Positions 1-64,000 of a stretch of 64,000 bases of DNA are shown here, piece by piece (positions within the stretch are counted from its first letter, which is position 1; each line of letters begins with the position of its first letter). The stretch is from positions 1 through 64,000 of the forward strand of contig NZ_JAEK01000007.1 of NCBI RefSeq assembly GCF_000518865.1, read 5' to 3'. This DNA is from Bacillus sp. J37 (GTDB lineage Bacteria > Bacillota > Bacilli > Bacillales > Bacillaceae). The notes beneath the pieces were generated by a model, which was given only the letters and a program-made list of their open reading frames with translations, ran no database searches and was not told the origin of the DNA. The translations under genes were made by a program, and so were the position numbers.

Positions 1-67
1 GGTATTTATCAATCGTCCTCCGATCAACTCCCATATCACGAGCCAATTTACTCTTATTAATTTTCAT
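1..67 (-). CDS. istA: IstA-type IS21 transposase, N-terminal fragment
   Basis: Only the first 22 codons are inside the window. They encode an N-terminal helix-turn-helix with the pattern KSKLARDMGVDRRTIDKY, typical of the DNA-binding start of IS21 IstA transposases. The ATG at 67-65 has no good ribosome binding site of its own. A better one (GGGGTGA) precedes an in-frame ATG at 148, but that frame meets a TAA at 76-74, just 6 nt before this ATG. Either a 24-codon leader peptide precedes the transposase, or a nonsense mutation has split the original N terminus. Catalytic domains and the IstB partner lie outside the window. Confidence 0.6.
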   Translation of the reverse strand, partial: MKINKSKLARDMGVDRRTIDKY

Positions 68-218
68 TTTCCATTAATATTTTAATTTCGATAAGTCTGA
101 AAGACTTTTAACTTCAATATCTGTAGTTATATTTATTGGCATATGCATAATATTCACCCCAGAATATTATGCAGTTTAGTGATCCAAACTGTACATATTT
201 AACGATCACTTTTGTACA
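1..218 (-). mobile_element. Left end of an IS21-family insertion sequence (partial)
   Basis: The element runs off the left edge of the window. Reading the minus strand, two related 18-nt repeats lie at 201-218 and 178-195, each starting TGTACA with a GATC inside, 23 nt apart; then comes a ribosome binding site and the start of an IstA-like transposase. Repeated terminal motifs of this kind are a known trait of IS21 elements. The outer boundary is set at 218 because the outermost TGTACA starts there and IS21 ends usually begin with TG; the exact end and any target duplication cannot be fixed with only one end visible. Confidence 0.65.
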
Positions 219-261
219 TTTTTAATTTAGCATTTGTAAATGATAAAAAGTCATAAAAAAT

Positions 262-305
262 AAGGAGTGAAACATATTTGTTATGTATAATATGTTTCAC
301 TCCTT
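262..305. terminator. Strong stem-loop, probable bidirectional terminator
   Basis: A perfect 17-bp inverted repeat (AAGGAGTGAAACATATT, 262-278, with 289-305) encloses a 10-nt loop, with an A-run before it and TTTT around the end. It lies between the IS21 end and the small gene at 453 and could end transcription from either side. Confidence 0.6.
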
Positions 306-452
306 TTACTTATTGTTCCACAATCACGCTTAGTTTGCTGAAGATCACTCCTTCACTGTTTCTTTGAATTCCGACATATTATTTACCATTTTTGAAACTA
401 TTAATTAGTTAAACCGTAAATTATAGTAATAATAATTAAGGGTGATAAACTT

Positions 453-629
453 ATGAAACTAGATAAAAAAAAGTATTGGATTCTTATGCCACCGTTTGCT
501 ATAGCTACGTTTGTATTCCTGTTTTATCTCCCTACAGACAAGAAATTTTACGCATTTATGGTGATAATGTTTTTTTGGGTTGTTTACTATAGTTGGGTGT
601 ATCTTGAGAAAAAATCGAAAAGAAAATAA
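453..629 (+). CDS. Small membrane protein, 58 aa, unknown function
   Basis: This 58-residue protein starts at an ATG preceded by AAGGGTGA with 7-nt spacing. It has a charged N terminus (MKLDKKKYW), two hydrophobic stretches (about residues 9-26 and 34-49) joined by a short PTDKK turn, and a basic tail (KKSKRK), so it should be a two-helix membrane hairpin. A terminator follows directly at 642-671, which supports a real single-gene unit. I recognise no family and can assign no function. Confidence 0.6.
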   Translation: MKLDKKKYWILMPPFAIATFVFLFYLPTDKKFYAFMVIMFFWVVYYSWVYLEKKSKRK

Positions 630-641
630 TCATTTTTATAG

Positions 642-671
642 ATGGGTTATTGAGATGTAACCCATTTTTTA
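642..671 (+). terminator. Intrinsic terminator after the 58-aa gene
   Basis: An 8-bp stem (ATGGGTTA / TAACCCAT, 642-649 with 658-665) is followed by a T-run, 12 nt after the stop codon of the small membrane protein. Confidence 0.75.
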
Positions 672-862
672 TGTCGCTTTTTATGTCAAATCTATATTAT
701 TTAAATCAGAAAAAAAGCTTTTTATTGTTCGAGAAAAGCGCTTCTATTGCTGATGAATACATAATTACTATTAGTAGGTTGAGTTTAAATACAACTCTTT
801 ACAGAATCATAATGAAAATAAAAAGTCCATACAGTTATATACAAAAGAACTTAAATTGTGAT

Positions 863-1885
863 TTACAAATGATCCTTTTTTCTTATTAATTCATCTCTAT
901 CGGATGCCATTGGAGGTTGTTCTAACCATCCATTCTTAATCATGATATTTGCCCCATCTTCAGAATACATCTGAACTTCTAAGGATAGCCTGTTATACAT
1001 TGCACCAATATCTCCTCTAGGACTTTGACTAACAGCTGTACCATAATAGCCAACGCTCAAAGAAATCAAACCACTTGTGTAGAACATCATCAGTTTATCA
1101 GAAAAAGTATGAGATGTACTATTTGTTATTTCTGAATCCCAACCCATAGGTGCTGGAAGCTTACTTTCCTCTAGCTTATCTCTAAATAACCTAATATGTT
1201 TATTCCCAATTTCTAAACCTTTTAAAAAGAATTGTTTTACATCCTTATTCTTTGCAACCTGACTAAAGCCAGTAAGTGTAGCTACTCCCAAGGCATTTCT
1301 TTGTAGATTTGCAAATAAATTATCGACTTCGGAAGCGACTAATGGTCTTTTTTCTCCAAACACATCTAACATAAACCATTGCTTTTTTACAAATGCAACC
1401 TCGTCTAAATTAGGCAGGCTAGGAGACCTGATAAACAATCCTTTAGACAATAATAATTCAGTTGATTTATCATATAATTGCATTGTTTCTGTAAGGCAAT
1501 CCATGTAATAGGATTTAATATCACTTCTTACTGACGTTCCAACACTAGCAGAATAAGTTGTAAGTCCAACCTTAGACATTTGGTGTATAAAATTTAGTAC
1601 AAAACTGTCGGAATAAAGTCTAGGAGCATTTATATCAACATCCTCTTTAATACTAAAACCATATGGAATTTCATTTTTTTCCTCTTTTAGTATTGCTGTG
1701 ATCTTTTGAATATGTGACTTTGATAATTCCAAAGCAAATTCAATAATAGGTTTAATTTCATTATCCTCAGCCTTTTCGAGAAAAAATGTAAGAACACATA
1801 TGCTAGCGCTATCATTTAAATATTGAATCCAAAGTTGACCAATTTCACCCGCTGTTAACCTAATATGTTTTTCTTTTTCATACAT
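863..1885 (-). CDS. DUF3231 family protein, copy 1
   Basis: This 340-aa protein of unknown function belongs to the DUF3231 family found in spore-forming Bacillaceae. It has the family's two-part layout: each half begins with an LTAGEIGQLW-like or PLVASEVDNLF-like segment followed by amphipathic helices, a CotF-like or ferritin-like helical pattern. The C terminus carries the GWLEQPPMASDRD motif seen in the other two copies in this window (24016-25032 and 30191-31240). It is the most divergent of the three and has an extra charged tail (LIRKKDHL). No transmembrane segment or signal peptide is seen. The gene stands alone. Confidence 0.8.
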   Translation of the reverse strand: MYEKEKHIRLTAGEIGQLWIQYLNDSASICVLTFFLEKAEDNEIKPIIEFALELSKSHIQKITAILKEEKNEIPYGFSIKEDVDINAPRLYSDSFVLNFIHQMSKVGLTTYSASVGTSVRSDIKSYYMDCLTETMQLYDKSTELLLSKGLFIRSPSLPNLDEVAFVKKQWFMLDVFGEKRPLVASEVDNLFANLQRNALGVATLTGFSQVAKNKDVKQFFLKGLEIGNKHIRLFRDKLEESKLPAPMGWDSEITNSTSHTFSDKLMMFYTSGLISLSVGYYGTAVSQSPRGDIGAMYNRLSLEVQMYSEDGANIMIKNGWLEQPPMASDRDELIRKKDHL

Positions 1886-1986
1886 AAGTAACCTCCAAAA
1901 AACTTATACTTAAAAATAACTTCCCCACAAATTACCTATTGTATGTATTAGTTCCCTCTCTCCAGAAACGTACCATTATTACTAAT

Positions 1987-2481
1987 TTATATTATGAATT
2001 TTGCAGTAAATTTAACCCATTTTCGCCTTTTCTCTTTAACAAATTGAAATCCATATAATAACAAAGATTTAAGAAAGAATAACATGGATAATTGGTATTT
2101 TTTTAAACGGACTAATGATCCTATCCCTATTTTTTTAAACAAATCAACCAACAAGTAAGTAAACACTGAATCTACAATAAGATTTAAAAGGATAAATCTT
2201 ATAAATTTGCCGTAAGTCCACTTTAATATCCACATAGACCCAATAAAAAATGGTCCCCACAAAAAGGGAACGATCCCTGATAATTTGGGGTGCAGCTTTT
2301 CATACCACCACCACCATTTTCTTTTCTTTGCAATTTTATCTTCTATTGATACAATCATAGTTATAAATAACACTGCTGGTAAAAACCTTTTAATTTCCCT
2401 CTTCCCTATTAGTGGGATTGAAAACCAAGAGAGGATCATCATCAGCACTAACAATGACTTTGAATACCTTGCAATCCTCAT
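1987..2481 (-). CDS. Membrane protein of unknown function, 164 aa
   Basis: The start is placed at the ATG at 2481 because AGGAGGT lies 7 nt upstream; an ATG 8 codons earlier has no such site. The protein has about four hydrophobic helices: two at residues 8-45, one around the FLWGPFFIGSMWILKW stretch and one around RFILLNLIVDSVFTYLL. A very basic, tryptophan-rich loop (KKRKWWWWYEK) lies between the second and third. The C terminus is basic. The layout resembles small Bacillus CBO0543-like membrane proteins, but I do not claim that family. No operon partner. Confidence 0.6.
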   Translation of the reverse strand: MRIARYSKSLLVLMMILSWFSIPLIGKREIKRFLPAVLFITMIVSIEDKIAKKRKWWWWYEKLHPKLSGIVPFLWGPFFIGSMWILKWTYGKFIRFILLNLIVDSVFTYLLVDLFKKIGIGSLVRLKKYQLSMLFFLKSLLLYGFQFVKEKRRKWVKFTAKFII

Positions 2482-2823
2482 CGAATAACCTCCTACTAAA
2501 GTCACTGAGAATAGTATCGCCCTAGAATAGGATAAATATGAAAATTAAAAGGCTAATCGTAACAGTGTGGTTCCCATAAGTATTTTCTTAAGCTAACCTG
2601 CCCCGTTAGTTTAAGTACATTTCTTCACAATCTTTGAGTTGTTGTTCCACTATCTGGCCCGTTTGCTGGTTAGAGGATACAAATTACTCATATAGTGAGT
2701 GAAAGATACAAAGAATCCAGTTCGTAAAATTCAACTTAAATTATGTATTTGCAAGTATCCAGTTCTCCCCCCAAGACGTATTAATGATACCTTTCATTCT
2801 TCTTACGAATATATATAATAAGA
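2482..2823. other. Intergenic region with no supported gene
   Basis: Between the membrane-protein gene and the asb terminator I find no open frame with a ribosome binding site. On the minus strand around 2600-2680 a 20-codon run ending in a stop (reading QQTGQIVEQQLKDCEEMYLN) looks protein-like but is closed upstream by a stop and has no start. It may be the relic of a lost gene. Confidence 0.4.
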
Positions 2824-2869
2824 AAAAACGTCTTAATTCCCAGTTCTAACTGGGAATTAAGACGTTTTT
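2824..2869 (-). terminator. Terminator of the asb operon
   Basis: A 22-bp perfect inverted repeat (2824-2845 with 2848-2869) with a T-run at its minus-strand end lies 60 nt past the asbF stop codon. It should end the whole petrobactin transcript. Confidence 0.85.
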
Positions 2870-2928
2870 ATCTGCTCCGGTAATGATGTTAATGACGGTA
2901 ATCCATTTTCCCAATGGAAATTTATTTC

Positions 2929-3762
2929 CTATTTTTGTTTCACAAGTAAACCCTCAAGTAATTTCCGCACCTCTTTCCCATCCCTCTTCAACACATCCTT
3001 CACATCCTCTCCAAACCATTCTAAAGAAGCATTGATATCCATTGTTTCAATAGCTTCGTTTAAGAACTCACGATAATCTACCTGACCTTGAAATAGCGGC
3101 ACCATTCCATCTCTTGATCCTGCAGCAGCGTAGACATTGTCTGGTGCAAATACTGATAGCTTTTCACGTGATGAGATGTTTTTCAGATGAAAATGGGAGA
3201 TAAAAGGCTTAAGCTCCCTCAATGCATGAATCGGTTGTATTCCTGACTCCCATACATGCAGGACATCAAAGTTAATCCGAAGTGCCGGATGATGAACCTC
3301 TTGTAGTAGATTTACTGTAGAATCAAGTTGATCTGCCAGTGTATTTGGATGAGTTTCCACTAGAAGATATTGTCCTTTCACGTGTAATTCTTCACAAATA
3401 AGGCGAACCTTTTGTACAAGCTCTTTTCGCTCTTGATCGCTTGTTTGTTCACATCCCTTTCGTCCGACAAATGTTCGAATTTTTTTTGTGCCCCAATGTT
3501 TCGCGATGTTGGAAAGATCGTTTGTCCCTTTGATCAGCGTGTCAATATCGGCATCTAAAGGAAGGTAATCACTTATCATACTTGTTTCTAACCCATAGGC
3601 GTTGAGCCATTCTTCACCATAATGGAAATCATCCCGTAAATTTTTGGCATGTACTCCCCAAAGCTCTATTCCGTCGAACTGATGTGACTTCGCCCAATGA
3701 GCAATCTGATCAATTGAAAACAGATGGTGTCGAAAAGAGATCGTACAAATTGAGAGCTTCAT
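2929..3762 (-). CDS. asbF: 3-dehydroshikimate dehydratase AsbF (petrobactin)
   Basis: AsbF converts 3-dehydroshikimate to 3,4-dihydroxybenzoate, the catechol that caps petrobactin. The 277-aa protein has the TIM-barrel layout of the xylose-isomerase-like superfamily. Glu136 (LVETHPN), Asp166 (NFDVLHVWE), His192 (HFHLKN) and Glu248 (SLEWFG) are spaced as expected for the divalent-metal ligands of this family, and His138 and His169 sit near them. Its ATG overlaps the asbE stop by 4 bp (ATGA), showing translational coupling. It is the last gene of the operon. Taking a shikimate-pathway intermediate for a siderophore is the known role of this enzyme in the Bacillus cereus group. Confidence 0.92.
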   Translation of the reverse strand: MKLSICTISFRHHLFSIDQIAHWAKSHQFDGIELWGVHAKNLRDDFHYGEEWLNAYGLETSMISDYLPLDADIDTLIKGTNDLSNIAKHWGTKKIRTFVGRKGCEQTSDQERKELVQKVRLICEELHVKGQYLLVETHPNTLADQLDSTVNLLQEVHHPALRINFDVLHVWESGIQPIHALRELKPFISHFHLKNISSREKLSVFAPDNVYAAAGSRDGMVPLFQGQVDYREFLNEAIETMDINASLEWFGEDVKDVLKRDGKEVRKLLEGLLVKQK

Positions 3763-4736
3763 CGTACAGGTTCACCTACTTTTTGAGAAAGGTTTTGTTT
3801 TTGTAACCATTTGTTGAAACAAATCTGCAAACCTTTCTTTATTTTAAATTCAAGTTCATTTTGTTCTTGCAGTTTTTCATCTATCAAATCAAGAATAAGA
3901 GGCTCTTTCGTTACTTCATACTTCATTGCACGGTATTGGATCGTGGTAAATCCTTTAACAAGATGTTCGATTTCTGTACACCACTGTTCAAATCCTTCTT
4001 CCTCTAGATCGAGGGCTTCCCAGAAATAAGCGAAAGCATGTTCATAGGCATATTTTCGAATTGCTAAAACAGGCAGCTGTTTTAAGGCTTGCGAAAGCTT
4101 GATTTGATGAGGGTTTCCTGCGGCAACATCATGGATGATCTCACCAATTGTCTCTGTTATCGGATTGACATCATGTTTAATGCATGTATGGAAGTAGGCT
4201 TGGATTGTTTCTTTCGTTGGCGGTTGAATAACAGGCGCGTGAAAATAATAACCACCTTCAACACTCGGTTCATTAATAGCTTGAAGAATTCTTTCTTTAG
4301 GGAGGATGCCTTCCCATCGAAAGTCTGGGTCATACATGAACCACTCATCTTCTCTCTCTGTTTTTTCAAGCATGACATAATGAGGAAACGGTCTTTGATG
4401 AAATTTATTCTCCCGTTCCGGCAGCATGGATAAATCAAGCATCACCATGACATATGTGTGGTTGTCTTTTTGTTCGATGAGCCTTTGGAGCTCCTCAATA
4501 TTCGCAGATTTAGACTTTTTCTCGTCATACCATTTAAACAGCTTCACCCCATAAAGCAGTTCATACCATGTCCGAAAGAACTCATGGTCAATTTGACCGG
4601 AATGATAGGTTAACTTTCCGTTTACTACATCAAAATCCGCATCCCACACACCAAAATAATAGGGTCTATGATCGACTCCTTTCGTTTTCTTGATCACTTC
4701 ACAAACACAACTAACAAAGCAATGAACCTTTATCAT
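3759..4736 (-). CDS. asbE: Petrobactin biosynthesis protein AsbE
   Basis: AsbE is the condensing protein of the petrobactin pathway. It moves the 3,4-dihydroxybenzoyl group from the carrier protein AsbD to the primary amine of spermidine or its citryl conjugate. The 325-aa protein is soluble, with a cysteine-rich start (HCFVSCVCEVIKKTKGVDHRPYYFG) and a central FMYDPDFRWEG stretch as in the family. It overlaps asbD and asbF by 4 bp on either side. Identification rests on sequence character plus position between asbD and asbF; the catalytic residues are not obvious to me. Confidence 0.88.
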   Translation of the reverse strand: MIKVHCFVSCVCEVIKKTKGVDHRPYYFGVWDADFDVVNGKLTYHSGQIDHEFFRTWYELLYGVKLFKWYDEKKSKSANIEELQRLIEQKDNHTYVMVMLDLSMLPERENKFHQRPFPHYVMLEKTEREDEWFMYDPDFRWEGILPKERILQAINEPSVEGGYYFHAPVIQPPTKETIQAYFHTCIKHDVNPITETIGEIIHDVAAGNPHQIKLSQALKQLPVLAIRKYAYEHAFAYFWEALDLEEEGFEQWCTEIEHLVKGFTTIQYRAMKYEVTKEPLILDLIDEKLQEQNELEFKIKKGLQICFNKWLQKQNLSQKVGEPVR

Positions 4737-5005
4737 TTTATTCCTCCATGTGCTTCACATTGTTGACGTTTAATAAACTCAATTACTGTATGAACGGTTT
4801 GAAAATCCTTTGGAACAAGCATTTCATCTGGAACATTAATTCCGAAATCCAATTCGATATACAAAATGAGCTCAAGTATCATAACCGAATCCATGTATAG
4901 ATCTTCATTTAAACGTGCTTCCTCATGAAATGACGCCATTGTAGGAAGCTCCAGTTTATCTTTTAAAATGTGATAAATCATCTCAATCATTTCTTCTCTC
5001 TTCAT
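4733..5005 (-). CDS. asbD: Aryl carrier protein AsbD
   Basis: This 90-aa acyl carrier protein holds 3,4-dihydroxybenzoate as a phosphopantetheine thioester during petrobactin assembly. The attachment serine is Ser40 in LYMDSVMILEL, the usual DS(L/V) context. AsbC loads it and AsbE unloads it. A phosphopantetheinyl transferase is required but none is in the window. The gene overlaps asbC and asbE by 4 bp each. Confidence 0.9.
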   Translation of the reverse strand: MKREEMIEMIYHILKDKLELPTMASFHEEARLNEDLYMDSVMILELILYIELDFGINVPDEMLVPKDFQTVHTVIEFIKRQQCEAHGGIK

Positions 5006-6234
5006 ATATGTAACTCCGCTAATTGGTTTCTGCTAATTTTTCCGTTTTGCAGCTTCTCAATCTTGCCTACTTGTTTAAATTCCATTGGTATTTGATGTGG
5101 AGCAAGAAATCGGCTGCACCAATCTCTCAGCTCAGACTCTTCAATTCTTTCATTTGCAACATATTGAGCACATACCCGCTCACCTGAGAGTTTGTTATTC
5201 ATTTTATAAACAACAGCCTCGTTGATTCTTGGTTCCTCCAATAGTATATTTTCCACTTCATGTGGATACACATTTAAGCCAGCGACATTAATGGTGTCAT
5301 CAATTCTGGATAGAAAAACGAGAATTCCTTCTTTTAGATAGCCCAAATCGCGTGTATAAATCGACTTATCATACGAATGAATGACAACTTCTCCAGGGTT
5401 GTCTTCTTCACCGGCTTCTATTTTCACATGTGGCAGCGGGGTCCCCATTTCAGCCGGATGTATTAGTTCCGAATGAATAGCAACACATCCCGCTTCCGAA
5501 CATCCATACTGCTGAAAAACCTTCTGTGATACAGCTTTTATGGAATTCAGCCAATTGGACGGCATAACCGTACCGGAAGTCATCACACAATCCATTTGTT
5601 CACCATTCTTCATTAAACGACTTAATGTATGAAGCAAAGGGGGTGCAGCATAAAGGATATGTTTTTTATGTTGCTGCAGTTTTCTGATCACATATTTTGG
5701 ATTCAAATTTGTAATCACGATAGGCTCTACCCCTCTTTTCAAACAAGCCAACACACCGCTAATTAATCCATAGGAATGGGTAATCGGACACGCTACAACC
5801 GAAGATGTTCCTTGTTCAACAGGCAATGAGGCAACATAGCTATTTAGCTCTTCCTCAATTGAACGCCACGTACGTTCGATTATTTTCGGAGATCCTGTTG
5901 TTCCTGAGCTCATTTGAATAAGCCCCCCAGCTGCTTCATACCTAACACTTGATAAATCAATAACCGAATCAAGAGTTTGGAAGAATAATAGATCTCTACC
6001 TGCCTTCTCTGCTAGACGAATGGCCCCGTCCTTTGGGGTGGATGGATGAATCGGAAACACAGATGCCCCTTTTTCCCGAATATACAAGAGAAGAGACAGC
6101 CATTGAAAAGCATCTGACAGACAAACCGCTAAACGGTGATTCTTACAACCTCTTATATATGGTATTTGATCAAATAAACGAAACTGATTTTGTACATCTT
6201 TTATCGTGTAATGTTGGTCATTCACATAGAACAT
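5002..6234 (-). CDS. asbC: 3,4-dihydroxybenzoate-AMP ligase AsbC
   Basis: AsbC activates 3,4-dihydroxybenzoate with ATP and passes it to AsbD. The 410-aa adenylating enzyme is compact for the superfamily. It shows the P-loop-like SSGTTGSPKI motif (about residues 108-117), the FQQYGCSEAG substrate/AMP motif, the YTRDLG motif and a C-terminal NGKISRNQL motif whose lysine is the usual catalytic one. The overlap with asbD and the 15-nt gap after asbB place it mid-operon. Confidence 0.9.
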   Translation of the reverse strand: MFYVNDQHYTIKDVQNQFRLFDQIPYIRGCKNHRLAVCLSDAFQWLSLLLYIREKGASVFPIHPSTPKDGAIRLAEKAGRDLLFFQTLDSVIDLSSVRYEAAGGLIQMSSGTTGSPKIIERTWRSIEEELNSYVASLPVEQGTSSVVACPITHSYGLISGVLACLKRGVEPIVITNLNPKYVIRKLQQHKKHILYAAPPLLHTLSRLMKNGEQMDCVMTSGTVMPSNWLNSIKAVSQKVFQQYGCSEAGCVAIHSELIHPAEMGTPLPHVKIEAGEEDNPGEVVIHSYDKSIYTRDLGYLKEGILVFLSRIDDTINVAGLNVYPHEVENILLEEPRINEAVVYKMNNKLSGERVCAQYVANERIEESELRDWCSRFLAPHQIPMEFKQVGKIEKLQNGKISRNQLAELHI

Positions 6235-6249
6235 GAATTATTCCTCCTG

Positions 6250-7968
6250 CTAATCAATTTGACTAAACACATTTTTTACTAAATGGCGATATTCTTTTTG
6301 TTCCTTCTGAAGCTTCTTTGTTACTAGAGATTCAACATAAATGTCTATTATTTCGAACTGGATTTTTTGATGACGTCCTTGTAATCCAGGATGTTTTTTC
6401 AAATGGTTTGAGATCGCCATTTTTATCTTCTTCCAAAATAGTTCTTCATTAAGACCCCTTTTTTCTTCAAGAAGATAGGCCAGTTCACTTAAATGAAAAA
6501 CAAACAGTGTGTCCATCACTAATTCTCTCAATGCTTCTACAGATGACATCCAATAATAGTGGTCTGCAGGGGCATTTCGGTATTTTTTATGGATCTTTTC
6601 AAAATCTGGAACAAGTTGAGAAATCGAAACAAATTCCTTCGTATATTCAATACTTTCATGAAAATCACGTAACACAATTCGCGTTGGCCACCCGTTTCTA
6701 TGAAGCAAAATCATATTCTGAGCATGTGCTTCAATGGCAATTCCGTGTGCGACTAACAAATGCCACACTGGTACTACACTCACTTCAACTAAACGCTCCA
6801 CCCAGTTTTCGACTCCATATTGAGCCAGCCAATGATCAATAAACAATTGTCCATCCTGTTCAATCATCATAAGCGCTGTAAATGGGACAGCCTCTTCGTC
6901 TTCCTTCATATATGTTCTAATACTTTCCCTCCAAATTACGCCAAGCTGACCATGTAACTTAAAGCCTTCCTCACATTCAACACTAATTCCCGCATATTCC
7001 TTTAACATGACAAGTGCAGCATTCCGAGATAAATAAGGATCAGATTGTAGAATCTCTTCCAGCCATTCTGAAATAAAAGGTGCCGCACAAATAGAAGGAG
7101 ATGATATCGTTCTTAACGATGAAGTGTTGACCATATTCATCGGCAGTTTAAGATACGCCTTGTTCGGATTGGATTGATTCCATAGTGTGCGTACCGATTG
7201 TGTTGCTCTGTAGTGATCACCTTTATCAGACAATAGAATCAGCTCACCTGTTGCTAGTAATTGTGATAATTGCGGATATAGAGATTGCCATTGCCATGGA
7301 TGGATTGGTAGAAATGTGTACTCTTCAAATGTTGCACCTGATCGTTTCAGTTGCACATTCAACTCTTGCCACATTTCTTCACCGAGCTCTCTCTTCCAAA
7401 ACTTCTGTTCATCCTCCAATATAGAGACATGTACACTGTTTCTTTTCGCAGCTGTCCACTTAAGCGTAAATGCCTGTTTTGCCTCCGGTCCATATGCTTC
7501 ATGATCATCTAATGTAAAGCCTGTTCGAGATTTAAAACAGGGATGATAAGGATGTCCCTCAACAATCTCAGACTCCAGTTCCTCATAAATTGAATGTCTT
7601 CTAGATGAAGGTGACGTTAGGTGTCTTTCATTCCATTCACATAGTTTGATTGTTTGAGAGAGTTCATGAAAAACACGCTTATAAATGCTTTCGTCATTGA
7701 TGCATTCTCTTAGCAGCTCATCCATTGTCACTTCTTTTAACTGTTCGTCAGGTAATAGCTGAAAGATGCTTGCTTCGTTTAGGCGAATCCGATCAAATGC
7801 ACTCCTTCTTCCATTGCAACAATATGTCCGCTTCTTACCATAAAGATGAAAAACTCCGTTGCGTACCTCTTCATATTCGATTAACCCTTCATACATCATT
7901 GCTTCAACCAACTGCTTCTTCACTCGATTAGATATCTTGTTAGAAGGTATATGATAGGATTTTTGCAT
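6250..7968 (-). CDS. asbB: NIS siderophore synthetase AsbB (petrobactin)
   Basis: AsbB is an ATP-dependent NRPS-independent siderophore (IucA/IucC) synthetase that joins a second spermidine arm to the citrate core. Family motifs are visible: GHPYHPCFKSRTGF (about residues 138-151), the IHPWQW motif at 222-227, the NTSSLRTISS nucleotide-binding stretch, and EAHAQNMIL in the C-terminal half. An AAGGAGG site 7 nt upstream supports the start at 7968, inside the last 29 bp of asbA in another frame. At 572 aa it is somewhat shorter than I expect for the B. cereus-group protein, but both domains look intact. Confidence 0.9.
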   Translation of the reverse strand: MQKSYHIPSNKISNRVKKQLVEAMMYEGLIEYEEVRNGVFHLYGKKRTYCCNGRRSAFDRIRLNEASIFQLLPDEQLKEVTMDELLRECINDESIYKRVFHELSQTIKLCEWNERHLTSPSSRRHSIYEELESEIVEGHPYHPCFKSRTGFTLDDHEAYGPEAKQAFTLKWTAAKRNSVHVSILEDEQKFWKRELGEEMWQELNVQLKRSGATFEEYTFLPIHPWQWQSLYPQLSQLLATGELILLSDKGDHYRATQSVRTLWNQSNPNKAYLKLPMNMVNTSSLRTISSPSICAAPFISEWLEEILQSDPYLSRNAALVMLKEYAGISVECEEGFKLHGQLGVIWRESIRTYMKEDEEAVPFTALMMIEQDGQLFIDHWLAQYGVENWVERLVEVSVVPVWHLLVAHGIAIEAHAQNMILLHRNGWPTRIVLRDFHESIEYTKEFVSISQLVPDFEKIHKKYRNAPADHYYWMSSVEALRELVMDTLFVFHLSELAYLLEEKRGLNEELFWKKIKMAISNHLKKHPGLQGRHQKIQFEIIDIYVESLVTKKLQKEQKEYRHLVKNVFSQID

Positions 7969-9766
7969 CTTTTTCCTCCTTGTGATGAGCGAAAAGGGGA
8001 TTGGCGATTTGGGTGTAAATGGCTTGCTCTAGCTCAGCTGTTAGTTCGTCTACATTATGAAATCTCGTTAATAAATTTGCTTTATGTGACAACTTTTCTT
8101 CGTAAAGTAATTTATGGACAAACCTTTTTCCTTGCCCTGTTAGATCTTTTTTTAGCGCATGTAATTTTTGGACTGTCATGTTTATCAGGGCTGTTTCGGT
8201 TAGGAGTTGATCTGCTCCAAAGCGATAAATCACAGAAAAGAGCTGATTAACCACTAAGTAATAAGTAAACCTTTCTTGAATCAGGTTATCGTCATAAAAT
8301 AACTCTGATGTTTCGATAAGTCCCGGTTCCATGGAAAGAAGTTCTTTTTGATGTGTTGATGAGAGATAGTAGCCTTGATTATCACGATAATAGTAATGTT
8401 CCGGATAACCTGTTGATACATCGAGTACACTATTTTGCTGGTGTGCTTCCAACGCAATTCCATGTTCATCATAAAGTCGGATCAACGGTTCAATTGAACA
8501 AGTCCAATACTTCTCAAACCAGTTGAAACTCACTTCTTCCACTGACCTGCCTTCTCTATGTGCATTCATCATAACCATGTTATTCAGTTGCGATTTTTGG
8601 TTTGGAAAAGGATCCTGTACAATGGAAGCAATTGAACTGATTCCTTTGTTTTTGCCTTCTGTAAAACAGTTAGACCTTATAATGACCTCAAATCCTGACT
8701 CTCTTTTATGAGGAAAATCCACGGTCATATAGGCAGGATCTTCGATAATTGAAAATGATGGATACTTGTCCAAAAATGGAAGCTTTTTAAGAAGACTCGA
8801 CATGACAACTCCTGCTTTCAGCTCGTGCTTTTGATTGACTCTTAACGAATTTGTTACCTTTACAGGAATCGAGAATTTAAACATCCAGTCTTCCTTCTCA
8901 CAGTAAACCGTTCTTATTGAAGATGTTGCTGTAAAGTGAGCTCCCAACACGCCAAGATCCTTGATCGTTCCTAATTCCATTGCCTTTTTCACTTCATCCT
9001 GCTGCAGCAGCCATTGAGCTTGAAGTGGATGCATGGGAATCAAACAGGTATTCTTTTCAATTGTGAAAGATGGCAGATCCTTCAACAAGGATTGAAGGAT
9101 GATGTTACTTGCACATTCTGACAAGCTTGATGATTCTATGATAAGATTCCGATCAACTTGAAAGTATTGCAGCTGGAACTTGCCTTTTAATTCAGGTGCA
9201 AAGCTTTGTTGCTGCCAGTTTGACATTCCTTGCCTGCTTTTAGGAGTAGGATGAAGCCAATGTCCAAATATAAGCGACTGTTCATTTTCAATAAATGTTG
9301 AATCTTCTTCAGATAATAGAGGCAGATCATCTTTTATTCCTTCAATATAGTGAGCCATCGTTTGATAGCTTTCTATGACCCGAAGAATAAGTTCATCATA
9401 ATGGGATGCAAGTTCATAGCAGCCATTCGTCCTTGCCATTAGGTGAAGTTCTTGAATAAGATTCATCATGATGTTTAATCTATCTTCTGTTTGCCAGTTG
9501 TTTTTCTTTGGACAATATTTAAGTGTTCTGCCAATTTGGTGTTTTCCAACTTGAGATTGATAAAGTACCTCAAATGCATATTTAGCACCTTGCATGTGTA
9601 AATGCAGTTCAATTATCTCGCGACCATTAAACATACAGGAGGAACGATTTTCTTTCTTCCATTTCTCTGCTTCTATCCAGCATCCACTATCAACTTCACG
9701 CAAATAACAATTAAGAAATGCTTGTAATGTTGCTTCTACTGCAATTTGTTTGGCGGTTAAATCCAT
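7940..9766 (-). CDS. asbA: NIS siderophore synthetase AsbA (petrobactin)
   Basis: AsbA makes the first amide bond of petrobactin, between citrate and spermidine. This 608-aa IucA/IucC-type protein has GHWLHPTPKSRQG at residues 168-180, MHPLQAQW, TNSLRVNQKHELK and LEAHQQNSV motifs in family order, followed by a FhuF-like C-terminal part. It is the first gene of the six-gene operon; a Fur box lies 37 bp upstream of its start. The operon order asbABCDEF matches the known petrobactin locus. No petrobactin receptor, permease or exporter gene is in the window. Confidence 0.92.
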   Translation of the reverse strand: MDLTAKQIAVEATLQAFLNCYLREVDSGCWIEAEKWKKENRSSCMFNGREIIELHLHMQGAKYAFEVLYQSQVGKHQIGRTLKYCPKKNNWQTEDRLNIMMNLIQELHLMARTNGCYELASHYDELILRVIESYQTMAHYIEGIKDDLPLLSEEDSTFIENEQSLIFGHWLHPTPKSRQGMSNWQQQSFAPELKGKFQLQYFQVDRNLIIESSSLSECASNIILQSLLKDLPSFTIEKNTCLIPMHPLQAQWLLQQDEVKKAMELGTIKDLGVLGAHFTATSSIRTVYCEKEDWMFKFSIPVKVTNSLRVNQKHELKAGVVMSSLLKKLPFLDKYPSFSIIEDPAYMTVDFPHKRESGFEVIIRSNCFTEGKNKGISSIASIVQDPFPNQKSQLNNMVMMNAHREGRSVEEVSFNWFEKYWTCSIEPLIRLYDEHGIALEAHQQNSVLDVSTGYPEHYYYRDNQGYYLSSTHQKELLSMEPGLIETSELFYDDNLIQERFTYYLVVNQLFSVIYRFGADQLLTETALINMTVQKLHALKKDLTGQGKRFVHKLLYEEKLSHKANLLTRFHNVDELTAELEQAIYTQIANPLFAHHKEEKDAKILSYTF

Positions 9767-9803
9767 TATTACACCTCTTTTTAGAGTCTTTAGCCCTACT
9801 AAT

Positions 9804-9818
9804 TGATAACTATTCTCA
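9804..9818. promoter_or_regulatory. Fur box upstream of asbA
   Basis: TGATAAC-T-ATTCTCA fits the 7-1-7 Fur pattern TGATAAT-n-ATTATCA with two mismatches, extended symmetrically by AT pairs. It sits 37 bp before asbA, so the siderophore operon should be repressed when iron is plentiful. Confidence 0.75.
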
Positions 9819-9958
9819 ATGACAAGGAGGAAAATAGTCTTCCTTTCCAGAAGACTATTTGACTACTAACGGTTCGTATTTACCTTTTACAATGTTTAAA
9901 GATAGACTGCTATGGATACTTTGTTAATTTTTAATATTGTTAAAGGTGAAAATTAGTT

Positions 9959-10034
9959 CGTTCCATTGCTCCTGACACTCGCTTTCCTCTACTTCCCGAA
10001 GGAGTCAAGTGTCTTCCGTTCCATTCCACCCTCG
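9959..10034. repeat. Degenerate intergenic repeat related to the element at 12063
   Basis: The stretch with CTCGCTTTCC and GGAGTCAAGTGTCTTCCGTT resembles the outer part of the element at 12063-12195, whose matching end reads GGAGTCTCGCACCTTCCGCT. The GC-rich middle is missing, so it looks like a decayed or internally deleted copy. The rest of 9767-10086 holds only the Fur box and asbA promoter region. Confidence 0.5.
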
Positions 10035-10086
10035 TTTTAAAAATTGAATTTTAGAGCAACAAATCTTTATGTAATCAGCAAAGGTA

Positions 10087-10422
10087 CTAATTAATATTGA
10101 ATGGCTCTCTATATTCTTTCGTGCTCAAGACATGATACACATCTTGGGAGCTTTCAATAATATATGATGGTGATGGCTTTCCGCGTTTTTCTCTGTGTCC
10201 GGCAAGATGTATGTCACTCGTCTCCCAGGCTTTCCAATCACTTTCAGATTTCCAGCGGATCATGATGACAACTTCTTCGTCACCTTTTCTTCTTTTCTTT
10301 TTCAAAACACTTAAATCAATAAATCCCTTTTGCTGTTCAATGATTCCCTCTCCTGAAAAACTCTCCACCATCTTCTCCGCATTTCCCTCAGTAACGATTA
10401 TCGTCTTCATTTGTATAAACAT
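10087..10422 (-). CDS. hmoA: Heme-degrading monooxygenase (HmoA/IsdG type)
   Basis: A 111-aa ABM-fold protein like Bacillus HmoA, which opens the heme ring to release iron. The start at 10422 is chosen because GGAGG lies 8 nt upstream; the longer reading adds 11 residues with no ribosome site. The N terminus MFIQMKTIIVTEGNAEKMVE and the WKSESDWKAWETSDIHLAGH segment, which would hold the heme-facing His, are characteristic. A near-perfect Fur box precedes it. With asbA-F it makes an iron block with separate siderophore and heme routes. Confidence 0.85.
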   Translation of the reverse strand: MFIQMKTIIVTEGNAEKMVESFSGEGIIEQQKGFIDLSVLKKKRRKGDEEVVIMIRWKSESDWKAWETSDIHLAGHREKRGKPSPSYIIESSQDVYHVLSTKEYREPFNIN

Positions 10423-10463
10423 TCCATTTTCCTCCTTTTTCGTTCTTTCCAACAAGTATAAAT

Positions 10464-10482
10464 GGTAATGATAATCATTTTC
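10464..10482. promoter_or_regulatory. Fur box upstream of hmoA
   Basis: GGTAATGATAATCATTTTC matches the 19-bp Fur consensus GATAATGATAATCATTATC at 17 positions. It lies about 42 bp before the hmoA start. Confidence 0.88.
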
Positions 10483-10554
10483 AATATAAATTAAAAAAAT
10501 AGAGAGATATCCCTATATAAGATGAAATCTTCACAAAATGCAAATAAGCACGAA

Positions 10555-10971
10555 CTAAAGAGTTCGCGCCTTATCTTGTTTCGTATCAGCAGCACTAATG
10601 GTCTTAATTTTAAAGATGAAATAATAATGTTTATAAAGAGCAAGGACAATGAATGTGATTTTCAGAATAAGAATATCAATATAAATAACAGAAATAAGGA
10701 TAAAGAAATCAGCAATAATATTGATGCGAATTTTTTCTTTGCGAGTCATCCCTTTTTTCTGTAAAAAGGCCAAAACATATTTTTCATATATAGGAGTGCT
10801 CTTAAACCAATTTTCAACTGATTTAGAACTTTTGGTGAAGCAAAAGAGCGCAAATAGATAAAAAGGACCTCCTGGTAGAATAGGTAAGACCGTTCCAGCT
10901 ATTCCGATTGCTAAAGAAATAAAGCCTAGAAGCATAAACAAGATACGTTTGATATTTTTAATTACTTTCAC
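10555..10971 (-). CDS. YbaN/DUF454 family inner-membrane protein
   Basis: A 138-aa protein with the DUF454 signature: an N-terminal helix followed by GIAGTVLPILPGGPFYLFALFCF, then the soluble SVENWFKSTPIYEKYV segment and two C-terminal helices. Function is unknown; homologues often sit near iron or heme genes, as here next to hmoA. It is upstream of hmoA on the same strand, but the Fur box and about 70 nt separate them, so hmoA probably has its own promoter. The C terminus is longer and more charged than in E. coli YbaN. Confidence 0.8.
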   Translation of the reverse strand: MKVIKNIKRILFMLLGFISLAIGIAGTVLPILPGGPFYLFALFCFTKSSKSVENWFKSTPIYEKYVLAFLQKKGMTRKEKIRINIIADFFILISVIYIDILILKITFIVLALYKHYYFIFKIKTISAADTKQDKARTL

Positions 10972-11051
10972 CCACCCTTTTTGTCTATCTAGTATCCAGG
11001 TATTATTTTACCATTTTCTATTGAAACGAGCTTGTTGTTTTTTATAAACAA

Positions 11052-11089
11052 AAAGGGCGGGTTAATTCCATTGAATTAACTCACCCTTT
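11052..11089 (-). terminator. Terminator after the TerC gene
   Basis: A long, slightly imperfect stem (AAAGGGcGgGTTAATTC with GAATTAACtCaCCCTTT) followed by a minus-strand T-run lies just past the stop codon of the TerC-family gene. Confidence 0.8.
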
Positions 11090-11105
11090 AAATTTATTTA
11101 TCTTA

Positions 11106-11879
11106 TTAGGAACCCTTTTCTTCCAATGGTTTCTTGGAAGGTGCAAACCAACCAATTAGAGCAATTGCAACTAAAACTCCGTAGAAGACCAGAGTCCATC
11201 CTGTGCTGTGAGGAAAATGATGATCTAAGATCCCGATATCCTCATGAGCAAGGGTAATAACAGCCAGTTTAACACCTACCCATGCAACAATTGCATAGGC
11301 TGTCGTTTCCAATGCCGGACGTTTTGCAAGAAGTGCCACAAACCATGTTGCAGCAAATTTAATCAAGACAAGACCTGCAATACCACCAAGAAGAACAACA
11401 ATGAATTGTCCTCCATCCATTCCACCGAAATTGCCAAGTGGTGAATCTGGAAGACCTAGTGCAAGAGCAACAGCAGCCAGAATTGAATCGATAGCAAAAG
11501 CAAGGTCAGCTAATCCAATCTTCCCTACTGTTGGCCAGAAACCTTTTCCACGTGATTCCTTTTCTTTTTCCTCACGAATATTTTCATTTTCTTTCCCGAA
11601 TTTAGCTTGAATAACATGCTTTAATCCCAGGTAGAGAAGATATGCTGCTCCAATCGCCTGTATTTGCCAGACGTTTGCAATAAATGAAATGGCAAATAGT
11701 GCACCAAATCTAAATACAAATGCCATTAAAATTCCGTAATTTATTGCCTTTTTTTTCTGATCCTCAGGTAAATGCTTGGCGATTACTGCTAATACCAGAG
11801 CGTTGTCAGCGGATAATAATCCTTCCAACCCGATCAGTATTAACAGAGCCCAAGCATATTCTAACCAAATTGACTCCAT
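11106..11879 (-). CDS. TerC family metal exporter (MeeF/YceF-like)
   Basis: This 257-aa integral membrane protein belongs to the TerC family. In Bacillus subtilis the relatives MeeF (YceF) and MeeY (YkoY) export manganese to load exoenzymes. Acidic motifs inside helices, EGLLSADNALVLA near the N terminus and LADLAFAIDSILAA in the middle, are the family signature and likely metal ligands. A charged loop (FGKENENIREEKEKESRG) separates the two repeats. Length matches YceF. I see no yybP-ykoY manganese riboswitch in the 200 bases upstream. Metal specificity is inferred from family only. Confidence 0.82.
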   Translation of the reverse strand: MESIWLEYAWALLILIGLEGLLSADNALVLAVIAKHLPEDQKKKAINYGILMAFVFRFGALFAISFIANVWQIQAIGAAYLLYLGLKHVIQAKFGKENENIREEKEKESRGKGFWPTVGKIGLADLAFAIDSILAAVALALGLPDSPLGNFGGMDGGQFIVVLLGGIAGLVLIKFAATWFVALLAKRPALETTAYAIVAWVGVKLAVITLAHEDIGILDHHFPHSTGWTLVFYGVLVAIALIGWFAPSKKPLEEKGS

Positions 11880-12062
11880 CTACCTCTCTCCTTACTATCA
11901 TAAAGAATTATATATAAAATTTTTCTATACCTATAGGCTTCCCGATTAAGTGACTGGTACTCGAAGATAGGAATGCTAATAATTGCTATTCAGTTACTAT
12001 TCGGTTTTCTTGTTTAAAAGTTGTTTTTCGCAACCTTACTGTTTTGTAATAAGTATAGAGAG

Positions 12063-12195
12063 GGTTGATTGGAGCTCCAGGATGCTCATCTTAAGTGGGG
12101 CGGGCGCTGAGCCTCCTCGCCGCAAGCGGGGCTGCGGGGGTTTCACCTTTCCCGCATCTCCCTCAGGAGTCTCGCACCTTCCGCTCCAATCAACC
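12063..12195. repeat. 133-bp GC-rich element with 13-bp terminal inverted repeats
   Basis: GGTTGATTGGAGC at 12063-12075 is exactly inverted at 12183-12195. Between them lies a markedly GC-rich core (GGGCGGGCGCTGAGCC, then GCAAGCGGGGCTGCGGGGG) unlike the surrounding AT-rich DNA. No coding frame is convincing. I recall very similar stretches scattered between genes of many Bacillus genomes, so it is probably a MITE-like or other dispersed repeat. The remainder of 11880-12492 has no supported gene. Confidence 0.7.
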
Positions 12196-12419
12196 TACAT
12201 AGTTTTGTAAAAAGAACTTATTAAAAACAATCAGTAATAAATATCTTTAAATAAATAATCAATATAGTACTTTGTCCACTAATTCCCTTTTTCAGTAGGA
12301 AAAAAACATTTGGCACTAATATTTATTCTTATTAATTTTGCCTCCTGTTTGACTCAATAATTTTAGCATATTTATCCACAAAAAGGGGGATAAATTATAC
12401 AATTTTGTTCTAATGCTGA

Positions 12420-12448
12420 CATGCGTGAACACATATAGTTCACGCATG
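12420..12448. repeat. Inverted repeat between PhzF gene and the GC-rich element
   Basis: CATGCGTGAAC and GTTCACGCATG form an 11-bp perfect dyad with a 7-nt loop, 45 nt beyond the PhzF-family stop codon. There is no T-run on either side, so it is either a weak terminator or a protein site. Confidence 0.5.
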
Positions 12449-12492
12449 ATGTCATGTAACTTTAAGATTAACATCAATAATAATGATGTTTG

Positions 12493-13392
12493 CTATTCTT
12501 TTACAGTCACTTCAATTTCCATTACATAAACTGCACTTCCGGAGATTTCTATGTCTACATCATCTTCTGTCTTTGTTACCTGTACATGAACTCTGCCGTC
12601 TTTTCCCATTTCGTGACCTTGTTCAACGACTAGATGTAAAGGATTTTCTTGTTTGGCGTTTATATAGTCGGCATAATAAGCTCCCATCACCCCAGACGCA
12701 GTTCCTGTTACAGCATCCTCAATTGTCCCGGAAAATGGAGAAGAGAAATGGCGCGCATGCATATCAGCTTTTAGGTCAATCGTTTCCAAACAAAAAGGAT
12801 GGATAGATGCTTTTGGCATTTCCTTTAATATATTCGGAAATAGCTTATTATTAGGTTTCATTTTTCCAAAAGCAGACAGGTTCGAGATGGGAATTAGTAG
12901 GGTCCATGTTCCTGTACTACCATATACAATGGGTAATTCGGGAGCAATATCTTCCCTTAATATTCCCATTGAATGGGCTAATTCCTCTGTTGAACCATTG
13001 AATTCCTTAAACTGTGGTGAGGCCTGTTTCATTGTTATGTATAGATCATCATCTGCTGTTGTTTCAATCTTTATGGGTAATACACCGGCTTTGGTTTCAA
13101 TTGTTATATTTTTTTTATCCCCTAACACCCCTGTTGCACTTAACGCATATACAGTTGCGATTGTAGCATGTCCGCATAGATTCATTTCATGTCCGGGTGT
13201 AAAATATCGGATTCTAATATCCGCAATTGCAGATGTAACTGGAAAGGCAGTCTCATTAAACCCAACTTTGAATGCAATTTCCTGCATCTGTTCATCGGTT
13301 AAATCCTCTCCATTGAGAACAACACCTGCCGGATTACCTTTATTAGGTTCCTTGCTAAACGCATCATAATGATAAACATTTACTGATTTCAT
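12493..13392 (-). CDS. PhzF family isomerase
   Basis: A 299-aa protein of the PhzF / diaminopimelate-epimerase fold superfamily. Typical motifs are present: the N-terminal [29 protein letters not shown] with its conserved Glu, the [16 protein letters not shown] segment, and [11 protein letters not shown] near the C terminus. The start at 13392 has a G-rich site 5 nt upstream; the longer reading adds 14 poor residues. PhzF itself isomerises a phenazine precursor, but no phenazine genes are here, so the substrate is unknown. The gene stands alone. Confidence 0.82.
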
Positions 13393-13486
13393 ACATGTCC
13401 CCCCATAAAACAGTAGATATTTCCAATTCACCACATTTTATCATATACTTATTCTCTCTTTTCAGAATTTTATTAAATTTAAAATA

Positions 13487-13516
13487 GGGCCAAACCATTT
13501 GAGACGGTTTGTGCCC
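13487..13516 (-). terminator. Terminator after the EamA transporter gene
   Basis: GGGC-c-AAACC pairs with GGTTT-gt-GCCC around a 9-nt loop, directly downstream (minus strand) of the transporter stop codon. Confidence 0.6.
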
Positions 13517-13521
13517 ATTTT

Positions 13522-14448
13522 TCACGAAGTGAAATTCTTTTTATTTTCTTTTAATAACCCAATCTTTTCCCGGAAAGGGTTCGATAAAAATGAACGATTC
13601 CCTAGTAAGATCCCCACTAAAATGACAAGTACACCTATCCATTGTATCCATTGAACTTGTTCTGATAAGACAAACATTGAGAGTAGTACAACAACCGGCA
13701 ATTCAGAAGCTGTTAAAATCGAGCCTGTTCCAGGACCTACTTTTGGCATCCCTACGGCAAATAATATTGGAGGAATAACAACTCCGAATAAACCTAATAA
13801 AACTCCATACGGGGCAATATTTATCATCGTATCAGTATTCATCCATGATAATGGGTTGGCAATAAGTAATACAATGATCATAGATCCGGTCGAAAGAATA
13901 GCACTTCGTTGAATAGCCGGTACTTCTTTTTCAACCAAACCGCTCGTTAAGAGAAAGAGTGAATAAGATATAGCTGCAAGCACACCCCACATTGCGCCTG
14001 ACAAATCAATTGTTTTTTCTCCGGAAGTCAAGATACCTGCAGCCATAACAGAACCGATTAACACTATTGCAATGGACAAGATCTTTTGGAAAGAAGGTTT
14101 CCTTTTTAAAATAATCCAATCAGCAATAGCACCGATCCATATAAATTGAAATAAAAAGATGATGGCTAGTGATGCATCTAAAGTCTCTAAAGAATAATAA
14201 TAAAAGATACCTGTTAACCCCATTGGAAAACCGCTTATTGCCAACTTTATGATTTGTTTTTTTGTTAACTTCTGTTTCTTAACAAACAGAGCAAGAATCC
14301 AAATCATAATGGTCCCAATTATTGCCTGGCTTCCCGTTACTTCAAACATAGTAAACCCGGCTTCATATGCCAGTTTTACAAACGTGGAAAGAACTCCAAA
14401 GCTGCAACCTCCAATAAATACGCACATGACATAAAACCATGTTTTCAT
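13522..14448 (-). CDS. EamA/DMT family transporter
   Basis: This 308-aa membrane protein has ten predicted helices in two EamA repeats (about residues 5-135 and 150-290), the drug/metabolite transporter layout. The substrate cannot be told. A promoter with TTGTCT and TATAAT boxes (14589-14618) lies about 140 nt upstream, and an intrinsic terminator hairpin (14494-14525) stands between that promoter and the start codon. No other minus-strand gene exists upstream for that terminator to serve, so the gene may be controlled by attenuation. Confidence 0.8.
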   Translation of the reverse strand: MKTWFYVMCVFIGGCSFGVLSTFVKLAYEAGFTMFEVTGSQAIIGTIMIWILALFVKKQKLTKKQIIKLAISGFPMGLTGIFYYYSLETLDASLAIIFLFQFIWIGAIADWIILKRKPSFQKILSIAIVLIGSVMAAGILTSGEKTIDLSGAMWGVLAAISYSLFLLTSGLVEKEVPAIQRSAILSTGSMIIVLLIANPLSWMNTDTMINIAPYGVLLGLFGVVIPPILFAVGMPKVGPGTGSILTASELPVVVLLSMFVLSEQVQWIQWIGVLVILVGILLGNRSFLSNPFREKIGLLKENKKNFTS

Positions 14449-14493
14449 CTTAGATCCCCCTCATTTTAATTTGTTTTTTTACACAAATAAAAA

Positions 14494-14525
14494 GCCACAC
14501 AATTATCTTCTGATAATTGTGTGGC
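14494..14525 (-). terminator. Terminator hairpin in the EamA leader (possible attenuator)
   Basis: A perfect 14-bp stem (GCCACACAATTATC / GATAATTGTGTGGC) with a 4-nt loop is followed on the minus strand by TTTTTATTTG, 46 nt before the EamA ATG. A TGTGG in the upstream leader could pair with CCACA of the stem, a weak hint of an alternative fold. No T-box or known riboswitch consensus was recognised. Confidence 0.65.
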
Positions 14526-14588
14526 GAAAAAAGAAATATTCTTTAAAAATCCACAGCGTGAAAATTTTAGCTATTTAATTCAACCAGT

Positions 14589-14618
14589 ATTATAACAATG
14601 ACATGAACAAAAAGACAA
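14589..14618 (-). promoter_or_regulatory. Candidate SigA promoter of the EamA gene
   Basis: On the minus strand, TTGTCT (-35) and a perfect TATAAT (-10) are separated by 18 bp. Transcription would start about 135 nt before the coding region, leaving a leader that contains the hairpin at 14494-14525. Confidence 0.5.
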
Positions 14619-14753
14619 GAGCTTATTACAAACTAATTTAATCGTTCTTTTCAGTATATGTGTGCTTACTGTTAATCAATTTTTTTAGATGTCGAAAGCA
14701 CACATTTTAAATAAAAAACTAACAATCCATGTAAAATCAGCATTAAATTCCTC

Positions 14754-14784
14754 TTGACTTGGTGTTCGCACCAATTTTTATCAT
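14754..14784 (+). promoter_or_regulatory. MerR-type promoter/operator for the SDR gene
   Basis: TTGACT (14754-14759) and TATCAT (14779-14784) are 19 bp apart, longer than the normal 17 bp. The spacer holds a perfect dyad, TTGGTG-TTCG-CACCAA (14759-14774). An overlong spacer with a central dyad is the hallmark of MerR-activated promoters, and a MerR-family gene lies just downstream at 15749. Confidence 0.82.
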
Positions 14785-14820
14785 GAACTTATTATTTGAA
14801 ACCTGGAAAGGAAGATTACA

Positions 14821-15663
14821 ATGAATGAATACAGTAAGGTAGCACTTATAACTGGTGCAAACTCAGGGGTAGGTTTTGAATTAACAAAAAAACTTTTGTC
14901 AAAGGGCTGGGAAGTAGTGGCGTTGATCCGTTCAGACTTTTCAGCCCATGATTCAATGATCCTGGAAGCTATTAAAATGAACCATTTAAGAGTTTACAAA
15001 GCTGATTTAGCAGATTTTCCAAACCTAAGAAAAGAACTTGACCTGATTAAAAGCAGGGAAGGCAAACTCGATTTACTATTCAACAATGCAGGGGTTTCTT
15101 TTGAAGAACATAAATATTCCAAACAAGGTCGTGAGATCCATTTCGAGGTTAATACATTGGTTCCCTATATCATCTCTATGGAACTGAAAGAATTGTTACT
15201 CAAGGGTAGGATGAAAACGATCATTAATACATCTTCGAATTCATTATTATTTTTAAAGCAATTTAATATAGACAAATTAATTCAACCTAAGGCAACCCGA
15301 TTTAAAAAACTTATGGGTCCTTATGCAAACAGTAAGTTAGCCCTCTCCCTTTGGACAAAGAGAATTGCTCCTGAGTACTTTACTGAAGGAATCAAAATCC
15401 GCAGTGTTTGCCCTGGTCCAAGTAAAACAAAATTAACGAAGGGAAAAGGAATGCCAAGCTATATGATTCCTATAAGGAATCTTATTTTTTCTCATCCAAG
15501 TAAAGGTGCCTCCCGCTTATACGAAGCTGTGTTTAATTTCAGTGATGAAGTAACAGGCATTTTCATCAATAAAGGTAAAGAATCGGAAATAAAGTTTTCA
15601 GGCCATGAAGAAATGATATTAACTCAAATAAACGATATTTACCAAGATGAATATATTGTTTAG
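14821..15663 (+). CDS. Short-chain dehydrogenase/reductase (SDR)
   Basis: This 280-aa SDR has the NAD(P)-binding motif TGANSGVGFELTKKL near the N terminus, DLLFNNAGVSFEE, the catalytic serine in INTSSNS, and a YANSKLAL segment matching the YxxxK catalytic pair. It resembles retinol-dehydrogenase or protochlorophyllide-reductase-like SDRs; the substrate is unknown. AAAGGAAG lies 7 nt before the ATG. The MerR-type promoter upstream and the MerR gene 86 bp downstream suggest an inducible detoxification unit, perhaps for reactive carbonyls, though that role is inference. Confidence 0.85.
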   Translation: MNEYSKVALITGANSGVGFELTKKLLSKGWEVVALIRSDFSAHDSMILEAIKMNHLRVYKADLADFPNLRKELDLIKSREGKLDLLFNNAGVSFEEHKYSKQGREIHFEVNTLVPYIISMELKELLLKGRMKTIINTSSNSLLFLKQFNIDKLIQPKATRFKKLMGPYANSKLALSLWTKRIAPEYFTEGIKIRSVCPGPSKTKLTKGKGMPSYMIPIRNLIFSHPSKGASRLYEAVFNFSDEVTGIFINKGKESEIKFSGHEEMILTQINDIYQDEYIV

Positions 15664-15748
15664 ATTATTTTTGTTAAATTAGAATAGACTCTGAGCCGAA
15701 AGTTCCTTTTTAAATAAAAAATGAATATCAATGTTAGTAGGTGATTAT

Positions 15749-16147
15749 ATGATTCAAACCTATTCCATAAAACAAATATCCGAAAAATCCGGATTGACTG
15801 AAGATGCTATCCGTTATTATGAAAAAATCGGCTTGCTCCCATACGCAAAGAGGAAAGAAAATGGACACCGATTCTATAACGACGAAGATACTGAGCGAAT
15901 GGAAATCATTATCTGTTTAAAGAAAACCGGGATGTCTTTAAGCGAAATGAAACATGTAATACAGCATCCCCTTAAAGAAAATATTAGCTCTGTTCCGGAA
16001 TTAAAAAAATTTCTTCTTGAATATAAACAAAATATTATTACTCAAATACATGACCTTCAACGCATCTTGGAGTTCATTGATTTAAAACTAGATAATGATA
16101 CTACCTTATTTCCTCCTAGAAAGATGGTAAATAAAGATAGTGAGTGA
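15749..16147 (+). CDS. MerR family transcriptional regulator
   Basis: A 132-aa MerR regulator with the canonical N-terminal winged helix: YSIKQISEKSGLTEDAIRYYEKIGLLPYAKRKENGHRFYNDED. A short coiled-coil dimerisation helix follows at about residues 75-115. No metal-binding cysteine cluster is seen, so it is closer to the aldehyde/organic-compound-sensing AdhR/YraB group than to metal sensors. The start at 15749 follows TAGGTGA with good spacing; a start 6 codons earlier is possible. It probably activates the SDR gene from the dyad at 14759-14774 and may be co-transcribed with it. Confidence 0.85.
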   Translation: MIQTYSIKQISEKSGLTEDAIRYYEKIGLLPYAKRKENGHRFYNDEDTERMEIIICLKKTGMSLSEMKHVIQHPLKENISSVPELKKFLLEYKQNIITQIHDLQRILEFIDLKLDNDTTLFPPRKMVNKDSE

Positions 16148-16291
16148 ATAACTGATAAACCTTCATATGCTTATGAGGGTTTTATGCATAATACTTTGTA
16201 CATACAATCAACCAAAAATAAAGACTTATATTTACCTGCAAATTTTCCTATAGTAACGTAAGAAGATTCACAAAGATCGAGAGGGAATGCT

Positions 16292-16927
16292 ATGAAAATT
16301 GATTCGCCTACCATACAACATGATTTACCCTTAAAAAATTTCAATGATATTTTTTATGAAGAAGATCCTGAATTAGAATTATGCCAGATACAAGATGCTG
16401 TATTTGATAATGAAGTATTGCCTAGAGTTCGTTTCTATAAGATGATTTTGAAAAATTGCAAGTTCCAAAACACTGACTTTTCAGGTGCGGATTTTACAGA
16501 TGTGGTTTTTGATAACTGTGATTTCTCGAATGCCAAATTAAATCGTTCTTCGATACATAGAGTGGAATTTGCAAATTGCAAATTACTTGGAACAGATTTA
16601 ACAGAGTCAAGTCTTGGAAATGTCTCTTTCAAAAATTCTTTACTTAATCTATCTGCCTTTGGTAATTCAAAATTAGAAAAAGTTCAATTTCACGATACAG
16701 CCCTGGAAAATTCTGATTTTTATGAGTGTAAATTTAAAAAAGTTGAATTTACTTCATGCAACATCAATCTTGCTAACTTTGAAAGAACTCCACTTAAAGG
16801 GATAGACATTAGTACATCTACTTTCGGAACCTTAACTGTTTCTATATCAGACCTGAAGGGATGCAAAGTGTCCTCTTTTCAAGCTATTCAATTTTCTGCC
16901 ATGTTAGGGTTGGTGATTGTTGATTAA
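16292..16927 (+). CDS. Pentapeptide repeat protein
   Basis: This 211-aa protein consists mainly of pentapeptide repeats A(D/N)LXX, clear between about residues 45 and 180 (for example CKFQNTDFSGADFTDVVFDNC and SLGNVSFKNSLLNLSAF), forming a right-handed quadrilateral helix. The N-terminal 40 residues are acidic and non-repetitive. Size and layout resemble Qnr/McbG-like and YjbI-type proteins, some of which mimic DNA and protect gyrase; no such function can be assigned here. GAGAGGGAATGCT precedes the ATG. The gene stands alone with a strong terminator behind it. Confidence 0.85.
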   Translation: MKIDSPTIQHDLPLKNFNDIFYEEDPELELCQIQDAVFDNEVLPRVRFYKMILKNCKFQNTDFSGADFTDVVFDNCDFSNAKLNRSSIHRVEFANCKLLGTDLTESSLGNVSFKNSLLNLSAFGNSKLEKVQFHDTALENSDFYECKFKKVEFTSCNINLANFERTPLKGIDISTSTFGTLTVSISDLKGCKVSSFQAIQFSAMLGLVIVD

Positions 16928-16953
16928 TGGCTTGTGAACTTTCAAAACATGGT

Positions 16954-16985
16954 AACAAAGGTTACCAAAATTGGTAACCTTTGTT
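16954..16985. terminator. Bidirectional terminator between convergent genes
   Basis: AACAAAGGTTACC and GGTAACCTTTGTT form a 13-bp perfect stem with a 6-nt loop between the convergent pentapeptide-repeat and cellulase genes; T-rich sequence follows on the plus side. Confidence 0.8.
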
Positions 16986-16987
16986 TT

Positions 16988-19093
16988 CTATATTTGAACC
17001 TTTTGTTTCCTAACAAAAAATGCTATAAAACCTCCAACTAACAGTATGATGATTCCTGTTATGATTAAGTTGTAATTTCCTGTTGCGGTTTCAGGTAGTT
17101 TTTCGCCGACTTTTCCTTGGATGTTTTCCGGTTTAGTTTTATTGTTATTATTTACGGTTGTTACGTAATATTCTTCTTCATTTGTTTCTTTGTTTCCATC
17201 TTCAGTATCCGTTATACCCTCTCCTTTACCAGGCTTGTCCTTTTCATTTCCTTCAGGGGTTTCTGACTTATCATCATTATTTTCATTTTCGTCAGGAGTA
17301 CCGGACTCATTATCGTTATTGTCCTCTGGCGTTTCTGGCTCATGATCTTCTTCTGGTAATGTTGATTTTATTGATTTACCAACTACCTGTTCTCCATCTT
17401 TTGTTACTGTATATTTTACCGTTTCACCACCCCAGAAATGGAAGGTTAACTCCACCTCGCGTTGATCATTTATTTCTTTGAAAAAGCGGTCGTTTCCATA
17501 TGGAAATGTTAAAAGGTTATCCTCATAATTAGGCGCAAACACATAACCGAATTGTTTGAACGCCGTCCAGTTTTGCGGACCAGCAGGGCTTCCGTCATCC
17601 ACATATGTAGCTTCCATTGTTTTAAGGAGATTTCCATTATATTGTAAAGGTATCTTAAAATCACTGAGTGTTCCTTGAGAGTCTGAAAGTACTGGTGAAT
17701 CGTAATGATAGACAGTAAAGGTCCAATCCGCCCCAGTAGTAAATGTTGCTGTTAATACAGACATTTCTCCTAGTTCTGTTGAAATCAATTGAGATAGCAA
17801 ACTTGCTTTTAGTGTTAAATGATTACCTACTAAAACATAGTCTTCTCCCTCAACCAGATTTTTTTCTCCTAGTTTTAGAGAAACGAATTCATTTCCGTTT
17901 AAGTTCAAAATCCTTGTGACATCAGTAATTTCTTCACCCTTTTTCAAAAATACAAAATCAGTATCTGCTGTTGAAGAGCGTCCTTCCCAACTAGCTGCCA
18001 TCATGTTATATAGCTGTGGATCATTCCATTCCAACGTTGACCTATTGAAGTGTTGTCCATTATCCCATAGCATATGAATAAGGCCCTTTTCTTCTGCATA
18101 GTTAATCATATACTCGAAAAATTTTAGTTTCTCCCCCTGTTGAATTGTATCGGTATTTTCGTCAAAGCCCAATAGCCCGTACTCACCAATGACAACAGGG
18201 ATGTCATTCTTAACAAACTTATTATATACGCGATCAAAATTTTCAGAAATATGGTTCATCGATGTTTCTTCAAACGTCGTATATCCGTCTAAATTTACAC
18301 TAAACGGCCAAAAGCTATAATAATGAACTGTAGAAATTATATAAGGATCATTTGTTTTTTGAGTGATCCATTCATACAGGTTATCTACATGTCTTTGTTC
18401 TTCAAAATTAGTGTGCAAAGTTGGAATAACAAGTGGACGAATGTCATTTAACCCTTCAGACCCTCGTACGATTTGATAAAATGAATCATTAAGTTCATTT
18501 AAAAATTTTTGGCTTTCAACATCACCACCAGAACCCCAAAATTGTGGTTCATTAAGACTTTCAAACATTAAATTTGTTGAATAATCTTTATAATGTTCCG
18601 CAAGCTGTGTCCATATCGCATTAAATTTTGCTCCTGTATTTTCATGATCTGATGGCATACCCTCTGCCACCCAACTCCAGGAATCATGGTGAATATTAAT
18701 CATCACTTTTAAATTAGCATCCAGCGACCACTTGATAACCTGATCTACTCTGCTTAAAAATTCCGAATTGATTGTATATTCCGGAGCTTGTCCTAATCTG
18801 GTATCAAATGTAATCGGGATCCTGATGCTGTTAAAGCCTTGATCCTTAATTTCTGTTATCAGCTCTTTTGTTACACGCGGATTACCCCAAGCCGTTTCAT
18901 CGAGGACAACTTTGCCTGTATCAAATCCGTCAAACGTATTCCCTAAGTTCCATCCCGGCTGCATCTCATTAGCATATTGCATAATATCATAGTCTGGCGT
19001 TGATTTATTATCTTCGGCAAATCCTATGGTAGGCATTACGAATCCTACAAGTAAAATAAGCGACAACACCATCCATTTCCTTGTTTTCCACAA
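16988..19093 (-). CDS. Cell-wall-anchored GH5 cellulase (endoglucanase)
   Basis: A secreted beta-1,4-glucanase of about 701 aa. The likely start is TTG at 19093, since GGAGGAG lies 8 nt before it; an upstream ATG at 19114 would place that site inside the coding sequence. In order: a signal peptide (to about residue 26), a GH5 domain with acid/base Glu182 in LNEPQFW and nucleophile Glu304 in VIGEYGLLG, an X2-type carbohydrate-binding module (starting near VFLKKGEEITDVT), a further beta-sandwich region, an acidic low-complexity linker rich in PE, ND and GN, then LPETA, a hydrophobic helix and a basic tail: a sortase substrate. A perfect cre site upstream implies repression by CcpA. Confidence 0.9.
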   Translation of the reverse strand: MWKTRKWMVLSLILLVGFVMPTIGFAEDNKSTPDYDIMQYANEMQPGWNLGNTFDGFDTGKVVLDETAWGNPRVTKELITEIKDQGFNSIRIPITFDTRLGQAPEYTINSEFLSRVDQVIKWSLDANLKVMINIHHDSWSWVAEGMPSDHENTGAKFNAIWTQLAEHYKDYSTNLMFESLNEPQFWGSGGDVESQKFLNELNDSFYQIVRGSEGLNDIRPLVIPTLHTNFEEQRHVDNLYEWITQKTNDPYIISTVHYYSFWPFSVNLDGYTTFEETSMNHISENFDRVYNKFVKNDIPVVIGEYGLLGFDENTDTIQQGEKLKFFEYMINYAEEKGLIHMLWDNGQHFNRSTLEWNDPQLYNMMAASWEGRSSTADTDFVFLKKGEEITDVTRILNLNGNEFVSLKLGEKNLVEGEDYVLVGNHLTLKASLLSQLISTELGEMSVLTATFTTGADWTFTVYHYDSPVLSDSQGTLSDFKIPLQYNGNLLKTMEATYVDDGSPAGPQNWTAFKQFGYVFAPNYEDNLLTFPYGNDRFFKEINDQREVELTFHFWGGETVKYTVTKDGEQVVGKSIKSTLPEEDHEPETPEDNNDNESGTPDENENNDDKSETPEGNEKDKPGKGEGITDTEDGNKETNEEEYYVTTVNNNNKTKPENIQGKVGEKLPETATGNYNLIITGIIILLVGGFIAFFVRKQKVQI

Positions 19094-19168
19094 TGTAAAT
19101 TCTCCTCCACTCATGATCTATTCATAGACGAACAGTTTCTACCTTTTCACCATTCCCTCAAAATAATT

Positions 19169-19182
19169 TGTAAACGTTTACA
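19169..19182. promoter_or_regulatory. CcpA binding site (cre) upstream of the cellulase
   Basis: TGTAAACGTTTACA is a perfect 14-bp palindrome matching the cre consensus, 76 bp before the TTG start. The rest of 19094-19380 holds the promoter region and a weak hairpin past the NUDIX gene near 19285-19318. Confidence 0.88.
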
Positions 19183-19380
19183 AACGACATATTAACAAAA
19201 GAAGGTGAGTGAAAGTAATGGGGAAATTAGTTATATTTTCATGTGAAAATTAGCTTTATTCAAAATTCATTATATTGGTAAAGAAACCTCGAAAGGCGAC
19301 ATGCCAATCAAGGTTTTATCAAAAAAGAAATGTTGATGATTTAAAGATATGTATCATTTCAGCATGATGAGCCAAAAGAT

Positions 19381-19821
19381 TTACCGAATAAATGCCTTCT
19401 CTGAATTTTCTAGAGCATCCTCTAACCACATTGGATGCATGTTTAACAAGTCATGAGGCAGGTTTTGATAGTCAAAAAACTTGAATTCCAACGATTCCTC
19501 CTCGTTACACCTAAGTTCTCCCCCTATCACTTCAGCCAGAAAACAAGTTGTGATAAAATGGACAACTTGACCATTTGGATAAGAAAAGACCTGTGAATGC
19601 GGGTCAGAATAAACACCGATCAGCTTTTTAACTTTTATCGTTAAATTTGTTTCTTCTTTTATTTCTCTAATAGCTGCTTCAGTAACAGTTTCCCCTATCT
19701 CTATATGACCTGAAGGAATTCCCCATAACTTCACATCTGCTCTTTTCTGTAATAAAACCTGCTTTTTCTCATTGAAAATAATGACCGCTACACCTGCTTT
19801 TACTTCATCAATCTTTTTCAT
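19381..19821 (-). CDS. NUDIX hydrolase
   Basis: A 146-aa NUDIX hydrolase that cleaves nucleoside diphosphates linked to another group. The Nudix box runs from Gly38 to Leu60: G-x5-E-x7-REIKEETNL, with Asn replacing the usual Gly near its end. The substrate cannot be read from the sequence. An upstream ykkC-class riboswitch aptamer with its own terminator (19871-20021) reads directly into this gene, which points to nucleotide metabolism. Expression probably rises when the riboswitch ligand is bound. Confidence 0.88.
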   Translation of the reverse strand: MKKIDEVKAGVAVIIFNEKKQVLLQKRADVKLWGIPSGHIEIGETVTEAAIREIKEETNLTIKVKKLIGVYSDPHSQVFSYPNGQVVHFITTCFLAEVIGGELRCNEEESLEFKFFDYQNLPHDLLNMHPMWLEDALENSEKAFIR

Positions 19822-19870
19822 ACCATATAAACCTCCTTAAAATTAGAGAAATTTTCCTTCTGATCGTATA

Positions 19871-19933
19871 AAAAAAGTCCGAGCAGGAAAGATTACAGCG
19901 CATCACAAAAACGCTGAACCTTTCCCCTCGGAC
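19871..19933 (-). terminator. Riboswitch-controlled terminator before the NUDIX gene
   Basis: On the minus strand GTCCGAGGGGAAAGG-TTCAGCG pairs with CGCTG-TAAT-CTTTCC-TG-CTCGGAC, followed by TTTTTTT. Its 5' arm (GGTCCGAGGGG) is also the 3' end of the aptamer, so ligand binding and termination exclude each other. It stands 50 nt before the NUDIX start codon. Confidence 0.85.
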
Positions 19934-20021
19934 CTTTTATGTCAATAGGTGCCTTTTACATATGTAAAAGATGTAGCCCTCGGTCACAGACCTATATACA
20001 TAGCGGAACCCTAGCTACAAT
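19925..20021 (-). promoter_or_regulatory. ykkC-class riboswitch aptamer, probable subtype 2c
   Basis: Reading the minus strand, TGTAGC (20019-20014) and GCTACA (19977-19972) close a stem around CTAGGGTTCCG, a small hairpin, and GGTCTGTGACCGAGGG. A second hairpin (CTTTTACATATGTAAAAG) follows, then ATAAAAGGTCCGAGGGG. These match ykkC landmarks: AGGGUUCCG, GGUCUGGUCCGAGAG and AAAAGCCCGGGAG. Subtype 2c members of this class are known to sense ADP, dADP, CDP and dCDP and to precede NUDIX hydrolase genes, exactly the arrangement here. Subtype assignment rests on the downstream gene. Confidence 0.78.
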
Positions 20022-20074
20022 TTTCCAGTTCAAATGAACTCTATTCTATTAGTTGTACACACATTATTCTACAA

Positions 20075-20764
20075 TCATAGTGACTCCATTTCAACATGAA
20101 TGATATGCTTAATCTGCTTTAACGTATAATACACTTCTGTTATATACAATTTTTCATTCACAACAAGCACCAAATCTAGCTGTTGAAGATCTCCTTGTTT
20201 GATGTCTTTTACTCTTACTTTCTTTGCCTTCATATCTTTTTGCTTCAGTTCCTTCAAAATATCGGTCATTTTCTCTTCATCATCAACCGTAATTTTTACC
20301 TTTAACTCCCGCTCTCTTAATGTTTTTGGGCCTATAAATTTAAAGATAAATGGAATGATTTCTACACTGACTAATATGAGAACTGTAGCTATGGTAGCTT
20401 CGAACCAAAACCCCGCACCACATGAGATCCCGATTCCTCCGGCTCCCCATACCATTGCGGCTGTTGTTAAACCTGATATCATATCATTGTTTCGTCTTAA
20501 GATCACCCCGGCACCTAAGAAACCGATCCCTGAGACAATCTGGGCAGCTAAACGTAAAGGATCCATCGGTCTTATATAGGCCTCAGCGAATTTTTCCGAT
20601 GACTCAATGGAAACTGTTGTGAGCAGACAGCTAACGATCCCTATAACTAAACACGTTTTTAAACCCAATGGTTTTTTCTTTAATTGGCGTTCTAACCCAA
20701 TAATGATCGATAAAATGGCTGCCATTCCAATATTGAATATAAATGTATTTGGTTGAATGATCAT
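20075..20764 (-). CDS. MgtC/SapB family membrane protein
   Basis: This 229-aa protein has four or five N-terminal helices with family motifs (SIIIGLERQLKKKPLGLKT, GIGFLGAGVILRRNN, GLTTAAMVWGAGGIGISCG) and a C-terminal cytoplasmic ACT-like domain from about residue 150. MgtC proteins are linked to magnesium limitation and regulation of ATP synthase or P-type pumps in other bacteria; the Bacillus role is less clear. No M-box riboswitch is evident upstream. The gene stands upstream of the riboswitch-NUDIX unit on the same strand but should be a separate transcript. Confidence 0.85.
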   Translation of the reverse strand: MIIQPNTFIFNIGMAAILSIIIGLERQLKKKPLGLKTCLVIGIVSCLLTTVSIESSEKFAEAYIRPMDPLRLAAQIVSGIGFLGAGVILRRNNDMISGLTTAAMVWGAGGIGISCGAGFWFEATIATVLILVSVEIIPFIFKFIGPKTLRERELKVKITVDDEEKMTDILKELKQKDMKAKKVRVKDIKQGDLQQLDLVLVVNEKLYITEVYYTLKQIKHIIHVEMESL

Positions 20765-20907
20765 TTGTTTTTCTCCTATGTACTTTTTTATTTCCGCAAA
20801 AGGACAACCTTCTACTTGCTCATGTGATTTATCAATTCATTTATTAAGTGTAAGGTATTTTTAAAAAAGGTACTACTAAAATACACAATAAGTTATAAGG
20901 AGAGTTT

Positions 20908-21062
20908 ATGCAAACATCATTTGTTGTGGGTCTCTTATCTCTAATATCATAACCTATTCTTTATTAGCCATCCATACCTGGAAACCTTGGGTTGCATGGA
21001 TTTTAGCTATTATTTTTATGTTTTCATTGTGGAATATCTTTAATCCTCCGCTTCCTCAATAG
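20908..21062 (+). pseudogene. Small membrane protein gene with a frameshift
   Basis: An ATG with a good AAGGAGA site opens a frame that reads MQTSFVVGLLSLIS and stops. The other frame then continues as a plausible hydrophobic protein, YSLLAIHTWKPWVAW...NPPLPQ, ending at 21062. Joining the two would give a roughly 50-aa, two-helix membrane protein. A single-base indel near 20948-20960 would explain the break. It could be a decayed gene, a sequencing error or chance. Confidence 0.4.
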
Positions 21063-21122
21063 AAAGGAAACATTGGGACAGGATGGGCCGATAAGGAGAG
21101 GCTTAAGGCTGGTAGTTGAAGA

Positions 21123-21263
21123 TTACGTATCAATTAAATCACTAAGAACGATTATTTCTTCATAAATTTGCTCTTTGATCTTTAGATCATGACATTTATT
21201 ATATTCACTAATTAGCAGTTTGATTTGTTTCATAAAAATAATCATTTCTTCATTTGAGATCAT
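21123..21263 (-). CDS. Possible 46-aa helical protein
   Basis: A short frame encodes a 46-aa, highly helical peptide starting MISNEEMIIFMKQIKLLISEY and ending IIVLSDLIDT. The spacing of helix, charged turn and a closing LSxxID faintly recalls Spo0E-like phosphatases (SQELD motif), but the motif is not matched. A GGAG lies 11 nt upstream, which is far. Treat as tentative. Confidence 0.35.
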   Translation of the reverse strand: MISNEEMIIFMKQIKLLISEYNKCHDLKIKEQIYEEIIVLSDLIDT

Positions 21264-21360
21264 GTTCTATCATGCTCCTACCTGTGTACTATCTATTAGT
21301 TTATTTTAGGTAAATACTCCTGGTTATTCAAGCCTAAAGGTAGGATTATTTAGAAAAACA

Positions 21361-21397
21361 CGACTTGCCGAAAAGAATGGCGGAAGTCGATGTCTTT
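21361..21397 (+). terminator. Hairpin with T-run, plus strand
   Basis: CGACTT-gCCG pairs with CGG-AAGTCG around an A-rich loop and is followed by TCTTTTTC. It has no clear gene to serve unless the small membrane pseudogene at 20908 is transcribed this far. Confidence 0.4.
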
Positions 21398-21438
21398 TTC
21401 TTATACTTTACTCCTTTAGTATAGTACACTTTCTTAAA

Positions 21439-21477
21439 GTACAAAAAAGCGCATTCTTATTCGAATACACTTTGTAC
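21439..21477 (-). terminator. Probable terminator after the GNAT gene
   Basis: GTACAAA...GCGCATTC and GAATACAC...TTTGTAC form a long imperfect stem with a 6-nt loop 20 nt past the acetyltransferase stop codon; the minus-strand arm includes a T6 run. Confidence 0.5.
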
Positions 21478-21496
21478 GTTATAAGCAGGACAACAT

Positions 21497-22045
21497 TCAC
21501 TTATTCTTCTCCCACTCTTCTGCTAATATGCCATATACAACATGGTCAACATAGTGATCATATAACCATTCCGCCTGTCTGATACATCCTTCATTAACAA
21601 AATTTAATCTTTCAGGAATGCTTCTGCTTTTCTTATTTCCTACTGCTGCCCTAATTTCAACTTTATTAAGGTTTAATTCGTTAAAAGCATAATCAGTCAA
21701 TGCCTTAGCCACCTCTGTCATTATTCCATTACCTTGAAACTCTTCTCCTAGCCAATAGCCGATATACGCTGTTCTATTGGACCAATTGATCTGATTATAA
21801 CCAGCGACCCCAACCATTTTACCTTTAAATAAAATGGCCGTGTTTAGGCTTCTATTTTCAGCAAAACCTGTTAAACTGCTTTTAATAAACGAAATTGTAT
21901 CTTCGAGTTTTGTCGTTGTATCCAACCAAGGGAGCCATTCTCTTAGGTAGGTTCTTGAATTATTTGTTAATTCAAAGACATCCTCTGCATCTCTTACTTC
22001 GACTAATTTCAAAGATAACTCATCATTCATTTTATATGTAAACAT
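21497..22045 (-). CDS. GNAT N-acetyltransferase (RimJ/RimL type)
   Basis: This 182-aa protein fits the RimJ/RimL subgroup of acetyl-CoA-dependent acetyltransferases. It starts with a substrate-side segment (DELSLKLVEVRDAEDVFELTNNSRTYLREWLPW) and has the acetyl-CoA loop around YWLGEEFQGNGIMTEVAKALTDYAF, followed by NKVEIRAAVGNKKSRSIPERLNF. Relatives acetylate ribosomal-protein N termini or small amines and antibiotics; no target can be assigned. GGAGG precedes the ATG. It is 31 bp downstream of the AraC regulator gene on the same strand and may share its transcript. Confidence 0.85.
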   Translation of the reverse strand: MFTYKMNDELSLKLVEVRDAEDVFELTNNSRTYLREWLPWLDTTTKLEDTISFIKSSLTGFAENRSLNTAILFKGKMVGVAGYNQINWSNRTAYIGYWLGEEFQGNGIMTEVAKALTDYAFNELNLNKVEIRAAVGNKKSRSIPERLNFVNEGCIRQAEWLYDHYVDHVVYGILAEEWEKNK

Positions 22046-22075
22046 TTTATCTCCTCCGAATCTATCATTTTATCT

Positions 22076-22960
22076 TTATTTAACAATCATCTTTTTGTAG
22101 GCCAAAGGTGTCATATTCATCACCTTCCTGAATTTATCAATGAAATAACTTGTGCTATTAAATCCTACTTGATAGGCAACTTCTGTGACAGTGAGATCTG
22201 ATTGTTGCAGTAATAGTAAACTTTTTTGAATTCGATAATCCGTGACATATTCTAAGGGCGTTTTCTTTACCAACCGTTTGAAATATCGACAGCATTCAGA
22301 ACGACTTAATTGACCGGCACGTGCTATATCATTCAAAAAAATTTTTTCAGCATAATGGTGATGGATCCAGTTTAACATTTGCTTCATTCGTTGATTCTTT
22401 CTCATTTCCGTTTGTTCATATTCTAATGTAACTCCATTTATAATGAGGTTTTTCCAAATTAACGTTAAATGGATGCTGATATCTATTTCATAGTAAGTTG
22501 ATTGTTGTTTTATTATTTGATTGATCTCAATAATCGAGTTTACTATATTTTCCGCCCAACCTTCAGTTGTGACCAAGTGTAAATAAGGGATATTCGTTGC
22601 CTGGATAAATGGGGCTACAAGGGTTGGATAAAGTTCCTGCGATAAAACAAAACGTGGGGAAACATTTAAACAGATATAGACACAACCTGATTGCGTCAAA
22701 TCTTTTGCCATATGAACGCATCCGCTGTTTATAAATAGCCCTTCCCTTTCTCGAATAACAACACGTTCATCATTTATTTGGAAAGTTGCTTCACCTTTTA
22801 TCACGACAACAAACTGGAATTCGTCGTGCCAATGAAGAGGGATAAATCCGTTTATATTTTTGGATATTGTTGTTTCATAACATGCAATAGGTAACAAAAC
22901 TGTGCGATGTTCAGTTAATTCTTTTAAACGATGATCAATTCTGAAATCTTTTATTTGCAT
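22076..22960 (-). CDS. AraC family transcriptional regulator
   Basis: A 294-aa regulator with an N-terminal cupin ligand-binding domain (about residues 30-110, including IPLHWHDEFQFVVVIKGEA) and a C-terminal double helix-turn-helix from about residue 190 (LNDIARAGQLSRSECCRYFKR and VTEVAYQVGFNSTSYFIDKFRK). It is divergent from the EamA transporter at 23072, with a short intergenic region, which suggests it controls that transporter; the effector is unknown. Confidence 0.88.
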   Translation of the reverse strand: MQIKDFRIDHRLKELTEHRTVLLPIACYETTISKNINGFIPLHWHDEFQFVVVIKGEATFQINDERVVIREREGLFINSGCVHMAKDLTQSGCVYICLNVSPRFVLSQELYPTLVAPFIQATNIPYLHLVTTEGWAENIVNSIIEINQIIKQQSTYYEIDISIHLTLIWKNLIINGVTLEYEQTEMRKNQRMKQMLNWIHHHYAEKIFLNDIARAGQLSRSECCRYFKRLVKKTPLEYVTDYRIQKSLLLLQQSDLTVTEVAYQVGFNSTSYFIDKFRKVMNMTPLAYKKMIVK

Positions 22961-23071
22961 ATTAACACCTCAATATCCTTATATTTTTCCATTCAATCTA
23001 TGTATTCTTATTGGAATTTCCCCTTTATTATATAAACATTATCACACAATTTTTATATATTAGGGAGAAAG

Positions 23072-23998
23072 ATGTTTATGAATAGAAAAAAGGGGATTGT
23101 CCTTGTATTAACAGGTGCAGTATTTTGGGGAATTGGCGGCACAGTCTCTAAGAAGCTTTTCGATTCGTATGAAATTGACGTAGATTGGCTTGTAACAACA
23201 CGATTACTTCTTGCTGGTTTTTTACTATTAAGCATTCAATTTTTCACAAAAGATCGATCACAAGTATTGAGGGTTTGGAAAACAAAAAGGATTGCTGTTC
23301 AATTATTGATTTTCGGGATACTCGGTATGCTTGCGGTTCAATACACATACATGGCATCCATTCAACATGGAAATGCTGCAGTAGCAACATTATTGCAGTA
23401 TTTAGCACCGGTCATGATCATCATCTACTCGATTTTCCGCAAACATATGGTCCTGACACGAAATGATTTATTGACCGTATCACTAGCCCTTGTAGGATGC
23501 TTTTTCTTATTAACAAACGGCTCCATCTCACAACTCTCTGTACCAACACCAGCTATTGTGTGGGGTGTTTTGTCTGGAGTAGCTTTAGCCTTTTACACGC
23601 TTTATGCTGTTCCACTGTTGAAACAATACGATTCACTTGTCATTGTTGGGTGGGCTATGATCATTGGCGGTCTTGCCTTAAGTTTTATCCACCCGCCCTG
23701 GCAAATAGAACTAAAACTATTACCGGTTGAGGCGTATCTCTATTTGGTCTTTGTGATTATCTTTGGTACAATGATTGCCTTTTGGTTTTATATAGAAAGT
23801 CTGCAAAGTTTAGTTCCTAAAGAATCAAGTCTGCTCGGAAGTATAGAACCACTTGCAGCCGTTTTTACTACAGTTTTTTGGCTGAAAGAACCCTTTGGTC
23901 TATTCCAATGGGTTGGTACAGTTTTTATTTTAACTATGATCGTCGTTTTGGCTTTAAATACGTCTTCTACTTCAAAAGCAGGGTTAAAGGATAATTAG
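23072..23998 (+). CDS. EamA/DMT family transporter
   Basis: This 308-aa protein has ten predicted membrane helices in two EamA repeats, with the N-terminal [18 protein letters not shown] stretch typical of carboxylate/amino-acid exporter members (RhaT/YdcZ-like superfamily). A start two codons later (23078) is also possible because the AGGGAG site sits closer to the normal distance from it. The gene is divergent from an AraC regulator and converges with a DUF3231 gene 17 bp away. The substrate is not evident. Confidence 0.85.
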
Positions 23999-24015
23999 CA
24001 GAAGCCGGAAGCTAA

Positions 24016-25032
24016 TTATCCTCTATCCGCTGCTGTTGGCGGGATTTCCATCCAGCCCTTTTCAATCATAATATCTGCTGCGGATTCAACAAATTTTCCG
24101 ATTTTCACAAATGACCTCGTATATATCAGACCTACATCATGCCTTCCGTTTACAGCCACAGAATTTCCAAAAGATCTTATCTTCATAGAAAACATATCCA
24201 TTTTATGAAATAGCATGAGCTTGTCTGAGAAAGGAGCATAAGTAGAGGTAGTGACCAAATCATCAAGAAAAGACGGAGCTGGCAAATTTTCTTGATAAAG
24301 CTTTTTCATATAATTTTCTACATTAGCTGCGGTCATATCTCTGCCCCATTCAAACAATTTCCGAATCTTTTCATCCTTGGCAACTTGAGCAAAAGCCATA
24401 ATTAACGCTTTACTTGTTACATTATTTTCAATATTATCGTAGAAATGAGCAATTTCCAGGGCATGTAATGGTCGTCTTTGTCCAAAAAAACCTGTCAGAA
24501 AATGATTGTCACCAAACAATGGTTTTTCCGGAATTGGTATGACAGGTGGTTTCATAATTAATGATTTATCCATTAAAACATTTTTAATTTGGTCGATTAA
24601 ATCCATGGTAGAATCTATGCAATATCTGAAAAATTCTTTTACATCCTTCCTAAATACGAGAGGAATTCCTACATTATAAATACTCATCCCTGCTTTTGAT
24701 GCATATTTCAAATAATGAACATAGTATTCATCTTGAAATAATCGTGGTGCACCTAAATTGACGTCCTCTTCAGTAAAACCTACCGGAATCGGAAAATTCT
24801 CTTTTTCCATTATCTCTTTTGTTGTTTTCATGAATTCTTCACATAATGCCAATGCATTTTCTAATAACATTTTAATTTCCTTATCTTCAACATGATGAAG
24901 ATAATAAGTTAAAATGCACTTTGACATGCTGTTCCCCATGTATGTAGCCCAAAGCTTCCCTATTTCAGCTGATGTTAATCTATCATTTGTGCTTGTTTTA
25001 TTTGTACCCACTTTAATCGGTTTAATTTTCAT
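24016..25032 (-). CDS. DUF3231 family protein, copy 2
   Basis: A 338-aa DUF3231 protein with two homologous halves. Near the start is RLTSAEIGKLWATYMGNSMSKCILTYYLHHVEDKEI; in the second half RRPLHALEIAHFYDNIENN and CPFSDKLMLFHKMDMFSMKIRSFGNS-type segments; and at the end GWMEIPPTAADRG. It is much closer to copy 3 (30191-31240) than to copy 1 (863-1885). Function is unknown. The neighbouring DUF3243 gene and manganese catalase are both of types common in sporulating bacilli, so a stress or spore role is possible but unproven. Confidence 0.82.
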   Translation of the reverse strand: MKIKPIKVGTNKTSTNDRLTSAEIGKLWATYMGNSMSKCILTYYLHHVEDKEIKMLLENALALCEEFMKTTKEIMEKENFPIPVGFTEEDVNLGAPRLFQDEYYVHYLKYASKAGMSIYNVGIPLVFRKDVKEFFRYCIDSTMDLIDQIKNVLMDKSLIMKPPVIPIPEKPLFGDNHFLTGFFGQRRPLHALEIAHFYDNIENNVTSKALIMAFAQVAKDEKIRKLFEWGRDMTAANVENYMKKLYQENLPAPSFLDDLVTTSTYAPFSDKLMLFHKMDMFSMKIRSFGNSVAVNGRHDVGLIYTRSFVKIGKFVESAADIMIEKGWMEIPPTAADRG

Positions 25033-25216
25033 AGGAGATCCTTTCAGTGAAATTTCTATATAGTATTTTACTCAATTGAAATTCTTATACTTTATTCAGT
25101 ATAAAAGCTGATCAATTATCAGTTACTTCTTTTCATAACACAAATCAATGTTTAAAGCAGGTTAAACCGGGGCATTGAATAGGGAAATCAAAGACTATTG
25201 AAAGGAGAGATTTTTA

Positions 25217-25534
25217 ATGGCTTTTGAATCACATCATAATGAAGAAGACAAAGTGGAAGAGAAATTGCAGTCTATGGGAGAAGAAAAAAAGGACGAGGTT
25301 CTTACGAGTTTTGAAACATTTAAAAGTTACTTAGGTGACAAAGTGTCAAAAGGGGAAAAACTTGGAATGAACGAAGAGCAACTGGCTAAAACAGCCCAAA
25401 AAGTTGCCGATTACCTTGCTGACCATGAATCAGCACGTAACCGTGAAGAAAAGTTGCTTCAGGAATTATGGAAGGTTGGAAATGAGGAAGAACAGCACAA
25501 GCTTGCTCATATGCTTGTTAAGTTGGTTCAATAA
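25217..25534 (+). CDS. DUF3243 family protein (YmfJ-like)
   Basis: This 105-aa soluble helical protein matches the small DUF3243 family (Bacillus subtilis YmfJ). Its pattern is a charged N terminus, then SFETFKSYLGDKVSKGEKLGMNEEQLAKTAQKVADYLA and a final helix with ELWKVGNEEEQHKLAHMLVKLV. The role is unknown. AAAGGAGAG precedes the ATG with normal spacing, and a strong terminator follows, so it is a single-gene unit. Confidence 0.85.
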   Translation: MAFESHHNEEDKVEEKLQSMGEEKKDEVLTSFETFKSYLGDKVSKGEKLGMNEEQLAKTAQKVADYLADHESARNREEKLLQELWKVGNEEEQHKLAHMLVKLVQ

Positions 25535-25541
25535 TGATGGA

Positions 25542-25573
25542 AGAGACCGCCTCGTTAGCGGTCTCTCTTTTTT
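25542..25573 (+). terminator. Terminator after the DUF3243 gene
   Basis: AGAGACCGC and GCGGTCTCT form a 9-bp stem with a 7-nt loop, followed by CTTTTTTG. Confidence 0.9.
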
Positions 25574-25582
25574 GCCTTGAAG

Positions 25583-25972
25583 CTAAATATCCACTTTATA
25601 ATTCAATGTTAACTCATCGGCAGGCAATCCTCTTATTCCCCAATGATGCTTCGGTGTTTCGAATATTGTTATTTCAATATCTTGCGGAGATATATTCAAG
25701 TCTCTATTAATTCGGTCAAATAATAAATTGATTAACTGCTTTTTAGCCTCAATCGTTCGACCTTCAAACATACTAACTTCAATGACTGTATATGCTTCGG
25801 TCCTTCCACTTGCATAATAAAAATCTTCTTTATCCATTGGAAAAAAACGATGGAATTTCTTTTCTGTAGGAAATTGTAGTGCGTCCACCATACACGAATG
25901 AATGACCTCGGACAGTTTCTCCTTTATTGGATTTAAATTGTCTTTGACCCCATAAATTTTAATTTGTCCCAT
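25583..25972 (-). CDS. Tautomerase-fold protein (YusQ-like)
   Basis: A 129-aa protein with the Tautomerase_2 layout seen in Bacillus YusQ: KIYGVKDNLNPIKEKLSEVIHSCMVDALQFPTEKKFHRFFPM, then EAYTVIEVSMFEGRTIEAKKQLINLLF, and a C-terminal IETPKHHWGIRG-like stretch. The start is put at 25972, 9 nt after AAAGGTG; an ATG two codons earlier is too near that site. Classical tautomerases use a proline exposed right after the initiator Met, but neither possible start gives Pro here, so catalysis, if any, must differ. It is convergent with the DUF3243 gene. Confidence 0.8.
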   Translation of the reverse strand: MGQIKIYGVKDNLNPIKEKLSEVIHSCMVDALQFPTEKKFHRFFPMDKEDFYYASGRTEAYTVIEVSMFEGRTIEAKKQLINLLFDRINRDLNISPQDIEITIFETPKHHWGIRGLPADELTLNYKVDI

Positions 25973-26192
25973 CCTCATCTCACCTTTCTATCCTCAACTA
26001 AACTCATGCTTACTACAATCTATTCTATAAAGAGAATAATATTTCCTTCTTAACGAATTCTGTTTTCAAAAATGATTTCTACTAGGTTCTTTCTCCTAAT
26101 ATTTTTCAAATATGTTTTATAGCAACCTTTCCGGGTATAGTTATGCAAGGCTTACTATATCTATCCATTTAAAATCATAGGAGGAGATTCGT

Positions 26193-27050
26193 TTGTTTCG
26201 ACATCAAAAAGAATTGCAATTCGAAGTAAAAGTTGATCGACCTGATCCCATGCTTGCCCGACAGGTACAAGAAGTACTAGGTGGACAGTTTGGAGAAATG
26301 ACTGTGATGATGCAGTATCTCTTCCAAGGATTTAATTGCCGCGGGGAAGAAAAATATAAGGACATGCTTATGGATATTGGAACAGAAGAAATTGGCCATG
26401 TGGAAATGCTTTGTTCTCTCATCTCACAATTGCTGGATGGTGCATCTCCCGAGGATCAAGCAGAAGCAGCAAAGGACCCTGTAACAGCGTCTATTATGGG
26501 AGGAATCAATCCCCAGCACCTGCTTGTCAGTGGTTTAGGCGGATTACCAACCAACTCAAATGGTGTTCCATGGAACGGTTCTTATATCGTTGCAAGTGGA
26601 AATTTATTAGCAGATATGCGTTCAAACCTCCACGCTGAATCCCAAGGACGCCTTCAAGTGGCAAGGCTATACCATATGACCAATGATGAAGGTGTACGTA
26701 AAACATTCCGAAAAATGCTTGCTCGAGATCGTTACCACCAATATCAGTGGATGGCTGCAATTGAAGAGCTTGAAGGTAAAAACGGTGTGGTTGTACCAGC
26801 TTCATTCCCACCAGAAGCAGAAGAAGAAGCCCAGGAAGAAGCATATAAATTCTGGGATTTATCAGAAGGTGAAGCATCAAGTGAAGGACTTTGGGCAACA
26901 GGAGAAGCTCCGGATGGAACAGGTCATTTTGAATATGTAGCTAACCCAGTTGCAAAAGGGCAAATTCCAAATCCGAAAATCCCTGCAACCGAAGTTCATC
27001 ATGATCTTGATTATCAAAAAGTAAATGAGGGTCATCAGAAGCTAAAATAG
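26193..27050 (+). CDS. Manganese catalase
   Basis: A 285-aa non-heme dimanganese catalase that breaks down hydrogen peroxide. The start is TTG, with AGGAGGAG upstream. The four-helix ferritin-like core holds the metal ligands: a Glu near GQFGEMTVMMQYLFQG, EEIGHVEML (Glu and His), and a later Glu and His in NLHAESQGRLQVARLYHMT and FRKMLARDRYHQYQW. The C-terminal tail (GHFEYVANPVAKGQIPNPKIP) matches Bacillus relatives of spore-coat CotJC and YdbD. It is a single gene, and a 20-nt-period repeat array lies between it and the convergent MFS gene. Confidence 0.9.
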   Translation: MFRHQKELQFEVKVDRPDPMLARQVQEVLGGQFGEMTVMMQYLFQGFNCRGEEKYKDMLMDIGTEEIGHVEMLCSLISQLLDGASPEDQAEAAKDPVTASIMGGINPQHLLVSGLGGLPTNSNGVPWNGSYIVASGNLLADMRSNLHAESQGRLQVARLYHMTNDEGVRKTFRKMLARDRYHQYQWMAAIEELEGKNGVVVPASFPPEAEEEAQEEAYKFWDLSEGEASSEGLWATGEAPDGTGHFEYVANPVAKGQIPNPKIPATEVHHDLDYQKVNEGHQKLK

Positions 27051-27135
27051 GGGAAAAAGGCTGGTATAAGACCATACTAAGGTTTATGCCAGCTTATTTG
27101 TGTATTATTCCATACTTAGGGTCGAAGATTTCGAG

Positions 27136-27251
27136 ACTTATTTTCGATTATGATCCTTTATTTTCTATTTCGGCTAGTTTATTTTCGATTCTCAGATTTT
27201 ATTTTCGATTATTGAAATTTATTTTCTATTAGACAAAATTCGACACAGTTT
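27136..27251. repeat. 20-nt-period AT-rich array, copy A
   Basis: Five units with the core TTATTTTC(G/T)ATT have the C of the core at 27145, 27165, 27186, 27206 and 27226 (periods 20, 21, 20, 20). Variable 8-9 nt spacers separate them, and TTAGACAAAATTCGACACA follows the last unit. It lies between convergent genes. The period is not a multiple of three and the minus-strand reading is full of TAA, so it is not coding. Confidence 0.75.
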
Positions 27252-27296
27252 CAAGCACTCGAAAATAACTCAGAAGCCCCGCACAACTTCCGGGTT

Positions 27297-28583
27297 TTAT
27301 TTTTCTCTACGAGACCATATCACCACTGGAATAAGTAATAAAGAGAAAATCCCTCCAATAAATGATAATGTGAGATAACTTGAACCTGCCACGATCATGC
27401 CGGACATTGCTCCGCCAGCCGCTCCTGATAATGCAATCAAAACATCCACTTTACCTTGAGTCTTAGCCCTTGTGGAAGTTTTCGTTGAATCAACAATAAG
27501 CGCTGTCCCACTTATTAAACCAAAATTCCATCCTAATCCTAGTAAAGAAAGAGCAATGACTAGAAGAACCATAGAATCCCCTGGTGCAAAAGCTGATAGT
27601 AATCCTGCAAAAAGCAACGTAACTCCGGAAGCAATCGCCATCACAGTACGACCCAACTTATCAACAAGGACACCTGTAACAAGGGATGGGAGATACATGG
27701 CACCTATATGAAAACCAATCACTAGACCGACAGACCCCAAGTCATGTCCATGATGTCTCATATGAACGGGTGTCATTGTCATAATCGCTACCATGACAAT
27801 TTGAGTCAGAACCATAATTGTAGCACCAACGACTATACCTCGTTTGCTTTCAGTTTGTTCAGTTGTTGCCAAATGATCCCTTGATTTGATGTTGGTCGAT
27901 TCTATCATTCTTGCGATCACGAGTGGATCTGGACGAAGCATGGTGAAAAGAACAACACCTGCTAAGATATAAGCTGCCGCTGCTAAAATGAAAGGGCCTG
28001 CTAGTGATGGAACACCGATAGAAAGAGCAAAATTCCCCATCACATTCACTAAGTTTGGTCCTGCAACTGCACCAAATGTAGTAAAAACCATTGTCATACT
28101 AATAGCCGTTGCTCGTTGTTTAGGATTTGCCAGGTCTGTACCCGCATAGCGAGCTTGTAAATTTGTTGCTGTTCCCGCACCATAAACCAGCAGAGAAGCA
28201 AATAACAGGAAAATACTATTTATAATTGCTGCAATTATGACTCCAATCGCTCCAAGTCCACCGATCATAAAACCAGCTGTTAAACCTGTGCGACGACCAA
28301 AACGTTGAGAAAGTCTTCCCACAAATAAAGCTGCTCCTGCTGACCCTAAAGTAAATAATGCTGAAGGAAGTCCAGCAAACGCATTAGTACCAAGCATTTG
28401 CTGTGCAAGAAGGGCCCCCACAGTGACTCCAGCTGCTAATCCTGCACCACCAAATATTTGTGAAATACTGACAACGAAAAGTGTACGTTTGTATAACGCT
28501 TTTTGTTTTTCAGAAGAATCCATGTAACTTTGTGACAAAGCAGGTCGAACATCTAACACTTTTACACTTTCTTTCTGCAACAT
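27297..28583 (-). CDS. MFS transporter
   Basis: This 428-aa major facilitator protein has twelve predicted helices, a cytoplasmic MFS motif between helices 2 and 3 (FVGRLSQRFGRRTGL), and a long central loop with the charged NIKSRDHLATTEQTESKRG stretch. It looks like a drug or small-molecule exporter; the substrate is not evident. It lies 108 bp downstream of a MocR-type regulator gene on the same strand, which might control it, although such regulators more often act on a divergent gene. Confidence 0.82.
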   Translation of the reverse strand: MLQKESVKVLDVRPALSQSYMDSSEKQKALYKRTLFVVSISQIFGGAGLAAGVTVGALLAQQMLGTNAFAGLPSALFTLGSAGAALFVGRLSQRFGRRTGLTAGFMIGGLGAIGVIIAAIINSIFLLFASLLVYGAGTATNLQARYAGTDLANPKQRATAISMTMVFTTFGAVAGPNLVNVMGNFALSIGVPSLAGPFILAAAAYILAGVVLFTMLRPDPLVIARMIESTNIKSRDHLATTEQTESKRGIVVGATIMVLTQIVMVAIMTMTPVHMRHHGHDLGSVGLVIGFHIGAMYLPSLVTGVLVDKLGRTVMAIASGVTLLFAGLLSAFAPGDSMVLLVIALSLLGLGWNFGLISGTALIVDSTKTSTRAKTQGKVDVLIALSGAAGGAMSGMIVAGSSYLTLSFIGGIFSLLLIPVVIWSRREK

Positions 28584-28691
28584 CTTCTAACCTCCCTTTC
28601 TAGAAACCATATTAAACCTCCAACTAGATTTGACTTATCATAACATGCATAAAAAAGACCATACAATATAATAATTGTATGGCAAACAATT

Positions 28692-30086
28692 TTATGTAAG
28701 CTCATCTAGCAAACGTTTAAGAACCATTAATCCCTGTTCAAGCTCTTCAATTGTTTTAGGGGCACATACAGAAATCCTTACAGCCCTATCAGGACAACTA
28801 TTTCCAACAACAAAACGTTCAGCTGCATACACTTGTACTCCCTGCTGTGCGGCTAACTTCTCAAATTCAGCACCTGTTATCTTGCTCTTGCCTGGTAGTA
28901 ACAACCAACGAAAGATTCCTGTTTCAACACCTAAACATGTATAGTCTGTAAAATATTTATTAACGATTTCGTTCCTGCGAATCGTTTGTTCCTGATGCCC
29001 CGCAATTAAAAGTTCAAATTGGTTCGAAACAATTGTACGTGCTGTAAGTTCTGCTAATAACGGGGATACGGTTATATTTAAATTATAAAGTGCCTTGGAA
29101 ATTGGCTCCTTAAATTGACTTGGCACTGCTACATAGGCAAGCCTTAATCCTGGTGCTAATGCCTTAGATAAACTCGCAATATAGATTACCTGTTCCGGGG
29201 CAAATGATGCGATTGCCGGCAGAGGTTTTTTGCCCAAAAGATGGTATGAAGCATCTTCAATAACGAACTGTTTATACTTTATAGCAATTTCCGCAATCAT
29301 TTTGCGATTTTTTACAGACATAAAGGAAGCTGTTGGATTATGATAATCCGGGATCAAGTATATGCCTTTAATATTTTCATTTTTACATGCATCTTCAAAT
29401 GACGTTGGACTCATTTCATCATTCTCTGATTTTATCGGTACTAATTGTACACTAAGCATGGAGGCAACCGTTTTTAAACCGGGGTATGTATGCTGGTCAA
29501 CACCAATGCGATCTCCTGGCTTGCAAAGACTTGCCAATGTAGCAGCAATCGCATTTTGACCCCCATTTGCAAATAAAATGTGATCAACGGTTGTTACAAA
29601 TCCGCCTCTTCGGATTAGCTTTATCGCTGCATCTTTTTGCCAAAGACTTTCTCCTGCGCGGCCATACCCAAACCATCTTTCATAATCTGTCTCCTGCAGC
29701 ATACTTTTTAGCTGGAGTACCAACGGCTCATATGAAGCATTATCCGGCAGTGTTGCTCCCATTTCAATTAAATGCTTTGGTTTTGTATCTTCAAGTAAAT
29801 ACGCATTTGATAACGCATCATATGATACAAATGTGCCACTTCCTACAGAAGCACTTAACAACCCCTTTAACTCACAAACTTTAAAAGCTTTGGAAATCGT
29901 ACTTACATTTAAATCCAAATAATCAGCCAGTTCTCTCTGCGGAGGAAGCTTTGTTCCAGGCAATAAAACTTCGTTTACTATATCTTGTTCCAATTGCCGT
30001 GCGAGTACTTTATAAATAGGCTTCTCCATTTTATCAATCGACGGCTTCCAGCTCATCGGGTAGTTTTCAAACGAATTAATAGGCAT
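28692..30086 (-). CDS. MocR-type regulator (GntR HTH + aminotransferase fold)
   Basis: A 464-aa chimeric regulator. Residues 20-90 are a GntR winged helix (YKVLARQLEQDIVNEVLLPGTKLPPQRELADYLDLNVSTISKAF), and the rest is a class-I aminotransferase fold with the PLP lysine in SLSKALAPGLRLAYV and an NPTASF segment. Known members such as PdxR, GabR and EhuR sense PLP adducts. The start at 30086 has AAAGGA 8 nt upstream; the longer reading adds 17 residues. No aminotransferase or vitamin B6 gene is adjacent, so the target is unclear, perhaps the MFS gene downstream. Confidence 0.87.
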   Translation of the reverse strand: MPINSFENYPMSWKPSIDKMEKPIYKVLARQLEQDIVNEVLLPGTKLPPQRELADYLDLNVSTISKAFKVCELKGLLSASVGSGTFVSYDALSNAYLLEDTKPKHLIEMGATLPDNASYEPLVLQLKSMLQETDYERWFGYGRAGESLWQKDAAIKLIRRGGFVTTVDHILFANGGQNAIAATLASLCKPGDRIGVDQHTYPGLKTVASMLSVQLVPIKSENDEMSPTSFEDACKNENIKGIYLIPDYHNPTASFMSVKNRKMIAEIAIKYKQFVIEDASYHLLGKKPLPAIASFAPEQVIYIASLSKALAPGLRLAYVAVPSQFKEPISKALYNLNITVSPLLAELTARTIVSNQFELLIAGHQEQTIRRNEIVNKYFTDYTCLGVETGIFRWLLLPGKSKITGAEFEKLAAQQGVQVYAAERFVVGNSCPDRAVRISVCAPKTIEELEQGLMVLKRLLDELT

Positions 30087-30190
30087 GATATGCATCCTTT
30101 TTCTCACAATTATAGGATGATGCCGTAGATAAAACAATCTTTACTAACTATCTTTTAGTATAGGCTTCTTTAAAGCTGTTCCAAGTGTAA

Positions 30191-31240
30191 CTACCCTCTA
30201 TCTTTCGCTTGTGGAGGTGATTCCAGCCAGCCTTTATCAATTAAGATATTCATACCATCGTCAACAAATAAGCCAATGTTTACAAGAGTTCTAGCATACA
30301 ACAAATTTAGATCTCTTCTTGCCGTTACTGCCAGTGAGTTTCCGAATGATCTTATCTTCATTGCGAACATGTCCACTTTATGAAACAGCATGATTTTATC
30401 GGAAAAAGGAGGGTATGTAGATGTCGTTACCAAATGGTCTAGATACGCCGGTGATTGAATATGTCCAATGTGCAGTTTTTCCTTATATTGCTTTACAGAT
30501 TTTTCAGTCATATCTAAACCTCTGTTAAACAACGCCTTTATTTTTTCATCTTTCACGACCTGACAGAATCCCAATAATAATGCCTTACTTGTTGTGTTAT
30601 TCTCAATGTTATCCCAAAGATGAATGATTTCTAGTGCCTGTAATGGTCTGACATCTCCCAAAAATCCATTTAAGTAGCTCTGTTTACCGATTCTATCAAT
30701 TCCATCTGGTGATGGAATGATAGGAGGGTTTGCAATAAATTTCTTTTCCATTAAAACAGTATTAATTTGACCTAAAAAGACGGTCGCACATTGATTACAA
30801 TAAATAAAAAACTCCCTTATATCCTCCCTCATGACCAATGGAACGGCTACTGAGTAAAGACTCATACCTGCTTTAGAAGCATATTTTAAATAATGAGGGT
30901 AAAATTCATCAGCATATAAACGAGCTGCACCAAGATTAACATCATCTTCAGTAAATCCTATAGGTATGGGGAAGTTATCTTTCTTAAAAAATTCTTCTAT
31001 CCTCTGCTTGAAATCCTTTGATAAGGCTATACCATTTTCCAAGAGCAACCTTATATCTCCATCATCACAGTGTTGAAGAAAATAACGTAAAATTTGAGTG
31101 GACATACTGTTTCCCATATAAGTAGCCCAAAGTTTCCCCATTTCAAAAGTTGTTAATGGTTGGGTCCCACCTGTTATTTTCGGGTTTATTTTTAATGGTT
31201 TCATCACTTTCATTGGATTTAAATCTTTATCCCTGGTCAT
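30191..31240 (-). CDS. DUF3231 family protein, copy 3
   Basis: This 349-aa paralogue is closest to the copy at 24016-25032: both share GKLWATYMGNSMS, FPIPIGFTEDDVNLGA-type, YLKYASKAGMS, LEIxHxxDNIENNTTSKAL, TTSTYxPFSDKxMLFHKxDMF and a GWxExPPxAxDRG ending. A GGAG site 7 nt upstream supports the start at 31240. Its function is unknown. No signal peptide or membrane segment is seen. Confidence 0.82.
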   Translation of the reverse strand: MTRDKDLNPMKVMKPLKINPKITGGTQPLTTFEMGKLWATYMGNSMSTQILRYFLQHCDDGDIRLLLENGIALSKDFKQRIEEFFKKDNFPIPIGFTEDDVNLGAARLYADEFYPHYLKYASKAGMSLYSVAVPLVMREDIREFFIYCNQCATVFLGQINTVLMEKKFIANPPIIPSPDGIDRIGKQSYLNGFLGDVRPLQALEIIHLWDNIENNTTSKALLLGFCQVVKDEKIKALFNRGLDMTEKSVKQYKEKLHIGHIQSPAYLDHLVTTSTYPPFSDKIMLFHKVDMFAMKIRSFGNSLAVTARRDLNLLYARTLVNIGLFVDDGMNILIDKGWLESPPQAKDRG

Positions 31241-31733
31241 ACCTAATCTCCTTTTCCCATGTTTTTGCTTAGGATTACCAGTTTATAATCATTTAATTCT
31301 AAAAAATACCATCATTAAATGACTAAAGTCTCCGCTGCTTAAGAGTAGAGCAATTTGAGTATTAGGGAAAAAAAATAAGAATAACTATCAATTGAAAGAT
31401 ACTGCTCTTTTTAATATCCTTTTAGCTCTTCTATTTTTCTTTTTCGACACTCTCCTTAACTCCTTTTCATTTTTCAAGTACTCTATTTATCTATTTCTGT
31501 TTTTAGTAAAGGGAATTAGTAAAATAGAAATTGCATGGGGAGGAAGTTGACCAGAACATCCAGCTATTTTTTACGTTTCAACATATCATCATTCTAAAAA
31601 TTTGTTATTTAATAGTAGAATTAAATCAAATTACTCCAAAATATAATGAAGATAGTTGTATGGAGTGGCTGAATATACTATAATAAAAACAGAACAAATG
31701 TTCTTAACACCATTTAATATGGCGGTGAAACAT
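31241..31733. other. AT-rich intergenic region before the endonuclease gene
   Basis: No gene is supported in these 493 bases. It should hold the promoters of the DUF3231 gene (minus) and of the endonuclease gene (plus), but no promoter is convincing by eye. Confidence 0.4.
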
Positions 31734-32141
31734 ATGGAAGCTTGGGAGGTAGCATATTTAGCTGGTATTATTGATGGAGAGGGATCAATTACATTAACTA
31801 GAATACATAAAAACGAACATCGGAGGCCTTGTATTACAATTGCATCAACGGATATAGAACTCTTAAATTACATCAAATCTTTGACTGGTGGGATTATTAG
31901 TAATAAAAAGAATTATAATCCAGAAAAGCATAAGGATTCTTTTACTTTAAATATAAAGAAAAAGGAAAAGGTTATAGACATACTTGTACAAGTTTTACCG
32001 TATTTAAGAGTGCCCACAAAAAGGAAACGTGCATTATGGGTTATTGAACACTACGACAAAGTTACAATCAGAAACGGTAAGTATAGTAAGGACCGTTTAG
32101 AGCAAAAGTTAGCTTTTGAAAAAGCCTTTTTTGAAATTTAA
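31734..32141 (+). CDS. Free-standing LAGLIDADG homing endonuclease
   Basis: A 135-aa single-motif LAGLIDADG protein; the motif LAGIIDGEGS is at residues 9-18, so it should act as a homodimer cutting a long, roughly palindromic site. Downstream features fit the family: IASTDIELLNYIKSLTGG, LNIKKKEKVIDILVQVLPYLR and a basic KRKRALWVIEHY stretch. The start at 31734 is chosen for the GGCGGTGA site ahead of it; a 26-codon longer reading has a weak start. It ends 41 bp from the tmRNA 3' end, on the opposite strand, outside the group I intron that interrupts that gene. The intron insertion site is its likely target, an inference from proximity. Confidence 0.85.
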   Translation: MEAWEVAYLAGIIDGEGSITLTRIHKNEHRRPCITIASTDIELLNYIKSLTGGIISNKKNYNPEKHKDSFTLNIKKKEKVIDILVQVLPYLRVPTKRKRALWVIEHYDKVTIRNGKYSKDRLEQKLAFEKAFFEI

Positions 32142-32165
32142 ATTTATTAAAGACAAAAATAAAAA

Positions 32166-32187
32166 CCACCAAATATGTATTTGGTGG
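32166..32187 (-). terminator. tmRNA terminator overlapping the 3' CCA end
   Basis: On the minus strand CCACCAAATA pairs with TATTTGGTGG, followed by TTTTTATTTTTG. The first six bases of the stem include the ACCA end of mature tmRNA, so terminator and mature 3' end overlap and exonucleolytic trimming is needed. Confidence 0.85.
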
Positions 32188-32198
32188 AGACGGTGGGA

Positions 32199-32474
32199 CG
32201 TGCTATTCCATGCTTTCGTCATGGCACTGACTATATCTTGAACCTTTAATAGGTCCTTCGGCGTCTTATACGAAAAGTAGTTTTTGCCTTAAAGTTCAAG
32301 GCAGGTTTTCGTATCCTAGTACTACCAAGTTGGCAGCCTATAAGTCGATACACGGCTGTTGGATTGCTCCACATACCGCTCGGCATTGCCTTATCACCAC
32401 TTTGTGTGACTTAGGTTTCACCGATAAAGCCGAATTTTCACTTATGTGTTACCACATAAGGCGACTAATAATTA
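32199..32474 (-). ncRNA. Group I intron in the tmRNA T-loop
   Basis: The intron begins after exon base T at 32475 and ends with G at 32199, as group I rules require. P1 is clear: CGATTAA (exon CGAT plus intron TAA) pairs with TTAGTCG around a TTA loop, and the splice-site T faces G, the conserved U-G wobble. Near the 3' end GGTTCAAGATATAGTC matches the R/S core elements (AAGATATAGTC is the P7 strand). Group I introns at the tmRNA T-loop are known in some Firmicutes. It has no internal open frame; the endonuclease gene lies outside. Confidence 0.9.
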
Positions 32475-32694
32475 ATCGAACCCACGTCCAGACATAACGG
32501 CACTTAAGCGTCTACGAGCGTAGTCGATATATTTGCGGTTTCGCTAACTCCTATGCCTATCGACAGGCGTCAGAGCAGCTAGTCTGATTGGTCTCTTCCA
32601 TCATCCCCAGACGGAGGAATCAGGCGTAGTCCACTAAGAGTGAGTCCCTTACCCTACCACATGGACGATGGAGGGAGGAACAGCTAAGCAGTTA

Positions 32695-32730
32695 TTAAGC
32701 TGCTAAAGCTAAGTTATTGTTAGATTTGCC
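32695..32730 (-). other. tmRNA proteolysis-tag reading frame
   Basis: From the GGC resume codon the frame reads GKSNNNLALAA and stops at TAA (followed by a second TAA). The LALAA ending directs tagged proteins to ClpXP; clpP is in this window at 53680. Confidence 0.88.
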
Positions 32731-32968
32731 AGTTATTATTGGCGTTGACGTTTTAACGAAGACGATCCCTTCGGCCCGCAACCTAAGCTCGAACTATCCC
32801 TGTCGAATCCGTAACGTCCCCATGATAAGCCGTATATACCAGCTAGGGAATACGGGAAGTATAGAAAGATCAAGCTTATTTGCTTATGAAGTTGTTAAAG
32901 TAAGTTGACTGCCTTACAAAACCTATTATATCAGACTGGCTTGAAAATGCAATTGTAAGGTTTTGCCA

Positions 32969-33436
32969 CTACATTTTCTGGCGCTCTCTAAAGGCACGTT
33001 CAATATCACGTTTTGCTTCCTTCTTCTTCAGATCTTCACGTTTATCGTATTTCTTTTTACCTTTACCGAGACCAATCAACACTTTTGCATAGCCATTTTT
33101 GATATACATCTTTAATGGTACAAGTGCATAGCCTTCTTCTTTTGTAGCTCCGATTAATTTGGCGATTTCACGTTTCTTTAATAATAGTTTTCTTGTTCTT
33201 AATGGATCATGGTTGTATCTGTTTCCTTGTTCATACGGACTAACATGCATATTCAGCAGAAAGACTTCACCGCGTTCAATACGTGCGTAAGAATCCTTTA
33301 AGTTAACACGACCATTACGAATTGATTTAATTTCCGTACCTTGAAGGACAATGCCGGCTTCAAATGTTTCTTCAATGGCGTAATCATGATTAGCTTTCTT
33401 ATTTTGTGCTAATGCTTTTCCCATTCCTTTAGGCAT
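32969..33436 (-). CDS. smpB: tmRNA-binding protein SmpB
   Basis: This 155-aa SmpB binds the tRNA-like part of tmRNA and takes it to stalled ribosomes. It has the OB-fold start ([46 protein letters not shown]), [25 protein letters not shown], and a C-terminal basic tail ([19 protein letters not shown]) that enters the mRNA channel. It precedes ssrA and follows rnr in the transcript direction, the usual Bacillus order. Confidence 0.96.
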
Positions 33437-33626
33437 TGTATTCCCTCCCCTCTCTTGCGATACGTACTATTTTAGCAAATAATGGACAGTAACTCAATAA
33501 AGTGAAACTTCCAACAGTATATTTTCAATTTAACTGATGATTAGTTAAACATATAGGACCTTTACGGACAGTTATCTTTACCTACCCCTCTTAGTAACCT
33601 TTGAAACAAATAATTAAAAAGATGAC

Positions 33627-33659
33627 AAAGGGGCAAGCTCTATGTCAGCAAGCCCCTTT
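33627..33659 (-). terminator. Terminator after rnr
   Basis: AAAGGGGC-aa-GCT and AGC-aa-GCCCCTTT form a stem with a 7-nt loop, followed on the minus strand by a T-rich stretch, just after the rnr stop codon. Confidence 0.8.
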
Positions 33660-33664
33660 CCTTT

Positions 33665-36004
33665 TTAGCGTTTTTTCTTTTTCCGCTTAGCTTTAGGTGC
33701 ATTTTCAAAATGCTTTTTCTTCTTTTTGCGTGGCGGACGGGTTGACCATTCACCATCTTTGTCACTTTCACGTTTATTTCCATTGCCTCCGCGTGAACCA
33801 GAGTCTTTTCTTTTACCTGCTACAATCACTTTTGGTGTTTCTTTAGCAGGTCGTCTTCTTGTACCCTTCATTCCTACAATTTCAAAATCAATGGAGCGTT
33901 CGTCTTTGTTCACATTTACAACACGTACAGTGATTTCATCACCGATGCGATAAACAGTTCCCGTGCGTTCACCAATCATGGCATAATGGCGCTCATCATA
34001 ACGGTAATAATCATCTGTTAAATAACTAACATGAACTAAACCTTCAATTGTGTTCGGAAGCTCCACAAACATCCCAAAGTTTGTGACAGAGCTGATGATA
34101 CCGTCGTATTCTTCACCAATTTTATCAAGCATGTATTCCGCTTTTTTCAGTTCATCTGTTTCACGCTCTGCTTCAACCGCTCTTCTTTCCATATTGGAAG
34201 AATGTTCAGCGATGACAGGTAGACTTTCTCCCCAGCTTGAACGTGTTTCTTCATCGACTTTTCCTTCTATTAAATATGTCCGGATCAAACGATGAACAAT
34301 TAAGTCAGGATAACGGCGAATTGGTGATGTAAAGTGTGTATAATACTCTGTTGCCAGTCCAAAGTGCCCAAGGCTTTCCGGGTCATATTTTGCCTGCTTC
34401 ATGGAACGCAGCATCACCGTTGAAATCACCGTTTCTTCAGGTGTACCTGCTACTTCCTCTAAAATATTTTGCAACGCTCTTGGGTGGATATCGTTACCGG
34501 AACCTCTCACAGTATAGCCGAAGTTTGTAATAAACTCTAAGAAACGCTGTAATTTTTCAGCATTAGGATCTTCGTGAATACGGTAAACGAACGGTACATT
34601 CATCCAATGGAAGTGCTCGGCTACCGTTTCATTTGCTAAAAGCATGAACTCCTCAATTAAACGCTCGGCTACAGAACGCTCACGCAATACAACTTCTGTT
34701 GGAGTACCCTCTTTATCAACAAGTACTTTTGCTTCTTTAAAATCAAAGTCAATGGCACCGCGCGTCATTCGTTTTGTTCGTAACACTTGTGCAAGCTCAC
34801 CCATCAGTTCAAACATCGGTACCAATGACTCGTATTTTTGGAGAAGCTGTTCATCACGATCTTCAAGGATCTTATTTACATCTGTGTATGTCATTCGTTC
34901 TGTTGTTTTAATGACACTTTGGAAAATTTCATGATTGACAACAGCACCATTTTCATCAACTTCCATTTCACATGATAATGTGAGACGATCCACCTTCGGA
35001 TTTAAGGAACAAATTCCATTTGAAAGGCGGTGAGGAATCATCGGAATCACCCGGTCAACCAAGTATACACTTGTTCCGCGGTCAGAAGCCTCGCGATCAA
35101 TTGGTGATTGTTCTGTCACATAATGACTTACATCGGCAATATGAACTCCCAGCTTATAGTTACCGTTTTCGAGCTTTTTAACGGTTACCGCATCATCCAA
35201 ATCCTTCGCATCTGCTCCATCAATGGTGACGATTGTTTCATTCCGAAGATCACGACGATCCTTTAGATCTTCTTCTTTTATCGTTTCCGGTACGTCATTT
35301 GCTTGTTCCAATGCTTCAACCGGGAATGGGCCTGGAAGTCCGTGCTTGTGGATGATGGATAAAATATCAACACCAGGATCATTTTTATGACCTAAGATCT
35401 CAATGATTTCTCCTTCAGCACTCATGCGTCCTTCAGGATATGTTGTGAGTTTGACAACAACTTTGTGCCCCTCAACCGCTCCATTTGATGCTTGTTTCGG
35501 AATGAAAATATCATTGGCGATTTTTTTATCATCCGGAATAACAAACCCGAAGTTTTTGCTTTCTGTATACGTTCCGACAACCTCTTTTACACCACGCTCG
35601 ATTATGCGGATAATCGTTCCTTCTTGTCTTGTTCCACCTGTTTTTGGGCTAACTCTTACAAGAACGATATCACCATGCATCGCCGTTTTTAGCTCAGTAG
35701 GCGGGATAAAGATATCATCTAAACTTGTATCTTCCGGATCGACAAAAGCAAATCCTTTTGCATGACCGATTAATTTCCCTTTTATGAGATTCATTTTTTC
35801 CGGTAAGCCGTAGCGATTGCTTCTCGTACGAACAACAAGTCCTTCGTCTTCCATAACTACCAATGCTTTGACAAAGTCTTTAAACACAGTTGAATCTTCA
35901 ATACCAAACGCTTCTTCAAGCTCCTGAACCGTTAATGGCTTATATGCTTCTTCTTTCATAAAAGAAAGCAATTTTTCAATATGTATTTGGATGTCTTGTT
36001 CCAT
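33665..36004 (-). CDS. rnr: Ribonuclease R
   Basis: A processive 3'-5' exoribonuclease of the RNB family, 779 aa. It has an N-terminal winged helix (about residues 5-65), two cold-shock domains, and the RNB domain with catalytic aspartates in [16 protein letters not shown], then a VYRIHEDPN segment and [19 protein letters not shown]. An S1 domain follows ([26 protein letters not shown]), and the tail is lysine-rich. The start at 36004 has AAGGAGG 8 nt upstream. RNase R degrades non-stop mRNAs with tmRNA-SmpB, matching the linkage here. Confidence 0.95.
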
Positions 36005-36027
36005 TTGATCATCCTCCTTATTATAGT

Positions 36028-36768
36028 TTACCAATCAAGGCTTTCTAAAAATTGATATACATCCTCATGTACCTGATCCCGCTCTTTATCAAGAGTAATC
36101 ACATGTCCGGATTCCTCGTACCATTTTAATTGTTTATGATCATTTTCCACTTCATTATAAATAATGTTTGCACTATCTGTGTTGATCATATGATCATGTC
36201 TAGCCTGTACAACAAAGGTCGGCGAGTAAATCATATCTACATTATTTCGCACATCTGAGATTAACTCCTGCAACGCTTTTAGTGTATTCATTGGTGTTTT
36301 TGCGAAATCCTTCATCTCTTCTTCAATTTCCTCGGGAGATTTCCCTTCAAACTTCTTATAATTTCTAGCATACTCAAGTATACCTTGATACATGACTTCT
36401 TCACTTTTAATATACATTGGGGCACACATTGGGATAATACCCTTTACCGGCATCGTATAACCTAATTTAAGAGAGAACACACCGCCAAGAGACAAGCCGC
36501 CAACCGCAATGTCTTCAAATCCCATTTGTTTCAAATGCTCATACCCTGCTTCAACATCCTTCCACCAATCCTCAGGACCCGTGTGGACAAGCTCCTCCGG
36601 CGGTACTCCGTGGCCTTTATATTGCGGAGCATGACAAGTGTACCCACGCTCACTTAGGAATCGCGCAAGCATCCTTACATCTGCTGTATTCCCTGTGAAT
36701 CCGTGTAATAACAATACGGCTTTGTCTCCACCTTCAAAAGTAAATGGTTTCGGTAAAACTCTTTTCAT
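36028..36768 (-). CDS. Carboxylesterase (Est/YvaK type)
   Basis: This 246-aa alpha/beta-hydrolase corresponds to the short-chain carboxylesterase found between secG and rnr in Bacillus (B. subtilis YvaK, Geobacillus Est30). It has the oxyanion motif LLHGFTGN, the nucleophile Ser93 in GLSLGG, an acid in [14 protein letters not shown] and the catalytic His in [10 protein letters not shown]. The physiological substrate is unknown. It lies 23 bp upstream of the rnr start on the same strand. Confidence 0.92.
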
Positions 36769-36917
36769 TTCTTTGTAACTCCTTTTACTACTTTTATTTA
36801 GTTTAACCCAATGGGGCTGTGAGTATTACTTCCTGTATGTATACTATTTTAAACAAACTGCCTTGATGTGACTAATAAAAAAAAGAGCCTGCTTCTACAG
36901 ACCCTTACTCTTTATCA

Positions 36918-37151
36918 TTATTGTACGATATACGCCACTAAAACTGTCAAAACAAAGAATAATACGGATAATACAATCGTTGCGCGATGTAAAACTAAAT
37001 CCAAACCACGAGCCTTTTGCTTACCAAAAAGCTGCTCGGCACCACCAGAGATCGCACCTGATAACCCTGCGCTTTTACCAGATTGTAATAACACAACTGT
37101 AATCAAAGCAATCGATACAAGAACAAGTAGAATAATTAATGCTGTATGCAT
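36918..37151 (-). CDS. secG: Preprotein translocase subunit SecG
   Basis: A 77-aa SecG, the third subunit of the SecYEG channel. It has two membrane helices, [23 protein letters not shown] and [20 protein letters not shown], joined by the conserved [29 protein letters not shown] loop. The start at 37151 has AGGAGGTG 6 nt upstream; a reading 17 codons longer has no such site. Confidence 0.95.
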
Positions 37152-37273
37152 GAATTGACACCTCCTGAGAATGCGCACAAATAGATATTTTAAATGTACC
37201 ATAAGTGGTGGTGGGATACAATATTAAGTTGGGATTATGAAATTAGTTGGGGCTTAGATCCTGAAACTGCTGC

Positions 37274-37385
37274 TTATTTTCGATTTTGTGATTTTAATTA
37301 CTATTTTTGAGGATTTTTTTTCGATTTTACGATTATATTTTCGATTATGGGAATTTATTTACTATTAGAGCTTTTTCGACAAGAT
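37274..37385. repeat. 20-nt-period AT-rich array, copy B
   Basis: Five units have core cytosines at 37281, 37301, 37322, 37342 and 37362 (periods 20, 21, 20, 20, the same pattern as copy A). Unit 2 is TTACTATT and unit 3 has a T-run. The end reads TTAGAGCTTTTTCGACA, a diverged form of the shared flank. It lies upstream of secG and downstream of the NERD gene; nothing else is seen in 37152-37531. Confidence 0.75.
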
Positions 37386-37531
37386 CCACCCTTTGCTTTC
37401 TTCTACAAGTAATACATCCTTCCCTTCTTTTCTCCATCATACTTTAGGTTCATTGACTGAAGTATCCTATTAGCTGTTGCGATAGAATTTACCCCTAGAA
37501 AATTTCTTAATTCACTATTCGTTATTGTTGG

Positions 37532-38359
37532 TTAAATAAGCAATTTATAATCATCAAGAGCACGTAAATAGGCTAGCTTATCTTTGCTATTACATGTGGT
37601 ACATAACCAATTGGCCTTAATTCTTATAAGCGGGAGTGAGCCGCAATTCTTGCAGATTGCTCCTTTTACTAGCTCCTTTTGATCGACTTGATATTGTTCC
37701 AATATGGAAGAATCTCTTTCAGTATGTTGTTTAAGTAAAAGACGAGATATCTTTTTAAGCTCTTTTTCTTCAAGTGGTTGGTTCTGTTGGGAATTGACTA
37801 ACTTAGGGATTTTGGTAGGTAACTCTTCTTTATGGATTATTTTTTGATGGAGGGATTTCTCTTCTGGAGAAGTGCTGATGATCGTATAAGAGTTGCTAAT
37901 GACAACAAGTGAAGTAATGTTGATTTCCCTTAATTTTTGTTTCTGAAGCCACTCTTTCAGCTGTAACTCTTGTCGTTCTAGTTGTGTTAGAGGATAGGGA
38001 TACCCTTTTTCAATTCCATCTTTTGTTTGGATAAGCTGTTTAAACCCGGTTTCAAAGTGGATCTTGCCTGAATAATTTTTCACCTCCAGTATGATTGCCA
38101 CTTTCGGGTTTAAAATCAGGGTATCTAATTGAAAATAATGTTTTTTCGTTTTTAATCGTAAATCGTGAAAAATAGAGTAGTCTTTTTCGTTGAGGAAACT
38201 AAGTGGATAATCTATTGCTAGCTCACCTCTGAAACCTGCATTTCTGATGTTTAAATCTTCAATAATTTGCGGGATTTTCGGATGGTTTTGAGGCAGTCTT
38301 TTGATTAGGGCCTCTAACTGAAGAATAATAGGGGGAACTTCGTGGGTTTTTACGATCAT
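37532..38359 (-). CDS. NERD domain protein with zinc ribbon
   Basis: A 275-aa protein with a nuclease-related (NERD) domain in the first half: GFRGELAIDYPLSFLN, the HYFQLDTLILNP segment and AIILEVKNYSGKI carry the E/D/E-x-K residues of this restriction-endonuclease-like fold. The C terminus has a zinc ribbon with two CxxC pairs (CKNCG and CTTC). Function is unknown; DNA processing is possible from the fold. It sits alone between secG and eno with a periodic array on each side. Confidence 0.85.
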   Translation of the reverse strand: MIVKTHEVPPIILQLEALIKRLPQNHPKIPQIIEDLNIRNAGFRGELAIDYPLSFLNEKDYSIFHDLRLKTKKHYFQLDTLILNPKVAIILEVKNYSGKIHFETGFKQLIQTKDGIEKGYPYPLTQLERQELQLKEWLQKQKLREINITSLVVISNSYTIISTSPEEKSLHQKIIHKEELPTKIPKLVNSQQNQPLEEKELKKISRLLLKQHTERDSSILEQYQVDQKELVKGAICKNCGSLPLIRIKANWLCTTCNSKDKLAYLRALDDYKLLI

Positions 38360-38430
38360 ATTCTCACTCCATATTTGGTTTTACTTGATATGTTCTCTGT
38401 TTTTCTTTGTAGTCCTGCCTGAAAGTGAAA

Positions 38431-38545
38431 TTTATTTACTATTTTTAAAATGATATTTTCGATTCTGGTAACTTATTTTCGATTATATAAATATATTTAC
38501 GATTTTCAGCAACTTATTTACTATTAGACAATTTCCGCCAAAATT
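38431..38545. repeat. 20-nt-period AT-rich array, copy C
   Basis: Five units have core cytosines at 38438, 38459, 38479, 38499 and 38520 (periods 21, 20, 20, 21). Cores alternate TTTACTATT, ATTTTCGATT, ATTTTCGATT, ATTTACGATT and ATTTACTATT; the end is TTAGACAATTTCCG. It lies between the eno terminator and the start of the NERD gene. Confidence 0.75.
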
Positions 38546-38575
38546 CGCCCCTCCCTCCTCCACAACCAAAAAAGA

Positions 38576-38602
38576 AGAACTGCCGCATACAGCGGCAGTT
38601 CC
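38576..38602 (-). terminator. Terminator of the glycolytic operon
   Basis: GAACTGCCGC and GCGGCAGTTC form a stem with a short loop, with a minus-strand TTCTTTTTT tail, just past the eno stop codon. Confidence 0.88.
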
Positions 38603-38612
38603 CACACTCAAC

Positions 38613-39953
<1,341 letters not shown>

Positions 39954-40009
39954 TTATTCCGGGTTCCCCTCTGCGGCCGACTTTGGGGTTCCCTTCTTTG
40001 CAAAAGGTT

Positions 40010-42302
<2,293 letters not shown>

Positions 42303-42380
42303 CTACACCATCCTCAAATCAAGATTTCACAACTAACTCGCAGTTGTTACTTTTCACGACACGTCTCTGTACTTAGTTCT

Positions 42381-42533
42381 CGTGTCTAGCTACATCGACC
42401 AGCGACTAGTGAACTTCACCCTCCTCCTTACGATAAGTCAACATCGAATCGCTAACGCTCTTCGTGTTTCCTTTATCTCATACGGAGGCCTCCAGTTCAT
42501 ACGTCGCTAAGCGGTCGATTCCGCTTTTCTTAT
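42381..42533. repeat. Palindromic intergenic element between pgk and tpiA
   Basis: The 230-bp gap between these operon genes holds a structured element that starts CGTGTCTAGCT and has near-inverted ends (CGACCAGCGAC and GTCGCTAAGCGGTCG) and an inner GGAGGCCTCC palindrome. Closely similar stretches are, to my recollection, scattered between genes in Bacillus genomes. It would be transcribed as part of the operon and could form a large RNA hairpin. Confidence 0.55.
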
Positions 42534-43714
42534 TTATCGTTTAATGCAACTACACCTGGAAGCTCTTTGCCTTCCATAAATTCAAGAGAAGCTCCACCGC
42601 CAGTTGAAATGTGGCTCATTTTATCAGCCAAATTGAACTTTTCGACAGCGGCAGCTGAATCTCCTCCTCCGATAACGGAATATGTATCATTTGCCTCAGC
42701 TAATGCTTCTGCAACTGCTTTTGTACCACCCGCGAATGTATCTAATTCGAATACACCCATTGGCCCGTTCCAGATCACAAGCTTAGAGTTTTTGATAACG
42801 TCAGCATAGATTTCACGTGTTTTAGGACCTGCATCAAGACCTTCCCAATCGCTTGGAATACTGTCGATTGATACAACTTGTGTGTTTGCATCGTTCGAGA
42901 AGTCATCAGCAACAACGACATCTACAGGCATGTAGAAATTAACACCTTTTTCTTTTGCTGTTTCAAGGTATGATTTCGCTAAATCAATTTTATCTTCTTC
43001 TAATAGTGACTTCCCAACATCATGGCCTAAAGCTTTGATGAATGTGTAAGCTAATCCGCCACCGATGATTAAGTTGTCCACTTTATCAAGCAAGTTATCG
43101 ATTACACCGATTTTATCTTTAACTTTTGCTCCACCAATGATTGCTGTGAATGGACGATCTGGATTAGAAAGTGCTTTACCTAATACTTCAAGCTCTTTTT
43201 CCATTAAGAAACCTGCAACTGCTGGGATATGTTTTGCAATCCCTTCAGTAGAAGCATGTGCACGGTGAGCTGCTCCAAATGCATCGTTCACATAAACATC
43301 AGCAAGGTCTGCAAATGCTTTTGCTAATTCTGGATCATTTTTCTCTTCACCAGCATAGAAACGCACGTTTTCTAGTAAAAGAAGTCCGCCTTCTTCTAAT
43401 TTTGCAATTTCAGCTTTAACAGCATCGCCATAAGCTTCATCTGTTTTTACAACATTTTTACCAGAAAGCTCTTGTAGTTTTTCTGCTACAGCATTTAAGC
43501 GTAACTCTTCAACTACTTCACCTTTTGGACGCCCCAAGTGACTAGCCAGTACAACTTTTGCACCTTGCTCACTTAAGTATTGAATTGTTGGTAAAGCTGC
43601 ACGAATACGTGTTTCATCTGTAACTTGTCCATCCTTCATCGGTACGTTAAAATCAACGCGACAAAAGACGACTTTTCCTTTTACATCAATGTCTTTAACT
43701 GACTTTTTGTTCAT
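42530..43714 (-). CDS. pgk: Phosphoglycerate kinase
   Basis: A 394-aa enzyme transferring phosphate from 1,3-bisphosphoglycerate to ADP. The N-terminal substrate motif [11 protein letters not shown], the SHLGRPKG segment, LLLENVRFY, the hinge region, and the C-terminal nucleotide motif [12 protein letters not shown] are all intact. It lies second after gapA in the operon, separated from it by 242 bp containing a palindromic element and a hairpin. Confidence 0.98.
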
Positions 43715-43743
43715 GAAAAGCCCTCCCTAAATTGAAATGCGTA

Positions 43744-43855
43744 AGCGCCTCGTTCAGGCCCGACAAGCATAAGACGAGCATGAAAAGAAGGCGTTCTTTG
43801 CCTTAATTCATGCTTGGCTTATGACTCGAGGGCCTAGGCGCTGAAGCTGGACACA
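43744..43855. repeat. Palindromic intergenic element between gapA and pgk
   Basis: About 110 bp folds as nested inverted repeats: GCGCCT...AGGCGC outside, AAGCATAAG/AGCATGAA with TTCATGCT/CTTATG inside, and AAGGCGTTCTTTGCCTT at the tip. The flank CGCTGAAGCTGGACAC resembles the AGCTAGACACG edge of the element at 42381, suggesting one repeat class. I recall similar sequences in other Bacillus genomes. Confidence 0.6.
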
Positions 43856-43892
43856 AAAACTCGTTTCAAGCCTTTATGTCAAACCAAAAACA

Positions 43893-43917
43893 GGGAAAGG
43901 GGATGATCCCCTTTCCC
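43893..43917 (-). terminator. Strong hairpin after gapA
   Basis: GGGAAAGGGGAT and ATCCCCTTTCCC form a perfect 12-bp stem with a single central base, extended outward by AAACCAA...GGTTT. No clean T-run follows on the minus strand, so it may protect the cggR-gapA mRNA 3' end or cause partial termination, helping gapA to be expressed more than the downstream genes. Confidence 0.6.
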
Positions 43918-43956
43918 CATTGGTTTGTAGCTATATAGTTCGATAACTCTTAAGAA

Positions 43957-44979
<1,023 letters not shown>

Positions 44980-45066
44980 TTAATTAAGTCCAATGTTATA
45001 CTTGGACACTTTCATAAGAAATGGTTCTACTCTAAAATGAGAAGAACTTTTTATAATCAGGGAGTG

Positions 45067-46089
45067 TTAATCCCTTATTAACTCATTTGCTGCTGCTTCA
45101 TCTGTTATAAGAACAGAATCCAACGTTTGTTTCATATAGGCTTTAATCGCCTTTGCTTTTGAGGCTCCGCCTGCTACAGCGATAACAGATGGAATTTCCT
45201 CGATGTCATCTAATTGAATACCGACCGTCTGAACTTTATGTACAATCTCACCTTGCTGATCAAAATAGTAGCCAAATGCTTCCGCAACAGCCTTTCCTTC
45301 GATAATCTTCCGAAGATGTTCCTCCGGAGTTTTTCGACGTTCCGCCATTGTTTTAGCGTCCCCTATTCCATGAACGACCATACTGGCTGATTTCAAGATT
45401 GTTAAAGTTTCCTTAATCGACGGTTCTTCAATAATGGCCCGGTAAGCATCTTTACTAAGTTGTTGATCAGGTGCATACAGAAGTCTGTAATTCCCGCTCG
45501 CACGCTCGGCCATTTTGGCACAAATTGTGTTCGCCTGGTTTTCAACTGTTTCTCCTAATCCTCCACGTGCAGGGACGAATAAAGTATCGCGGATTTTGCT
45601 ATCGGGTGTCATCATTTCGGCAACTGCTGCAAGTGTTGTTCCACCGGTAACAGCGACGATATTATTGCCCGTTAATCGCTCCTTTATACATGTTACACAT
45701 GCTCTTCCCATTTCTTTTTTCACCCATGGAGATTGATCACTATCACCGGAAACAACGATGACTCTGTTTAAATTGAATCTCTCCTTTAATGTATTTTCCA
45801 AAGAAGACAATCCTAAAACATCTTTCATCATTTCTTCGAGGTGAATAAGTAAAGATGTTCCCTCATCTGTTAAGGTCATACCTGAAGTTTGAATGTCAAT
45901 CAGATTTTGATCCTTCAGAAACTGAACTTCATTTCTTAAAATTCTTTCACTAATGCCTAGGCTAATTGAGAGACTTCTGCGTCCAATCGGCTGCATTAAT
46001 CGTATGTACTGTAGGATTTGATAGCGTTTTTGCATAACCTGCAACAGGTCAGGCAATAATTTTTTTTGTACTGCGATAAGTGATTTCAT
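45067..46089 (-). CDS. cggR: Central glycolytic genes regulator CggR
   Basis: A 340-aa SorC-family repressor of the gapA operon. It has an N-terminal winged helix (residues about 25-85: IGRRSLSISLGISERILRNEVQFLKDQNLI) and a C-terminal sugar-phosphate-binding domain (ALLGLSS-like start, AVTGGTTLAAVAEMM, ARGGLGETVENQANTICAKMA, GIGDAKTMAERR) that binds fructose-1,6-bisphosphate. It is the first gene of the operon, with its operator upstream at 46117-46152. Confidence 0.95.
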   Translation of the reverse strand: MKSLIAVQKKLLPDLLQVMQKRYQILQYIRLMQPIGRRSLSISLGISERILRNEVQFLKDQNLIDIQTSGMTLTDEGTSLLIHLEEMMKDVLGLSSLENTLKERFNLNRVIVVSGDSDQSPWVKKEMGRACVTCIKERLTGNNIVAVTGGTTLAAVAEMMTPDSKIRDTLFVPARGGLGETVENQANTICAKMAERASGNYRLLYAPDQQLSKDAYRAIIEEPSIKETLTILKSASMVVHGIGDAKTMAERRKTPEEHLRKIIEGKAVAEAFGYYFDQQGEIVHKVQTVGIQLDDIEEIPSVIAVAGGASKAKAIKAYMKQTLDSVLITDEAAANELIRD

Positions 46090-46116
46090 TTTTGCTATCC
46101 CTCTCTGAGTCGATAT

Positions 46117-46152
46117 GGACTAAAATGGTCCCTCTGTGACGTATTATGTCCC
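46117..46152 (-). promoter_or_regulatory. CggR operator
   Basis: On the minus strand two tandem half-sites read GGGAC-N7-GTC and GGGAC-N7-GTC about 5 nt apart, matching the direct-repeat CggR operator of B. subtilis (CGGGAC-N6-TGTC twice). It lies 28 bp before cggR. Confidence 0.82.
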
Positions 46153-46235
46153 ACCATCTCAAAAAAAAATCTCCCTTGCCATATTTTTATTTTAACAGGG
46201 GAAAATGGCATATTCAAGAAATGTTTACTGACTTT

Positions 46236-46469
46236 TTAAAGTAATCGCTTTCTTATGGAATCTTTATCCAAAATTCCGTATGTGACCACTTCTTCTGCTA
46301 TTTCAACAACTGGAATCATAATTTGAAACTTCTCCAGAAGCTTATCATCTTGATAAATATCGACTACTTTATACTCAAAATCAAACTCTTTTTGTAGTTC
46401 AAGAATAATGGCCAACCCTTTATCACATAACGAACAATTCTCTTTCGAATAAAAGATTACTTCTTTCAC
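46236..46469 (-). CDS. Glutaredoxin-like protein
   Basis: A 77-aa thioredoxin-fold protein with an active-site CSLC (KENCSLCDKGLAII), and the cis-Pro region MIPVVEIAEEVV. It belongs to the glutaredoxin/DUF836-type family commonly placed between sigL and cggR in Bacillus. It may reduce disulfides, but the partner is unknown. It ends 27 bp after the sigL stop codon region on the same strand and may share the sigL transcript. Confidence 0.85.
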   Translation of the reverse strand: MKEVIFYSKENCSLCDKGLAIILELQKEFDFEYKVVDIYQDDKLLEKFQIMIPVVEIAEEVVTYGILDKDSIRKRLL

Positions 46470-46495
46470 AGCTGCTTAGCACTTCCGTTTCGTTA

Positions 46496-47788
46496 TTAAT
46501 ATTCTTTCCTTATTGAAGACGTTGGAATATTTAATTGCTCACGATACTTTGTTACCGTTCTTCTGGAAATATCAATATCATACAACGTTTTAAGGGTATT
46601 GGCTATTTTTTGATCTGACAACGGCTTATTCTTATTCTCTGAATCTACGACTTCCTTTAGCCTCAATTTAACTGAAGAAGCAGAAACATCTCCTTGATCT
46701 TCTGATAACTTTGTTGAGAAAAAAGACTTCATATTCATTAGTCCGTGCGGAGTTTGCACAAACTTGTCTTTCACCGTACGACTGACAGTTGATTCATGGA
46801 TATCTAATGTATCGGCAATATCCTTTAATGTTAGGGGCTTTAATGCACTTTTCCCTTTAGTGAGGAATTCGCTCTGTTTCTTTAAGATCTCATTCATCAC
46901 ATTCATCATTGTTTCTTTTCTTTGTTCAATTGCCCTCACCAGCCATTTACCTTGAGTGACATTTTTGGCGTAGTAGCTTTTTGTTTCTTTATCAATTGGA
47001 AACGAGCCGCTCGCCACAGAAGGATCATGAACCATCAGCTGTGGTATGATTTTATCATTGTACAAGATATGCCAGGTACCATTTACTTCTTTTATCATCA
47101 TATCAGGTGTTACATATGTGCTTTCATCTACTCCATACTTTAACCCGGGCCTAGGTTCCAGCTGTTTAATGATTTCATGAATTTCTTGTATTTGAGTCAT
47201 GTTTATTTTTAAAATCTTGGAAAGTTCCTTCCATGACTTTTCAGCAAATAAACGAAAATGGTCTGATATAATCGTTTCCGCCAGCTGATTTCTGATTTTT
47301 AGTCGTCTTAGTTGCAATAAAATGCATTCCTGTAGAGTACGGGCACCGATTCCTGCCGGCTCTAAGCTTTGAAGAAAATACAATTTACTTTCAAGTACCT
47401 CTTCGTCTACATTCATGATTATAGCCAGGTCTTCAAGTGAGTCTTTTATATACCCATTTGAATCCAATGCATTGATAAGCAGTTCAAGGCAAGCACGGTC
47501 TTGCTTTGATAATGAAAAATCAATCAACTGATGGCGCAGATGGTCACGAAGATTTGTTTTTTCTTTTACGGTATTTTCAATGAAGGATTGTTTGTTGGAG
47601 GAAGATCTTGACTGTTGAAAAGGTGACTGCCTGCTCTCCTTTACTTCAATAAGGGGATTTTCCAGCGTAAGCTCTCGCACATATGAAAGCAAATCTGCCG
47701 AGGAATATTGCAAAAGTGAGATGGCTTGTTGCAGTTCTTGAGTCATATTAAGTTTTAACCCCTGTTGTTGCACTAAATCCATTTTCAT
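46496..47788 (-). CDS. sigL: RNA polymerase sigma-54 factor SigL (RpoN)
   Basis: This 430-aa sigma-54 factor directs transcription from -24/-12 promoters with enhancer-binding activators. It has the glutamine-rich region I (MDLVQQQGLKLNMTQELQQAISLLQYSS), a core-binding central domain, the helix-turn-helix LKDIADTLDIHESTVSRTVKDKFVQTPHG and the RpoN box RRTVTKYREQLNIPTS. The start at 47788 follows GGGAGG by 8 nt; a frame extending 52 codons upstream is not translated. A cre site lies about 60 bp upstream, agreeing with CcpA control of sigL in B. subtilis. Confidence 0.95.
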   Translation of the reverse strand: MKMDLVQQQGLKLNMTQELQQAISLLQYSSADLLSYVRELTLENPLIEVKESRQSPFQQSRSSSNKQSFIENTVKEKTNLRDHLRHQLIDFSLSKQDRACLELLINALDSNGYIKDSLEDLAIIMNVDEEVLESKLYFLQSLEPAGIGARTLQECILLQLRRLKIRNQLAETIISDHFRLFAEKSWKELSKILKINMTQIQEIHEIIKQLEPRPGLKYGVDESTYVTPDMMIKEVNGTWHILYNDKIIPQLMVHDPSVASGSFPIDKETKSYYAKNVTQGKWLVRAIEQRKETMMNVMNEILKKQSEFLTKGKSALKPLTLKDIADTLDIHESTVSRTVKDKFVQTPHGLMNMKSFFSTKLSEDQGDVSASSVKLRLKEVVDSENKNKPLSDQKIANTLKTLYDIDISRRTVTKYREQLNIPTSSIRKEY

Positions 47789-47847
47789 TTTAATTTCCTC
47801 CCAATAATAGTCTACACAATAAGGTTGAAAAATGTTCTGATTGTTAT

Positions 47848-47861
47848 AGAAAGCGCTTACA
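47848..47861. promoter_or_regulatory. Putative cre site before sigL
   Basis: AGAAAGCGCTTACA matches the cre consensus TGAAAGCGCTTACA except at the first base. It is 60 bp upstream of the sigL start codon. Confidence 0.7.
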
Positions 47862-47960
47862 GATACTATTTTACTAATCAATGATTCTATTACACAAGTA
47901 TTTTCTTTACCAAGTTTATGTATTGTGCTGGAATACATACGCATTGTTCCTGGCAGATCT

Positions 47961-48068
47961 TATTTTATTTACGATTCTGGGAATTTATTTACGAATTTCA
48001 TATTTTATTTTCGATTTTGGAGATATATTTTCGATTTTTACATTTTATTTACCATTAGACAAAATCCG
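47961..48068. repeat. 20-nt-period AT-rich array, copy D
   Basis: Five units have core cytosines at 47972, 47992, 48012, 48032 and 48052, an exact 20-nt period. Cores are TTTACGATT, TTTACGAATT, TTTTCGATT, TTTTCGATT and TTTACCATT; the flank TTAGACAAAATCCGACA follows. It lies between the sigL promoter and the terminator of the MFS gene. Confidence 0.75.
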
Positions 48069-48104
48069 ACACTTTCCGCGATCTCCGCATACCTCAAATA
48101 GAAA

Positions 48105-48133
48105 AGAGCCGATCCTCTAAAGGAATCGGCTCT
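48105..48133 (-). terminator. Terminator after the DHA2 efflux gene
   Basis: AGAGCCGAT and ATCGGCTCT enclose a smaller CCT/AGG pairing; the stem is followed on the minus strand by TTTTCTATTT, a few bases past the stop codon. Confidence 0.88.
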
Positions 48134-48138
48134 GGAAA

Positions 48139-49650
48139 TTATATCGTCTTAGGCTTCATTTGTGGTTTAGCCTCATTATTTAATTTCTGAATAGCTTCTT
48201 TGCTCGTATCTACACGTTTCACAAAGATAGATAATACAATTGCTACAACATTTATGATTAAAGTAACGTAAAACGAATACTGAATACCTGCTAATAATGA
48301 CTTCTGCATCATTAAAGCCTGACTAGAAGCAGTTAATGTGGTTGGATCTACACCAGACATTAAGTTTTCTGCTTCTGATGTTGTTACAGAGTTCATGATC
48401 GTTACAAGGATAGCCGTACCAATAGAACCGGAAACTTGTTGAACTGTATTATTAACAGCTGTACCATGCGGGTTTAATACGGTTGGTAATTGATTTAACC
48501 CGTTTGTCATAATTGGCATCATAACCATTGACATCCCAAACATACGTAGGGAGTAAATGAAAATGATATGACCATAACTAGTATCTAATTGGACATGAGC
48601 TAACATGTAGGTGGAAACAGCTGTAACCGTTAGTCCTAAAACAGCAAGGACACGTGGCCCGAATTTATCAAATAACTTACCTGTAATTGGTGACATTAAC
48701 CCCATAATTATCGCACCAGGTAACATCATTAACCCTGAATCAAGAGGTGAAATACCTCTAACATTCTGCACATAAGCTGGTGTTAAAATCATTCCGGAAA
48801 ACATGGCTACTGCATTCACAATCATAATAACTGAACCCAGTGCAAACATTGGGTATTTATAAACTCGTAAATCCAATAATGGTTTCTCCATTTTCAATTG
48901 ACGAACAACGAAAACCACTAAAGCAATCACACCAGCGATCAGAGTCGTTAAAACGATTGGATCTGACCAGCCATCTGAACTTGCAGAACTGACACCATAT
49001 AAAAGACCACCAAAACCAATTGAAGATAAAACAACTGAGAAATAATCAAGCTTAGCTTCCTTGTTTTGTTCCATCACATTTTGGAATTTAAAGAACGCTA
49101 ATAATAGTGTAATAACAGCTAATGGTAAAATCATTTCAAATAGTAAACGCCAGTCATAGTGCTCAACAATATAACCTGATAAAGTTGGTCCAATTGCCGG
49201 AGCAGTAATCATAACTAATCCAAAAACACCCATTGCTGCACCACGTTTTTCACGCGGGAAGCTGACAAGCATAACATTCATTAATAAAGGTCCCATTACA
49301 GAAGAACCTGCTGCTTGAATCATACGTCCTGTAAGTAATAAACTGAAGTTAGGTGAAAATGCTGCTAATGCAGTACCTAACGTAAAGATTATCATCGATG
49401 TGATAAACAAACTGCGATTAGAAAATCTTGTGAGTAAAAAGGCCGACGCCGGAATTAATACACCACTGACAAGCATATAACCAGTAGCAAGCCATTGGAT
49501 TGTTGAATAATCCTTAATTCCCAAATCCACCATCATAGACGGCAATGCCACATTTAATAGTGAGTTATTTAAAAATGAGACGAATGCTCCTATAAATAAA
49601 ATCCCAATCATTAAATATGGGGGTTTCTTTTGTTGTAATGTTTCTTCCAT
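48139..49650 (-). CDS. MFS drug efflux transporter, DHA2 family
   Basis: A 503-aa EmrB/QacA-type transporter with fourteen predicted helices. Family features: WLATGYMLVSGVLIPASAFL near helix 2, the GRMIQAAGSSVMGPLL motif C region, and the ITAPAIGPTLSGYI antiporter motif in helix 5. It probably expels hydrophobic drugs or metabolites using the proton gradient. A TetR regulator gene lies 48 bp upstream on the same strand, forming a repressor-pump operon behind three operator palindromes. Confidence 0.9.
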   Translation of the reverse strand: MEETLQQKKPPYLMIGILFIGAFVSFLNNSLLNVALPSMMVDLGIKDYSTIQWLATGYMLVSGVLIPASAFLLTRFSNRSLFITSMIIFTLGTALAAFSPNFSLLLTGRMIQAAGSSVMGPLLMNVMLVSFPREKRGAAMGVFGLVMITAPAIGPTLSGYIVEHYDWRLLFEMILPLAVITLLLAFFKFQNVMEQNKEAKLDYFSVVLSSIGFGGLLYGVSSASSDGWSDPIVLTTLIAGVIALVVFVVRQLKMEKPLLDLRVYKYPMFALGSVIMIVNAVAMFSGMILTPAYVQNVRGISPLDSGLMMLPGAIIMGLMSPITGKLFDKFGPRVLAVLGLTVTAVSTYMLAHVQLDTSYGHIIFIYSLRMFGMSMVMMPIMTNGLNQLPTVLNPHGTAVNNTVQQVSGSIGTAILVTIMNSVTTSEAENLMSGVDPTTLTASSQALMMQKSLLAGIQYSFYVTLIINVVAIVLSIFVKRVDTSKEAIQKLNNEAKPQMKPKTI

Positions 49651-49680
49651 TATAAAACCTTCTTTCCTATCGTAATACTT

Positions 49681-50298
49681 TTAGTATTCTTTCTTATAAA
49701 GTCCTCTTTTAAGTAACTCAATTTGTGCCATATAAGTTCTTAGCGCTTCTTCATTTGTTAAATCCTGACCAAACACATGAACAAAATTTTGAGAGGTGAT
49801 TGATCTTAGAATTTTAACAACCTGCTGCAGTTCTTCTTCATCTTTAATATTCAACTGGTCCCGATTGATTAAAGCTAGGATGCTTTCATACTGCTTTTTC
49901 TTGTTTTCGTACATATGATCTGCCAGTTTGTTTTCCAACTTGTAATTCATATTGAGAAACACATTTTTAAAGAAGTTTTTATACTCCTGCTTTCTTTGAT
50001 TCTTAATCACTAATTGAAACAATTCAATGAACGCCTCAAATATATCTCCGTTTTTGTCCTTTAATATCGTGATAAATCGTTCATTATTTCTTTGTATCAA
50101 CTGGTTTGTTAGATAATAAAATAAATCCTCTTTATCCTCAAAATATTGATAAAAGCTGCCTCTGGGTATTCCGGCACTTTTAATAATATTAGCAATAGAT
50201 GCTTCATGTAGGGGAACTCTGGAAAACTCCTCTTTTGCAGCTTGAATTAATGTATCTTGTTTTTCTTTTGATATTTGAAAAAATGTTTGTTTAGGCAT
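49681..50298 (-). CDS. TetR family repressor
   Basis: This 205-aa repressor has an N-terminal helix-turn-helix (KEEFSRVPLHEASIANIIKSAGIPRGSFYQYFEDKEDLFYYL) and an all-helical ligand domain. The start at 50298 follows GAGGAAG by 6 nt; a start 7 codons earlier is less likely. It is co-directional with, and upstream of, the DHA2 pump, and three near-identical palindromes lie in its promoter, so it probably represses both genes until a pump substrate binds. Confidence 0.9.
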   Translation of the reverse strand: MPKQTFFQISKEKQDTLIQAAKEEFSRVPLHEASIANIIKSAGIPRGSFYQYFEDKEDLFYYLTNQLIQRNNERFITILKDKNGDIFEAFIELFQLVIKNQRKQEYKNFFKNVFLNMNYKLENKLADHMYENKKKQYESILALINRDQLNIKDEEELQQVVKILRSITSQNFVHVFGQDLTNEEALRTYMAQIELLKRGLYKKEY

Positions 50299-50320
50299 AT
50301 TACACTTCCTCTCCAACAAA

Positions 50321-50405
50321 GTGACACTGTGTCACAATCGACCGCAAGAGAAATTATATAATGACACGGTGTCATAAGTCAATAGAAATAGTGACATGTT
50401 GTCAC
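50321..50405. promoter_or_regulatory. Three operator palindromes of the TetR-pump operon
   Basis: Three 15-bp palindromes share RTGACA...TGTCAY: GTGACACTGTGTCAC (50321-50335), ATGACACGGTGTCAT (50361-50375) and GTGACATGTTGTCAC (50391-50405). Centres are 40 and 30 bp apart, close to whole helical turns, placing all sites on one face of the DNA. Confidence 0.85.
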
Positions 50406-50456
50406 TTTATTTTTTAAAAAGAAAATAGAAAGCCTAAAAACCTTAGTTTATGGTTT

Positions 50457-50687
50457 TTAGGCGTCTGTAATAGTATGAAGATAGCTAAATCCCTTATTCG
50501 ATACTTCAGCATTAAGGACATTCCCTAAGTTTGTCCTCATTAAGTGCCCTTCACTATATAGTTCTTCGCAAATTCTCCCAAACTCTTCTATTGTGAGATG
50601 ACACTCTTCTGCGGATGGTATTTGTCCATTTATTAAGGAAGATAAAATAACTGCTTTTGCATTTTGGTTGTATAGGCTCTCGTGCAT
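50457..50687 (-). CDS. YjcQ-like small winged-helix protein
   Basis: A 76-aa protein whose pattern (KAVILSSLINGQIPSAEECHLTIEEFGRICEELYSEGHL...VSNKGFSYL) resembles the YjcQ family of small winged-helix proteins, often phage-linked and of unknown function. The start at 50687 follows AAGGAGGTG. No phage genes are nearby. The assignment is by pattern only. Confidence 0.6.
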   Translation of the reverse strand: MHESLYNQNAKAVILSSLINGQIPSAEECHLTIEEFGRICEELYSEGHLMRTNLGNVLNAEVSNKGFSYLHTITDA

Positions 50688-50803
50688 TAGGTACACCTCC
50701 TTCAGCACCAGTATGTAACAGAGGTGGGGGGAGATATACCTTCCTTACGTAGTAAGCTATTGATTCTTATGACATACTTAAAGACCCAAAACCTATCTAA
50801 TCG

Positions 50804-52498
50804 TTATACTTTGAATTTACTTATTAACCTTTGTAAATCCTCCGCCAACGCAGATAGACTGTTTGCTGACGCTGTTATCTCTTCCATAGAAGCCAATTGT
50901 TCCTCAGCAGATGCCGCTACATTCTGGGAGTGCTCTGCAGTATCAGCTGATATGCTAGCAATTCCATTTGCAGTAGCTGACACTTGCTCTGTGCTAGCTG
51001 AAATTTCTTGTGCTGTTGCAGCCATATTTTGAATTTCACCTGAAAGCTTATTCATGAATATAAGAATTTCATGAAAATTGTCTTGTGTTTGCTGCACGAT
51101 ATTAAGTCCTTCTGCTACCTCTGAAGAAACTTGTTCCATTGACTGGTTAGATCGAGTCATATCCTGCTGAATTTCTACTATTAGACCTGAAATTTGTGAA
51201 GATGACTGTTCTGACTGTTCTGCTAATTTTCTAACTTCATCCGCAACTACTGCAAACCCCTTTCCATGTTCACCTGCTCTTGCTGCTTCGATTGCAGCAT
51301 TTAAAGCAAGCAGGTTGGTCTGCCCTGCGATTGAAGAAATAGCTTTTGTTATTTCACCAATCTCTCTTGATCGGTTCTCCAAAGACTTAATGACATCGCC
51401 ACTTACGGAGACAGATTTGCTGATGGACTGAATTTGCATGACCGTTTTTTCTACAAAAGTTCCTCCTTCTTTGGCTTTAGTAGTCGCCTCTGAACTGGAC
51501 TCTGATATAGAAAGAGCGCTGTCTGCAATTGATTGAACTCCTCTTGCGACTTCATCTAAAGCTGTAGAACTTTCCTGAACACTTATAGTTGAACTTTCTG
51601 CTCCACTTGCTACTTTCTGAATTGAATCAGTAATTGTTTCAGTTGCCTTACTTGTTTCTTCTGAACTCGCAGTCAACTCTTCAGCAGAAGATGCAACTTG
51701 TTCAGATGTAACGATTACTTCATTTAATAGTTTTTTTAAATCATCTGCCATTAGGTTATAACTGTTTGTAAGGGTACTCAACTCATCACCAGTCTGATCT
51801 TCAATCCTAGTCGTAAAGTTTCCTTCACCCGCAAGTAGCATCGCAGAGGTTACTTTGGCTAAACGCTTTTTTATTCTATTTGTAAACAAGTACACCACTA
51901 TACTAGCTAACAAAATACTGACTACTAGCACTAGTGAAAATATTTTCATAAAACCATCGAGTATTCCTTTAATAATTTCTTGAGATGCTCCTACATAAAA
52001 AATCCCGATTACCTCTCCGCCGGCATCATTAATCGGCATATACGCAGTTTGGTATATACTCCCTGCTACATTTGCCTCACCATAGTAGTTTTCACCTTTT
52101 TTTAAAACAACATCAGCAACCTCTTTTGAAACTTGGGTACCTATTGCACGTTCACCGTTCTGCATAACATTTGTCGCAATTCTTGTATCATACTGAAACA
52201 AAGTGACTGTATCACCCGTATCTTCTCCGATATTATCGATAAATTCATAGTTGTCGTTCATTAATGTATCGCCTTTGTAAAGCTTCTTATTTTTAACTTC
52301 CCAGTCACCGGGATAGTTATTATCTAAATACCTGTAGGCAAGTTCCAAGTCACCTTTCGCCTTTTCAGTAGCAAATGCTTCAATACCTGAAGTAATTTCT
52401 TTTACTACAACGAACCCAATAACAGTTGATAACAATATAATTATACCTAGAACCATCATATTAATTTTAGTCCCAAGCTTAAACTTCAAACTTTTCAT
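50804..52498 (-). CDS. Methyl-accepting chemotaxis protein
   Basis: This 564-aa transmembrane chemoreceptor has helix 1 at about residues 12-32, an extracellular single-Cache-like sensor (about 33-185, including [14 protein letters not shown] and [20 protein letters not shown]), helix 2 at about 187-208, a HAMP domain, and a long cytoplasmic coiled coil with the CheA/CheW hairpin tip [46 protein letters not shown]. The ligand is unknown. It stands alone, which is common for such receptors. Confidence 0.93.
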
Positions 52499-52620
52499 CT
52501 GATATATACTCCCTTTTCATTAGATAGTATATATATCGGTTTCAAACGAAGAAAGGTTAATGAATTTGTTTAGAAATTTACAATAGAGCTGTAAGGAAGT
52601 GGATTCTTTTACAAGCAAAA

Positions 52621-52663
52621 AAAATAGCAAGGGCCTGAGATCAACTCAAACCCTTGCTATTTT
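52621..52663 (-). terminator. Terminator after tRNA-Arg
   Basis: AAAATAGCAAGGG and CCCTTGCTATTTT form a 13-bp stem, extended inward by TGAG/CTCA, right after the tRNA 3' end. Confidence 0.9.
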
Positions 52664-52665
52664 GA

Positions 52666-52741
52666 CGCGCTCGAAGGGATTCGAACCCCCGACAGACGTG
52701 GTACCGGAAACCACCGCTCTATCCAACTGAGCTACGAGCGC
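52666..52741 (-). tRNA. tRNA-Arg (anticodon CCG)
   Basis: The 76-nt sequence folds as a full cloverleaf: acceptor GCGCTCG/CGAGCGC, D-stem GCTC/GAGC, anticodon stem GTGGT/ACCAC with loop TTCCGGT, and T-arm with GGTTCGAAT. The anticodon CCG reads CGG. CCA is not encoded. Bacillus subtilis also has a single tRNA-Arg gene near clpP. Confidence 0.95.
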
Positions 52742-52908
52742 ACAATAATATGTCAGTACGAAAAATTATACGGCAACTTCCACTTAATTTCAACTGTCTT
52801 TTCAAGTATTTAGCTGGAAAAGGCTCCAGATCATTTCAAATACAGAGTTCTAACTAACTCTATCATAAGCATATTTTACTTTATAGGTAAAAAGAAAGGG
52901 GTTGGAGT

Positions 52909-53361
52909 ATGACATTTTACTCATTGTTATTAGTGATCCATATTGTTGCGGCTGTAGTTGGACTTGGTGCCAGTTTTGGAATGCCTGTTTTAATGAGCAG
53001 TGTTAAAACTGTTCCACAAGCAAAGTTTGCGTTTGCTGTTTCAAAAGGGATTGAAAAGTTTGCAAAGGTTGGGAGTATTACATTATTGATTACTGGGATC
53101 ATCATGGCCATTATTCAGCCTTATTTATTTAAAGAAATTTGGTATATTGCCTCCCTTGTCATTTATGTCGCTGTTCAGCCAATAGCAGCAGGTTTATTAC
53201 CGAAAAAAGCAAAGCTACAAATGAAAACCCTTGAAAACTATCAAGGAGAGGAACTTCCTGATGAATACAATACTCTTGCTAAGGAATCTGTTCCATTAAA
53301 TAATGTTTTACATATCGCAGCTATTGTTTTAATCATATTGATGACAATAAAGCCTTTTTAA
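52909..53361 (+). CDS. DUF2269 family membrane protein
   Basis: A 150-aa membrane protein with four predicted helices and conserved His residues at the membrane edge (LLLVIHIVAAVVGLGASFGMPVLM and LNNVLHIAAIVLIILM). This pattern fits DUF2269 (predicted integral membrane, perhaps heme-binding). Function is unknown. AAAGGGG precedes the ATG, and a terminator follows. Confidence 0.75.
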   Translation: MTFYSLLLVIHIVAAVVGLGASFGMPVLMSSVKTVPQAKFAFAVSKGIEKFAKVGSITLLITGIIMAIIQPYLFKEIWYIASLVIYVAVQPIAAGLLPKKAKLQMKTLENYQGEELPDEYNTLAKESVPLNNVLHIAAIVLIILMTIKPF

Positions 53362-53371
53362 TTTGTATATG

Positions 53372-53399
53372 ATGCAGCATCAAAAGGTGCTGCATTCTT
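53372..53399 (+). terminator. Terminator after the DUF2269 gene
   Basis: ATGCAGCA and TGCTGCAT form an 8-bp stem with an 8-nt loop, followed by TCTTT. Confidence 0.75.
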
Positions 53400-53527
53400 T
53401 CATGCGTTTGAAATCAGAAAAATGTGGGAAACATGATTACATGTTATGCTATTACCATACATAGGATAGTAAGAGGAACACATGGATATCCCTACTTAAA
53501 ATTCATTGTGCTGCTTTGGTCTTTTCG

Positions 53528-53544
53528 TTTGACCTTTATTGACC
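53528..53544. promoter_or_regulatory. CtsR operator upstream of clpP
   Basis: TTTGACC-TTT-ATTGACC is the CtsR heptad direct repeat (complement of GGTCAAA-N3-GGTCAAA, one mismatch). The second half-site is also the TTGACC -35 element of a promoter whose -10 would be ATACAT at 53562, so CtsR would block clpP transcription until heat or protein stress. Confidence 0.85.
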
Positions 53545-53679
53545 TTAGTTGTATGATGGAGATACATAAAGTTTTACCTTTTGTTTTATGTCTATGTGTT
53601 AAGTCTTAAAGGATTACATAGTATCTACATTTTCCTTTAAGACGAAAAATCTTTCTTATATTAAAGGAGGAATACAAAA

Positions 53680-54273
53680 ATGAATTTAATCCCTACAGTT
53701 ATTGAACAAACAAACCGTGGTGAGCGTGCTTATGACATCTACTCCCGTCTTTTAAAAGACCGTATCATTATGCTGGGTAGTGGTATTGACGATAATGTGG
53801 CGAACTCCATCGTTTCTCAGCTGCTTTTCCTGGAAGCAGAAGATCCAGAGAAGGATATCTCAATCTACATTAACAGCCCGGGTGGATCCATTACAGCTGG
53901 TATGGCTATCTATGATACAATGCAGTTTATTAAGCCAAGTGTATCAACAATTTGTATCGGTATGGCTGCTTCAATGGGTGCATTCTTACTTGCAGCTGGA
54001 GACAAAGGAAAACGTTATGCTCTTCCTAACTCTGAAGTTATGATTCACCAACCGCTTGGTGGTGCTCAAGGTCAGGCAACTGAAATCGAGATTGCTGCAA
54101 AACGTATCTTGTTCCTGCGTGATAAATTGAACAAAATCCTATCTGATCGTACTGGTCAATCATTAGATGTGATCGAGCGTGATACAGAGCGTGATAATTT
54201 TATGACAGCTGAACGTGCGCTTGAGTATGGTTTAATTGATAAAGTATTGGATCGTAATACGTTAGGGAAATAA
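53680..54273 (+). CDS. clpP: ATP-dependent Clp protease proteolytic subunit
   Basis: This 197-aa serine protease forms the tetradecameric ClpP chamber, fed by ClpX or ClpC, and degrades tmRNA-tagged proteins among others. The catalytic triad is Ser98 ([11 protein letters not shown]), His123 (MIHQPLGG) and Asp172. The conserved [28 protein letters not shown] start and [18 protein letters not shown] oxyanion region are intact. AAAGGAGG precedes the ATG; a CtsR operator is upstream and a terminator downstream. Confidence 0.98.
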
Positions 54274-54280
54274 AAGTAAT

Positions 54281-54320
54281 AACAGGCTAAAAACCTCATT
54301 GGTTTAGCCTGTTTTTTATT
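54281..54320 (+). terminator. Terminator after clpP
   Basis: AACAGGCTAAA and TTTAGCCTGTT form an 11-bp stem, followed by TTTTTATTT. It also lies before the convergent dctM end. Confidence 0.92.
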
Positions 54321-54342
54321 TAGGATACATTTAATTTGAATA

Positions 54343-55620
54343 TTATTCTGTAAACCAACCTAAAGGAACGGTCACAATTTCGGGGAATAATACTAATAGT
54401 AATAAAATTCCCATTTGAACTAATAAAAATGGCAAAATTCCCTTAGTAATATCAATAATACTAATTTTACTAATTCCACAACCAATATAAAGTACCGTTC
54501 CGATTGGTGGGGTAATAAGTCCAATTGATAGATTAATAACCATTAGTAGTCCAAAGTATACAGGATCGATTCCTACTGCTGTCACTACAGGAAGCAGAAC
54601 TGGTGTAAAAATCAGAATGGCAGGTGTTAAATCCATTACACAACCTACTACCAGTAAGAAGAGCATAATAAATAATAATAAAACAGTCGGATTAGATGTT
54701 AATCCACTTAAAAATTCAACCAGTTCACGCGGAATTTGTGCAACAGTAATTGCATAACCTGATACTACTGCCGTAGATGCAACAAACATAACAATACCTG
54801 TAGTTTTTGCTGTCCCAACAAATACTTCTGTTAACTGTCTCCATTTTATTTCTTTATAGAAGAAGCTTATAATTAATGCATAAACTGCTGCAACTACCCC
54901 GGCCTCTGTTGGAGTGAAAATTCCCCCCCGAAGCCCGACAATAATAATAACCGGTAGTAAAAGAGCCCAAAATGCACCTTTAAAGGCTTTCCACTTTTGT
55001 TTTGCATTGGCCTTTGGCATTGTTTCACTGTTGTCCTTCTTGGAAACAAAAAACCATACTATTACAAGACCCATGGCAATTAAAACTCCAGGAACAATTC
55101 CTGCCATAAATAACTGAGTGATTGAAACACCACCAACAACTCCAAATAAAATCATCGGTATACTTGGAGGAATGATTGTTCCAATAATGCCAGTTGCAGC
55201 AACTAGCCCGGTAGATGAGTTTTTGTTATATCCCTTTGCGATCATCATTGGAATGAGAATCGCTCCTAAAGCAGCCGTGTCTGCAACCGCTGATCCTGAT
55301 AACCCAGCAAAAATCACACCGGACATAATAACAACGTAACCTAGCCCACCTCTTATATGTCCAACAAATGCACTTGCAAATTCAACAATTCTTCTTGATA
55401 CACCACCTGCATTCATTATTTCTCCAGTAAGGATAAAGAAGGGAATTGCCATCAGTGAAAAATTATTTGCTCCTTTTACTAAATAGTCACCAAGAATTCC
55501 TGTATCAAACAAACCTAACACTGCTAACATGACAATCGCACTGCTAAGCATGGAAATGGCTACAGGCGCCCCTATAAGCAGGAAAAGAAATAAAGAAATA
55601 ATAAACACCAAAATCATCAT
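54343..55620 (-). CDS. dctM: TRAP transporter large permease (DctM)
   Basis: The 425-aa membrane subunit of a tripartite ATP-independent periplasmic-type transporter, with about twelve helices. Motifs: FFILTGEIMNAGGVSRRIVEFA, GLSGSAVADTAALGAILIPMM, TGIIGTIIPPSIPMILFGV and LTPPIGTVLYIGCGI. The start at 55620 overlaps the dctQ stop as ATGA with AAAGGAGG just upstream. With DctP and DctQ it imports an organic or sugar acid using a sodium gradient. Confidence 0.93.
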   Translation of the reverse strand: MMILVFIISLFLFLLIGAPVAISMLSSAIVMLAVLGLFDTGILGDYLVKGANNFSLMAIPFFILTGEIMNAGGVSRRIVEFASAFVGHIRGGLGYVVIMSGVIFAGLSGSAVADTAALGAILIPMMIAKGYNKNSSTGLVAATGIIGTIIPPSIPMILFGVVGGVSITQLFMAGIVPGVLIAMGLVIVWFFVSKKDNSETMPKANAKQKWKAFKGAFWALLLPVIIIVGLRGGIFTPTEAGVVAAVYALIISFFYKEIKWRQLTEVFVGTAKTTGIVMFVASTAVVSGYAITVAQIPRELVEFLSGLTSNPTVLLLFIMLFLLVVGCVMDLTPAILIFTPVLLPVVTAVGIDPVYFGLLMVINLSIGLITPPIGTVLYIGCGISKISIIDITKGILPFLLVQMGILLLLVLFPEIVTVPLGWFTE

Positions 55621-56132
55621 TCTGTTCTTCCTCCTTTCCCTTCTGTTTTTGCCCATTCAGGAGCATCTTGATTGAAAAAGGTAAATCGAATCGTTTGAAT
55701 AGCTGTAATGATGATCATTAGAATAGAAGCAACAACACCTGCTAAATAAAAAACAGCTTCCGGAATCCCAGTTGCAGGACCTGTTACCAACTTATTAAGC
55801 TCCATCATTTTGAAGAGACCGTCTAAAAAGAGAATTAAAACAAAGACAGTTAAAGAATTTGCTAATAGATAAAGGATCTTTTGAAACCTTTTAGGAACCT
55901 TACTAATTACAAGATCTACCCCAAGATGTCCTTTCTCTTTTGAAGCAACAATCGCCCCTAAAAACACGATCCACACAAACAAATAACGTGCTAGTTCCTC
56001 AGACCATGTAATCCCTGAGCTAAAGGCATAGCGTAAAACAACATTTAAAAACACAAGTGATACCATTGATACAAGAACCAATACAATAATACCGTTTAAT
56101 AGGCTGTTGAGAGTTTTCAACAATTTGACCAT
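55617..56132 (-). CDS. dctQ: TRAP transporter small permease (DctQ)
   Basis: A 171-aa four-helix DctQ subunit with the typical SLVFLNVVLRYAFSSGITWSEELARYLFVWIVFLGAI stretch and KGHLGVDLVI. It lies 40 bp after dctP and overlaps dctM by 4 bp. Confidence 0.92.
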   Translation of the reverse strand: MVKLLKTLNSLLNGIIVLVLVSMVSLVFLNVVLRYAFSSGITWSEELARYLFVWIVFLGAIVASKEKGHLGVDLVISKVPKRFQKILYLLANSLTVFVLILFLDGLFKMMELNKLVTGPATGIPEAVFYLAGVVASILMIIITAIQTIRFTFFNQDAPEWAKTEGKGGRTE

Positions 56133-56172
56133 CTGATTTCACCTCTCAAAAATCATTATGAATCTATAAAAC

Positions 56173-57204
56173 TCAACTTATTTTCTCTTTTTCATTTTCA
56201 ATTAATTGAATAAATTCTTCTGCCCAATCATATTTTTCATATAACTCTTGATAAACAGGCTCCATTGATTCTCTTAAATCCTTCATGAATTTCTCATCAG
56301 GAACAATAATTTCAATTCCTTCACCCTTTAATTCTTCTTTTACTTTTTCTTCTGTTTCCTGAAGTAATTCCCACTCATATTGTGCAGATTCCTGTGCTGC
56401 CTCAAGAACAATATTCTTTGTTTCGTCGTCTAATCCATCAAAGAACTCTTTATTCATTAGGTATACATTGGGACTAAACATATGGTTTGTTTCCACAACA
56501 TGACTTTGAACTTCATATAAGCCTGACTCTTTCAAGGTTGCATATGGATTTTCCTGTCCATCAATAACACCCTGTTCAAGTGCAGTGAATACCTCCGATA
56601 GTGCAAGTGGTTGAACGTTTACACCCATAGCCTTACCTGTATTGATAAATATCGGAATATTAGGCATTCTAAGACGCAATCCTTTAAACTCGTCGTAATT
56701 TTCAATTGCTCGATTTGATGAAACGACACGGAATCCGTTTGCCGTCCAAGCAATCGGCTCAACCCCTAGTTCACGAAAGGATTTAGCGATTTCATCTCCT
56801 ACTTTCCCATTCAAGATCTGGTTTGCTTGTTCATAGCTATCAAATAAATATGGCCATTCCACTGCACCTATTTTAGGGTTGGCAGTTTGCAATCCCATTC
56901 CAGTTATCGCCATTTGAATAGAGCCAATTCGTGCTCCGCTAGTAAACTGAGCTTCATCTCCAAGTTCATTAGCTGGATAGATTTCTACTTTATATTTACC
57001 GTTAGTCTTTTCTTCAATTAAAGGTTTAAATTTCTCTAATAACGCAATATTCTGCGGGTGTGTTTCGGAAAAATAATGTGCTATTTTTATTGTTGTAATC
57101 CCTTCTGAGTTCGCCTTACCAGCTGTTTCCAAGAGGTTACAACCAGTAGTAATAAAAAGGAGTGTTGCTGTGATTATCCCGATTATAAACGCTTTCATTT
57201 TCAT
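56173..57204 (-). CDS. dctP: TRAP transporter substrate-binding lipoprotein (DctP)
   Basis: A 343-aa solute-binding protein of the DctP family. The lipobox ITTGC puts the lipidated Cys at residue 22, anchoring it outside the membrane. KIAHYFSETHPQNIALLEKF, the RLRMPNIPIFINTGKAMGVNVQPLALSEVFTALEQGVIDGQENP region with the carboxylate-binding Arg, and the helical C terminus match the family. The start at 57204 has GGAGGG upstream. The likely substrate is a hexuronate or keto-sugar acid, inferred from the KDG/KDPG genes in the operon. Confidence 0.92.
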   Translation of the reverse strand: MKMKAFIIGIITATLLFITTGCNLLETAGKANSEGITTIKIAHYFSETHPQNIALLEKFKPLIEEKTNGKYKVEIYPANELGDEAQFTSGARIGSIQMAITGMGLQTANPKIGAVEWPYLFDSYEQANQILNGKVGDEIAKSFRELGVEPIAWTANGFRVVSSNRAIENYDEFKGLRLRMPNIPIFINTGKAMGVNVQPLALSEVFTALEQGVIDGQENPYATLKESGLYEVQSHVVETNHMFSPNVYLMNKEFFDGLDDETKNIVLEAAQESAQYEWELLQETEEKVKEELKGEGIEIIVPDEKFMKDLRESMEPVYQELYEKYDWAEEFIQLIENEKEKIS

Positions 57205-57265
57205 TAAAAGCCCTCCTATTCCGTAAAGGTGGCAGGTCACATTCTTGTATCCTGCACACCTACTA

Positions 57266-57904
57266 TCAATCTCTTGCTTTACGGACTGCTTCCACGAATT
57301 GTGCAGCTTTTTCTTCTAATTCAATAAAATACTGATTATCCATTGTCTTCTTTGTATTTACTAGAGAGCTTCCTATCCCTGCTGCTACCGCTCCCGCTTT
57401 TATATATTCTCCAACATTATGAATATCAAGCCCCCCTGTTGGCATTAATGGAATTTGTGGCATCGGCCCATGTATATCCTTCAAATAACTTGGCCCAAAT
57501 ACATTTGCAGGAAAAACCTTAATGATATCAGCACCATTTTCATAGGCTGTTAAAATTTCCGTTGGTGTTAAAGCTCCTGGAATACTGATCACACCATAGC
57601 GCTTTGTTATTTTAATTGTTTCAACATTTACTGTAGGAGAGAAGATAAACTTAGCCCCAGCTATAATAGCTGCACGTGCTGTCTCGGGGTCCAGAACAGT
57701 ACCGGCACCAACTATTACCTCATCCCCCATCTCATATGAAACTCTTTCAATTAATTCTAGTACTCTAGGAGTTTCAACCGTAATTTCTAGTGTCTTCACA
57801 CCCCCGGCTTTTAAAGCCTTTGCAATGGGAACGATATTTTCAGGCTTCGCTCCTCTAATGACTGCAGCAATACCATTTTCCTTAATACGTTCTTTTAAAC
57901 TCAT
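57266..57904 (-). CDS. eda: KDPG / KHG aldolase (Eda)
   Basis: This 212-aa class I aldolase splits 2-keto-3-deoxy-6-phosphogluconate into pyruvate and glyceraldehyde-3-phosphate. It has the catalytic Glu in TLEITVETPR, VIVGAGTVLDPETARAAI, the Schiff-base Lys in FIFSPT / ADIIKVFPANVFGPSYLKDI, and MPTGGLDIHNVGEYIKAGAVAAGIGSSL. It lies between dctP and kdgK. Confidence 0.92.
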   Translation of the reverse strand: MSLKERIKENGIAAVIRGAKPENIVPIAKALKAGGVKTLEITVETPRVLELIERVSYEMGDEVIVGAGTVLDPETARAAIIAGAKFIFSPTVNVETIKITKRYGVISIPGALTPTEILTAYENGADIIKVFPANVFGPSYLKDIHGPMPQIPLMPTGGLDIHNVGEYIKAGAVAAGIGSSLVNTKKTMDNQYFIELEEKAAQFVEAVRKARD

Positions 57905-57925
57905 CTACATTCACCATCCTTTATT

Positions 57926-58885
57926 TTAACGTTCTACGTCCTCACCCTTACTATTCATAAGTGCCTCAATCTCATCTGGTTCTGGTAGACCTTCTACATC
58001 ACCTTCAACCATTGTCACCAATGCACCTACAGCATTTCCTCGCTTGACAGCATCAGGTAAGTTTAACCCATTTAGTAGACCTGATAGCAGTCCGGCAGCA
58101 AAGCCGTCACCTGCACCAACAGGATCAACAACTTGATCAACAGGATAACCTGGTATCACTCCAGATGTCTCGTTTGTAAAAAATGCAGCTCCTTCAGCTC
58201 CCAGTTTGACCACTACTTTAGCAGATCCATTATTAATAAAGCAATTCGCTATTTTTTGAGGATCTGTTTCATTGAACATAAATTTCCCTTCATCAATTCC
58301 TGGTAGGACAATGTCTGCTAACGAAGCTAATTCTAATAAGACTTGTCTTGCTTTTTCTTCACTCCAAAGCTTTCTTCGTAGGTTAGGATCGAATACGACT
58401 TGTACACCATTCTTTTTTGCTAGTTTTATTGCCTCTAAGACAGTACTAGCACAGGAATCACTTAATGCTGGGGTAATTCCTGTTATATGAAGAAATTTCG
58501 ATCCTGCAATATACTCTTCATTTAAATCTTCAGGAGTTAATCCACTTGCTGCAGAGTCTTTCCGATAATAGTAGACCCTTACATCACTAGTTCTTCTTAG
58601 TTCCTTGAAATAAACTCCTGTCGGACGTTTCAAATCAACTTTAACCTGACTAACGTCTACGCCCTCTCCTTTAATAAAAGCTACAACCGCCTTTCCAAAC
58701 TCATCATTTCCTACCTTACTTACCCAGCCAGCTTTATGCCCTAATCTAGACAAACCGATTGCGACGTTCGTTTCAGCTCCACCAAATTTCATTGAAAATT
58801 GATTAGCATGACGCATATATCCTGCTGAATTAGGAGTAAAGAGGACCATTGTTTCCCCTATTGTGACAACATCCATTCTTTTCAT
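57926..58885 (-). CDS. kdgK: 2-keto-3-deoxygluconate kinase
   Basis: A 319-aa PfkB-family kinase that phosphorylates KDG to KDPG, the substrate of the Eda gene next to it. Family motifs: FGGAETNVAIGLSRLGHKAGWVSKVGNDEFGKAV near the N terminus and DPVGAGDGFAAGLLSGLL with the catalytic Asp near the C terminus. YYRKDSAASGL matches KdgK sugar-contact segments. It lies 21 bp before eda. Confidence 0.9.
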   Translation of the reverse strand: MKRMDVVTIGETMVLFTPNSAGYMRHANQFSMKFGGAETNVAIGLSRLGHKAGWVSKVGNDEFGKAVVAFIKGEGVDVSQVKVDLKRPTGVYFKELRRTSDVRVYYYRKDSAASGLTPEDLNEEYIAGSKFLHITGITPALSDSCASTVLEAIKLAKKNGVQVVFDPNLRRKLWSEEKARQVLLELASLADIVLPGIDEGKFMFNETDPQKIANCFINNGSAKVVVKLGAEGAAFFTNETSGVIPGYPVDQVVDPVGAGDGFAAGLLSGLLNGLNLPDAVKRGNAVGALVTMVEGDVEGLPEPDEIEALMNSKGEDVER

Positions 58886-58891
58886 TCCATT

Positions 58892-59905
58892 CTAGTTTTC
58901 ACTTAAATATTCATATACTGTTTGAGTAATAGGAACACCATTTACAAGTCTCTCATCCTCTCGTAGTTGTTCCGGTTCGCCTGGTACCATGACATGGTCG
59001 AAGCCCTGTGACGGCTTGGATTGGTGTATTTCATCTATCATTCTATCCATATTTTCTAAGAATTGTTGATGATCTGTAAATACTGCTGGGTTTATCGCAA
59101 ACAAGAAATGTCCTAGCTTACGCTTTTTATTATAGTCACCATACATTGTGACGATATGTGGTCCAAAAGCAGAGCCTGTTAATAGACCGGATAATACATC
59201 AACAACCATCGCCATACCATAACCTTTTGGACCCGCGAACGGTAATAAAGCGTTTACTTCATGAGGATTAGATGTCGGTGTTCCTTCTTGATCAACACCC
59301 CAATCACTCGGAATAGATGTACCTGCTTCTCTTGCATGAAGTACCTTTCCAAAAGCCACATTACTAGTAGCCATATCAAGTATAATCGGTTTGTGCTTGT
59401 TTGCTGGAAATCCGAACGCAATTGGGTTTGTTCCGAAAAATGGTTCCGCTCCGCCAAATGGGACAACGACTTTATCGGTATGAGTAACTGCCATTCCGAT
59501 TAGCCCTTCCTCTGCAGCTTGCTTAACAAAATAAGATAATGCTCCACAGTGACTGCTGTTTATAACAGCTACTGTACCAATTCCATTTGTTTTAGCCATT
59601 TCAATGGTATATTCCATCGCTTCTTTCGCAATAACATGACCAATTCCGTCATCACCATCAAAGATAGCTGAAGAAGGGCCGGTGTCTTTTACCTTGAATT
59701 CAGGATTAGGATTTAATCCACCTTCTGACAGGCGTTTTACATAATGTTCTGTTCTCAAAACGCCATGGGAACTTACTCCTCTTAAATCCGCGTGTACCAA
59801 TACATCTGCTACCGTTTTAGCATGTTTTTTTAATAATCCAGCTTTTACAAGTTTGTTTACAACTAAATCTTTTAATTTCTCATGATTAATAATTGTGTTA
59901 GTCAT
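58892..59905 (-). CDS. Ldh2/malate dehydrogenase-type oxidoreductase
   Basis: A 337-aa NAD(P)-dependent oxidoreductase of the Ldh2 family (malate/L-lactate, ureidoglycolate or 2,3-diketogulonate dehydrogenases). It shows DLRGVSSHGVLRTEHYVKRL with catalytic His, GHVIAKEAMEYTIEMAK, the VAVINSSHCGALSYFV segment, LDMATSNVAFGKV and PFAGPKGYGMAMVVDVLSG. In this operon it probably reduces or oxidises a sugar acid on the way to KDG. The start at 59905 follows GGGAGGT. It is the first gene of the operon. Confidence 0.87.
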   Translation of the reverse strand: MTNTIINHEKLKDLVVNKLVKAGLLKKHAKTVADVLVHADLRGVSSHGVLRTEHYVKRLSEGGLNPNPEFKVKDTGPSSAIFDGDDGIGHVIAKEAMEYTIEMAKTNGIGTVAVINSSHCGALSYFVKQAAEEGLIGMAVTHTDKVVVPFGGAEPFFGTNPIAFGFPANKHKPIILDMATSNVAFGKVLHAREAGTSIPSDWGVDQEGTPTSNPHEVNALLPFAGPKGYGMAMVVDVLSGLLTGSAFGPHIVTMYGDYNKKRKLGHFLFAINPAVFTDHQQFLENMDRMIDEIHQSKPSQGFDHVMVPGEPEQLREDERLVNGVPITQTVYEYLSEN

Positions 59906-59963
59906 CTTTATACCTCCCATATTTTTTCATGATTCTACTGATTAATAAATAGAAATCCCTATT

Positions 59964-59977
59964 ATTAAACGCTTACT
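59964..59977. promoter_or_regulatory. Weak cre-like site before the sugar-acid operon
   Basis: ATTAAACGCTTACT keeps the AAACGCTTAC core of the cre consensus but differs at the outer bases (10 of 14 match). It is about 60 bp upstream of the operon start, where CcpA repression would make sense. Confidence 0.4.
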
Positions 59978-60039
59978 TTTATTCGTTTAATGATTTTTCA
60001 AAAGTTTATGATTATCGATTATCTAAAAAGGATGAGTTC

Positions 60040-60058
60040 GTGAAATGTAACATTTCAC
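60040..60058. promoter_or_regulatory. Palindromic operator 1, probable GntR site
   Basis: GTGAAATGTAACATTTCAC is a perfect 19-bp palindrome centred on ATGTAACAT, 135 bp upstream of the Ldh2-family gene. Confidence 0.75.
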
Positions 60059-60201
60059 ATTTCAATAGTATCTCTTTTTATTTTCTCAGTCAATATTTAA
60101 TTTTCTATTACTAATTCTCTTTTTTGCTCTTCATTTATGAAATTGACTAGACCTTAGGGATTCCTCTATAATTTAAACTATCTATAGATAAATTTTTCAT
60201 G

Positions 60202-60218
60202 TAACATGTAACATGTTA
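60202..60218. promoter_or_regulatory. Palindromic operator 2, probable GntR site
   Basis: TAACATGTAACATGTTA is a perfect 17-bp palindrome with the same ATGTAACAT core, 28 bp before the GntR start codon. It suggests autoregulation. Confidence 0.78.
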
Positions 60219-60246
60219 ATTACTTTTGAAGAAGGAGTATAGTTGA

Positions 60247-60927
60247 ATGAGCCTAATCGAAACCTCTGCTCTAGGTACACAAGTTTATAAAATTCTTCGC
60301 TCAGAGATCATTAGTGGAATTTTTGCACCTGGGGATAAATTAGATATTAATGAATTAGCAACTAAATTTGGAGTAAGCCGCTCACCTGTTAAAGAAGCAG
60401 TCAATCAATTAGTGCATGAAGGATTAATTGAAATCTTGCCAAGAAGAGGAACATATATAAGTCAGCTTCGTTTCAAAGATTGTATGGAAGCTCTTGATGC
60501 AAGATTTATGGTAGAAATATGGGCTGCAACTCAAATAATCGATATTGTAACGGATGAACAAATAAACATTTGGAAACAAATTATTCAAAGAATGGATTCT
60601 CTTTTAAAGGAAGATACTTTTTCGTATGAAGTGTATAGTCAGCTTGATATGGAATTTCACCAGCTTTTAGTACAGTGGACAGGAAACCAAAAAGTACAAA
60701 ATATTTACCAATCTATCAACCCTTTAATTTCCCTTGCTCGAGTAGGATACAGTGAGGTGTTTGAGAAAAGTTTAAAAAGACACAAAGACCATCATAATAT
60801 GTTTGATTCCTTAAAAAATCGTGACTTGACTGGATTGATTTCAGCCATGCAGCAACATAAAGATACCTTAAAAATTGATACAAGACAAAACTGGAATGAA
60901 GAATTATATGGTCCAATTGATAGTTAA
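60247..60927 (+). CDS. GntR family regulator (FCD type)
   Basis: This 226-aa regulator has an N-terminal winged helix (YKILRSEIISGIFAPGDKLDINELATKFGVSRSPVKEAVNQLVHEGLIEILPRRGTYIS) and a helical FCD ligand domain with the metal-binding pattern (Asp and His in DMEFHQLLV, later His residues). Divergent from the sugar-acid operon with two palindromes between them, it is the likely repressor, relieved by a sugar-acid intermediate such as KDG or KDPG. Confidence 0.92.
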   Translation: MSLIETSALGTQVYKILRSEIISGIFAPGDKLDINELATKFGVSRSPVKEAVNQLVHEGLIEILPRRGTYISQLRFKDCMEALDARFMVEIWAATQIIDIVTDEQINIWKQIIQRMDSLLKEDTFSYEVYSQLDMEFHQLLVQWTGNQKVQNIYQSINPLISLARVGYSEVFEKSLKRHKDHHNMFDSLKNRDLTGLISAMQQHKDTLKIDTRQNWNEELYGPIDS

Positions 60928-61064
60928 ACACTCATCCTTAAATTGAAAGAGCCATCTGTCCTTTTTTCTAGTACTGAAGGTTATTAGAAAACTTCTTGAT
61001 TTCCCACTAATTAACATCTACTTCAACACAGATCGGAAAGCTTTTAAACTCGTTGCAAACAAAA

Positions 61065-61098
61065 AAGACACACCGCCTATAACTTTTCGGTGTGTCTT
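61065..61098. terminator. Bidirectional terminator between gntR and crh
   Basis: AAGACACACCG and CGGTGTGTCTT form an 11-bp stem with a 12-nt loop; T-rich runs follow on both strands. It ends the rapZ-yvcK-whiA-crh transcript on the minus strand. Confidence 0.9.
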
Positions 61099-61102
61099 CT
61101 TT

Positions 61103-61360
61103 TTACGCTTCTTGTTTTACAAATTTTTCTAACGCTTCTACAGCTTCCTGCTCATCGCTGCCTTCTGCAATTAGATTGATTTCTGTTCCAGAGCTAACAG
61201 CTAAACTCATTAACCCCATGATGCTCTTTGCATTTACCTTTTTTCCGTCTTTCTCTAAAAAAATATCTGATGCAAAACGATTTGCCTCTTGAACGAATAA
61301 CGCTGCTGGACGCGCCTGTAAACCTGTTTTTAGATTTACTTCAACTTGCTTTTCAACCAT
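61103..61360 (-). CDS. crh: HPr-like catabolite repression protein Crh
   Basis: An 85-aa HPr paralogue. Gln15 replaces the His15 of HPr, so it cannot carry PTS phosphate. Ser46 (NAKSIMGL) is kept, so HPr kinase can phosphorylate it and it can act as CcpA corepressor. This residue pattern and its place behind whiA identify Crh. It links to the cre sites seen before the cellulase and sigL genes. Confidence 0.96.
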   Translation of the reverse strand: MVEKQVEVNLKTGLQARPAALFVQEANRFASDIFLEKDGKKVNAKSIMGLMSLAVSSGTEINLIAEGSDEQEAVEALEKFVKQEA

Positions 61361-61383
61361 TGAAATCTCCTCTTCTCTTTTTA

Positions 61384-62334
61384 TTATTTTATAGATAACG
61401 GCTGGCCTGATCTAAGTTGTTCAGCTATTTCGTCTAGCTTTCTTAAACGATGATTAATGCCTGATTTGCTAATTGTACCGCTTGATACCATTTCTCCAAG
61501 CTCTTTTAGAGTAACATCTTGGTACTCAACTCGAAGTTTCGCGATTTCCCGCAATTTATCTGGTAATGCATCTAACCCGATTTTATCATCGATATAGCGG
61601 ATATTTTCGACTTGTCTAAGGGCAGCTCCTATTGTTTTGTTTAGATTGGCTGTTTCACAGTTAACTAAACGGTTAACAGAATTCCTCATATCCCGGACAA
61701 TTCGTACATCCTCAAATCGAAGTAAAGCCTGATGGGCGCCGATAATATTTAAAAACTCTGTGATCTTCTCGGCTTCCTTTAAGTACGTAATAAACCCTTT
61801 TTTACGTTCAAGTGTTTTGCTGTTTAATTCAAATGTATTCATTAACTCACAAAGAGAATCATTATGTTCCTTATATTGTGAGAAAATTTCAAGATGATAG
61901 GATGAGGTTTCCGGATTATTAACAGACCCTCCGGCAAGAAAAGCTCCTCTTATATAAGAGCGTTTGCAACATTTCTTCTTCACCAGGTTTTCAGAAATAC
62001 TTCTATAAAATGTAAACCCTTCATCAAGTATATTGAGGTCTTCTAAAATCTCCTTAGCCCGTTGAACAAGGCGCACAATATAGACATTGTTTTTCTTTAA
62101 GCGCATTTTTTTACGAACAAGCAGTTCTACTGTGATTTCATATTGCTTTTTTAGAAGAGTATAAATTCTTCTCGCAATCGCTGCATTTTCAGTTTGGATA
62201 TCTAAAATTAGCATACGATTAGAAAATGAAAGGGATCCATTCATTCGAATAAGTGCTGATAGCTCTGCTTTCAAACAGCATGGCTTTAATTCTAAGTTGG
62301 TTAATTCTTTTTTCGTCTCAGATGCAAATGACAA
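61384..62334 (-). CDS. whiA: WhiA sporulation/cell-division regulator
   Basis: This 316-aa protein combines a degenerate LAGLIDADG fold (about residues 1-220, [17 protein letters not shown] and [22 protein letters not shown]) with a C-terminal helix-turn-helix ([32 protein letters not shown]). In B. subtilis it influences cell division and is essential in combination with other factors. It lies 29 bp after yvcK. Confidence 0.96.
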
Positions 62335-62362
62335 TTCTGCACCCCCATTCTTTAAAAGGAAC

Positions 62363-63328
62363 TCATGTCATCTCTTGTTGCAGAATTCCATATAATAGCT
62401 TTGCTACCTTATTTGTATCATGTCTAATCACATTGTTTTCATAACTTACAATTTTGTCTGTTAACACTTCAAGTCCCATTGTTTTCAGTTTTTCAATATC
62501 ATAATGGACCGGCTTTGCAAGTTCTTCCTCATAAAGAGATTTAATGTTTGCAGGAATTTCTTCTTCATTGACTAATATCGTATCAATAAATGCTGCCTGC
62601 ATATGATCATATAAAGCTTTCACATGATCGCTTGCGGAAAAATCCAATGTTTCACCAGCTTGTGTCATGACATTGCAGATGTATACTTTTTTTGCTTTGG
62701 CTTTGCGAACCTCTTCTCCAATTTTAGGAACAAGCAGATTCGGTAAAATACTTGTGTACAGGCTGCCGGGTCCGATGATGATTAAATCAGCTTCCCGAAT
62801 GACCTCAACTGTTTCCGGAAGCGGCTCAATACTACTCGGGCTTAGGAAAACCCGCTTAATCTTCTTCCCTGAAAATGGAATTTTCGATTCTCCGGAGACA
62901 ACGGTTCCGTCTTCCATTTCCGCATTTAAAATCACACTTGTGTTTGCGGCTGGTAAGACTTTTCCCCGCACATTTAACACGGTGCTCATTTCCCTGATTG
63001 CATGAACAAAATCACCGGTAATGTTCGTCATTGCTGCCAGGATTAAGTTTCCTAAGGAATGACCAATCAAATTGTTTCCTTTATTAAAACGATGCTGAAA
63101 CAGCTCTTCAACGAGGGGCTCAACATCTGATAATGCCGCTAATACATTGCGAATATCTCCAGGAGGTGGGATATTTAACTCATTTCGGAGCCTACCCGAG
63201 CTCCCGCCATCATCGGCAACCGTTACAATGGCAGTAATATCAACAGGAAATTTCTTTAAACCTCTTAATAATACCGATAATCCTGTACCGCCGCCAATGA
63301 TGACTACTTTAGGTAATGTTTCAGCCAT
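62363..63328 (-). CDS. yvcK: YvcK/GlmR family regulator
   Basis: A 321-aa CofD-like protein needed in Bacillus for normal shape and growth on gluconeogenic carbon; it binds UDP-GlcNAc and stimulates GlmS. Motifs: [43 protein letters not shown] and [15 protein letters not shown]. It lies 3 bp after the rapZ stop. Confidence 0.95.
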
Positions 63329-63331
63329 TAC

Positions 63332-64000
63332 TCAGTGATGCTTTCTTTTCTCAATGTCCCGATGTGAAACTTGAGTGTGATAATCATTTTTATAGTAATT
63401 GGCAATGTATTCAGCTAATGTTACTGAGCGATGTTGTCCTCCTGTACATCCAATCGCTACAACGAGTTGACTTTTCCCCTCACGTTTATAATAAGGCAGC
63501 ATAAACGTAAGCAAGTCCTGAAGCTTTTCTAAAAACTTCTGTGTCTCATTCCACTTTAGAACATAGGAAGAAACCTCTTCCTGCAAGCCTGTTTTCGGTC
63601 TCATATGATCAATGTAATGCGGGTTAGGTAAAAAGCGTACATCAAAGACAAGATCTGCATCAATAGGGATTCCGTATTTAAATCCAAATGATGTCACATT
63701 TACAGTAAATGTATGCTCCACACTTGTGGAGAACTGTTGTAGAATCTTTTCTCTCAGCTCTCTGGGCTTCAGCTCTGAGGTATCATAGATAAGCTGTGCT
63801 CTGCCTTTTAACTCTTCAAGAAGCTCCCGTTCAAGCCCGATACCTTCTAAAGGAAGACCCTTTGATGCCAATGGGTGGGAACGTCTTGTTTCCTTGTAGC
63901 GCGTCACAAGTGTTGAATCCTTTGCATCTAAAAATAAGATATGCGGTGTTAACCATGCATTCTCTGCTAAATCATCAAGCGCTTCAAACAAGCTATCAAA
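63332..64000 (-). CDS. rapZ: RNase adapter / nucleotide-binding protein RapZ (YvcJ), 5' end cut off
   Basis: The window holds the C-terminal 222 or so residues; the N-terminal Walker A region lies beyond the right edge. Visible are the [25 protein letters not shown] segment (Walker B side), [26 protein letters not shown] and the C-terminal [19 protein letters not shown] signature. RapZ controls GlmS through small RNAs in E. coli; B. subtilis YvcJ hydrolyses GTP and affects competence. It is the first visible gene of the rapZ-yvcK-whiA-crh operon. Confidence 0.95.

Follow-up and report, generated by a model that had tools for sequence, protein, structure and literature searches.

The 64,000-nt stretch of DNA analysed here (the window) carries a tmRNA gene (ssrA) whose T-loop is split by a group I intron, and a separate gene for a 135-aa endonuclease just past the tmRNA 3' end. 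We consider it probable that the protein belongs to a family of tmRNA-specific homing endonucleases, and that here it would move the ORF-less intron by collaborative homing. The features of the locus are as follows.

31734..32141, plus strand: LAGLIDADG endonuclease gene (single motif, 135 aa), lying outside the intron and convergent with the tmRNA (ORF list, Pfam)
32155..32187, minus strand: probable tmRNA terminator, the hairpin CCACCAAATACATATTTGGTGG (which overlaps the CCA end) and a T-run (by eye)
32182..32198, minus strand: tmRNA 3' exon, TCCCACCGTCTCCACCA (sequence)
32199..32474, minus strand: group I intron of 276 nt, inserted in the T-loop behind TTCGAT (RF00028, boundaries, covariation)
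32229..32239, minus strand: 3' strand of P7 in the intron core, AAGATATAGTC (sequence, invariant alignment columns)
about 32267..32316 (approximate), minus strand: peripheral stem between TACTA and GTATAAGACGCC (sequence, viral comparison)
32475..32821, minus strand: tmRNA (ssrA) 5' exon, 347 nt (RF00023 and sequence)
32969..33436, minus strand: host marker (ORF list) which we take to be smpB from its sequence and its customary location beside ssrA

The tmRNA gene is flanked by smpB and the endonuclease gene, and its terminator, read by eye, lies between it and the latter. The tmRNA was matched in the window by RF00023 (152.1 bits, E 6.7e-60), and the tag peptide GKSNNNLALAA was read by eye in the 5' exon. 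The predicted spliced tmRNA measures 364 nt and has a regular T-arm, GTGGG-TTCGATT-CCCAC. The exon and intron coordinates and the Rfam match bear out the first-pass annotation, which had placed a 276-nt interruption in the T-loop after TTCGAT. ARAGORN reported no tmRNA in the window because of the intron. The window genome is placed in the Bacillaceae, near Metabacillus niabensis; its smpB is 100% identical to that of locus L019, and its rnr 98.8%.

No ORF of at least 60 aa lies inside the intron in the ORF list of the window. With lax filters, RF00028 matched the intron with 43.1 bits (E 1.5e-9); the gathering score is 50, and the intron is therefore absent from a default Rfam scan. The comparative evidence for a group I intron is stronger than this score. 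In an alignment of 41 introns (taken from 47 readable among 48 tried), 44 of the 88 consensus pairs showed compensatory changes, the core AAGATATAGTC was part of the consensus, and the splice-site U.G in P1 was kept in 41/41. The proposed fold to a group I model was thus upheld by covariation and by the Rfam match, sub-threshold as the latter is. The 7-bp P1 claimed earlier stood in part: the U.G pair is conserved, while the consensus has six pairs and a seventh (A-U) is possible in the window intron. The intron ends, as had been noted, in an omega-G, which was also found in 47/48 loci tried; in that survey the 5' boundary GGGTTCGAT, including the U at -1, was part of the intron search pattern. 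Locus L315 escaped the boundary pattern, and its intron was recognised by profile.

The 135-aa protein was matched by Pfam LAGLIDADG_1 (E 1.6e-6). The best fold matches of its structure model were I-CreI and I-MsoI, at 16-22% identity in the structural alignments, with I-AniI and bI3 among the weaker sequence and fold matches. The single LAGLIDADG motif with its acidic residue, together with the matching fold, assigns the protein to the single-motif class. Endonucleases of this class dimerise and cut near-palindromes of 20-24 bp. The genes of I-CreI and I-MsoI lie within 23S rRNA introns of algal organelles, whereas the window gene lies outside its intron. That position and the opposite strand had been described correctly; the spacer from the endonuclease stop to the tmRNA CCA was counted as 40 nt, not 41 bp. 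The phage family matched by these LAGLIDADG proteins, phrog_5046, bears the label HNH endonuclease, which several phage records share; on its Pfam match and fold, the window protein is a LAGLIDADG enzyme instead. No plasmid relative of the endonuclease was found in a plasmid search.

On the collaborative homing reading, the protein would be a homodimeric, I-CreI-like homing endonuclease, its dimerisation and cutting being putative. Its predicted target is the uninterrupted tmRNA T-arm, a natural near-palindrome (GTGGGTTCGATTCCCAC). The joined T-arm GGACGTGGGTTCGATTCCCACCGTCTCC would be the DNA that is cut and the intron-split allele would be protected, so that a genome with both parts, in which the intron splits the target, would be immune. 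Where the pair meets an intron-less ssrA, the enzyme would cut the T-arm, and repair from the donor would copy both the intron and the endonuclease gene, with co-conversion extending across 57 nt (3' exon plus spacer). The tmRNA would be restored by self-splicing of the intron. After fixation the endonuclease would decay, and later the intron may be lost. The position of the endonuclease's relatives at tmRNA genes points to the T-arm region as the target, and with it to collaborative homing. The 19-bp core of the joined T-arm had no exact copy in the window's own genome; five places matched it with 1-3 mismatches, and the enzyme would therefore need to read beyond the core. In the window itself, an ORF-less intron is found with a separate endonuclease gene nearby. 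Sequence comparison supports both parts, their co-occurrence and co-variation, purifying selection on the endonuclease, a series of decay stages and the association of the protein family with tmRNA.

The co-occurrence was surveyed in 397 evenly drawn genomes of the order, which represent 136 genera. The endonuclease was matched in 52/397 genomes (29/136 genera) and the intron in 90/397 (40 genera). An uninterrupted T-arm, with at most one mismatch, was present in 301/397; by comparison of the three tables by eye, no genome of the 397 had both an intron and an uninterrupted T-arm, and six had neither. Both parts were found in 47 genomes, the endonuclease only in five, the intron only in 43, and neither in 302 (Fisher 4e-30). 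Counted per genus, 26 of the 136 had both, three the endonuclease only and 14 the intron only (p 1e-14). As the genomes are related, these p-values are a guide only. The counts indicate that the two parts co-occur far beyond chance and that the pair recurs in many genera, and some of the association may reflect vertical inheritance. Presence and absence in relatives are shared by both parts, yet the intron often persists alone.

Judged by coordinates, the two parts lay within 1.3 kb of one another and convergent in 39 of the 47 order genomes with both, on the same contig 6-454 kb apart in six, and on different contigs in two. What the first-pass annotation had called unusual is consequently the common arrangement within the clade. 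Initially, 22 of the 52 endonuclease genomes had no extracted locus (fragments and weaker matches); ten loci were fetched later and the remainder was judged by coordinates. Orientation was convergent in 41/41 Bacillota loci measured, and the distance from the tmRNA 3' end to the endonuclease gene was about 34-608 nt (median 74). In 24 of 29 newly fetched order loci (from 51 further matching genomes), tmRNA and intron lay no more than 1.5 kb away. Among 21 genomes of the window's own genus, the endonuclease was matched in 11, the intron in 14 and the tmRNA in all 21, and 11/11 endonuclease genomes carried the intron. Named Bacillaceae genomes gave 11 loci (three being strains of one species), all 11 with tmRNA and intron matches beside the gene; at L019 this is a displaced intron remnant. 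In other families of the phylum 8/398 genomes gave a match, including three open copies outside an intron-split tmRNA gene (L314-L316), and the family of G681 had two members with the endonuclease, both already known, among 20 genomes. All 37 open copies used in the tree came from genomes with an intron-split tmRNA (L315 by profile), and hence with a split T-arm.

Two further observations were made in this survey. At L154 (G225; 3121-3536) the match to the tmRNA intron is broken into two pieces, separated by about 135 nt, and the intron may carry an insert. Two genomes of the genus (L058, L059; G016, G003) hold a second, diverged tmRNA-like copy elsewhere, of 74-76% identity.

The endonuclease gene was away from the tmRNA in 12 genomes (four of the own genus, eight of the order), and all 12 carry the intron: at a distance of 6-51 kb along one contig in eight (G002, G007, G008, G252, G375, G208, G341, G458), of 454 kb in G219, and on another contig in G019, G159 and G322. 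Of the ten displaced copies whose junctions were read (those other than G159 and G322), nine had TGTGACTT-like variable ends on both sides; G019 was not clear. In these nine, terminal repeats (TGTGACTTAAA.. and its inverse) lie directly past the tmRNA terminator and directly before the endonuclease. Since the ends are transposon-like, the gene was probably once beside the tmRNA and then pushed away. In G002 a 5-bp duplication (TTTGT) is present, and neighbouring genes carry TniQ, TniB, TnsA and integrase domains, which identifies its element as Tn7-like by domain content; the domain search covered the G002 element and the G375 cargo. No duplicate tmRNA 3' end with up to three mismatches was found near the displaced gene in L060-L063.

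The first-pass annotation had held that an endonuclease at unrelated sites, in relatives without the intron, would speak against its reading. Such sites were suspected for L002, L005, L008, L010 and five order loci, and were set aside in view of the intron in all 12 genomes and of the transposon-like ends at 9/10 junctions read. Intron-less genomes with diverged relatives of the endonuclease do exist, namely G192, G336 and G395. These three belong to one family and account, with remnants in G421 and G100, for the five genomes with the endonuclease only. Their relatives are 33-35% identical over the matched part, in genomes with an intact T-arm and no intron match; the copy of G336 is open (33% identity over 108 aa) and convergent, about 650 nt from an intact tmRNA. 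They may have another specificity, or they may be evidence against self-exclusion, and they are the main counter-cases; they were left out of the later trees. The proposal of collaborative homing was partly supported by comparison (an ORF-less intron, a dedicated endonuclease outside it, co-occurrence, co-variation and relatives at tmRNA), while these three genomes count against it.

Several side observations concern the tmRNA 3' flank. In many genomes, Tn7-like ends lie about 30 nt beyond the 3' end of the tmRNA, often separating it from the endonuclease (L061 6706-12306; L141 3600-9890; junctions in L041, L046, L047, L143, L145, L147, L148 and L150), and ssrA looks like an attachment site of Tn7-like elements. 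G002 encodes TniQ, TniB and a TnsA-TnsB fusion. The 6.3-kb element of G375 (L141 3987-8367) carries a 1171-aa DEAD helicase and a 290-aa protein that no Pfam family matches; the two may be a defence pair. Among the element's ORFs of at least 150 aa, none of transposase size was recognised. At L153 (G119), the tmRNA 3' end and terminator are present in two copies 1.7 kb apart (1739 and 3460), as if an element had integrated.

Broken endonuclease copies are frequent, and several stages of decay and loss were found. In G005 the intron is 99% identical and the endonuclease gave no match, with short scraps of it visible by eye. Endonuclease remnants lie beside uninterrupted tmRNA genes in G421, G632 and G581. 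In G011 and G013 the tmRNA has a new 3' end free of the intron; behind it come the 3' portion of the intron, the former 3' exon and a decayed endonuclease. No clean pair of a never-occupied and an occupied site was found among close relatives. The best candidate was G247 (of the genus of G089), which has an uninterrupted T-arm; it retains the upstream flank of the endonuclease at 87% identity and the first codons, which contain a stop, while the rest of the gene is deleted, and was ruled out as a never-occupied site because this remnant indicates loss.

Of 38 copies, 31 had no stop in the matched part; across their 109 pairs with finite dS, the median dN/dS was 0.126. Where both members of a close pair were full length, the values were 0.08, 0.09 and 0.10. 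These ratios indicate that the endonuclease is under purifying selection; as smpB gave 0.018 in the same run (15 pairs), the constraint is moderate and below that of a house-keeping gene. In the 35 loci with all four pieces, the endonuclease distance correlated with the intron distance (rho 0.51) more than with the smpB distance (0.26). Given smpB, the partial rho between endonuclease and intron was 0.47 (Mantel p 0.001), compared with 0.13 between endonuclease and smpB given the intron. The pattern fits joint transfer of the two parts, although shared local recombination would look alike.

Relatives of the endonuclease were sought in two viral-contig scans, each with the best 80 of 600 stretches kept. 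At least 156 loci were obtained, at least 30 of them with the C-terminal motif [RKS]NG[KR]Y. Among the matches listed, 23 motif loci remained after removal of seven duplicates (near-copies such as L242/L244 and L255/L256 are still included): 20 at tmRNA, two at tRNA-Ser(tga) and one unclear (L252, with no Rfam match and a tmRNA-like end by eye). Three further single-protein viral scans returned known loci, one second copy and one weak match. A scan of motif-less loci with Rfam gave a tmRNA match in 0/25 (23 contigs), an imperfect control since Rfam missed the tmRNA of L271 and L275 and matched that of L269 only below threshold.

The viral copies occupy several positions. Six lie apparently inside a T-loop intron, antisense, between the split T-loop halves (L237, L238, L239, L240, L242, L244). 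Rfam gave no intron match in these six loci. A profile of the Bacillota introns matched the 5' half in L239 (2.6e-11), L242 (0.005), L238 and L244 (0.03 each), weakly in L240 (0.4) and not in L237, and the 3' half in L239 (4e-4) and L238 (0.04). The in-intron form is well supported by the profile in L239 only, and L240 and L237, where the profile was weak or silent, rest mainly on reading by eye. The viral ORF appears to occupy, antisense, the place of the peripheral stem of the window intron. Ten copies lie in or beside permuted tmRNA genes (L241, L243, L246, L247, L251, L253-L256, L269), called by Rfam, ARAGORN or record annotation, some below the gathering score, and in L269 by eye. L248 and L249 lie directly after an intron-less tmRNA. 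In L271 and L275 the gene is outside, antisense and a few nt past the CCA, with an intron at another T-loop subsite (intron by Rfam, 68 and 101 bits; tmRNA by eye). The tRNA-Ser(tga) loci are L250 and, inside a tRNA array, L245; in Gordonia phage WilliamBoone, gp22 lies between two tRNA-Ser genes. As side observations, the array of L245 holds 33 tRNA genes in 6.4 kb with the endonuclease beside tRNA-Ser(tga), and a Pistol ribozyme (RF02679, about 60 bits) was found near the intron-split tmRNA of the related viral contigs L242 (5106-5174) and L244 (4342-4409).

The rows from tmRNA and tRNA-Ser loci (with L252) grouped in a single clade, apart from seven other viral LAGLIDADG rows (100/98). A clade each was also formed by the Bacillota outside copies (99/92; 95/91 in the tree with fewer rows) and by the tRNA-Ser forms (98/89 and 98/93). 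The in-intron and permuted-gene forms were mixed, and the second outside group (L271, L275) grouped with permuted-gene forms (100/94). The constraint of both outside groups to one clade was not rejected (AU 0.11), nor was that of the outside and in-intron forms together (AU 0.31) or of the in-intron forms alone (AU 0.51). It is a tentative proposal, at somewhat under even chances, that the endonucleases with the RNGKY motif are a LAGLIDADG family specialised on the tRNA-like end of tmRNA genes (and on tRNA-Ser) in Bacillota and several kinds of virus. The family would have partnered T-loop introns repeatedly, from inside and, at two subsites, from outside, and would also reside in the intervening segments of permuted genes; introns and segments would be two ways to hide one target.

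The first-pass annotation had left it open whether the outside gene is a step towards an intron-encoded endonuclease or a relic of one. That question is now concrete, as viral relatives appear to carry the endonuclease inside the intron, antisense. Escape of the gene to the flank from an intron-encoded ancestor, which is compatible with collaborative homing, seems to us rather unlikely, at roughly one chance in a few. The viral relatives seem to lie antisense in a stem that is a short hairpin in the window intron, both intron halves were significant by profile in L239 (weaker in L238, L242 and L244), the strand relation to the tmRNA is the same, and a joint clade of outside and in-intron forms was not rejected. 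In the free trees, nevertheless, the outside clade does not fall inside the in-intron group, the permuted and in-intron forms are mixed, and two of the six in-intron cases were read mainly by eye. With many long branches and many unresolved inner forks, the trees do not decide the direction.

It is less probable still that the endonuclease is a free-standing homing gene in its own right, which targets the 3' end of tmRNA genes and copies only itself, the intron being a separate passenger that profits by chance. The relatives at intron-less tmRNA (L248, L249), permuted tmRNA and tRNA-Ser genes are what one would expect of such a gene, and they are a counter-point to collaborative homing, since they show that the family can do without an intron; so is the absence of an endonuclease match in 43/90 intron genomes. 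Against it stand the intron in 37/37 genomes with open Bacillota copies and a divergence that tracks the intron more than smpB. It differs from collaborative homing only in the co-copying of the intron. For a target at the intron insertion site the evidence is indirect: the 37 open copies used go with split T-arms and 20 of the 23 motif relatives listed sit at tmRNA, with the three diverged exceptions given above.

The two remaining readings explain less than collaborative homing, and each is very improbable. LAGLIDADG maturases exist, and I-AniI and bI3 are among the weaker matches, but a splicing helper of the intron, rather than a mobility enzyme, is hard to square with a single motif, best folds of the I-CreI/I-MsoI type, the intron genomes that have no match, and relatives at intron-less and permuted tmRNA genes. 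An accidental neighbourhood, with the endonuclease as one more passenger in an insertion hot spot that Tn7-like elements use too, is opposed by the identical strand and place in 41/41 loci measured, the tie with the intron, and the relatives in permuted tmRNA genes and, apparently, in viral tmRNA introns.

Group I introns in the tmRNA T-loop were reportedly first described by Williams in 2002. A 2025 survey (PMC11915505) gives 883 intron-bearing tmRNA genes, mostly of Bacillota, with an average intron length of 293 bp; an endonuclease gene lies inside 36 of the 883 introns (4%), and 19 of the first 23 are LAGLIDADG genes in the P7.1 region. The window intron is of the same kind: it interrupts the same gene at a similar T-loop site, follows a U at -1, ends in omega-G and has a comparable length. 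The in-intron endonuclease genes of that survey resemble the viral loci found here. In phages, a free-standing endonuclease and a group I intron likewise converge on one target in collaborative homing at the cyanophage psbA intron site and with T4 MobE (PMC3984707, PMC2988022). Those cases concern phages and protein-coding genes, and MobE is an HNH enzyme (PMC2988022), whereas here the chromosomes are cellular, the interrupted gene specifies a non-coding RNA and the enzyme is a LAGLIDADG protein with a single motif. T4 SegB (PMC2988022) is also a free-standing homing endonuclease in a tRNA gene region, and differs in being a GIY-YIG enzyme with a tRNA intergenic target and no intron. PMC13153191 concerns a 23S rRNA intron. 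In a search of open-licence literature by title or abstract start, no report of an endonuclease gene beside tmRNA was found.

In this one order, 47 of the 90 intron genomes carry the endonuclease gene, either open or reduced to a remnant and in most cases just outside the intron, compared with the 4% with a gene inside the intron in PMC11915505, whose accessible part counts genes inside introns and mentions none outside. To our knowledge, the pair is the first candidate from cellular genomes for collaborative homing at a gene for a non-coding RNA. Its stages lie side by side, from open pairs through decayed enzymes and lone introns to re-joined genes with scars. With what appear to be in-intron and outside versions of one enzyme family, the old question of how endonuclease genes enter and leave introns becomes testable.
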